The position numbers were made by a program, and so were the translations under genes. A stretch of 45,841 nucleotides of DNA from Phytoplasma sp. (GTDB lineage: Bacteria > Bacillota_I > Bacilli_A > Acholeplasmatales > Acholeplasmataceae), in NCBI GenBank assembly GCA_012519065.1, contig JAAYQV010000018.1, positions 1 through 45,841 on the forward strand, read 5' to 3'. This document shows, piece after piece, positions 1-45,841 of the stretch (position 1 is the stretch's first letter; each line of letters begins with the position of its first letter). Below the pieces are notes generated by a model that worked only from the letters and a program-made list of their open reading frames with translations, had not been told where the DNA came from and made no database searches.

Positions 1-1164
1 TATGGATATATTCATATAGACTATGCGTTTATTGAACAATTAATTGATACCCCAGTCTTTCAAAGACTTAGAAGAATTAGACAACTAAGTGGTGTTCATA
101 TGGTTTTTCATGGAGCAGAGCACTCACGATTCATTCACAGTTTAGGTGTTTATGAACTAGCTCGTCGCTTTTTAGAAATAAAAGAAATACAGGCTGAATT
201 AGAGCAAAGAGAACAACTCCTTTTTTTAACAGCTGCTTTATTACACGATATCGGACATGGTGCTTATTCACACGCCTTTGAGGATGTCTTTTTAGTCAAT
301 CACGAAAAAATAGGCGCTGAAATCATTCGTAATAATAAAGAAATTTCTCATATTCTAGATCAAATAGATGAAGATTTTAAAAATGATGTTGCCTCAATCA
401 TTGATAAAAAGCATAAATATCCTATCATAGAACAACTCATATCAAGCCAATTAGACATTGATAGATTAGACTACTTAGAGCGCGATGCATACTTTACAGG
501 AGCGGTTTACGGGCATATAGATTTAGAAAGACTCATGCGCGTTATCACCATTAAAAACAAACAAGTGGTATTTAAAGAATCAGGCATACACGCTATAGAA
601 AACTATTTAATTAGTAGATATCATATGTACTGGCAAGTATACTACCACCCAAAAGCAAGAGCTTATGAAGTTATTTTAGGCAAAATCTATTTAAGAATAC
701 ATGAACTTTTAGAAGAAAACTATGATTTTGGGTATGATGTTACTGCATTAAAAAGAATCATGCAAAACAAAGAGGATTTAGATGCATATTATCAAATCGA
801 TGATTACTATATGAACGGATTAATTGCATACTTAACCAAGTGTGATGATCTTATTTTAAGTACCTTAGCCAAAGATTTTTTTAACAGATCTATCTGGTCA
901 TATTTAGATGACACAAAAGAAAATGAAAACCTAATTAAACAAATTAAAAAAGATTATGGCAATCAAGCAAAGTATTATACACACACTTCTACTGTAGAAC
1001 AAAGTGCCTATAGAGAGTCAGATAAAAACTTAGGAGATCAAATATACATCTTCTTAAAAACAGGCGAAATTAAACCCTTAAGCGCACATTCATCCATCAT
1101 TCATAGCTTAATTACAACCAGCATTAAAGAAGACCCTAAGTTTTTTTACAAGGAGAAAAAATGA
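1..1164 (+). CDS. HD superfamily phosphohydrolase (YwfO/YdhJ-like), 5' end outside window
   Basis: Frame is open from base 1 (YGYIHIDYAFIEQLIDTPVFQRLRRIRQLSGVHMVFHGAEHSRFIHSLGVYELARRF...), so ORF-track start at 100 is internal. Contains HSRFxHSLGV and LLHDIGHGAYSHAFE, typical of HD hydrolases. Stop TGA overlaps next ATG. Confidence 0.9.
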   Translation, partial: YGYIHIDYAFIEQLIDTPVFQRLRRIRQLSGVHMVFHGAEHSRFIHSLGVYELARRFLEIKEIQAELEQREQLLFLTAALLHDIGHGAYSHAFEDVFLVNHEKIGAEIIRNNKEISHILDQIDEDFKNDVASIIDKKHKYPIIEQLISSQLDIDRLDYLERDAYFTGAVYGHIDLERLMRVITIKNKQVVFKESGIHAIENYLISRYHMYWQVYYHPKARAYEVILGKIYLRIHELLEENYDFGYDVTALKRIMQNKEDLDAYYQIDDYYMNGLIAYLTKCDDLILSTLAKDFFNRSIWSYLDDTKENENLIKQIKKDYGNQAKYYTHTSTVEQSAYRESDKNLGDQIYIFLKTGEIKPLSAHSSIIHSLITTSIKEDPKFFYKEKK

Positions 1165-1694
1165 ACCAAATTATTGTTGTAGAAGGATATCATGATCAAA
1201 TAAAAATCAATCAAATATATCCTCAGGCACAAGTGATGATTACCAATGGAAGTGATCTACCTAAAGAAACCATGATGCAGTTAAAAAAACTAAGCGAAAC
1301 TCATCAAATGGTCTTATTTTTAGATCCAGATCATGCAGGAGAAAGATTAAGAAGGATTTTAAGTCAAGAACTTAAAAACGTGACTCATGCTTTTTTAGAA
1401 GTCAATCAGGCAATAAGCAAAAATCGTAAAAAAATAGGCATCGAACACGCAAAAAAAGAAGATATTATTAAGGCATTAAACCAAATGATTCAACCAAGAG
1501 AAAACCAATCAGATGTGACCATTAGTTTTTTATATGATCATAAATTATTAGGACACCCTCAAAGCCAAGTAAGAAGAGATCAAGTTTCACAACACTTTAA
1601 TCTAGGAAAAACTAACGGGAAAACATTTTATAAAAGACTTTTATGGGCAAATATTACCCAAAAAGAAGTAAAAGAGGTATTAGAAAATGCATAA
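1161..1694 (+). CDS. rnmV: Ribonuclease M5 (Toprim domain)
   Basis: IIVVEGYHDQIKI...NGSDLP...LFLDPDHAGERLRR Toprim motifs; directly upstream of rsmA as in Firmicutes. Confidence 0.92.
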   Translation: MNQIIVVEGYHDQIKINQIYPQAQVMITNGSDLPKETMMQLKKLSETHQMVLFLDPDHAGERLRRILSQELKNVTHAFLEVNQAISKNRKKIGIEHAKKEDIIKALNQMIQPRENQSDVTISFLYDHKLLGHPQSQVRRDQVSQHFNLGKTNGKTFYKRLLWANITQKEVKEVLENA

Positions 1695-2469
1695 AGCAAA
1701 AAAACAATATGGACAAAATTTTTTAACTGATAAAAACCTACTTAAAAAAATTGTTTCTGAAGCTAATTTAGAAAACAAAAACGTCATAGAAGTAGGACCA
1801 GGAAAAGGAGCGTTAACGCAATTCATTTTGCCTATAGCTAAAAAGTTTGTCGCATATGAAATAGACAAAAGCCTAAAAGAATACCTAGATCCACTCATAG
1901 AAAAAGGACTTACGATAAAATATGGTGATTTTCTAAACTCTGATTTAAATGAAGATATTAAAACCTTTTTTAACAATGAAGAAGTTGAGTTTATCGGAAA
2001 TCTACCCTATTACATTACCTCACCTATCTTATTTAAAGTTTTAGAAACAACAAACATTCGCTCAGCAACCATGATGGTTCAAAAAGAGGTTGGTGATAGA
2101 ATGGTTTCTGCCCCTAACCAAAAAACATACAATGCCTTATCAGTTTTAGTTCAATACTTCACAAACGTAAGAAGAGTCATGGTTGTTAAGAAAAATATGT
2201 TCATTCCCCAACCTAAAGTAGATAGCGTCATTATCCAAATCATTAAAAAACCAACAGACGAACATGTTACAGAAAAGTTTGTGCCATTTGTTAAAGCAGC
2301 TTTTAATCAAAAAAGAAAAACATTAGTCAATAACCTAAGTCAGACCTTTAATATAGAGAAAGCAGAGATCCATCATTTCTTAAAAGAAAATCAAATAGAT
2401 GTAAATATTAGAGCAGAGCAAATTTCTGTTGAAAAGTTCATAGAATTATCCAAAAAATGGCCATTTTAA
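1687..2469 (+). CDS. rsmA: 16S rRNA dimethyladenosine transferase (KsgA/RsmA)
   Basis: KKQYGQNFLTDKNLLKKIV, VIEVGPGKGALT, FIGNLPYYITSPI motifs. Confidence 0.96.
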   Translation: MHKAKKQYGQNFLTDKNLLKKIVSEANLENKNVIEVGPGKGALTQFILPIAKKFVAYEIDKSLKEYLDPLIEKGLTIKYGDFLNSDLNEDIKTFFNNEEVEFIGNLPYYITSPILFKVLETTNIRSATMMVQKEVGDRMVSAPNQKTYNALSVLVQYFTNVRRVMVVKKNMFIPQPKVDSVIIQIIKKPTDEHVTEKFVPFVKAAFNQKRKTLVNNLSQTFNIEKAEIHHFLKENQIDVNIRAEQISVEKFIELSKKWPF

Positions 2470-2519
2470 CACAAATTGGCACCATTAAGTGATGAAAACG
2501 CTTTATTTTTAAAAAAATA

Positions 2520-2528
2520 TGATATAAT
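2520..2528 (+). promoter_or_regulatory. Extended -10 promoter element (TGATATAAT) upstream of spoVG
   Basis: TGnTATAAT match 32 nt upstream of the spoVG ATG; no good -35. Confidence 0.65.
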
Positions 2529-2559
2529 TTAAGTATAAAGATGAAGATGGAGGCATGAA

Positions 2560-2832
2560 ATGGTAGTTACAGAAGTTAAAGTAAGATTGATTGAAAGCGA
2601 AAGTAGATTACGCGGTATTGCAACAATCACTTTTGATGAAAGTTTCGTTGTGCATGATATCCGCATTATCGAAGGGGAAAATGGAATTTTTGTTGCAATG
2701 CCAAGCAAAAAAATGCCAAATGGTGGCTTTAGAGATGTAGCCCACCCGATTAATGCAGAGATGAGAAAACACATCGAAGATGCAGCAATTGAAGCTTACA
2801 ATTTAGAATTACAAGCAAACCCAGTAGAATAA
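2560..2832 (+). CDS. spoVG: SpoVG family regulator
   Basis: VTEVKVRLIESESRLRGIATITFDESFVVHDIRIIEGENGIFVAMPSKKMPNGGFRDVAHPI is a canonical SpoVG sequence; RBS GATGGAGG 6 nt upstream. Confidence 0.95.
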   Translation: MVVTEVKVRLIESESRLRGIATITFDESFVVHDIRIIEGENGIFVAMPSKKMPNGGFRDVAHPINAEMRKHIEDAAIEAYNLELQANPVE

Positions 2833-2843
2833 TAAGATGAACG

Positions 2844-2874
2844 AAAACTCAATTTTATATAAATTGAGTTTTTT
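2844..2874 (+). terminator. Rho-independent terminator after spoVG
   Basis: AAAACTCAATTT-TATAT-AAATTGAGTTTT perfect 12-bp stem followed by T run. Confidence 0.85.
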
Positions 2875-2914
2875 CATTTTATAAAGAATATAGCCTTTAA
2901 AATATTTTTTAAAA

Positions 2915-2923
2915 TGATATAAT
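2915..2923 (+). promoter_or_regulatory. Extended -10 promoter element (TGATATAAT) upstream of prs
   Basis: TGnTATAAT match about 40 nt upstream of the likely prs start. Confidence 0.6.
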
Positions 2924-2963
2924 AAGTTAGAAAAGAATAATATACGTGTGGAAGGTGACCAAA

Positions 2964-3938
2964 GTGCTAATTAATGGAAAAAGTATCAAACTATTTACGC
3001 TAAGTGCCAACAAAGAATTGGCTGAAGAAATCTCAGAACATACAAAAATTCCTTTAAGCGTAGTAGAAGTAGTTAAGTTTGCAGATGGAGAAATGACAAT
3101 CAACATTGAGGAAAGTGTACGTGGGCAACATGTCTTTATCGTCCAACCAACCAGTGCACCAGCAAACGATCATTTAATGGAAGTTCTTATTTTAGCAGAT
3201 GCCCTTAAAAGAGCATCCGCAGCAAGTATTGCAGTAATTATGCCATATTTCGGATATTCAAGACAAGATAGAAAATCAAGATCAAGACAACCTATAACAG
3301 CTAAACTTGTAGCAAACCTTCTACAAGTATCAGGTGTCAATAGGGTAGCAAGCATGGATTTACATGCAGCGCAAATTCAAGGTTTTTTTGATATCCCGAT
3401 AGACAATTTCCCAGCAGGATCCTTACTAGCAAACTATTTTAAACGTAAAAACTTAGAAGATATCGTCATTGTTTCTCCTGATCATGGTGGAGTGAGTAGA
3501 GCTAGAAGATTTGCAGAAAAAATGGGCGCTCCTTTAGCAATTATTGACAAAAGAAGACCAGAACCAAATCAAGCACAAGTTATGAACATCATCGGAGATA
3601 TCAAAGACAAAACATGTATCATGGTAGATGACATCATTGATACAGCAGGAACCTTAACAGCAGGGGCAGAAGCTTTAAAAGAAGCGGGAGCTAAAGAAGT
3701 TTATGCAACTGCAACACACGCTGTTTTCTCAAAAGATGCAACCACAAGAATTCAAGAATCATGCTTAAAAGAAGTTGTTGTAACAAACACCATTAAACTT
3801 CCAGCATCTAAAAAAGTAGGAAAAATAACACAAGTATCTGTCGGACCGTTATTAGGTGAAGCAATACTACACATTATCCATGACCAATCAATTAGCGATA
3901 TATTCAACGAAGCAGAAGGATTATTAAAAGTACTATGA
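2964..3938 (+). CDS. prs: Ribose-phosphate pyrophosphokinase
   Basis: KLFTLSANKELAEEI, ADGEMTINIEESVRGQHVFIVQPT, DLHAAQIQGFF, MVDDIIDTAGT. ORF track starts at GTG 2946, but AAGGTGA (2952-2958) positions GTG 2964 as the likely start. Confidence 0.95.
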   Translation: MLINGKSIKLFTLSANKELAEEISEHTKIPLSVVEVVKFADGEMTINIEESVRGQHVFIVQPTSAPANDHLMEVLILADALKRASAASIAVIMPYFGYSRQDRKSRSRQPITAKLVANLLQVSGVNRVASMDLHAAQIQGFFDIPIDNFPAGSLLANYFKRKNLEDIVIVSPDHGGVSRARRFAEKMGAPLAIIDKRRPEPNQAQVMNIIGDIKDKTCIMVDDIIDTAGTLTAGAEALKEAGAKEVYATATHAVFSKDATTRIQESCLKEVVVTNTIKLPASKKVGKITQVSVGPLLGEAILHIIHDQSISDIFNEAEGLLKVL

Positions 3939-4504
3939 AACTTATCATTGGTTTAGGTAATCCTGGAGAGAAATACGATAAAACTAGACACAATCTAGGT
4001 TTTATGGCAGTTGATCGTTTTTTAGAAAAACACCCATCAGAATTAAAATTTGAACCTAAATTTGATGCAGCAATCTCTATTATTAGAATCAACAACCAAA
4101 AAGCAATCATTGCTAAACCACAAACCTACATGAATTTATCCGGACAAGCAGTTAGAAAAATAGTAGATTATTATAAAATAGCCTTAGAAGATATCTTAGT
4201 CATTGTCGATGATATCGCCTTACCAACAGGAAAAATACGTCTGAGAGAAAAGGGTAGTCACGGCGGCCAAAATGGTTTAAAAAACATTATCAGTCACCTG
4301 GGAACAAACGACTTTAAACGTATTAGAATTGGTATAGATGTAGATAAAAAAATGCCACTAGATCAATATGTTCTAAGTAAAATTAGTAAAAGCGAAATGA
4401 GTCTTTATGATCCAAAGTTAGATGATGTATCATCTGCAATCCAAATGTTTATAGAAGATATCCCATATAAGGATATTATGACTAAATACAATACCCAAGA
4501 ATAA
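3935..4504 (+). CDS. pth: Peptidyl-tRNA hydrolase
   Basis: MKLIIGLGNPGEKYDKTRHNLGFMAVD, PQTYMNLSGQAV, GSHGGQNGLKNI; ATGA overlap with prs. Confidence 0.96.
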   Translation: MKLIIGLGNPGEKYDKTRHNLGFMAVDRFLEKHPSELKFEPKFDAAISIIRINNQKAIIAKPQTYMNLSGQAVRKIVDYYKIALEDILVIVDDIALPTGKIRLREKGSHGGQNGLKNIISHLGTNDFKRIRIGIDVDKKMPLDQYVLSKISKSEMSLYDPKLDDVSSAIQMFIEDIPYKDIMTKYNTQE

Positions 4505-4516
4505 TCTTGGGTTTTT
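4493..4516 (+). terminator. Terminator-like hairpin overlapping pth stop codon
   Basis: ACCCAAGA-ATAA-TCTTGGGT followed by TTTT; perfect 8-bp stem with the pth TAA in the loop. Confidence 0.75.
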
Positions 4517-4533
4517 ATCTCATAGGTGATCGT

Positions 4534-7500
4534 ATGATTGAAAAGTTGTTTTCTCAAAAACTAAATCAAATTATAAAACAAAAAAAGGGAGCATTCAAAA
4601 AAGTTAATGATCCTTTTTTACAGTATGTTATTGCCTATGATTTTAAGCACCAAAAAGAAAATATCATTGTTGTGACCTCTAACTTATATGAGGCACAAAA
4701 ATATTATGATCAATTATCAGAAGTCATTCATGCAGATGACCTTCTTTTCTATCCTGTTGATCAAATGCTAACCTCCATTATGGCACTAGGTAGTCCTGAA
4801 TTTAAAAATGAAAGATTATTTACATTAAGACAACTTTTAAATGAAGATAAAAAATATGTCATAGTCACAACCCATCAAGGATTAGGACAACTTCAATTAA
4901 GCCCTAAAGACTACATTCACTCTGTCTATACAATTCATAAAAACCAAGAATACGATCTAGAAGATATCGCAAAAACTTTGGTTTATAACGGATATGTTAG
5001 AAACTATATTGTAGAAAGACCAGGGGAATTTAGTGTAAGAGGAAATATCATTGATATTTTTACGCATGATTATCCACATCCATATCGACTTGATTTTTTT
5101 GGTGATGAATTAGAATCCATCAAAGTATTTGATGTTGAAACACAAGTTTCTTTTGAATATAAAGAAAAACTAAATATCTCACCATTAAACGAACTGTTTT
5201 ATACCAACGAACAAAAAAAAGAAGCACTTAAGCGCATCAATGATTTTTTCAATCAAAAAGAATTATCAGAAAAAGAAACTCAAAAACTATCATCAGATAT
5301 CTTAAACTTAGAAGAAAGAACCAAACTAGAAAAATTATCCATTTACACTTCTTTTTTCACAGATAAAAACTATACCATTTTAGACTTTGTTAAAAATCCT
5401 AAAATATATATGATTGATCAACATAAAATGCTCATTAACGAACAAACCAATCAATTAGATATGAATAGTTATAATGAAACTATGGGTGGTGAAATCTTTT
5501 CTGAGATTCCATATCGACTTACACTTTCTAAACTAGAGATTAAAGAAAGCCTAAACTTTTTTATCACCAATGAAACACCTGATCAAAAAAGTCTAGAAAT
5601 CATTGATATAGAGCCATTACACGGTAATATGAAGTTGCTTGTTGAAATGTTAAAACAGTATCAAAATTACACGGTCATCATCTCAACACAAAAAAATCAT
5701 TTTACAACCTTAGTCCAAGAAACACTCAACCTAGAAAACATGCCATATCACTTAACAAAAATAGTAAAAAATGAAATTAACCTCATTCATGAAAACCTAT
5801 TAGGTTCTTTCATTGATTTAGAAACAAGAACCATTTTATTAAACGAAACAGAAATCTTTAACACAAAATTTAAAACTAGAATCCAATATCGAAGCGTTAT
5901 TAATCAAGCTGTTAAAATTAGAACAGTAGATGAGTTAAAACCAGGAGACTATGTTGTTCATTATGATTACGGTATTGCTCAGTATACAGGATTAAAAACA
6001 ATGGATTTAAGTGGAATTAAAAGAGACTACCTTTATTTAGTCTATGCCAACAATGAATCCTTATACGTGCCCGTTGATCAAATAGACTTAGTCTTAAAAT
6101 ATCGCAGTCATGAAGATGCACCACCTAAATTATCTAAGTTAGGCGGGAAACAATGGGGCAACACCAAAGCAAGTGTTAAAAAGAAAATCAAAGATTTAAG
6201 TGATAGATTATTAAAACTATATGCAGAAAGAAATGCCACAGAAGGACATGCCTTTCTTCCAGATAACGATATGATGCTTGCTTTTGAAAATGACTTTTCA
6301 TATCAAACAACCAAAGATCAACAAGAAGCTATTATAAGCGTTAAAAAAGACATGGAAAACAAACGACCAATGGATAGACTTATCGCGGGAGATGTTGGTT
6401 TTGGAAAAACCGAAGTCGCTCTAAGAGCCTCTTTTAAAGCAGTTTTAGAAGGAAAGCAAGTAGCTTACTTAGTCCCAACAACTATTTTAGCTAGACAACA
6501 TTATTACACCTATAAAGAGCGCTTTGAAAAATATGGGGCAACCGTTGCATTATTAAATCGCTTTGTTCCTGCAAAAGAACAAAAAGAAATCATTCAAAAG
6601 CTTAAAGCAGGAACTATTGATGTCATCATTGGTACACATAGAATCTTATCAGAAGACATCTCTTTTAAAGACCTTGGACTATTCATTATTGATGAGGAAC
6701 AACGATTTGGGGTTGAACATAAAGAAAAAATCAAAGAAATGAAAGTAAATGTAGACACATTAACCTTAAGCGCCACCCCAATTCCAAGAACCATTCAAAT
6801 GTCAATGTATGGATTAAAAGATTTATCTATGATAGAAACACCGCCATTAAATAGATATCCAGTGCAAACCTATGTTGTTGAAAGACAAATAGGATTAATT
6901 AAAGAAGCAATAGACCGAGAGCTCGCTAGAGGCGGACAAGTCTTTTATTTATACAACAAAACCAGCGATATTGAAAAAATGGTTTTAAAACTAAAAGAAA
7001 TTGTTCCAAATGCTAGAATCACTTATGCTCACGGTAAAATGAATAAAGATAAACTAGAAGATGTTTTAACAGATTTTATCGACCATCATTTTGATGTTTT
7101 AGTAGCAACAACCATCATTGAAACAGGAGTAGACATTCCAAACACAAATACCTTAATCATTCATGATGCCGATAATCTTGGATTATCACAACTATATCAA
7201 ATCAGAGGTCGCGTAGGACGAAGTGATAAAATTGCGTATGCATATTTAATGTATGATCCAAAGAAAAATATCAACGATGAGGCAAGAAAACGACTATCTG
7301 TCATTGAAGACTTTACCGATTTAGGCAGTGGATTTAAAATAGCCTTAAGAGATTTAGCCATCAGAGGGGCTGGAGATATTTTAGGACAAGAACAATCAGG
7401 CTTCATCGATTCTGTTGGAATGGATCTTTATATGAAGTTACTAGAAGAAGTTATGGAAAACAAAGAAGAAGAACCACGCATCACAGAAAGTATTGATGAA

Positions 7501-7947
7501 ATCTACTCAGAAAGACACATTCCAAAAGACTATATTCAAGAAGATGCGGTTAGAATAGAAATTCATAAACGCATCGGAGAATTAAACAGTCTTGAAAATG
7601 TAAAAAAACTTAGAAACGAACTAGAAGATCGATTTGGAAAACTAACGCCACAACTTGTTTTATATATGTATGAAAAACTATTTAAAAAACAATCTTACCA
7701 ATTAGGCGTAGAAAAAACAGTTTTAAGTTCACACGACGTTAACCTCATCATCTCTATTGAAAAGTCTCAAAAAATTAATGGAGAAAAATTGTTTGAAGTA
7801 TCCAGTGAATCTAAAATCCCAATTAAATTAGGGTACATTAAAGGACGTGTTCATATAACGATTGTTACCAAAAATCAAGAAGAACATTGGTTATATATTG
7901 CTGCATCTATCATTGAACAATACTTTAACAAAATAAGTAAGGAGTGA
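4534..7947 (+). CDS. mfd: Transcription-repair coupling factor
   Basis: UvrB-like N-terminus, CarD-like domain (KPGDYVVHYDYGIAQYTGL), helicase motifs GDVGFGKTEVALRA, DEEQRFGV, LSATPIPRT, GRVGRSD. ORF starts at TTG 4507; ATG 4534 after AGGTGAT is the likelier start. Confidence 0.95.
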   Translation: MIEKLFSQKLNQIIKQKKGAFKKVNDPFLQYVIAYDFKHQKENIIVVTSNLYEAQKYYDQLSEVIHADDLLFYPVDQMLTSIMALGSPEFKNERLFTLRQLLNEDKKYVIVTTHQGLGQLQLSPKDYIHSVYTIHKNQEYDLEDIAKTLVYNGYVRNYIVERPGEFSVRGNIIDIFTHDYPHPYRLDFFGDELESIKVFDVETQVSFEYKEKLNISPLNELFYTNEQKKEALKRINDFFNQKELSEKETQKLSSDILNLEERTKLEKLSIYTSFFTDKNYTILDFVKNPKIYMIDQHKMLINEQTNQLDMNSYNETMGGEIFSEIPYRLTLSKLEIKESLNFFITNETPDQKSLEIIDIEPLHGNMKLLVEMLKQYQNYTVIISTQKNHFTTLVQETLNLENMPYHLTKIVKNEINLIHENLLGSFIDLETRTILLNETEIFNTKFKTRIQYRSVINQAVKIRTVDELKPGDYVVHYDYGIAQYTGLKTMDLSGIKRDYLYLVYANNESLYVPVDQIDLVLKYRSHEDAPPKLSKLGGKQWGNTKASVKKKIKDLSDRLLKLYAERNATEGHAFLPDNDMMLAFENDFSYQTTKDQQEAIISVKKDMENKRPMDRLIAGDVGFGKTEVALRASFKAVLEGKQVAYLVPTTILARQHYYTYKERFEKYGATVALLNRFVPAKEQKEIIQKLKAGTIDVIIGTHRILSEDISFKDLGLFIIDEEQRFGVEHKEKIKEMKVNVDTLTLSATPIPRTIQMSMYGLKDLSMIETPPLNRYPVQTYVVERQIGLIKEAIDRELARGGQVFYLYNKTSDIEKMVLKLKEIVPNARITYAHGKMNKDKLEDVLTDFIDHHFDVLVATTIIETGVDIPNTNTLIIHDADNLGLSQLYQIRGRVGRSDKIAYAYLMYDPKKNINDEARKRLSVIEDFTDLGSGFKIALRDLAIRGAGDILGQEQSGFIDSVGMDLYMKLLEEVMENKEEEPRITESIDEIYSERHIPKDYIQEDAVRIEIHKRIGELNSLENVKKLRNELEDRFGKLTPQLVLYMYEKLFKKQSYQLGVEKTVLSSHDVNLIISIEKSQKINGEKLFEVSSESKIPIKLGYIKGRVHITIVTKNQEEHWLYIAASIIEQYFNKISKE

Positions 7948-7952
7948 TTTCA

Positions 7953-9134
7953 ATGTCTGCTATAGATATTTTATTCATCGGAAAAAACGCTGCAGAAGCA
8001 AAGAAAAAAAATCCACAGGTTATTAACGCTACCCTAGGGACTTTTTATGATGAAGATAAAAAAATGATCATTCCTTTTGTAAAAGATAAATTGATGCAAA
8101 TCCAAGTAGACAACATTTTTCCTTATGGAACAACAAGTGGTGGAGATATTTTTAAACAAAACGTTTTAAGCTGGGTATTTGATCAAACCAAAGAAGAAAT
8201 AGAGTCTTACTTTAAAACAGATGTTATCGCAACACCAGGCGGTTCTGGAGCAATAAGCATTGCGTTTAACACCTACACAAATCCTTTAGATTCTGTCTTA
8301 ATTTCAGATATTAAATGGCGTTATGATTTTTTCACAAAGGCTGCAAAAATAAACATAGAAGATTTTATTTTATTTGAAAACAACACATTTAACTTAAATT
8401 CATTCCACCAAAAACTTCAAAAACTAACAGAACAACAAAAAAAAGTTTTAGTCGTGATTAATGACCCTTGTCACAATCCAACAGGATATCAATTAAATCA
8501 AAATGAATGGGCAGAAATCATAAATATAATGAATCAATATCACCAAAACGATATCACTTTATTACTAGATATTGCTTATTTTGATTACGATCCTGAAGGG
8601 TTAGAAAAATCTAGGGAAAAATTTTTACAGTTAAAAAAAGTTCTTCCACATATCACACCATTAATTGCTTTTTCAGCCTCTAAATCTTTTTCAATGTATG
8701 GACTAAGATTAGGAGCTTTAATCGGGTTATTTCAAACAGAGCAACAAGCAGATTATTTTAGAAAACATGCTTATGAAGATGCTTTAGGAAAATGGTCAAC
8801 AGCACCATCTGTAGGAATTGAGTTATTTAACGAAATTAGTAAAGAAAAAGAAACCTATAAAACAGTCCTTAGTAAAATAACCAATCAACTTACCCAAAGA
8901 GGCAATCTTTTCATAGAAGAAGCTAGGAAGCAAAATTTAAATCATTATCCTTTTAAAGGTGGTTTCTTTGTTTTAATACCCGTAGATGACCCACTAAAAT
9001 GCTATGAAAAGTTAGTGAAAGAAGAAGCACTTCATGTAGTGCCCATGAAAGAAGGCTTAAGAGTTGCTTTATGTAGTGTAACAAAAGATGAAATCAAACA
9101 AATTGTCTATAAGATAAAAAAGACCCTTTCTTAA
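7953..9134 (+). CDS. PLP-dependent class I/II aminotransferase (aspartate/aromatic type)
   Basis: NATLGTFYDEDKK, ATPGGSGAIS, NDPCHNPTGYQL, DIAYFDY, SASKSFSMYGLRLGAL (Schiff-base Lys region). ATG 7953 preceded by AAGGAG. Confidence 0.88.
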   Translation: MSAIDILFIGKNAAEAKKKNPQVINATLGTFYDEDKKMIIPFVKDKLMQIQVDNIFPYGTTSGGDIFKQNVLSWVFDQTKEEIESYFKTDVIATPGGSGAISIAFNTYTNPLDSVLISDIKWRYDFFTKAAKINIEDFILFENNTFNLNSFHQKLQKLTEQQKKVLVVINDPCHNPTGYQLNQNEWAEIINIMNQYHQNDITLLLDIAYFDYDPEGLEKSREKFLQLKKVLPHITPLIAFSASKSFSMYGLRLGALIGLFQTEQQADYFRKHAYEDALGKWSTAPSVGIELFNEISKEKETYKTVLSKITNQLTQRGNLFIEEARKQNLNHYPFKGGFFVLIPVDDPLKCYEKLVKEEALHVVPMKEGLRVALCSVTKDEIKQIVYKIKKTLS

Positions 9135-9144
9135 AGGGTCTTTT
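9117..9144. terminator. Bidirectional terminator between convergent aminotransferase and hflX
   Basis: AAAAAGACCCTTT-CTT-AAAGGGTCTTTT; A and T tracts on both sides; aminotransferase TAA lies at the hairpin apex. Confidence 0.8.
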
Positions 9145-9146
9145 CT

Positions 9147-10391
9147 TTAGCCTAATAAATATTGAGTAAACTTATTTTTCTCATGCTCAGGTAATGAAAC
9201 TCTAACTAAAATACCATCTTCTTGATATTCAAGAGATAATACTTCATAATTTGTTTTTAAATAATCAATCAACCCAGCTTTATTAAAGGGGAGCTTTAAA
9301 TGGTATAACATAAAATCCTCATATAAAACACCATAAATATTATCAACAAGTTCGTCGATACCTTGCCCAGTTTTATTTGAAACCCAAAGATAATCCTCAA
9401 AAAGATGAGGAGGTGCAATTCTAAATTCACCCTTGGTTAAAACCATCATTCGTTCAATATGATCTGCCCCTAATTTTTGAATCACCTGTTTGGTTGTTTC
9501 TATGTGAAAGGGATCAGGATTTAGCCCATCAACCACATGAAGGATCAAATCAGCATTTAAAATATCACTTAAAGTAGATTCAAAAGAATTAATCAACTCA
9601 GGTGGTAATTTCGAAACAAATCCTACCGTATCAATGAGTAGAAAAGGCGGTTTATTAGCCATTTGCAACTTTTTAGTTTTAGTATCTAAAGTAGCAAACA
9701 ACATGTCTTTTTCTAAAACTTCCTCTGAATCATTGTTTAAATAACGAGATAAACTATTCATTAAAGAAGATTTGCCAGCATTGGTATATCCAACCAAGGC
9801 AACAATAGGGATCTTATTTTTTAATCTTAATTTACGAGAAGTCATTTTCTCTTGTTTTATTTTTTCTAACTCATGTTTAATTTTAGAAATATCAGAAATC
9901 AACTTTCTTCTATCTAACTCTAATTTGGTCTCACCAGGTCCTTTAGCATTATAACTGCCACCACCTTGTCTAGATAAAATTTTACCCATCCCAACAAGTC
10001 TTGGTAATAAATAAAGCTTTTGTGCTAAATCAACTTCTAAAACAGCCTCTTTTGATTGTGCTCTTTTTGCAAAAATGGATAAAATCAAAAAACTTCTATC
10101 AATAATCTGAACATCTAAAACCTCTTCTAAATTTTTAATTTGAGCGGGACTTAATGGGTCATCAAAAATAACCATTGTGGCTTCTAAAACCTCAATAGCC
10201 TTTTTTATTTCCAAAACTTTTCCACTACCAATATAATATTTAGGATAAACTTTTTTTGAAGTTTGAATCACTTTATCTACAGTTTTAATGTTTAAAGCCA
10301 AAGCCAGCTGCTCAAGTTCATCTAAAGATTTTTCTTGATTAACACCTAAAATATTTAAATCTAAACCAACTAATATGGCTCTATCTAACAT
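9147..10391 (-). CDS. hflX: GTPase HflX
   Basis: GQGGGSYNAKGPGETKLELDRR-type HflX signature and GYTNAGKSSLMN Walker A, DTVGFVSKLP; RBS AGGTGAT upstream of ATG on minus strand. Confidence 0.93.
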   Translation of the reverse strand: MLDRAILVGLDLNILGVNQEKSLDELEQLALALNIKTVDKVIQTSKKVYPKYYIGSGKVLEIKKAIEVLEATMVIFDDPLSPAQIKNLEEVLDVQIIDRSFLILSIFAKRAQSKEAVLEVDLAQKLYLLPRLVGMGKILSRQGGGSYNAKGPGETKLELDRRKLISDISKIKHELEKIKQEKMTSRKLRLKNKIPIVALVGYTNAGKSSLMNSLSRYLNNDSEEVLEKDMLFATLDTKTKKLQMANKPPFLLIDTVGFVSKLPPELINSFESTLSDILNADLILHVVDGLNPDPFHIETTKQVIQKLGADHIERMMVLTKGEFRIAPPHLFEDYLWVSNKTGQGIDELVDNIYGVLYEDFMLYHLKLPFNKAGLIDYLKTNYEVLSLEYQEDGILVRVSLPEHEKNKFTQYLLG

Positions 10392-10482
10392 AACATCACC
10401 TACTTTAATATAATCATATCATGTAAAAGATAAGTAAGATATAAAAAAACGTATAGATAACAAAATCAAGGCCTTAAAAATA

Positions 10483-10491
10483 TGATATAAT
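10483..10491 (+). promoter_or_regulatory. Extended -10 promoter element (TGATATAAT) upstream of cdaA
   Basis: TATGATATAAT 36 nt upstream of cdaA ATG. Confidence 0.6.
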
Positions 10492-10526
10492 AAAAATACC
10501 TTAAATCAAGATAGGGAGGAAATAGT

Positions 10527-11273
10527 ATGTGGTATCAAGATTTAACTTGGTGGACTATATTACACGTATATTTGATATGGATTGTCACCTACTTTTTATT
10601 AAAAATCATTTTAAATAACAAAAGAAGTTTAGCAACCTTTATTTTCATGGCTTTAAGTATAACAGTTGTTTATTTATCTGAAAAAGTTGGTATGATTCCT
10701 AACCAAAATATCTATCAAGCCCTACTTGTTTTAATTCCTAGTATTGTTGTTGTTATAGCAGCACCAGATTTAAGACTAACCTTTAATTCGATTTGGAAAG
10801 AAAATAATCGAAAAGAAGCTATTGTTATGGGTAGTGAAAGAACCAAACAAGAAATCATTGAGGCTACGTTATATTTAGCCAAAAATAAAATAGGGGCTTT
10901 AATTACTATAGAAAAACATAACACACTAGATCAGTTTTCAAACAAAGCCATTATGATGAACAGTGAGGTTTCAAGAGAAGTATTAGTCAATATTTTCACC
11001 CCGAACACACCTCTGCACGATGGTGCAGTTATCATCAGAGGTGATAAAATATTATGTGCTGGGGCTTACTTTACCTTATCATCTAATGAAAACTTTGAAA
11101 AAACAACCGGATCTAGACATAGAGCGGGTTTAGGTATCAGTGAGGTTTCAGATAGTATGACCATTGTGGTATCAGAAGAAACAGGAAGCATATCGATTGC
11201 TATTGAAGGCATTATGTTAAAAACAAATGACAGAGCCAAACTTCAAGAGTATTTAAATATGTTTATGAAATAG
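10527..11273 (+). CDS. cdaA: Membrane diadenylate cyclase CdaA (DisA_N domain)
   Basis: Three N-terminal hydrophobic segments; NTPLHDGAVIIRG (DGA) and GSRHRAGLGISE (RHR) catalytic motifs. Confidence 0.94.
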   Translation: MWYQDLTWWTILHVYLIWIVTYFLLKIILNNKRSLATFIFMALSITVVYLSEKVGMIPNQNIYQALLVLIPSIVVVIAAPDLRLTFNSIWKENNRKEAIVMGSERTKQEIIEATLYLAKNKIGALITIEKHNTLDQFSNKAIMMNSEVSREVLVNIFTPNTPLHDGAVIIRGDKILCAGAYFTLSSNENFEKTTGSRHRAGLGISEVSDSMTIVVSEETGSISIAIEGIMLKTNDRAKLQEYLNMFMK

Positions 11274-11282
11274 GAGGAAATC

Positions 11283-11453
11283 ATGAAAAAAATAATTGAA
11301 TTCATCTTCCATCCATTTTTATTAATTGGAAACTCTAAAATTCTAACTAAAATAACATCTGCATTTAATAGTAGAAAATGGCCGTTATATGTTTTAACAA
11401 GCATTATAACGTTACTTATTGTCTTTTTCTTATACATATTTCCAAATATATAG
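11283..11453 (+). CDS. 56-aa single-pass membrane peptide of unknown function
   Basis: ATG at 11283 with strong RBS (AGGAGGAAATC) 9 nt after cdaA stop; MKKIIEFIFHPFLLIGNSKILTKITSAFNSRKWPLYVLTSIITLLIVFFLYIFPNI; TAG 11451-11453 next to RBS of the following gene. Below the length cut-off of the ORF track. Confidence 0.75.
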   Translation: MKKIIEFIFHPFLLIGNSKILTKITSAFNSRKWPLYVLTSIITLLIVFFLYIFPNI

Positions 11454-11461
11454 GTGATAAA

Positions 11462-13042
11462 ATGATAGAAGCACAACATCCAATCTTTACATTAATCATT
11501 GCTGGGGTCATTGTTTTTATGATTATTTTAGACAGCATGCAAAGAGAAAGAGTATTAAAGAATAAACTAGGATTTGGTTTGTTTAATGCTGCGATTTCTG
11601 TAGCATTTTTAGTCTTATATGATGGATACATTAAAGAAAATGAACTACTATCACAAATCTATTTAGGATACACCATATTTAACTATGTTTTCTTTATGTG
11701 GGTTTCATATGTCACTTTAAAACAATCAAGTTTAAAATCAAGCCATTATGAATTATTTGTTAAATCAATTAAAAACAGCAGTTGGAATGCTTATTATGCC
11801 GTAGACAAAAAAGAAAGAATCAAAGATATTTCTTATAGTCTACTTCAAGAGCTGGGCTTAGAAAAAGAAGAGGTCATTGGGAAAAAACTATTTACAGTAT
11901 TTAACCAAACCATTCGTTTTTCTAAATTAAATGAAACAGAGATCAACAATAACATCTTAGAAAACTATTACAAAGAATACAAAAAAAGAGCCACTAAAGA
12001 CGATCAAGAACTTCAAGAAATATACTTTCAAAATCACAAAGGGGAAACGGTTGTTTTAAAAATGGTGATGCAACCTATATTTATGATGAACAAATATAAA
12101 GGGCGCATTTGTGTAGGAGAAAAGAAAACAGATTTTGATTTATTCACCGTAGAAAAAGAACTTAATAAAAGTACCACGGAATTAGAAAGTATTCAACAAA
12201 AGTTTATCGCAACCTTAGAATTAAGCGAAGAAGGGCTATTCTTTTTAGATTTAAACGAAAAAACCATGTGGTTAAATGACACGTTAAAAGAAGTTTTAAA
12301 TCTACACAATAACGACTTAAGCTTAGAAGATTATAGAAGTAGAATAGAACCAGAAGACTTAAAGAAATATTTAATGGTTTTAAGTGATCTAACGCCAAGC
12401 AAAAATACATATAAAGTTTCTTATCGATACTTAGTAGAAGGTAGACAAGTTTGGGTTTCAGAAAAAGGGAAAAGAATTTTTGAAGATTTAAAAACATCAA
12501 CGATTATGGGTGTAGTAAACCCTATAGGAACAGCTCACTTTAGAAAAACTAATATTGATATACTTGATGAAATTAAAGATGAGCATCACTTATTAGCGGA
12601 TATGAATAGTCTTATTAAAAGAGATAGACCTTTTCAGTTAGCAATTTTTAAACTCCAAAATATTCCTAAAATTAACGAAACCTACAGTAGAGAAATAGGA
12701 AATATGCTTATGGGCAGTTATATTCAAAGACTAAACAATAATTTTGTAACAGAAAACTCAGGAATTTATAGAATCTCAGGTTTAGAGTTTGCGCTCACCA
12801 TAACTGATCCAAGAAAAATGGATATGATGTATAAAGGTATTAGAGAAATCGATAAGTTCTTAAATTTAACAATGGAATACGGTTCTATAAAAACAGAACT
12901 TGAAGTCTTTGCAGGCGTAAGCATTTATAAAACAGATGGTAAAACAGAACATGAGCTAGCGCAATATGCATATGAAGCTTTAAAGGTTGCTTTAAACCCG
13001 CAATTTAACAGTAATGGATGTTATTATAAAGATGTTAAGTAA
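11462..13042 (+). CDS. Membrane signalling protein: three TM segments, PAS-like region(s), degenerate GGDEF domain
   Basis: ATG 11462 after RBS TAGGTGAT (track start 11378 overlaps the 56-aa ORF). TM: IFTLIIAGVIVFMIIL, FNAAISVAFLVLY, YTIFNYVFFMWVSYV. PAS-like YYAVDKKERIKDISYSLLQELGLEKEEVIGK and GLFFLDLNEKTMWLNDTLKEVLNL. GGDEF position reads IYRISGLEFAL. Confidence 0.75.
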   Translation: MIEAQHPIFTLIIAGVIVFMIILDSMQRERVLKNKLGFGLFNAAISVAFLVLYDGYIKENELLSQIYLGYTIFNYVFFMWVSYVTLKQSSLKSSHYELFVKSIKNSSWNAYYAVDKKERIKDISYSLLQELGLEKEEVIGKKLFTVFNQTIRFSKLNETEINNNILENYYKEYKKRATKDDQELQEIYFQNHKGETVVLKMVMQPIFMMNKYKGRICVGEKKTDFDLFTVEKELNKSTTELESIQQKFIATLELSEEGLFFLDLNEKTMWLNDTLKEVLNLHNNDLSLEDYRSRIEPEDLKKYLMVLSDLTPSKNTYKVSYRYLVEGRQVWVSEKGKRIFEDLKTSTIMGVVNPIGTAHFRKTNIDILDEIKDEHHLLADMNSLIKRDRPFQLAIFKLQNIPKINETYSREIGNMLMGSYIQRLNNNFVTENSGIYRISGLEFALTITDPRKMDMMYKGIREIDKFLNLTMEYGSIKTELEVFAGVSIYKTDGKTEHELAQYAYEALKVALNPQFNSNGCYYKDVK

Positions 13043-13556
13043 AAAAGAATTAAGAACCAAGATTTTAGAAGAGCGCAATCAATTAACGAGTATACAAGTA
13101 GTTTTAGCACAAACAGAGGTTATTAAAAAAATAAAAGAAGACCCTAATTTTATTAAATCCACATACATTGGATTATACAACCCAATTAAAAACGAAATGG
13201 ATTTAAACGAAATTACAAGAAAATTTCCAGATAAAATCTTTTCTTATCCAACCGTAGAAGGAGATGACCTTGTTTTCTATACACCTATAGAAGAAAGTCA
13301 TTATAAGAAAAGCAATTTTGGTGTAATTGAGGTTGTTAAAGGGGAAAATGTAACCAATCAATTAGAGTATGTGATTGTTCCAGCCGTCTCAATGAATCTA
13401 AAAAACTATCGTTTAGGATATGGAAAAGGTTATTTTGATCGCTTCTTTCAAAAAAATAAAGAAATAATAAAAGTTGGTGTATGTTATCGTTTTGCAGTCA
13501 CAGATTTTGAAAATGAAAAACATGATATACCACTAGACTATTATTTCACAGAATAA
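13032..13556 (+). CDS. 5-formyltetrahydrofolate cyclo-ligase family protein
   Basis: SKKELRTKILEERNQL, YNPIKNEMDL, VPAVSMNLKNYRLGYGKGYFDRFF (conserved GyGkGyyDr). ATG 13032 preferred over track start 13014. Confidence 0.9.
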   Translation: MLSKKELRTKILEERNQLTSIQVVLAQTEVIKKIKEDPNFIKSTYIGLYNPIKNEMDLNEITRKFPDKIFSYPTVEGDDLVFYTPIEESHYKKSNFGVIEVVKGENVTNQLEYVIVPAVSMNLKNYRLGYGKGYFDRFFQKNKEIIKVGVCYRFAVTDFENEKHDIPLDYYFTE

Positions 13557-13566
13557 GGTGAAAAAC

Positions 13567-13830
13567 ATGGTAGAAACAAAATTTGGAAACTTTGAAATAT
13601 TAAAAGATTATAAAGACGCTTTTAATAAAGAACAGTTTGAAGAAAAATATGTAGACGTAGCATTTGATAGATATATCTACTTAGTAGGAGACATTGCATC
13701 AGGATTACTTAGAATCAAAGGATTTAGTCAAGATCCTAAAAGTGTTAATGGTTATAAAAAAATACCTGACTATCTAAACGAATCTTGTAATAGAAACTGT
13801 CCTTACTTTGTACTAAAAAGAATTAAGTAA
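13567..13830 (+). CDS. YutD-like protein (DUF1027)
   Basis: DRYIYLVGDIASGLLRIKGFSQD resembles the YutD core; adjacent to an Nfu-like gene. ATG 13567 after AAGGTG. Confidence 0.7.
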   Translation: MVETKFGNFEILKDYKDAFNKEQFEEKYVDVAFDRYIYLVGDIASGLLRIKGFSQDPKSVNGYKKIPDYLNESCNRNCPYFVLKRIK

Positions 13831-13841
13831 AAAAAGAATTA

Positions 13842-13850
13842 TGATATAAT
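13842..13850 (+). promoter_or_regulatory. Extended -10 promoter element (TGATATAAT) upstream of nfu-like gene
   Basis: TATGATATAAT 22 nt upstream of ATG 13872. Confidence 0.55.
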
Positions 13851-13871
13851 AATGTAAAAGGAAGTGATAAC

Positions 13872-14108
13872 ATGTCTGAACAAAAAACAATAGCAGAACA
13901 AGTAGACATTTTAATAGATAAAGTAAGACCGTATCTACAAAGAGACGGTGGAGATATAGAAGTAGTCAATATTGAAGATGGAATCGTATATGTAAAAATG
14001 CTAGGAGCCTGTGATGGCTGTATGGCAATTGATATCACATTAAAACAAGGCATTGAAACTATGTTACTAGAAAACGTACCAGGAGTTATTGCGGTTATAG
14101 ATGTATGA
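13872..14108 (+). CDS. NifU C-terminal domain (Nfu-type) Fe-S scaffold protein
   Basis: VRPYLQRDGGDIEVVNIEDGIVYVKMLGACDGCMAIDITLKQGIE with CxxC. Confidence 0.92.
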   Translation: MSEQKTIAEQVDILIDKVRPYLQRDGGDIEVVNIEDGIVYVKMLGACDGCMAIDITLKQGIETMLLENVPGVIAVIDV

Positions 14109-14548
14109 ATGATCCAATTAAGATTATCCTCATTTCAATATTGTCAATGGTAATTGCCCAAGTCATTAAATTCTTTATTTCAGGAAAGCAAAATAAAAAA
14201 CTAGACGAAAAAGTTTTATTTTCAACCGGTGGAATGCCCTCATCTCATTCGGCATTAGTAACTTCATTAGTAACAGCAATATTCATTTATGAGGGAATGA
14301 GCATTTTCTTTGCTATTGCACTTGTCTTAGCGATGGTTGTTGTACATGACTCGATGGGTATTAGATATGAGGCATCAAAACATGCGCAAGATTTAAATAA
14401 AATAAAAGAAAGATTAAACCAAGACGATAATCAAGCTGAAAACGTTGAGAAACTAAAAGAATCTTTAGGACATAAACCAAAAGAAGTTTTTTTTGGCATC
14501 TTATTAGGAATTGCCGTAGCAGTCATCGGTTGGTTATTTTTGGGGTAG
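14105..14548 (+). CDS. Divergent PAP2 family membrane protein (YuiD/DUF212)
   Basis: AQVIKFFI...STGGMPSSHSALVTSLVTAI, VVHDSMGIRYEASKHA, LGHKPKEVFFGILLGI. Confidence 0.9.
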   Translation: MNDPIKIILISILSMVIAQVIKFFISGKQNKKLDEKVLFSTGGMPSSHSALVTSLVTAIFIYEGMSIFFAIALVLAMVVVHDSMGIRYEASKHAQDLNKIKERLNQDDNQAENVEKLKESLGHKPKEVFFGILLGIAVAVIGWLFLG

Positions 14549-14552
14549 TAAA

Positions 14553-15416
14553 ATGAAAACTAAAAGAACTGTTGGAATCGTTGTTGATTCTACTTGTGGA
14601 AACTTATTTAAAGAAACTATTTTTAAAGATGCAAGCATTGTCCCATTAACCATGCTTGTTGATGAAGCATCTTATGTAGATGGCACACTAAGCAACTCAC
14701 AATTACTAGAGTATATGCATAAAAATCATAAAGTAACCACTAGTCAACCAGCGCCAGATTTATTCATTGAAGCTTATAAAGAACAACTGGCTTTAGGATA
14801 TGAATCAGTCATTTGTTTAGTTCTTTCCGGAGGATTAAGCGGGACTATCAATAGCGCCACTTTAGCAAAAACAATTTTAGGAAATGAAAATGTCATTGTT
14901 ATTGATACACAAACAGTAGGCCCAGGCGTTGCTTTCTTATTAGAAAGATTAAATCAATACTTAGAAGATGGTTTAACAGCCAAAGAAGCAGCAGAAAAAC
15001 TAATGAAAAAACAAGCAGTTAAAGGACAACTATTATTTTCAGTCGACCATTTAGGAACCCTTGTAAAAGGAGGGCGCTTAACTAAATTAGAAGCACTTAT
15101 TGGTAATATTTTAAAAATTAAACCGATTTTAAAATTTGAAAGTAGCAAACTAACGGTTGAGAAAAAAGCTAGAGGTGCAGAAGCAGTCTTTAAATATCTA
15201 GTAGGAGAAGTTAAAAAAGCTTTAACCGCTGGCGTGAAAATCGTTGCAAAAGTTGTTTTTGTAGATGATCCAGTTCCAGCAAAAGAACTTATCCATGAAT
15301 TAGCACAAATAGAAGATGAAAACCTTGAAATAGAATTATATGGAGCAATCAGCCCAGTAGTAGCAACTCACCTTGGATACCGAGGAATAGGAATCTATAT
15401 TAACCAAGTCATTTAA
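14553..15416 (+). CDS. DegV family fatty-acid binding protein
   Basis: VGIVVDSTCGN, VTTSQPAPDLFIEAY, CLVLSGGLSGTINSA, VDHLGTLVKGGRL, ILKIKPILKF. Confidence 0.92.
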   Translation: MKTKRTVGIVVDSTCGNLFKETIFKDASIVPLTMLVDEASYVDGTLSNSQLLEYMHKNHKVTTSQPAPDLFIEAYKEQLALGYESVICLVLSGGLSGTINSATLAKTILGNENVIVIDTQTVGPGVAFLLERLNQYLEDGLTAKEAAEKLMKKQAVKGQLLFSVDHLGTLVKGGRLTKLEALIGNILKIKPILKFESSKLTVEKKARGAEAVFKYLVGEVKKALTAGVKIVAKVVFVDDPVPAKELIHELAQIEDENLEIELYGAISPVVATHLGYRGIGIYINQVI

Positions 15417-15417
15417 T

Positions 15418-15438
15418 AAAGAGCGAGAGCTCTTTTTT
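15418..15438 (+). terminator. Rho-independent terminator after degV
   Basis: AAAGAGC-GAGA-GCTCTTT followed by TTT; GNRA-type loop. Confidence 0.75.
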
Positions 15439-15472
15439 ATTTAGCACCCAATCAAAAAAACTATCTAAATTG

Positions 15473-15481
15473 TGTTATAAT
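15473..15481 (+). promoter_or_regulatory. Extended -10 promoter element (TGTTATAAT)
   Basis: TGnTATAAT match 26 nt upstream of ATG 15507. Confidence 0.55.
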
Positions 15482-15506
15482 AATAAAGAAAAAGAGGGGA
15501 AACAAC

Positions 15507-15833
15507 ATGAAAGAAAAGACAAAAATTGAATGTATTGTCACTGGGATACAAAATTATGGTGTATTTGTTTCCTGTGGAGAATACTCAGGACTCATTCATA
15601 TTTCAGAAATATCGGATAAATATGTTAAAGATATAAATGCGATCTTCAATATAGGGGAATTGATAGAAGCATACGTGATGGAAGTTTATGAGGCTGAAAA
15701 AAGACTTGTTCTAAGCTATAAAAAAGCGCATGATATCGATCCGAAAGTATTAAAGCAAGTGGATATAAAAATAGGTTTTAAATCACTGAAAAATCAACTA
15801 CCAGTATGGATTAAGGATAAAAAAGGAGAATAA
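15507..15833 (+). CDS. S1 domain RNA-binding protein (YugI/GSP13-like)
   Basis: [36 protein letters not shown]... S1 fold. Confidence 0.88.
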
Positions 15834-15835
15834 TA

Positions 15836-17137
15836 ATGGGTTTGAAGTTAGATTTAAGCGGAGTTCAATCATTTTTAAAAAGACAACCAGAAACACTACA
15901 ATCAGAAGTTGAACAAATACATCAACAAATACATCAAAAAACAGGACGAGGCAACGATTTTTTAGGTTGGGTTGACCTACCTTTAACCTATGATAAAAAA
16001 GAATTAGAAAGAATAAAAACTCTAAAAAATAGTCATAAAAAAATAGATACATTGGTAGTGATTGGAATAGGGGGTTCTTACTTAGGGGCAAAAGCAGGTA
16101 TTGAATTTTTGAAAAAACCATTTAAGAAAAACGATGTTGAAATTATTTTTGCTGGACATCATTTATCAGGAACCTATCTAACCAATTTGTTAAAGCATTT
16201 AGAAACCAAAAACTATGCTTTAAACGTTATCTCAAAATCAGGAACAACAACAGAACCAGCTATTGCGTTTAGAATCTTAAAAAAAGCCATTGAAGATAAA
16301 TACGGAAAAGAAGAAAGCAAAAAAAGAATTTATGTAACAACTGATAAAGAAAAAGGGTCTTTATACACACTAGCTACCAAAGAAGGTTATGAAAAATTTG
16401 TGATACCAGATGATGTTGGTGGACGTTATAGTGTTTTAACAGCAGTAGGGCTATTACCATTTGTCTTTGCAGGAATTGATGTTGATCAAATGCTAAAAGG
16501 AGCTCAAAAGGCTTATGAAGAAAGCAAGCATTCAGATCTTAAAACCAACAAAGCATATTTATATGCTGTAGCAAGATATTTATTAAATAAAGATTTAGAC
16601 AAAAAAATTGAAATGTTGGTTAACTATGATCCAAATCTAACTTATTTTTCTGAATGGTGGAAACAACTTTTCGGAGAATCAGAAGGTAAGGAGCATCAAG
16701 GGTTATTTGTAGCCTCAGCATCTTTTACAACAGACCTTCATTCATTAGGACAATACATTCAAGAAGGACAAAGAATCCTTTTTGAAACAATCATCAATGT
16801 AGCAAAGGAAGAAGAAGATCTTTTAATCCCACTAGATGAAAAAGATTTAGATCAACTAAACTATATAGCAGAAAAACCAATATCTTATGTCAACCAACAA
16901 GCCTTAAAAGGAACTAAAATAGCTCACTTAAATGGTGGTGTGCCTAATATAGAGATTGTGATTGAAAAATTAGATGCTTATCATTTTGGATATTTAGTTT
17001 ATTTTTTTCAAATCGCATGTGCTATGTCAGCATACCTACTAAAAATCAATCCTTTTGATCAACCAGGCGTAGAGGATTATAAAAAAAATATGTTTGCCTT
17101 ACTAGGCAAAAAAGGGTATGAAAATATACTAAAGTAA
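15836..17137 (+). CDS. pgi: Glucose-6-phosphate isomerase
   Basis: [67 protein letters not shown]. Confidence 0.96.
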
Positions 17138-17150
17138 AGAAGGAATAAAA

Positions 17151-17591
17151 ATGATTAAGAAAACGCATCATCAAAGCGAAACAATAGAACTAGGAAAGTG
17201 GCTTGGCCATAAGGTTAAAAATCAAAAAGCAGTCATTTTATTAGAAGGGGATTTAGGAGCAGGGAAAACAACCTTCACCAAAGGGATAGCGTTAGGATAT
17301 GGTATCACCAGAAACATAAGCAGCCCCACTTTTACAATTATGAAAAGTTATCAGGTAGAAGAAAAACAAATGCATCACCTTGATTTATATAGATTAGATG
17401 AGCATACCGAGGACTATGATTTAGAAGAATATATTCAAGAAGGAGATTTGGTTGTTATTGAGTGGCCAAATCAAGCCCCACAGCTCATCCCATTAGAATA
17501 TATTAAAGTAAAACTGACCTATTTAGGCGATGAAAATAGAGAAATTAGTATTACGTCGGTAGGAAAATCATATGAAAAGTTAGGTTTATAA
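17151..17591 (+). CDS. tsaE: t6A biosynthesis ATPase TsaE
   Basis: LLEGDLGAGKTTFTKGIALGYGI, SSPTFTIMKSY, HHLDLYRL. Confidence 0.94.
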   Translation: MIKKTHHQSETIELGKWLGHKVKNQKAVILLEGDLGAGKTTFTKGIALGYGITRNISSPTFTIMKSYQVEEKQMHHLDLYRLDEHTEDYDLEEYIQEGDLVVIEWPNQAPQLIPLEYIKVKLTYLGDENREISITSVGKSYEKLGL

Positions 17592-17592
17592 A

Positions 17593-18177
17593 ATGAAAAA
17601 ACTAATAATAGACGTCTCAACAGACACCCAAATTGTTATCCTTTCTGTGCTAGGAAAACCAGAAATTATTAAAACCAGATTAGGTAAAAAAGACCACTCA
17701 GCATACATGATTCCATTAATTGATGAAACCTTAAAAGAAGGTGGAATTAACATTAAAGAAATTGATCAAATCATCGTTGGAGTAGGACCAGGTTCTTACA
17801 CGGGATTAAGGGTTGCGGTTATGACAGCTAAAATGCTTGCCTATACCAACCAAATACCACTTTATACCATTAGCAGCTTACAACTTTTAACCAGTGGTTA
17901 TGATGGTCAAATAACTGCCATGATAGATGCAAGAAATCAAAATTATTTTAGTGGAGTATATGAACAATCTGAAGTTGTTTTAAAAGAAGGACTCTATCAT
18001 CTCGATGAATTAAAAAAATATCCGAATCACATCATCATTAATCATGAGACCATCAAGATTGATTTAAGTAAAATAGAACATCGTTTTATGTTGGTAGAAA
18101 ATCCACATGAACTGATTCCAAATTACTTAAGAATCACAGAAGCGGAAAGAAATCATGATCAAAAAAATAACCATTGA
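17593..18177 (+). CDS. tsaB: t6A biosynthesis protein TsaB
   Basis: IIDVSTDTQIV..., IIVGVGPGSYTGLRVAVMTAKMLAY; between tsaE and rimI. Confidence 0.92.
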   Translation: MKKLIIDVSTDTQIVILSVLGKPEIIKTRLGKKDHSAYMIPLIDETLKEGGINIKEIDQIIVGVGPGSYTGLRVAVMTAKMLAYTNQIPLYTISSLQLLTSGYDGQITAMIDARNQNYFSGVYEQSEVVLKEGLYHLDELKKYPNHIIINHETIKIDLSKIEHRFMLVENPHELIPNYLRITEAERNHDQKNNH

Positions 18178-18586
18178 AAATCTAGAAGATATTGTAAATC
18201 TAGAAAAAAAACACTTAAACCAAACATTAGGTTATGATTTTTTAAACCAAGAACTTACTACCAACCCATATACTTACATGATTGGCTATGAAAAAGAAAA
18301 GAAACTTATAGGATATTTAAGTGCAAGAATTTTTGAAGAAAACGCAGAAATTCTAAACATTGTTGTAGAAAAAGAGTTTCAAAAACAAGGGATTGGAACC
18401 AAATTGCTTCAAACATTAATAAACGAAGTTGAAAAAAGAAAAATAAAAAGCATTATTTTAGAAGTGAGAGCATCCAATCATAACGCTCAAAAGCTATACC
18501 AAGCATTAGGGTTTGAAAAAATACTTACCAAACCAGATTACTACCCTAATGAAGATGCGTATATATATTTATGGAAGAAGGATTAA
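18155..18586 (+). CDS. rimI: Ribosomal protein alanine N-acetyltransferase RimI-like (GNAT)
   Basis: [46 protein letters not shown]; overlaps tsaB by 23 nt. Confidence 0.9.
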
Positions 18587-18587
18587 A

Positions 18588-19586
18588 ATGATTATATTAT
18601 CAGTAGAATCAAGCTGTGATGAAACCAGTGTTGCAATTACCAAAAATGGGAAAGAAGTTTTATCAAACATCGTACTTTCTCAAATTGATATTCACAAAGT
18701 CTTTGGAGGTGTAGTTCCTGAAGTAGCTTCAAGACAACATGTGGAACATATGACACAAGTTTTTGAGCAAGCCATTAAACAAGCAAATGTCAAAATAGAA
18801 GACATTGATTTTGTTGCTGTAACACAAGGGCCAGGATTGATAGGAGCGCTTTTGGTAGGCATTAATGCAGCAGTTGCTTTTGCATACAGTCACGATAAAC
18901 CAATCATGGGTGTTAATCACTTATTAGGGCACATCTATGCATCTCAAATTGAAAATGAAATGAAGTTTCCAGCGGTTATTTTATTAGTTTCAGGCGGACA
19001 TACAGAACTTTTATATATGAAAGATCACCTAGACATTCAACTTCTTGGAACAACTTTAGATGATGCTGTGGGGGAGGCGTATGATAAAGTAGCCAGAACG
19101 CTTGGTTTAAGTTATCCAGGAGGACCGATTGTTGATAAGTTAGCCCATCTTGGAGAAGATACTTATAATTTGCCTAGAGTTTTTCTAAACCAAGAGGAAT
19201 TTAATTTTAGTTTTTCAGGGTTAAAAAGTGCAGTTATTAACTTAGTTCATAATGCTAATCAAAAAAATGAAACCATCCATGTTGAAAACATGTGTAAATC
19301 TTTTCAAGAAAGTGTCACAGATGTCTTAGTTGAAAAAACTAAAAAAGCTGCTCAAAGATATCAAGCTAAACAAATCATTGTTGCTGGTGGTGTTGCTGCC
19401 AATAAAGGATTAAGAGAAAAATTAAGAAAAGAAATTAATGATATAGAAATCATTATACCAAGCATTAAATATTGTACAGATCAAGCTGCAATGATTGGTA
19501 TTGCAGCCTATTATCAAAATCAAAAAAAGAAGGCAGAAAAAAATTACTTCATTAAAGGTGATTCTACACTTCCTATCGCAAATTAA
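18588..19586 (+). CDS. tsaD: tRNA t6A threonylcarbamoyltransferase TsaD
   Basis: [65 protein letters not shown] 18588 preferred over track start 18513. Confidence 0.95.
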
Positions 19587-19650
19587 AAGTATCTTTTTAA
19601 AAATATGATAAAATAAAGTATAAATTATCAATACCACGGGAGGTGGACCT

Positions 19651-21327
19651 ATGTTTTTGTTTAGATTTGTTTTTAAATTAATCAAATATATCTTCGTTTT
19701 TCTACTGATTTTATTAATTTTACCAATCACCTTGCTTGGATTTATGTATAAAAACGAAGCACCAAAAATAGAAAACTACCAAGAAATTCAAAGCATTGAA
19801 GAAAGTGTTGCGATTTCTTTAGATGATTTTCTTAAAAGTACCACACAGGATAAATTGGTAGTAGGAGTTGAGGGTGACAACATCAACGCAACGATTAAAG
19901 AGATGTTTATAAAAATGAGTGCAGAAAACCCAACATTTAATCCTAACTATTTAAACCCAGATGTAGAAGAAAAAGACAGTAAATACGCCGCTAAACTTGC
20001 TAACAACATGGTGGGGTTTAAAGGGGCTTGGCTTGAATATAACCAAGATACCATTATTTTAAAAACCAGCGCAGATATAGAGTTAGCATCATTTCTTGTG
20101 TATAAAACAAGTTTAAGAGTAGAAATAACAGTCATAGAAGAAAATGATATCATTACTCTAACCGTTAAAAAAATAAGTATTGGTAATCTTTCTGCAAACT
20201 GGATATACAATCTAGCACGCACAGGTCTTATCAAACTACAAAATATTGATTTAAGTCAAATGATTAATGAAAAATTACCAGTAGGCCACTTTGATGCAGA
20301 AAAAAGAGTCCTAACCGTTTCAAGACAAGAACTTTATAGTTTTTTAGAAACAGCAGGCAACGATGACCAAAACATGGCAATGCTAATGGAACTTATTAGA
20401 ACCATTGATATTTTAAACATTCACATTGGTGAATCAAAAATGGGACTAGAAATAGCTTTAGGAAAACTTAAGGCAATGCTTGAATTAAACGAAGATATTA
20501 GACACCTAGAAACCCAAGAAGAAGTTTTCCAGGTCATTAAAGGACAATTAGCAAGCATCCTAATTTCTGCTTTATCACCTGATGCAGATGAATATGTTAA
20601 TTTAGATATTCGTGAAAAAGAATTAAATGAAATATTAAACTATTATTTAAATCAAGAAACATTATTAGAAAAAGACCTTCCTTTAGGAAGCAAAAACTTT
20701 AAATTAACTATGAAACCAATTTTAACCAAACTAGAAACCGGCGTCATGAAGTTAAGTATTAGATTTGAATTAGCTAACCAAGAAGACGATAACTTCATAG
20801 CGGAAATCGTAGTTAATGTTTTACCTAAGCCATCAACACAAAACCCAGCTGACTTAATCTTTGAAGTGACGAGCATAGATATTGGAGAAACAAACATCCA
20901 AACAACCTCAGAGTTATGGATTAATTTACAGCAAATTTTAAAAGATGCACTGACAAGTGATAAAATAGTAGTAGAAGAAAATGAAATCATCTTAAAAGAT
21001 TTCATGTCAGAGTTTGTTCAAACAGGAACTACCGTAGAAGAAATTCTTGTTTTAAATGGAAAACTCAGATTTAAAATCAAACCAGAAAATCAAGCAACAT
21101 TAAATGAAATCAAAAATGAAATTAAAGATATTTTAGATATCATTAATAATGATGCAAACAATGAATTTGATATCGATACTACGGCACCGGTTGAAGATAT
21201 TCTAGACTACGTTAATGAACTAGATGAAACTCAAAAAGAAGAATTATACGAAACTATTGCAAACGAATTACAAGATAAAGGTATTGATCTTTCAGATATC
21301 TTAGCTGCATTAGGCCAAACGCCTTAA
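19651..21327 (+). CDS. Membrane-anchored protein of unknown function (558 aa, one N-terminal TM)
   Basis: Strong RBS (GGGAGGTGGACCT ATG), N-terminal TM FVFKLIKYIFVFLLILLILPITLLGFMY, long beta-rich acidic ectodomain; no family recognised with certainty. Confidence 0.8.
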   Translation: MFLFRFVFKLIKYIFVFLLILLILPITLLGFMYKNEAPKIENYQEIQSIEESVAISLDDFLKSTTQDKLVVGVEGDNINATIKEMFIKMSAENPTFNPNYLNPDVEEKDSKYAAKLANNMVGFKGAWLEYNQDTIILKTSADIELASFLVYKTSLRVEITVIEENDIITLTVKKISIGNLSANWIYNLARTGLIKLQNIDLSQMINEKLPVGHFDAEKRVLTVSRQELYSFLETAGNDDQNMAMLMELIRTIDILNIHIGESKMGLEIALGKLKAMLELNEDIRHLETQEEVFQVIKGQLASILISALSPDADEYVNLDIREKELNEILNYYLNQETLLEKDLPLGSKNFKLTMKPILTKLETGVMKLSIRFELANQEDDNFIAEIVVNVLPKPSTQNPADLIFEVTSIDIGETNIQTTSELWINLQQILKDALTSDKIVVEENEIILKDFMSEFVQTGTTVEEILVLNGKLRFKIKPENQATLNEIKNEIKDILDIINNDANNEFDIDTTAPVEDILDYVNELDETQKEELYETIANELQDKGIDLSDILAALGQTP

Positions 21328-21345
21328 TATTATAAATAGAATAAG

Positions 21346-21371
21346 AAAAGACGCCTCATGCGTCTTTTTTT
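21346..21371 (+). terminator. Rho-independent terminator
   Basis: AAAAGACGC-CTCAT-GCGTCTTTTTTT. Confidence 0.85.
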
Positions 21372-21451
21372 AAAATTAACTACACGCTATGAAAAAAACA
21401 TATAATATGGTAAAATTATAGGGCAAAGGAAAAGGAAAATAGGTGATAATT

Positions 21452-23236
21452 ATGGTTATTGTTTTTATCATTGACAACTATAAAAGTTTAACCAATGGCA
21501 CGATGATCACAGCACATAGATTTGCAGAAAAACTAAGAACTTTTGGTCATGAGGTTAGAATTGTCACAAACGATCTTACTGGAGAAGACATATATACATT
21601 AAAAACAAGATACATTCCAGTCGTTAGTGATGTTGCAAAGGGACAAAATATAACATTTTCTAAACCAAATAAGAAAGTACTTAAAAGCGCTTTTGAGGGT
21701 GCTGATGTTATTCATGTCTTTATGCCGTGGAAAACATCAAAAAAAGCTATCAAGCTTGCAAAAAAATTAGATATCCCTGTAACTAGTGCCTTTCACGTTC
21801 AACCAGAAAACATTATTTATGGTGCAGGAATGAAACGCTTTAAAAAAATACTAGCACCAATCATATATAAACATTTTAAAAGATTTTTTAAAAAAACCAG
21901 ACACGTTCATTGCCCATCAAACTTTATTGCAAACGAACTTAAAAGAAATAAATATCCCAATCAATTGCACGTTATTTCAAACGGGATAGATGATGATTTT
22001 ATATATAAAGAGAAAACTAAAAAAACAGATAAATATCATATCATGATGATTGGTAGATTATCTGCAGAAAAAAGACAAGATGTTATTTTACATGCGGTTG
22101 CAAAAAGCAAATACAAAGATAACATTCAATTAACCTTCGCAGGAGCAGGTCCTAAAAAGAAAAGTATTGAAAACTTAGCTAAAAAACTAGGTGTTTCAGT
22201 TGAATTTGGATTTTATAACAAAGAAGAATTAATCCAGAAAATTCATGAGCAAGACTTATATATTCACGCGGCAGACGTAGAAATTGAAGCTATTTCTTGT
22301 TTAGAAGCCATCGCCTCAGGAAGAGTTCCAATCATAGCAAACTCACCTAAAAGTGCAACGCCACAGTTTGCTTTAGATGAGCGCAGCTTATTTGAAGCAG
22401 GAAATCCAGATAGCCTAAAAGAAAAAATAGAATACTGGTTAGATCATGAAGAAGAAAGAAAAAGAATGGAAAAGATTTATGCTAATTCAGGGACAAAATA
22501 TCATTTAAATGGTGCAGTTAAAAGATTTGAAGAAATGCTTCAAGAAGCGATTAAAGACAATAAAAACAACAAACTATCTAAAAGTAAAACAGGAAAAAAA
22601 ATAACTAAGCAAGTTAATAAAACTAAAGTTATTAGAACCTTTACAACGTTTTTCTATTATTTAGTGGTCCCTATTTTAATGGTGTATAACAAAATATATC
22701 TGAAGGTAAAAATTAAGAATAAGAAAAACTTAAGACAAGTCAAAGGTGGAGCTATTTTAATTTCAAATCATGTACACACCCTAGATTCTGTTATGTCAGG
22801 AATTGCTGCATTCCCTAAAAAAGTTGTTTTTACAGGGATGAAAGAAAATTTTGAAAGACCAGTCATCGGACAACTCGTTAGAGCATTAGGAGCTATTCCT
22901 ACACCAGAAACCATTTTAGAAAATAGAATCTTTTTTAATGAATTGTCTAAACAAGCTAGAAAAGGAAAATATATTCATTTTTTTCCTGAAGGAGAATTAA
23001 TTAAAGAGGATGAAAAATTAAGAAATTTTAAAAAAGGAGCCTTCAAATTAGCAGTAGATTCATCAGTCCCAATCATTCCAATTAGAATTAACTTTCAAGA
23101 CAAAGAGGGCATCAAAAAGAAAAAAATCATTTTAAACATTGGAAAACCTATGTTTCCAGATTACAGTTTAAATTCTAAAAACGCATTAGAGAAATTAAAA
23201 ATAGAAACAGAAGAAGCAATGAATAAACTCATTTAA
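21452..23236 (+). CDS. Fused GT4 glycosyltransferase - PlsC-like 1-acylglycerol-3-phosphate acyltransferase
   Basis: N-terminal GT4: [39 protein letters not shown] (EX7E). C-terminal acyltransferase: [11 protein letters not shown] (HX4D), FPEGELI. Single uninterrupted frame; ATG 21452 after TAGGTGA. Confidence 0.88.
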
Positions 23237-23247
23237 AAGGTGATAAC

Positions 23248-24876
23248 ATGAAAGATCAATCAAACTTTATTAAAACAATTATGGAAGAAGATTTAAAAAG
23301 TGGGAAACATACTGAAATCATCACAAGATTCCCACCAGAACCAAATGGCTTTTTACATATCGGCCATGCTAGGGCAATTATAACAAATTTTGAACTAGCT
23401 AAACTATATGGGGGAAAAACCAATTTAAGATTTGATGATACAAATCCTGAAAAAGAAGAAGATAAGTATGTTAAAGCAATCATAGAAGATGTTAAATGGT
23501 TAGGGTATGAACCAAGCAATATTTTATATGCCTCAGATTACTTTACTGAAATGTATGAAAGAGCCATCATACTTATTAAAAAAGGATTAGCCTTTGTAGA
23601 TGACCTAACAGCAGAGCAAATAGCTGAATATAGAGGAAGCATCACAGAACCAGGGAAAGAATCACCTTATCGTAATAGAAGTATAGAAGAAAACCTTAAA
23701 TTATTTGAAGAAATGGCAAACGGGATGTACAAAGAAGGAGAAAAAGTATTAAGAGCAAAAATTGATATGAAAAGCCCTAATATGAACATGAGAGATCCTG
23801 TCTTATACCGTATATCCTATGCAGAACACCATAACACTGGAAAAAAATGGTGTATCTATCCAATGTATGATTATGCGCATCCGCTGGAAGATGCTATTGA
23901 AAACATTACCCACTCCCTATGTTCTTTAGAATTTGAAGATCATAGACCACTTTATGATTGGGTAGTCAGAGAAACCGAAATACCATCAACACCAAGACAA
24001 ATTGAGTTTGGTCGTTTAGGTATTGAAAACACAGTCATGAGTAAAAGATACTTAAAATACCTTGTAGATAATCAATTAGTTACAGGGTGGGATGACCCAA
24101 GAATGCCGACATTAAGCGGTATTAGAAGAAGAGGATACACACCAAATGCTATAAAGAATTTCGTTTTATCCACAGGATTATCCAAGGTAAACTCTGTTGT
24201 AAGTAAAGACATGTTAGAGGCAGCCATTAGAGATGATCTTCAAGAAGTAGCAAAAAGAGCTATGGCAGTGATTAATCCGCTTAAGGTAACCATCACTAAT
24301 TATCCAGAAGATCAAATCGAATATATGACGATCCCATATCATCCAGAAAAAGATTTAGGGGAAAGAAAACTTGCTTTTGGACGACATATTTACATTGAAA
24401 AAGAAGATTTTGAAGAAGTAAAACCAAATAAAAAATATAAGAGACTATCCTTAGGAGAAGAAGTTAGATTATTTAATGCTTACTTTATTAAAGCAGAAAA
24501 AGTTATTAAAGATGATGAAGGAAATATCATAGAAGTATTAGCAACCTATGATCCTGAAACTAAAAGCGGCAGTGGGTTTAATGCAAGAAAACCAAATGGA
24601 ACTATCCATTTTGTAGAAGCAACAACCGCGATCAAAGCTCAATTTAATTTCTTTGAAGATTTACTAGATAACGATGATAAAAAAACATTAGACGAAAGAT
24701 TTAATCATCACTCATGGATTAAAAAAGAAGGATTTGTTGAATCATCTTTAAAAGATGTTAAAGACTTAGAAAAATTCCAATTTCTAAGACTAGGCTATTT
24801 TAGCGTTGATCAAAAAGAGGGCGTTAAAATGAATTTTAACGAAGTAGTACCTCTTAAAAGCTCATATCAAAAATAA
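23248..24876 (+). CDS. glnS: Glutaminyl-tRNA synthetase
   Basis: [72 protein letters not shown] (KMSKS-like). Confidence 0.95.
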
Positions 24877-24887
24877 GGATGATTAAA

Positions 24888-26984
24888 ATGGCACAAAAAG
24901 AAACGTGGCTAGAAGAATTAAATGATGAACAAAGAAAAGCGGTAACCTACGAAAGTGGGCCGCTTTTTGTTGTAGCAGGCGCAGGGACAGGAAAAACAAA
25001 AACTTTAACCTCTAGAATCGGTTATTTAATTAAATATCAAAACATTGAACCATATAACATTTTAGCAGTCACTTTTACCAATAAAGCCGCCAGAGAAATG
25101 AAAGAAAGATTGCTAGATATGGTAGGGCCACATGCAGAAGGAACAACCATTTCTACCTTCCATTCATTTGGGCTTAAGGTTCTTAGAAAATTCATAGAAG
25201 AATTGCCATATGGACTTACGTCAAACTTTAGTGTCATAGATGATGAAGATAGTAAGAAAATCATTAAAGACGTTACAAAAGAGCTTAATTTAGATGCTAA
25301 AGAATATCCACTACGTTTTATGAGAAATTTTATTTCAAACTATAAAACCAAAAGAGAAACATTCATAGAAGATGATAACTATGAAAGAATTTTTCAAGCA
25401 TACAAAAAATATCTACTTAAAAATAATTTACTAGATTTTGATGATCTACTCATCTATACATATGAACTTTTGATTCAAAGTGAAAAAACAAGAACATATT
25501 TACAAACCAGATACACTCAAATATTGGTAGATGAATTTCAAGATACCGACAAAATCCAATATGCAATCATAAGTATCATGGCCTCATTACATAAAAATTT
25601 ATTTGTCGTTGGAGATCCTGATCAAAGTATCTACTCATTTAGAGGTGCAGATTATGAAAATACAAAAAAGTTTTTAAACGAATTTGGAAATCAGCACATC
25701 CTTGACCGCAACTATCGATCTACCAATAAAATCTTATCAAAAGCAAATAAACTCATTAAACATAACCAAGTAAGACCGTTTGAAAAAGATTTAAAAAGTG
25801 ATTTAGGAGAGGGTTCGGATATCATATATATGCCTTCAGATAGCGATTATAGGGAATCTGCCATGGTAGTTAATGAAATTAGAAGACTGATTGCCTCTGG
25901 TTCTTACCAATATGAAGATATCGCAATTCTTTATAGAAATAATTCATTAAGTAGACACTTTGAAGATGCCTTAATTCAAATGGGGTTACCATACGTCATT
26001 TATGGTGGTATCTCCTTTTATGAACGATTAGAAATTAAAGATATTCTAGCCTATGTTAGAGTCATATTAAATCCACATCAAGATTTCTATGTAAAAAGAA
26101 TCATTAATACACCTAAAAGACAAATAGGTTTAACGACCATTTCAAAATTAGAACAACACGCACATGAAACAGGACTATCTATGTTTGATGCAATTGAAAG
26201 CTTAGATGTAAATAAACCAACCAAAGAAAGACTACTTACTTTTAAAAATCTCATTAAAGACCTTAGACTTAAATTAGAGCAAATCGATAAACTAAAAGAG
26301 ATTGTCATGATGGTATTTAAAGAAACAGGGTATCAACAAATGCTTATTGATGAAAAAGATGATGTTGCAACAGAAAGAATGGAAAACATCAAAGAGTTAA
26401 GTTCAGTCTTTTATCAAGCAGACTTTATATACAAAGGCAACATTATTGAAAAAACGATTCAATTACTAGATCAAATCGCTTTATATACGGATTTAGATAA
26501 AAAAGATAGCGACGGAGATGTCATCAAATTATCTACCTATCATCAAGTTAAAGGCTTAGAATTTAAAGTGGTCTTTATGGTTGCTATGGAAGAGGGTATT
26601 TTTCCAAGTTCGCACTCAAACTATAACCCAGAAGAATTAGAAGAAGAAAGAAGAATTGCCTATGTAGGCGTAACTAGAGCTAAAGAGAAATTATATTTAA
26701 GTTATGCTTATCAAAGAGTTTTATACGGCCAATTTTTAGACCAGACACCTTCTAGATTCATCAAAGAAATGGGATTGTTAGAAACTAAAAAAGAACCAAG
26801 CGTGGCTCAAAAAACTTATCAAGAAACCAATACTCAACTAAAACCAAGTGATAAAGTTAGTCACACTGTTTTTGGTAACGGTGTTGTCATCACAGTGGAT
26901 GGAGATATCGCAACTATTGCTTTTCCAATGCCGCATGGCTTAAAAAAACTTATACAAACACATCCATCTATTAAAAAAATATAA
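24888..26984 (+). CDS. pcrA: ATP-dependent DNA helicase PcrA/UvrD
   Basis: LNDEQRKAV, VVAGAGTGKTKTLTSRI, TFHSFGLKVLR, VDEFQDTDKIQY, VGDPDQSIYSFRGADY, NYRST, TYHQVKGLEFKVVFMV, RRIAYVGVTRAKEKLYLS, C-terminal Tudor-like segment. Confidence 0.96.
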   Translation: MAQKETWLEELNDEQRKAVTYESGPLFVVAGAGTGKTKTLTSRIGYLIKYQNIEPYNILAVTFTNKAAREMKERLLDMVGPHAEGTTISTFHSFGLKVLRKFIEELPYGLTSNFSVIDDEDSKKIIKDVTKELNLDAKEYPLRFMRNFISNYKTKRETFIEDDNYERIFQAYKKYLLKNNLLDFDDLLIYTYELLIQSEKTRTYLQTRYTQILVDEFQDTDKIQYAIISIMASLHKNLFVVGDPDQSIYSFRGADYENTKKFLNEFGNQHILDRNYRSTNKILSKANKLIKHNQVRPFEKDLKSDLGEGSDIIYMPSDSDYRESAMVVNEIRRLIASGSYQYEDIAILYRNNSLSRHFEDALIQMGLPYVIYGGISFYERLEIKDILAYVRVILNPHQDFYVKRIINTPKRQIGLTTISKLEQHAHETGLSMFDAIESLDVNKPTKERLLTFKNLIKDLRLKLEQIDKLKEIVMMVFKETGYQQMLIDEKDDVATERMENIKELSSVFYQADFIYKGNIIEKTIQLLDQIALYTDLDKKDSDGDVIKLSTYHQVKGLEFKVVFMVAMEEGIFPSSHSNYNPEELEEERRIAYVGVTRAKEKLYLSYAYQRVLYGQFLDQTPSRFIKEMGLLETKKEPSVAQKTYQETNTQLKPSDKVSHTVFGNGVVITVDGDIATIAFPMPHGLKKLIQTHPSIKKI

Positions 26985-27010
26985 AAGAAGTTTTAAACTT
27001 CTTTTTTTTA
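26983..27010 (+). terminator. Terminator after pcrA
   Basis: AAAAGAAGTTT-T-AAACTTCTTTTTTTT hairpin plus T run. Confidence 0.7.
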
Positions 27011-27044
27011 TAAACAAAACGCCTAATATTAAATAGGTGAAAAA

Positions 27045-28178
27045 ATGAGATTAAATGAACAACAAATAAAAGCCATCCAATCAGAAGAAAAAAACATTTT
27101 TCTTCTAGCCGGTGCAGGAACAGGAAAAACAACAGTTATCATCAAACGAGTCCAATATCTTATAGAAAAAAACATCCAACCTGATCAAATTTTAGTCTTA
27201 AGCTTTACAGAAGAAAGCGCAAAAGAGCTAACTAAAAGAATCAACAATCAAAACATTCAATCACAAACCTTTCATAGCTATTGTTTAAGTTGTTTGCCTA
27301 AAAAAGAAATTAGCACAAATCCACCAGGGTATACACAAAAAGAGAAACTAGATATTTCTAAATATAAAAACAGTCTGTTTAAGGGAAAAAAACCATATAG
27401 ATTCAATCAGTATCAACAACATTTAAAAAAAGAAAATAAGATAGATTTTGATGATATTCTATGGCTGTTTTTAAAACAAAAAACAACTAAAACATACACA
27501 TATATCTTTATCGATGAATTTCAAGATACCAATTTATTACAGTATGAGGTATTAAAAAAAATGACCAACTCAAAAACTTCTGTATTTGCTGTTGGCGATC
27601 CAGACCAAAGCATTTATGCATTTAGAGGATCAGAAATTACAATCATCAATCGTTTCATCAAAGAATATAAAGCCGAAATCTTTAAACTAACTCTAAATTA
27701 TCGTTCAACACCTAAAATCATCCATATAGCAAACAATCTTATTAAAAACAATAAACAAAGAATTGAAAAACAACTCATACCTACAAAAAAAACAACCGGT
27801 GACCTTCAAATCATAATAACTAAAAACGATGACTCTAAAATCATAGAAATCATCAAAAAAAACCAACATACAACTATTTTATATAGAAATTATCTAGATG
27901 TTATCCATCTTAAAAAAAGATTAAAAGAAACCTATTATACCAATTATCAACTGCTAACCATTCATGGCTCAAAAGGTTTAGAGTTTGACACTGTGGTTGT
28001 TATAGGTATCAATCAAATGTTAAAAACAGAATCAAAAAAAAGCCTAGAAGAAGAAAGAAGACTCTTATTTGTAGCTATTACAAGAGCAAAAAAGAATCTT
28101 TATCTTATTTCCAGTCATCATAATTTATTCATCCAAGAAATAAGAGATACTAAAATAAGGCTTAAAACCATCAAGTAA
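27045..28178 (+). CDS. Short UvrD-family (SF1A) helicase, apparently lacking 2B subdomain
   Basis: LNEQQIKAI, LAGAGTGKTTVII, SFTEESAKEL, TFHSYC, IDEFQDTNLLQYEV, VGDPDQSIYAFRGSEI, NYRSTPKII, TIHGSKGLEFDTVVVIGI, RRLLFVAITRAKKNLYL in 377 aa. Confidence 0.88.
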   Translation: MRLNEQQIKAIQSEEKNIFLLAGAGTGKTTVIIKRVQYLIEKNIQPDQILVLSFTEESAKELTKRINNQNIQSQTFHSYCLSCLPKKEISTNPPGYTQKEKLDISKYKNSLFKGKKPYRFNQYQQHLKKENKIDFDDILWLFLKQKTTKTYTYIFIDEFQDTNLLQYEVLKKMTNSKTSVFAVGDPDQSIYAFRGSEITIINRFIKEYKAEIFKLTLNYRSTPKIIHIANNLIKNNKQRIEKQLIPTKKTTGDLQIIITKNDDSKIIEIIKKNQHTTILYRNYLDVIHLKKRLKETYYTNYQLLTIHGSKGLEFDTVVVIGINQMLKTESKKSLEEERRLLFVAITRAKKNLYLISSHHNLFIQEIRDTKIRLKTIK

Positions 28179-28190
28179 ACTTGTTAAATA

Positions 28191-28199
28191 TGTTATAAT
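28191..28199 (+). promoter_or_regulatory. Extended -10 promoter element (TGTTATAAT) upstream of ligA
   Basis: TATGTTATAAT 18 nt upstream of ligA ATG, just after the helicase stop. Confidence 0.55.
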
Positions 28200-28207
28200 A
28201 ACTTTAG

Positions 28208-33014
<4,807 letters not shown>

Positions 33015-33031
33015 AAGAAGGGGGTCCTTTT

Positions 33032-33550
33032 ATGAAAGATGATAAAAATAATCAAGACGAAAACCAATTAACAGAGGAAGATATTAAAAAACTGATGGAT
33101 GATTTACAAAATAACAAAAAAACACAAAAATTGATTGTACAATCATTTTTTAATCATCCTAACATGACCATAAGTTTTCTAATAAGTTATATGGTTAATT
33201 TGCTTGTTTTTGCTTCTGTTTCAGGCATATTAAATCAAATAACACCAACCATTCAATTAGAATGGACGTCATATTTCATAGGGGTGACCTTATTTAGCTT
33301 AATGGAATTTGTTATAAAAATTGTTTTATTAAGATTTTCATTAAGATGGGTAATATTTAGCTTGGGCATTATTTTTTTACTAACCAGGATCATTACACTA
33401 TATCTAACTAGTATCATTGTGCCAAACTTTAGCTTCATCAGTGTTTCAGGTTTATTAATATTCGCCATAAGTTTTACGGTAATAAAAAGCATTTTAAAAG
33501 CATATGCAAAAAAATATCATATAGCAGATTATTTAAGAAGAGGTAAATAA
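33032..33550 (+). CDS. Four-TM membrane protein of unknown function
   Basis: 172 aa; acidic N-terminus followed by about four hydrophobic helices; RBS GAAGGGGG upstream; between uvrA and hprK. Confidence 0.75.
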   Translation: MKDDKNNQDENQLTEEDIKKLMDDLQNNKKTQKLIVQSFFNHPNMTISFLISYMVNLLVFASVSGILNQITPTIQLEWTSYFIGVTLFSLMEFVIKIVLLRFSLRWVIFSLGIIFLLTRIITLYLTSIIVPNFSFISVSGLLIFAISFTVIKSILKAYAKKYHIADYLRRGK

Positions 33551-33551
33551 A

Positions 33552-34496
33552 ATGAAAAACTCAATTGTAATCAAAAAATTAGCAAAAGACTTAGATTTAG
33601 AAGTCCTTGCAGGAGAAACCGGATTAAACAGAAAAGTTTCAGCTGAAATGCTTAACAGACCTGGGGTAGAGCTTGCTGGTTTTTATGATTTTTACGATCA
33701 AGAAAGAATTTTACTCATAGGAAGTAAAGAAGCATCGTTTTTAAAACTATTTTCTCCACACATTCAAAAAGAACGCGTCGACAGAATCGTTCAAGAACAA
33801 CCGCCAGCAATTGTTTTTTCACATAACGTAGAAGTTCCGCAAGATTTTATCGATGCAGGAAACCTTTATGAAGTTCCTATTTTAAAAAGCACTTTAAGAA
33901 CAACCCCTTTAAATAGTAAACTATATAGCTACCTTCATAGTGGACTTGCGCCACGAATGAGTATTCATGGCGTATTAGTAGATATACATGGACTAGGCAC
34001 TTTAATTATTGGACGTTCTGGTATTGGTAAAAGTGAAACAGCGCTTGAACTTATAAAAAGAGGACATATTCTAATTAGTGATGATAGAGTGGATGTTTTT
34101 GAAACATCACCAGGTGTACTTATAGGAAACGCCCCTAAAATCTTAGAAAGATATATTGAAATCAGAGGCATTGGGATTGTAGATATTGTATCTATGTTTG
34201 GGGCAGGATCTTACCGTGAAAATAAAAAAATTAGGCTAGTTGTAGAATTAGAACATTGGAAAAAAGATAAAGTTTACGATAGATTAGGGCTTGAAACAGA
34301 AACAGTTAAATATTTTAACACCGAAATACCAAAAGTGGTCATTCCTATTTTACCTGGTAGAAACGTCGCAACTTTAGTAGAAAGTGCTGCGATGAATCAA
34401 AAACTAAAATATTTAGGACATAATGCAGCCTTAGATTTAACCGAAGCAGTTGCTAAAGCAGCGATGGGTCAAGGAGAAGAAGACGATGATGAATAA
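33552..34496 (+). CDS. hprK: HPr kinase/phosphorylase
   Basis: IIGRSGIGKSETALELIKRGHILISDDRVD (Walker A), EIRGIGIVDIVSMFGAGS, VPI.PGRNVATLVESAAMNQKLKYLG. Confidence 0.96.
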   Translation: MKNSIVIKKLAKDLDLEVLAGETGLNRKVSAEMLNRPGVELAGFYDFYDQERILLIGSKEASFLKLFSPHIQKERVDRIVQEQPPAIVFSHNVEVPQDFIDAGNLYEVPILKSTLRTTPLNSKLYSYLHSGLAPRMSIHGVLVDIHGLGTLIIGRSGIGKSETALELIKRGHILISDDRVDVFETSPGVLIGNAPKILERYIEIRGIGIVDIVSMFGAGSYRENKKIRLVVELEHWKKDKVYDRLGLETETVKYFNTEIPKVVIPILPGRNVATLVESAAMNQKLKYLGHNAALDLTEAVAKAAMGQGEEDDDE

Positions 34497-36012
34497 AATA
34501 AAAAAATTTTATGAAAGAAAACCAGGGATTATCATATTGATTAGTTTTATCTTCATCTTTGCTCTTTTATTAATATGGGCCACAGCTGGACAAAAAGCAC
34601 CATATAACCCTAATATAATAGAGTTGGGAAGTTTAACGATTGCGTGGTATGCCATTTTTATTCTTACAGGCATAGGGTTTGCGGCAGTATTAGGATTACA
34701 AGAATTTAAAAAAGCTGGAATTAAAACCGAACTACTTCTTGATGGATTATTATATTCTGTGCCAATTGCTATATTAGGGGCAAGACTATGGTTTGTTATT
34801 TTTAATCCTGGAACTAACTTCTTTGCCTTTTTAGACGGCGGACTAGCTATTCATGGGGCGATTATCGCAACATTTGTTTTTCTCATATTTTTCACAAAAT
34901 GGAAAAAAATATCCTACTGGTTTGTTCTAGATGTTGTGGCGCCAGGCTTTTTAATCGGACAAGCCCTTGGTCGATGGGGCAACTTTATGAACCAAGAGTT
35001 ATATGGAAAAGCAGTCAACAGTTTAAACTGGTTACCACCCTTTATTAGAGAACAAATGTTTATTAATGGCTCTTATAGACAACCAACCTTTCTTTATGAA
35101 AGTCTATGGAATCTTGTAGGGCTAGCAATCGTTATTGTTTTAAGAAAAAAGAAAATATTTAAATTAGGAGATATTTTATCCTTTTACTTAGTATGGTATG
35201 GATCAGGAAGAATTGTCACAGAATCCTTACGATTACAATCAGGAGTTAGTGAACCTTTAATGTTTTTAGGAATGTCTGTTTCTATCTTAACTTCAGTTGC
35301 ATTGATTCTAACAGGAATAGGCTTAGCAATAGGTAGAAGAATAGCATATAAGAGTTTGCCTTATTATACCGATTTTGGGCAAAAGGCCATGATATTTGAT
35401 GTTGATGGAACGCTTCTTGATACACAAAAAATCATTATTGAATCATTTGAATATGCATTTAAAAAAGAACTACCGGATATCAAACTTACACAGGAAGATA
35501 AAATTAGTTTCATCGGACCAACCTTAAAACAAACATTTGAAAACTACACAGATGATCCGGTTAAAATAGAAAAACTTATCCAAACATATAGAGACTATAA
35601 TAAAAAGGTTCACAGTGAAGGTGTTAAAGCGTTTGAACATGCAGAAAAAACCTTAATTACGTTAAAAAAACAAGGCATTAAATTAGCTATCGTAAGTTCA
35701 AAAATAAAAAAAATGGTTGAAGAAGGCTTAAAACAAAACAACCTTTTACAATATTTTGATGTTTTAGTTTGTGCAGATGATGTCACTAACCACAAACCAC
35801 ATCCAGAACCATTACTTAAGGCAATGACTCAATTAAACACAGTCATTGAGTCAACTATTTACATTGGAGACCACCCATATGATATTATTGCTGCTAAAAG
35901 AGCGGGCATGAAATCATGTTTAGTTGAATATAGTGCGCATTTAAACAAGGCATTAAAAGAAAACCCAGATTATGTGATAGAAAGTCTAGACCAAGCGGTC
36001 TATTTAATCTAA
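34486..36012 (+). CDS. lgt: Fused prolipoprotein diacylglyceryl transferase (Lgt) - HAD phosphatase (PpaX/Gph-like)
   Basis: Lgt: GGLAIHGAIIA, GQALGRWGNFMNQELYG, PTFLYESLWNL. HAD: IFDVDGTLLDTQ (motif I), IVSSK, YIGDHPYDIIAAKRAGM (motif IV). One continuous frame. Start ATG 34486/34489, not TTG 34450. Confidence 0.9.
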   Translation: MMNKIKKFYERKPGIIILISFIFIFALLLIWATAGQKAPYNPNIIELGSLTIAWYAIFILTGIGFAAVLGLQEFKKAGIKTELLLDGLLYSVPIAILGARLWFVIFNPGTNFFAFLDGGLAIHGAIIATFVFLIFFTKWKKISYWFVLDVVAPGFLIGQALGRWGNFMNQELYGKAVNSLNWLPPFIREQMFINGSYRQPTFLYESLWNLVGLAIVIVLRKKKIFKLGDILSFYLVWYGSGRIVTESLRLQSGVSEPLMFLGMSVSILTSVALILTGIGLAIGRRIAYKSLPYYTDFGQKAMIFDVDGTLLDTQKIIIESFEYAFKKELPDIKLTQEDKISFIGPTLKQTFENYTDDPVKIEKLIQTYRDYNKKVHSEGVKAFEHAEKTLITLKKQGIKLAIVSSKIKKMVEEGLKQNNLLQYFDVLVCADDVTNHKPHPEPLLKAMTQLNTVIESTIYIGDHPYDIIAAKRAGMKSCLVEYSAHLNKALKENPDYVIESLDQAVYLI

Positions 36013-36027
36013 GAAAGAAGAAAAAAG

Positions 36028-36933
36028 ATGTATGATATTTTAATTATTGGTGCAGGTCCTGCGGGGATGACAGCAGGAATTTATGCCAAACGCGCAAATT
36101 TAAAAGTAGCTATCATAGAAAAAATGGCTCCTGGAGGACAATTAATCAACACATCTGAAATAGAAAACTATCCTGGATATACCAAAATGAGTGGAACAGA
36201 ACTAGCTTTAAAAATGTTTGAACATACCAGGGAAATTGGCGTTGAAACTATTTTTGATGAAGTCATTAATGTGATAGATTTAGGAAAAACAAAACAAGTC
36301 GTCACAGAAAGGCAAACACTTGAAACAAAAACAATTCTTATCGCAACCGGGACTAACCCAAGAATGTTAAATGTAGAAAACGAAGATAAGTTTGCTAGCA
36401 ACGGCATCAGTTGGTGTGCTATTTGTGATGGGCCCTTATATAAAGACAAAAAAGTTGCAGTTATAGGTGGTGGGAATAGTGCGGTTGAAGAAGCCTCATA
36501 TTTAGCTACTTTAGCAAAAGAAGTCACAATCATTCAAAACCTAGATCATCTAACAGCAGATAAAAAAGCACAAGACATTTTAAAAAAAGCTAAAAATGTC
36601 AACTATCTTTTAAACGCAAAAGTCATAAAATTCAATGGTGAAGATAAATTAGAAAGCCTTACAGTTCAAACTTTAGATCAATCAATGGTACTTAATGTAG
36701 ATGGTGTTTTTGAATATATAGGGCTAATACCAGTAACCAAGATGTTTGAAAGTTTAAACATTACCAATCAACAAGGATACATCATTACAAACGAAAAAAT
36801 GGAAACCAATCAGCCAGGTATATATGCTGCTGGTGATGTGATTCAAAAACAAATTAGACAAGTAGTCACCGCAACCTCGGATGGGGCTATTGCGGTTCAA
36901 AATATCATTAAGTATTTAGAAACGTGGGATTAA
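36028..36933 (+). CDS. trxB: Thioredoxin reductase
   Basis: IIGAGPAGMTAGIYAKRA, PGGQLINTSEIENYPGY, WCAICDGPLYKDK (redox CxxC), VIGGGNSAVEEASYL, AAGDVIQKQIRQVVTATSDGA. Confidence 0.94.
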   Translation: MYDILIIGAGPAGMTAGIYAKRANLKVAIIEKMAPGGQLINTSEIENYPGYTKMSGTELALKMFEHTREIGVETIFDEVINVIDLGKTKQVVTERQTLETKTILIATGTNPRMLNVENEDKFASNGISWCAICDGPLYKDKKVAVIGGGNSAVEEASYLATLAKEVTIIQNLDHLTADKKAQDILKKAKNVNYLLNAKVIKFNGEDKLESLTVQTLDQSMVLNVDGVFEYIGLIPVTKMFESLNITNQQGYIITNEKMETNQPGIYAAGDVIQKQIRQVVTATSDGAIAVQNIIKYLETWD

Positions 36934-36934
36934 A

Positions 36935-37876
36935 ATGTCGTTTGCAAAAATGGTAAAAGAAGAGTTATCAACTTTAAATCGACCGCAAGATGAGCAACTA
37001 GCTGAGCTAGCTGCTTTTATGCATTTAAACGTTGAATTAGAAATCAAAAACCAAAAAAAAACATTATGGTTTAAAACAACCAACGCTACAGTGGCTAGAC
37101 GTTTTTTAACTTTGGCAAAAAATCTTTATCATATAGAGTCTACCTTGATGACTGCCCAAGAACATAATTTTCAAATTAAAAACACCATTTTTGTAGGAAT
37201 AGAAGAAAAAGTAGATCTTATTTTATCAGAACACGATATCATGAGTGATCATGGGAGTGTTGAATTACTAACAAGAACCATCGAAACTAAAACCGCTTAT
37301 TTAAGGGGTTGTTTCCTTGTTTCAGGTTCTGTTAATGACCCTAAAACTGCCGAATATCACTTAGAAATATATAGCGATAATCCACAAAAAATCATTTTCA
37401 TTCAACGTTTGATTAACGAATTTAATTTAAACGCAAAAATCATTCAACGAAGAAAAGGATATATCGTGTACTTAAAAGAAGCTGAGGCAATTGCTGATTT
37501 TCTAAGATACATAGGAGCATTAGAAACGGTTTTCTTATATGATGATATTAGAATTAAAAGAGATTTTAACAATTCAATTAATCGGGTGATGAACTGTGAA
37601 ATTGCTAATGAAAAAAAAGTCATTCAAGCCTCACTAGATCAAATCAACGATATTGAACTGATAGAAAAAAGCATTAAACTAGAAAATCTAGGAGAAAAAA
37701 TTAATCAAATTATTTTTTTAAGAAAAGAATATCCAGAATTAAGTCTCCAAGAATTAACCGAAAAATATCAAGAACATTTTAAAGAAACTATCTCTAAATC
37801 TGGCATTAATCATAGACTAAAAAGAATCAAAGAAATAGCCGATCAAATCAGAGGAGGAGAATATCATGATAAATAG
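36935..37876 (+). CDS. whiA: WhiA-family DNA-binding regulator
   Basis: SFAKMVKEELS, AYLRGCFLVSGSVNDPKTAEYHLEIYS, FLRYIGA, NCEIANEKKVIQASLDQINDI, PELSLQELTEKY...ISKSGINHRLKRIKEIA. Confidence 0.94.
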   Translation: MSFAKMVKEELSTLNRPQDEQLAELAAFMHLNVELEIKNQKKTLWFKTTNATVARRFLTLAKNLYHIESTLMTAQEHNFQIKNTIFVGIEEKVDLILSEHDIMSDHGSVELLTRTIETKTAYLRGCFLVSGSVNDPKTAEYHLEIYSDNPQKIIFIQRLINEFNLNAKIIQRRKGYIVYLKEAEAIADFLRYIGALETVFLYDDIRIKRDFNNSINRVMNCEIANEKKVIQASLDQINDIELIEKSIKLENLGEKINQIIFLRKEYPELSLQELTEKYQEHFKETISKSGINHRLKRIKEIADQIRGGEYHDK

Positions 37877-38225
37877 TGATATAGGCATTGATCTAGTAGA
37901 AATCAAAAGATTAGAAACCATCGGCATAGAAAAGTTAGCACAAAGAATATTATCTGAAAAAGAATGGCAAGAGTATCAAAAAATCAACCATCCAAATCGA
38001 AAAAAAAGCTATTTAGCAGGAAGATTTGCTGCAAAAGAAGCTATCTTTAAAGCGTTTAAGAAAGGTGATTTAACAAACAACTACAAAGATTTCTCTATTT
38101 TAAATGATATATCGGGTGCTCCTTATGTTTCATCTGATAAATTCAAACAGATAGAAATCAAAATATCAATAACGCACACAGAGGCATATGCAGCGGCATT
38201 TGTTATATTAATTCATAAGGATTAA
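37866..38225 (+). CDS. acpS: Holo-[acyl-carrier-protein] synthase
   Basis: IGIDLVEIKRLE, ILSEKEWQEY, YLAGRFAAKEAIFKAF, ISITHTEAYAAAFVI. Confidence 0.95.
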   Translation: MINSDIGIDLVEIKRLETIGIEKLAQRILSEKEWQEYQKINHPNRKKSYLAGRFAAKEAIFKAFKKGDLTNNYKDFSILNDISGAPYVSSDKFKQIEIKISITHTEAYAAAFVILIHKD

Positions 38226-38226
38226 C

Positions 38227-38255
38227 TTGTAATTTAAAGGTATTTTCGTTATAAT
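38227..38255 (+). promoter_or_regulatory. Sigma-A-like promoter (TTGTAA - 17 nt - TATAAT)
   Basis: TTGTAA 38227-38232, TATAAT 38250-38255, 31 nt upstream of ATG 38286. Confidence 0.65.
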
Positions 38256-38285
38256 ATGATGGTGTAAAGAATAGGAAGTGGAAAA

Positions 38286-38960
38286 ATGGCAAGAGTCAAT
38301 AAACCTAAAAACAATAATAAAAAAAGAACAAACCAACCATTAAATAAAGAAATTAAGAAAGCAAATGTCGTCGTTCAAGAAGAAAGCCCTAAGGGAGAAG
38401 CGTTCTTTAAAGTTGTTTTATGGTTAATGTTAGCAGCATTTTTAGCAGCAGCAACATGGTTAACCGTACAAACAATTATTAACAATAAACCAAAAGATGA
38501 ATTTGCATCAGAAATGTATATTACCAATGATGATTTAAATACCATTGCAACAGAAGAAGCTTACAAAAGTTCAGATAATTTAAGTAAAAATTTAAAAAAA
38601 GCATTTACAAAAAAATTAGACGTATACATATATTTTTATGACAGCACACTAACTGAAGGAACAAAATACCAAGATGAAAACAAAAAAGTCATTAAAGAAA
38701 TGTGGAAAAATGTCAAAGTAGAAGAAGATAAAGTTGGAGATGTGGAATTTAACTTTTATTACTTTGAGGGATTTGCTATCTTCTTTTTAGATATATCAAC
38801 TGACGAAGAAATCAATTTAGCAGGATTTGAAGAAGCAAACACCAGCAATGCAAAACCTTATTTGGGAGAAATCATTTTTAAAGAAGAATCAGCTCAACTT
38901 CATAAAGGAAAAGCTGTAAAACCGTTACTAGACAGATTATTAGAAACAGTTCAAAAATAA
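38286..38960 (+). CDS. Single-pass membrane protein of unknown function, possibly thioredoxin-fold-like ectodomain
   Basis: Basic N-terminal tail, TM (FFKVVLWLMLAAFLAAATWLTV), ectodomain with LDVYIYFYDSTLTEG...; own promoter and terminator. Confidence 0.75.
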   Translation: MARVNKPKNNNKKRTNQPLNKEIKKANVVVQEESPKGEAFFKVVLWLMLAAFLAAATWLTVQTIINNKPKDEFASEMYITNDDLNTIATEEAYKSSDNLSKNLKKAFTKKLDVYIYFYDSTLTEGTKYQDENKKVIKEMWKNVKVEEDKVGDVEFNFYYFEGFAIFFLDISTDEEINLAGFEEANTSNAKPYLGEIIFKEESAQLHKGKAVKPLLDRLLETVQK

Positions 38961-38981
38961 AAAGGGTTGATACCCTTTTTT
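38961..38981 (+). terminator. Rho-independent terminator
   Basis: AAAGGGT-TGAT-ACCCTTT followed by TTT. Confidence 0.75.
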
Positions 38982-39000
38982 AAATATAGAGGTGTATAAA

Positions 39001-41163
39001 ATGAATGAACAAATATTAAAAGAAATTTCAAAGAATTTAAATATTTCAATCAAACAGATAGAAACAGTTTTAAATCTCCTAGATGAAGGCAATACCATCC
39101 CGTTTATCGCTCGATATAGAAAAGAGGCAACAAACGGTTTAGATGAAGAACAAATCAATACCATCTATAAACAATGGGAATATGAAAACAATCTTTTTAA
39201 TAGAAAAGAAGATGTCATCAGATTAATAGATGAAAAAGGTATGTTAACAGAAGAATTAAAAAAAGAAATTCTTATGGCAACAAAATTAGTTGAAGTAGAA
39301 GATTTATATAGACCATATAAAGAAAAAAGAAAAACAAAAGCAACCGAAGCGATTGCAAAAGGATTAGAACCATTTGCACAATGGATACTTACTTTCCCAC
39401 AAGAAAATGTGGAAAAAGAAGCCGAAAAATATCTTAATGAACAAGTAGAAAGCATTGAAGAGGCCATTTTAGGTGCCGGGTTTATCATCTCTGAGATGAT
39501 CAGTGATAATGCTGAATATAGAAAACACTTAAGAAACTACTTGTTTAATCAAGGGAATGTAGTCACAAAAGTACGTAAAAACATAGAAGATGAAAAGAAA
39601 GTTTATGAAATGTACTATGATTATCAAGAACCTATCAAAACCATCAAACCGCATAGAATTCTAGCGATTAACAGAGCCGAAAAAGAAAAAATTATTACAG
39701 TTAAACTAGATGTAGAAATGTCACAAATGAACCAATACTTAGAAAAACAAATCATCATTAAACCATCTTTAGTAACAGAGATTTTAAAAAATGCGATTGA
39801 TGATGCCTTAAAAAGATTGATTTTTCCAAGTTTAGAAAGAGAGATTAGATCAGAACTCACTGAAGTAGCAGACGATCAAGCGATTGAAGTTTTCTCAGAA
39901 AACCTACAAAAATTACTGTTACAACCACCACTAAAAGGAAAAATGATCTTAGGTATAGACCCAGCTTTTAGAACAGGGTGTAAATATTCTGTTGTAGATC
40001 AAACAGGTAGTGTTTTAAACAAAGGGGTTATTTATCCACATGAAAAAGCCAAAGGGCAAAAAGTAGATCAAAAAGATCTTATAGATTCAGAAAAAACTAT
40101 CGTATCTACTGTCAATAAATATAAAATAGAACTAATTGCGATAGGAAACGGGACAGCATCAAGGGAAACAGAAAAATTTATTGCAGACTTAATTAAGAAA
40201 TTTAATTTACCTGTAAAGTATGTTATCGTCAATGAAGCAGGGGCATCTGTGTATTCAGCCTCTGAATTAGCAAGAGAAGAATTCCCTGATTTTTCAGTGG
40301 AAGAAAGAAGTGCAGCCTCTATCGCAAGAAGATTACAAGATCCTTTATCAGAATTAGTTAAAATAGATCCTAAATCTATTGGGGTAGGACAATATCAACA
40401 TGATGTGTCACCTAAAAAACTAAATGAGTCACTAAACTTTGTAGTAACTCAAGCAGTTAACCAAGTAGGTGTTAACGTTAATACCGCATCTAAAGCTTTA
40501 TTAATGTATGTTTCAGGGTTAAATAAAACAGCTGCTGAAAATATCGTTAATTATAGAAATGAAATTGGGCAATATCAAGATAGAAAACAATTATTAAAAG
40601 TTCCTAGATTGGGAGCTAAAACATATGAGCAAGCCATTGGATTTTTAAGAATTCCTGAAGGAAAAGAAGAATTAGATGCTACAGCCATTCACCCTGAAAG
40701 CTATAAAATTGCTCGTGAAATTATGAAAATTTATCAAATAGATGGCTCAATGTTTGGAAAAGAAGAAGTCAAACAAATTATCAAAAACATTGATAGAGAA
40801 GAACTAGGGAAAACCTTAAATGTTGACAAATATACATTAGATGATATTCTAGATGCATTTATGGCACCATTAAGAGACCCAAGAGACCAATTTTCTCAAC
40901 CAATTTTAAAAAGCGATATTTTACAACTAGAAGATTTAAGTATTGGTATGGAACTAGAAGGAACCGTCAGAAATGTTACTGATTTTGGAGCTTTTATTGA
41001 TATTGGTTTAAAAAATGATGGACTATTACATATCTCTAAAATATCAAAATCATACATTAAGCATCCAAAAGATGTTTTAAGTGTAGGAGATATTGTGAAG
41101 GTATATGTTCTAGATGTTGACCTAAACAAAGGAAAAGTAGCACTTACGATGATTAAAAACTAA
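39001..41163 (+). CDS. tex: Tex-family RNA-binding transcription accessory protein
   Basis: TIPFIARYRKEATNGLDEEQI, LGIDPAFRTGCKYSVVD (YqgF-like), IGVGQYQHDVSPKKLNESL, HhH, C-terminal S1 domain. Confidence 0.95.
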   Translation: MNEQILKEISKNLNISIKQIETVLNLLDEGNTIPFIARYRKEATNGLDEEQINTIYKQWEYENNLFNRKEDVIRLIDEKGMLTEELKKEILMATKLVEVEDLYRPYKEKRKTKATEAIAKGLEPFAQWILTFPQENVEKEAEKYLNEQVESIEEAILGAGFIISEMISDNAEYRKHLRNYLFNQGNVVTKVRKNIEDEKKVYEMYYDYQEPIKTIKPHRILAINRAEKEKIITVKLDVEMSQMNQYLEKQIIIKPSLVTEILKNAIDDALKRLIFPSLEREIRSELTEVADDQAIEVFSENLQKLLLQPPLKGKMILGIDPAFRTGCKYSVVDQTGSVLNKGVIYPHEKAKGQKVDQKDLIDSEKTIVSTVNKYKIELIAIGNGTASRETEKFIADLIKKFNLPVKYVIVNEAGASVYSASELAREEFPDFSVEERSAASIARRLQDPLSELVKIDPKSIGVGQYQHDVSPKKLNESLNFVVTQAVNQVGVNVNTASKALLMYVSGLNKTAAENIVNYRNEIGQYQDRKQLLKVPRLGAKTYEQAIGFLRIPEGKEELDATAIHPESYKIAREIMKIYQIDGSMFGKEEVKQIIKNIDREELGKTLNVDKYTLDDILDAFMAPLRDPRDQFSQPILKSDILQLEDLSIGMELEGTVRNVTDFGAFIDIGLKNDGLLHISKISKSYIKHPKDVLSVGDIVKVYVLDVDLNKGKVALTMIKN

Positions 41164-41167
41164 TAAT

Positions 41168-41200
41168 AAGCACTTCTTTTTAAGGAAGTGCTTTATTTTT
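41168..41200 (+). terminator. Rho-independent terminator after tex
   Basis: AAGCACTTC-TTTTTAAG-GAAGTGCTT then ATTTTTT. Confidence 0.8.
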
Positions 41201-41254
41201 TAAAATAAATAGTATATAATGTCTTTGGCTGTTTAGAAAAAAGCTTAAAAATGA

Positions 41255-41283
41255 TTGACTTTACAGATGAAATACGATATTCT
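41255..41283 (+). promoter_or_regulatory. tRNA operon promoter (TTGACT - 17 nt - TATTCT)
   Basis: Near-consensus -35/-10 with 17-nt spacing, 18 nt upstream of tRNA-Ser. Confidence 0.65.
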
Positions 41284-41301
41284 ATAAGGGCGCAGCAATT
41301 T

Positions 41302-41392
41302 GGAGTAGTACTCAAGTGGCTCAAGAGGCGCCCCTGCTAAGGGCGTAGGCCGGGAAACCGGTGCGAGGGTTCGAATCCCTCCTGCTCCGCCA
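41302..41392 (+). tRNA. tRNA-Ser (anticodon GCT)
   Basis: Acceptor GGAGTAG/CTGCTCC (one G-T), long variable arm GGCCGGGAAACCGGT, TTCGAAT T-loop, anticodon loop CTGCTAA, encoded CCA. Confidence 0.95.
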
Positions 41393-41400
41393 CTATATAT

Positions 41401-41476
41401 GGCCCGTTGGAGAAACGGTTAACTCACATGCCTTTCACGCATGCATTCACGGGTTCGAATCCCGTACGGGTCACCA
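41401..41476 (+). tRNA. tRNA-Glu (anticodon TTC)
   Basis: Acceptor GGCCCGT/ACGGGTC, anticodon stem CATGC/GCATG with loop CTTTCAC, GGGTTCGAATCCC T-arm, encoded CCA. Confidence 0.95.
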
Positions 41477-41488
41477 ACTATAAAACAT

Positions 41489-41516
41489 AAGATCTATTTA
41501 GATAGATCTTTTTTTT
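41489..41516 (+). terminator. Terminator of the two-tRNA operon
   Basis: AAGATCTAT-TTAG-ATAGATCTT followed by TTTTTT. Confidence 0.85.
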
Positions 41517-41612
41517 ATAAGCAAAAAGTAGTCTAAAAGAGCGTTATTATAGTAAAAAAAATATAAAGTGTTAGAATAGTTTTGGCAACATTATAGACAA
41601 AGGGGGGGAGTT

Positions 41613-42095
41613 GTGAAATTACTTTATTGTCCAACATGTGGTAATAAACTTAGTTTAAAAGAAATTGGTGATGAAGGAATGATTCCTTATTGCCAAAAAT
41701 GTTTGAAACCATGGTTTGATATAACGTATCCCACGGTCATTGTTTTAGTTGTTAATGAGAATAAAGAAGTTTTATTACTCAAACAAAATGAAGTAACCAA
41801 AGATTTTTATGTTTTAGTTGCAGGATATCACCAACCAGGAGAAACCCTTGAATCAACAGCGATAAGAGAAGTTTTAGAAGAAACAGGACAAGTGGTTAAC
41901 AAGTTTGTATATCAAAAAAGTTTTTATTATGAGAAAAAAGATAACATCATTTCAGGATTTATCGCTTATGTAAAAAAACAACCCTTTAATCAAAGCCTAG
42001 AAGTCGATGAACTTAAATGGGCAACCATACAAGAAGCAAAGCAACTGATTAAAGAGGGTTCTATAGCATATCAAATGCTAGAACTCTATATATAA
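41613..42095 (+). CDS. NUDIX hydrolase with N-terminal zinc ribbon (NudC-like)
   Basis: CPTCGNKL...PYCQKC zinc ribbon; Nudix box GYHQPGETLESTAIREVLEETGQV. GTG start. Confidence 0.9.
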   Translation: MKLLYCPTCGNKLSLKEIGDEGMIPYCQKCLKPWFDITYPTVIVLVVNENKEVLLLKQNEVTKDFYVLVAGYHQPGETLESTAIREVLEETGQVVNKFVYQKSFYYEKKDNIISGFIAYVKKQPFNQSLEVDELKWATIQEAKQLIKEGSIAYQMLELYI

Positions 42096-42137
42096 GATAA
42101 GGTCAAACAAACACAGTAAGTTTAAAGTGCCTTTTCT

Positions 42138-42166
42138 TTGAAAAAGGATTTTATATTAGGTATAAT
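42138..42166 (+). promoter_or_regulatory. Promoter of pdh operon (TTGAAA - 17 nt - TATAAT)
   Basis: TTGAAA 42138-42143 and TATAAT 42161-42166, 36 nt upstream of pdhA ATG. Confidence 0.7.
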
Positions 42167-42202
42167 AATTATAGAAATAGATAGTATAACGGGAGGCAGA
42201 AA

Positions 42203-43291
42203 ATGTTAGCTAAAAAATATGATCCACTAAAAGGGAAACAATTACAAATCCTAGATGCAAAAGGAAAAATTGTTGAACCATCATTAGAGCCAAATTTACC
42301 AAAAGAAACATTATTAAAAATGTATAAAACCATGACACTAGGTAGAGTGGCAGACGTTAGAGCGTTACAATTCCAAAGACAAGGTCGTATGTTAACCTAC
42401 GCACCAAACAAAGGACAAGAAGCTGCACAAGTTGGAGCGGCAGCAGCAATGGAACCACAAGACTGGTTATCACCAGCGTTCCGTGAATTAAACTTAATGT
42501 TATACAAAGGAGTTCCACTAGAGAATATATACCTATATTGGTATGGTAATGAAAAAGGAAGTAATTTCCCTGGAGATACACATGTATTACCAGTAAACAT
42601 CATTATCGGATCTCAAACAAATATTGGAGCTGGACTTGCTTTAGCAAGCCAAAAATTAGGAAAAAATGAAGTTACTTTAACAACTATTGGAGACGGTGGA
42701 ACATCACATGGAGAGTTCTATGAAGGATTAAACTTCGCTGCTACATTCAACGCACCAATGGTTATGTTAATTCAAAATAACCAATACGCAATTTCTACAC
42801 CAAGAAAGTTAGCTACTAAAGCACCAACGCTTGCTCAAAAAGCAGTTGCGTTTGGAATTCCTGGAATTCAAGTAGATGGAAACGACGTATTAGCTATGTA
42901 TGCAGCAACTAAAGAAGCGTTTGATCGCGCTAGACGTGGAGAAGGACCAACTTTAATTGAAGCATATACATATAGAATGGGGCCACATACAACATCAGAT
43001 GACCCAACATTATATCGTTCAGATGACGAAGTTAAGGAATGGGAATTAAAAGACCCAATCTCAAGATTCAAAACATACTTAATTAACAAAGGATACTGGA
43101 CTGAAGAAGAAGATCAAAAATTAGACGAAGAAAATAACGAATACGTTCTTGAAGTATTTAAGAAAGTTGAAAGTTATGGAAACGACGTTGAATTACGTGA
43201 AATCTTCGAACACACTTATGCAGAATGGACACCTCAATTAAGAGAACAATATGAAGAGCATAAGAAATATTTAGAAGAGGAAGGTAAATAA
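42203..43291 (+). CDS. pdhA: Pyruvate dehydrogenase E1 component alpha subunit
   Basis: GRVADVRALQFQRQGRMLTYAPNKGQEAAQVG, TTIGDGGTSHGEFYEGLNFAA (TPP motif), QNNQYAISTPR, EAYTYRMGPHTTSDDPTLYR. Confidence 0.96.
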   Translation: MLAKKYDPLKGKQLQILDAKGKIVEPSLEPNLPKETLLKMYKTMTLGRVADVRALQFQRQGRMLTYAPNKGQEAAQVGAAAAMEPQDWLSPAFRELNLMLYKGVPLENIYLYWYGNEKGSNFPGDTHVLPVNIIIGSQTNIGAGLALASQKLGKNEVTLTTIGDGGTSHGEFYEGLNFAATFNAPMVMLIQNNQYAISTPRKLATKAPTLAQKAVAFGIPGIQVDGNDVLAMYAATKEAFDRARRGEGPTLIEAYTYRMGPHTTSDDPTLYRSDDEVKEWELKDPISRFKTYLINKGYWTEEEDQKLDEENNEYVLEVFKKVESYGNDVELREIFEHTYAEWTPQLREQYEEHKKYLEEEGK

Positions 43292-43293
43292 TA

Positions 43294-44271
43294 ATGGCTG
43301 TTATTAACTTACTTACTGCAATCAATCAAGCATTAGATATTCAATTAGAAAAAGATCCTACAGTTGTTGTATTTGGTGAAGACGTAGGTTTAGAGGGTGG
43401 AGTTTTCCGTGTTACCGCAGGATTACAAAAGAAATATGGTGTAGATAGAGTATTTGATACACCAATTTCAGAATCAGCAATCGTAGGTAGCGCTGTTGGT
43501 ATGGCAATTAATGGTATGAAACCAGTAGTTGAGATCCAATTTGACGGATTTATCTATCCAGGATATACAGATTTAGTTACACACGCAGCTAGAATGCGTA
43601 ACCGTTCAAGAGGTAAATATACTGTTCCTATGGTATTACGTGTACCAGTAGGTGGAGGTATTAGAGCTTTAGAACACCACTCAGAAAGTTTAGAAGTATT
43701 ATTAGGATCAATCCCAGGATTAAAAGTAGTTATCCCATCAACACCATATGATGCAAAAGGATTATTAACTGCAGCAATCAAAGATCCAGACCCAGTTGTT
43801 TTCATGGAACCAAAACGTATTTACCGTGCAGGGAAACAAGAAGTACCTGAAGGAGAATATGAAATTCCAATTGGAAAAGCTAAAGTTGTTAAACAAGGTA
43901 CAGACGTTACGGTTGTAGCTTGGGGAGCAGTTGTTCGTGAAGTTGAAAAAGCAATCAAGTTATTAGAAAATGATAACATCAACGTAGAATTAATCGACTT
44001 AAGAACCATTTCACCAATAGATGAAGAAACTATCATCAATTCAGTTAAGAAAACTGGAAGATTTGTAGTAGTTCATGAAGCTGTTAAAACTTATGGACCT
44101 GCTGCTGAGTTAATTTCAATTGTTAACGAAAAAGCATTCTTGCATTTAGAAGCAGCACCAGCTAGAGTAACAGGATTCGATATTACAGTACCACTAGCAA
44201 GAGGAGAACATCACCACTATGTTCAACCAGAAAAAGTTGCACGCGAAATTAAACGTGTTGTACGCTTTTAA
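43294..44271 (+). CDS. pdhB: Pyruvate dehydrogenase E1 component beta subunit
   Basis: VVFGEDVGLEGGVFRVTAGLQKKYG, RVFDTPISESAIVGSAVGMAI, SPIDEETIINSVKKTGR. Confidence 0.96.
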   Translation: MAVINLLTAINQALDIQLEKDPTVVVFGEDVGLEGGVFRVTAGLQKKYGVDRVFDTPISESAIVGSAVGMAINGMKPVVEIQFDGFIYPGYTDLVTHAARMRNRSRGKYTVPMVLRVPVGGGIRALEHHSESLEVLLGSIPGLKVVIPSTPYDAKGLLTAAIKDPDPVVFMEPKRIYRAGKQEVPEGEYEIPIGKAKVVKQGTDVTVVAWGAVVREVEKAIKLLENDNINVELIDLRTISPIDEETIINSVKKTGRFVVVHEAVKTYGPAAELISIVNEKAFLHLEAAPARVTGFDITVPLARGEHHHYVQPEKVAREIKRVVRF

Positions 44272-44288
44272 TTAGGAGGAGAACCAGT

Positions 44289-45841
44289 ATGTATGATTTT
44301 AAATTCGCGGATATCGGTGAAGGTATCCATGAAGGAACCATTTTAACATGGAATGTTAAAGTAGGAGATAAAGTAAACGAAGGGGATACTTTAGTTGTTG
44401 TAGAAACAGATAAAGTAAACGCAGAATTACCTGCTCCAGTAACAGGAGTTATCGTAAAAGTAGGACCAGCGGTTGGAGAAACCATCCACGTTGGAGAAAC
44501 AGTTGTTGTTATAGATGACGGCACAGGTGGAGAAGTTCCACAAGATGCACCAGCACAAGCTGCTGCACCTGCAGCTGCTCCAAAAGCAGCACCAGCGCCA
44601 GTTGCACCATCAGCACCAGTTTATGATTTTAAATTTGCAGATATCGGTGAAGGTATCCATGAAGGAACTATTTTAACATGGAATGTTAAAGTAGGAGATA
44701 AAGTAAACGAAGGGGATACTTTAGTTGTTGTAGAAACAGATAAAGTAAACGCAGAATTACCTGCTCCAACATCAGGAACTATTCTAAAAGTAGGACCAGC
44801 AGTTGGGGAAACTATCCACGTTGGAGAAACAGTTGTTATTATTGGTGAAGAAGGAACTTCATTAGATGCAGTAGCAGCTGCACCAGTTGAGGAAGAAGAA
44901 GGCGGAGCTGGAGTTGTTGGAGAAATCGAAGTTTCTTCAGAAGTTATGGCATCTTCAAGCGAAGCATCAACAGACTCTGTGACAACAGTAGCAACAGGCA
45001 AAGCACTTGCAACACCAGTTGCACGCCAAATGGCAAAAGAACTAGGATTAGACATCAATAAAATTGTAGGAACAGGCGCAAACGGCCGTGTATTAAAAGA
45101 AGATATTGCTGCAGCAGCACAAGCAAAACAAGCAGCACCAGTAGTTGCTTCATCACAAGCAGCAGCTCCAGCTCCTGTAGTAGCACCAGAAGTAACTATA
45201 CCAGCAGGTTCTGATGTTGAAGTTGTTAAGATTTCAAGATTAAGAAAAGCAATCGCTAAATCAATGGTAACATCAAAAGCAGTTATTCCACATACAGTAT
45301 TAATGGATGAAATTGTTGTAGATGCACTAGTTGACTTTAGAAAAAATGCTAAAGGTATCGCTGAAGCAAAAGGCATTAAATTAACTTATATGGCATTAAT
45401 TATGAAAGCTGTTGTTGTTGCATTAAAAGAATTCCCAATCTTTAACGCAAGCTTTAATGACCAAACAGATGAAGTTATCATCAAAAAATTAATCAACTTA
45501 GGTATGGCTGTTGATACGCCAGATGGATTAATTGTTCCAAACATTAAAAATGCTGATCGTTTAAGTGTGTTTGAATTAGCTGAACAAGTAAGAATTTTAG
45601 CTGATGAAACTATTGAACGTAAAGTACAAATGGATAAATTACAAAACGGAACATTCACAATTACTAACTTTGGATCAGTTGGCGTTTCATTTGGAACACC
45701 AGTTATCAATCATCCAGAATTAGCGATTTTAGGTGTTGGTAAAATTTCTCAAAAACCAGTTGTAGAAAACGGAGAAATCAAAGTTGCTAGCGTATTACCA
45801 CTATCACTTGCAGTAGACCACAGAATCATTGATGGTGCAGA
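44289..45841 (+). CDS. pdhC: Pyruvate dehydrogenase E2 (dihydrolipoamide acetyltransferase), two lipoyl domains, 3' end outside window
   Basis: Open frame to window end (absent from ORF track because it has no stop). MYDFKFADIGEGIHEGTI lipoyl domain twice, Ala/Pro linkers, peripheral-subunit-binding domain (ATPVARQMAKELGLDINKIVGTGANGRVLKEDI), catalytic domain (TITNFGSVGVSFGTPVINHPELAILGVGKI...). Confidence 0.95.
   Translation, partial: MYDFKFADIGEGIHEGTILTWNVKVGDKVNEGDTLVVVETDKVNAELPAPVTGVIVKVGPAVGETIHVGETVVVIDDGTGGEVPQDAPAQAAAPAAAPKAAPAPVAPSAPVYDFKFADIGEGIHEGTILTWNVKVGDKVNEGDTLVVVETDKVNAELPAPTSGTILKVGPAVGETIHVGETVVIIGEEGTSLDAVAAAPVEEEEGGAGVVGEIEVSSEVMASSSEASTDSVTTVATGKALATPVARQMAKELGLDINKIVGTGANGRVLKEDIAAAAQAKQAAPVVASSQAAAPAPVVAPEVTIPAGSDVEVVKISRLRKAIAKSMVTSKAVIPHTVLMDEIVVDALVDFRKNAKGIAEAKGIKLTYMALIMKAVVVALKEFPIFNASFNDQTDEVIIKKLINLGMAVDTPDGLIVPNIKNADRLSVFELAEQVRILADETIERKVQMDKLQNGTFTITNFGSVGVSFGTPVINHPELAILGVGKISQKPVVENGEIKVASVLPLSLAVDHRIIDGA
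44292..44850 (+). repeat. Intragenic direct repeat encoding duplicated lipoyl domains (copies 44292-44520 and 44622-44850, offset 330 nt)
   Basis: Direct alignment: 99-nt stretch is identical (44340-44438 vs 44670-44768) and flanking codons differ at few positions. Confidence 0.93.

Follow-up and report, generated by a model that had tools for sequence, protein, structure and literature searches.

The window analyzed here is a single stretch of DNA of 45,841 nucleotides, in which three genes lie head to tail on the forward strand, namely (i) cdaA (positions 10527 to 11273; PF02457, 1.6e-39), which encodes a membrane diadenylate cyclase of 248 aa; (ii) a gene for a 56-aa membrane microprotein (11283 to 11453), recognized by its conservation, pN/pS ratios, and AlphaFold2 helices; and (iii) a gene for a 526-aa protein, here referred to as PG, with a TM-PAS-PAS-degenerate GGDEF layout (11462 to 13042; PF00990, PF00989, and PF13426). 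The gaps between them are 9 nt and 8 nt, and RBS-like sequences are present, which bears out the original prediction of three ORFs with RBSs and gaps of about 9 nt. The single extended -10 element that it placed before the genes is also there (TGATATAAT, 10483 to 10491, forward strand), as a sequence match and putative operon promoter; however, promoter-like matches are no commoner in this region than in shuffled sequences (30 found versus 34.4 expected), so the element is consistent with a promoter at the level of sequence and does not stand out as one.

The trio itself is real, and the unit runs on past these three genes to degV. All of the following genes are on the forward strand: fthC, encoding 5-formyltetrahydrofolate cyclo-ligase (13032 to 13556; PF01812, 4.9e-27), whose start overlaps the end of the PG gene by 11 nt; a yutD-like gene (13558 to 13830; PF06265, 1.7e-25); a NifU-like gene (13872 to 14108; PF01106, 1.8e-27); a DUF212/divergent PAP2 gene (14105 to 14548; PF02681, 4.1e-42); and a degV-like gene (14553 to 15416; PF02645, 4.1e-58). 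Thus, cdaA apparently opens an operon that continues past 13042 through fthC, yutD, nifU, DUF212, and degV. A terminator-like hairpin with a T tract lies at 15418 to 15435 (forward strand), directly 3' of degV, and this was the sole well-placed site of its kind; since 4 such sites were found versus 2.8 expected in shuffles, the hairpin alone is weak evidence, and degV is the probable last gene of the operon.

CdaA contains three hydrophobic segments by hydropathy, corresponding to three N-terminal TM segments, followed by a DAC domain with intact motifs (DGA at 165 and RHR at 197), and its catalytic columns are invariant in our alignment A2. It has the layout typical of CdaA, though its score against NCBIfam TIGR00159, 183.2 bits, is just below the curated cut-off of 188.8; the source genome, a 1.1-Mb draft that is 90.9% complete, yielded no other DAC protein.

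To place the microprotein, 60 Acholeplasmatales loci were fetched, among which we counted 45 non-phytoplasma and 12 phytoplasma cdaA loci, the phytoplasma label being our own assignment, partly from placement in the family. A small ORF of 49 to 74 aa lies 3' of cdaA in 45/45 of the non-phytoplasma loci, and PG comes next in 43 of them. In one of the 45 (L109), a gap of 115 nt separates cdaA from the small ORF. Further loci retrieved by PG similarity, which overlap partly with the first set and include Acholeplasma laidlawii, A. oculi, Paracholeplasma vituli, and Peloplasma aerotolerans, contain the small ORF in 35/35 cases. Moreover, pN/pS was below 1 in all 21 close pairs, with a range of 0.08 to 0.39, which shows that purifying selection acts on the encoded protein. 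Its conservation and pN/pS together rule out a chance ORF; the 56-aa ORF is a coding gene conserved across the order, in almost all of the free-living relatives of Acholeplasma, and the predicted cdaA-sORF-PAS/GGDEF synteny is not a peculiarity of one strain. The operon is thus genuine and conserved, and a search of the open-access literature found no description of its cdaA-microprotein-PG arrangement.

Two kinds of loci depart from this order. In two genomes of one family, the exceptions to the count of 43, the small ORF stays beside cdaA, whereas PG is found elsewhere with fthC-ispD-yutD-nifU (gene names around the relocated PG being given by sequence similarity rather than by domain search), and no microprotein was seen beside the relocated PG among ORFs of at least 50 aa. 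In the phytoplasmas, which live inside host cells, neither the small ORF nor PG was present in any of the 12 cdaA loci, and in 9 of them a degV-like ORF is the first long one to follow cdaA, as if the entire stretch from cdaA to degV had dropped out. Phytoplasmas thus keep cdaA without the small ORF, indicating that CdaA can do without it.

The microprotein has a Pro-kinked amphipathic N-terminal segment with an invariant Pro11 and a single C-terminal TM helix at about residues 32 to 52. The AlphaFold2 model has short helices, kinked close to Pro11, and a TM helix predicted with confidence at 32 to 52, and across the small ORFs of the 45 loci one proline is invariant and each sequence ends in one TM. 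Pfam returned no convincing family for the 56-aa protein. When the microprotein was compared by hhalign with the CdaR N-termini of one sister family, it aligned end to end, with a score of 29.7 and a probability of 75.7% in a set of 76 sequences, and a score of 26.1 and a probability of 53.6% in a set of 46. Among column permutations that kept the hydrophobic pattern, the hhalign score was reached by none of 250 block-wise and none of 250 local ones with the 76-sequence set, and by 2 to 3 of 150 with the 46-sequence set. Further, CdaR was the top scorer among 11 membrane families tried against the small-ORF profile. The CdaR TM segment alone gave a probability of 5.1%. Pooled or other CdaR groups scored 18.1 to 21.4, with probabilities of 7.2 to 13.7%, and no convincing match came from an hmmsearch of the loci that carry CdaR, the sole match being to the longer N-terminal region in one CdaR group. 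Since one CdaR group was matched while the others stayed at 7 to 14%, and since it had been selected from several that were tried, we treat homology of the microprotein to the CdaR N-terminal anchor as a lead. As a supporting parallel, in two genomes of another family (L213 and L253), the gene between cdaA and glmM encodes a 79-aa protein that has no YbbR repeats and whose TM is like that of CdaR, with a pN of 0.09 against a pS of 0.58.

PG comprises three N-terminal TM helices, a PAS domain, a helical signalling linker, a second PAS domain, and a GGDEF domain (AlphaFold2 pLDDT 86). The Pfam search found no DHH or DHHA1 domain in PG, which confirms that the GGDEF-like protein ends without DHH. 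By Foldseek, its PAS-PAS-GGDEF part matches PAS-GGDEF sensors, DosP and PA0861 among them; TM-scores for the full chain are low. Within a family alignment of 46 members (A1), the GGDEF motif has the form [SGTYDE]-G-x-x-F, with Asp/Glu missing from its third position in 46/46 members, and the first metal-binding Asp is mostly replaced, being kept in a few; residues N405, G413, R437, G440, F443, and D369 are invariant. PG is probably not a cyclase, and its degenerate GGDEF domain may bind a nucleotide. Two GGDEF proteins with canonical motifs are encoded elsewhere in the source genome, one with RYGGDEF and DVDNFKKIND (G000:C44:10426-10863, L273) and the other with RYAGDEF and DIDNFKNLND (G000:C129:4017-4469, L274), so that this wall-less lineage probably makes c-di-GMP.

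Across the class, a PG-like gene either comes straight after cdaA or is separated from it by mgsA or the gene for a 780-aa protein, and some subset of fthC, ispD, and ispF lies downstream; PG keeps company with fthC, ispD, ispF, yutD, and nifU no less than with cdaA. A contig scan with a single PG protein as the query gave no matches, and the narrower PG alignment A3 did give them. In two PG-bearing genomes of one genus in another family (G215 and G283, 97% and 92% complete; loci L199 and L200), which keep PG-like and GdpP-like proteins, no DAC gene was found. Because PG is relocated in two genomes and present in two others where no DAC gene was found, its association with cdaA is not obligatory, although it is old and frequent. 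As for the intervening genes, mgsA (MGS domain) separates cdaA from the PG-like gene in two families (L178, L179, L195-L197, L216, and L260). The 780-aa protein, also in two families (L185:1518-3851), has a Rossmann-like N-terminus (VVIIGGGLGSLTTA) and no Pfam match at 1e-5, and similar ORFs occur in L186, L192, L193, L194, L214, L215, and L261.

The original prediction went on to propose that the microprotein and PG may replace the functions of both CdaR and GdpP by sensing a signal and controlling CdaA. The GdpP half did not survive: the source genome encodes a complete 818-aa GdpP (PAS-GGDEF-DHH-DHHA1), fused to ribosomal protein L9 and unlinked to cdaA, and the GdpP part has a strong match in 155/160 Acholeplasmatales genomes, including all 88 of good quality, which rules out its replacement by the pair. 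This true GdpP matches the GdpP-specific models PF24898 and PF21370. The in-frame fusion lies at L002:445-2901, and it may be general in the order, as open frames of similar length (about 810 to 860 aa) recur through the Acholeplasmatales. Two tandem genes for DHH phosphoesterases of 311 and 305 aa are also present elsewhere in the source genome (L003:443-2301). The CdaR half, in contrast, was strengthened in part. As predicted, the cdaA locus lacks a YbbR protein and glmM, the latter having been checked at the locus only; further, YbbR/CdaR was found neither elsewhere in the source genome nor in any of the 160 Acholeplasmatales genomes by a search that was positive in four control genomes. 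The 56-aa protein, for its part, is encoded directly after cdaA, stays linked to that gene, and is similar to the anchor at the N-terminus in some CdaR proteins.

CdaR is known to contact CdaA at the CdaA TM region (PMC8573169; PMC6368335), and the mechanism by which it controls CdaA is stated to be unclear (PMC8573169); GlmM inhibits CdaA by blocking higher oligomers (PMC8573169). We give even weight, for and against, to the proposal that this is the usual operon for c-di-AMP synthesis in the Acholeplasmatales and that the microprotein is a dedicated, TM-only, CdaR-like partner of CdaA, as is suggested by the small ORF staying with cdaA where PG moved and by the count of 0/160 genomes with YbbR. 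According to this proposal, CdaA would make c-di-AMP, which the unlinked GdpP-L9 fusion would degrade. The TM helix of the microprotein would pack against the CdaA TM bundle, with its kinked amphipathic N-terminus on the cytoplasmic face of the membrane if the inferred topology holds, and would thereby set the assembly of CdaA dimers into active oligomers. By analogy, the microprotein would act as a CdaR without extracellular YbbR repeats, in wall-less cells whose cdaA locus lacks glmM. PG would be a sensor in the membrane, with two PAS domains and a GGDEF output that is catalytically dead but may bind a nucleotide; co-expressed with CdaA, it may feed a PAS signal into the CdaA complex or act on other targets.

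PG may instead be the real regulator of CdaA, in line with the original prediction, with its PAS domains sensing heme, redox state, or a ligand, its dead GGDEF domain sensing GTP or c-di-GMP, and the microprotein serving as a linker. In keeping with this, PG-type genes stand at once or one gene after cdaA in several families outside the order, the canonical GGDEF proteins in the genome mean that c-di-GMP could be present, and the GGDEF residues N405, R437, G440, and F443 are invariant. We nevertheless consider it unlikely, given that PG accompanies the class-wide neighbours named above as much as cdaA and occurs where no DAC gene was found, though a GdpP-like protein is kept there. The microprotein could alternatively belong to PG, as an accessory subunit of a PG sensor complex whose link to cdaA is operonic, which would account for the two genes being neighbours in 43/45 loci and both missing from 12/12 phytoplasma loci. 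The joint absence, however, may be a single event, because the phytoplasma loss took out the entire stretch from cdaA to degV; outside the order, PG occurs without the microprotein; and in the two genomes in which PG moved, the microprotein remained with cdaA. This makes a PG subunit distinctly improbable to us.

The same observation weighs on an explanation without any functional coupling, by which the adjacency would reflect a conserved string of housekeeping genes and the microprotein would be an unrelated small membrane protein. While the remaining genes of the operon are indeed unrelated housekeeping genes, and phytoplasma CdaA has neither partner, the microprotein strictly follows cdaA throughout the order, including in the genomes with a relocated PG, and we rate mere adjacency as very improbable.

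If the microprotein is a CdaR-like partner of CdaA, a natural one-TM protein would show which part of CdaR matters, and would form a minimal pair with CdaA; wall-less Acholeplasmatales, including A. laidlawii, would gain a candidate means of regulating c-di-AMP that involves neither CdaR nor a GlmM encoded at the locus. We tentatively raise a further idea, to which we give somewhat less than even weight, that CdaR shrank at least twice to a TM-only microprotein, once in the Acholeplasmatales after wall loss (56 aa) and once in the glmM-bearing lineage (79 aa). In that case, the membrane anchor, and not the extracellular YbbR repeats, would be the essential CdaA-regulating part.

Among known systems, CdaM/PdeM of Mycoplasma pneumoniae (PMC5508000) likewise concerns wall-less Mollicutes that make and degrade c-di-AMP, but the CdaM model scores the present CdaA at 125 bits, far below its 225-bit cut-off. 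PG differs from DosP and PA0861 in having no EAL domain and in the loss of its GGDEF catalytic motif. The TM, PAS, and degenerate GGDEF parts of GdpP (TM-PAS-degenerate GGDEF-DHH-DHHA1) recur in PG, whereas PG has two PAS domains, matches the generic GGDEF model rather than PF24898/PF21370, and lacks DHH/DHHA1; this different domain content and these model matches rule out a truncated GdpP. The microprotein shares with CdaR (i) its gene position directly after cdaA and (ii) an amphipathic N-terminus and one TM, and its profile is like the N-terminal region of one CdaR group, which we take as a lead; at 49 to 74 aa, however, it has no YbbR domain and almost no extracytoplasmic part. Finally, the CdaA-CdaR-GlmM operon of Bacillus, Listeria, Lactococcus, and Staphylococcus (PMC8573169; PMC6368335) has in common with the present locus a three-TM CdaA with a DAC domain and a next gene whose product is a membrane protein containing a TM helix, whereas here that next gene lacks YbbR repeats, the locus lacks glmM, and PG and a housekeeping string follow. 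We regard the arrangement as a variant cdaA operon and not as a system of a new kind.
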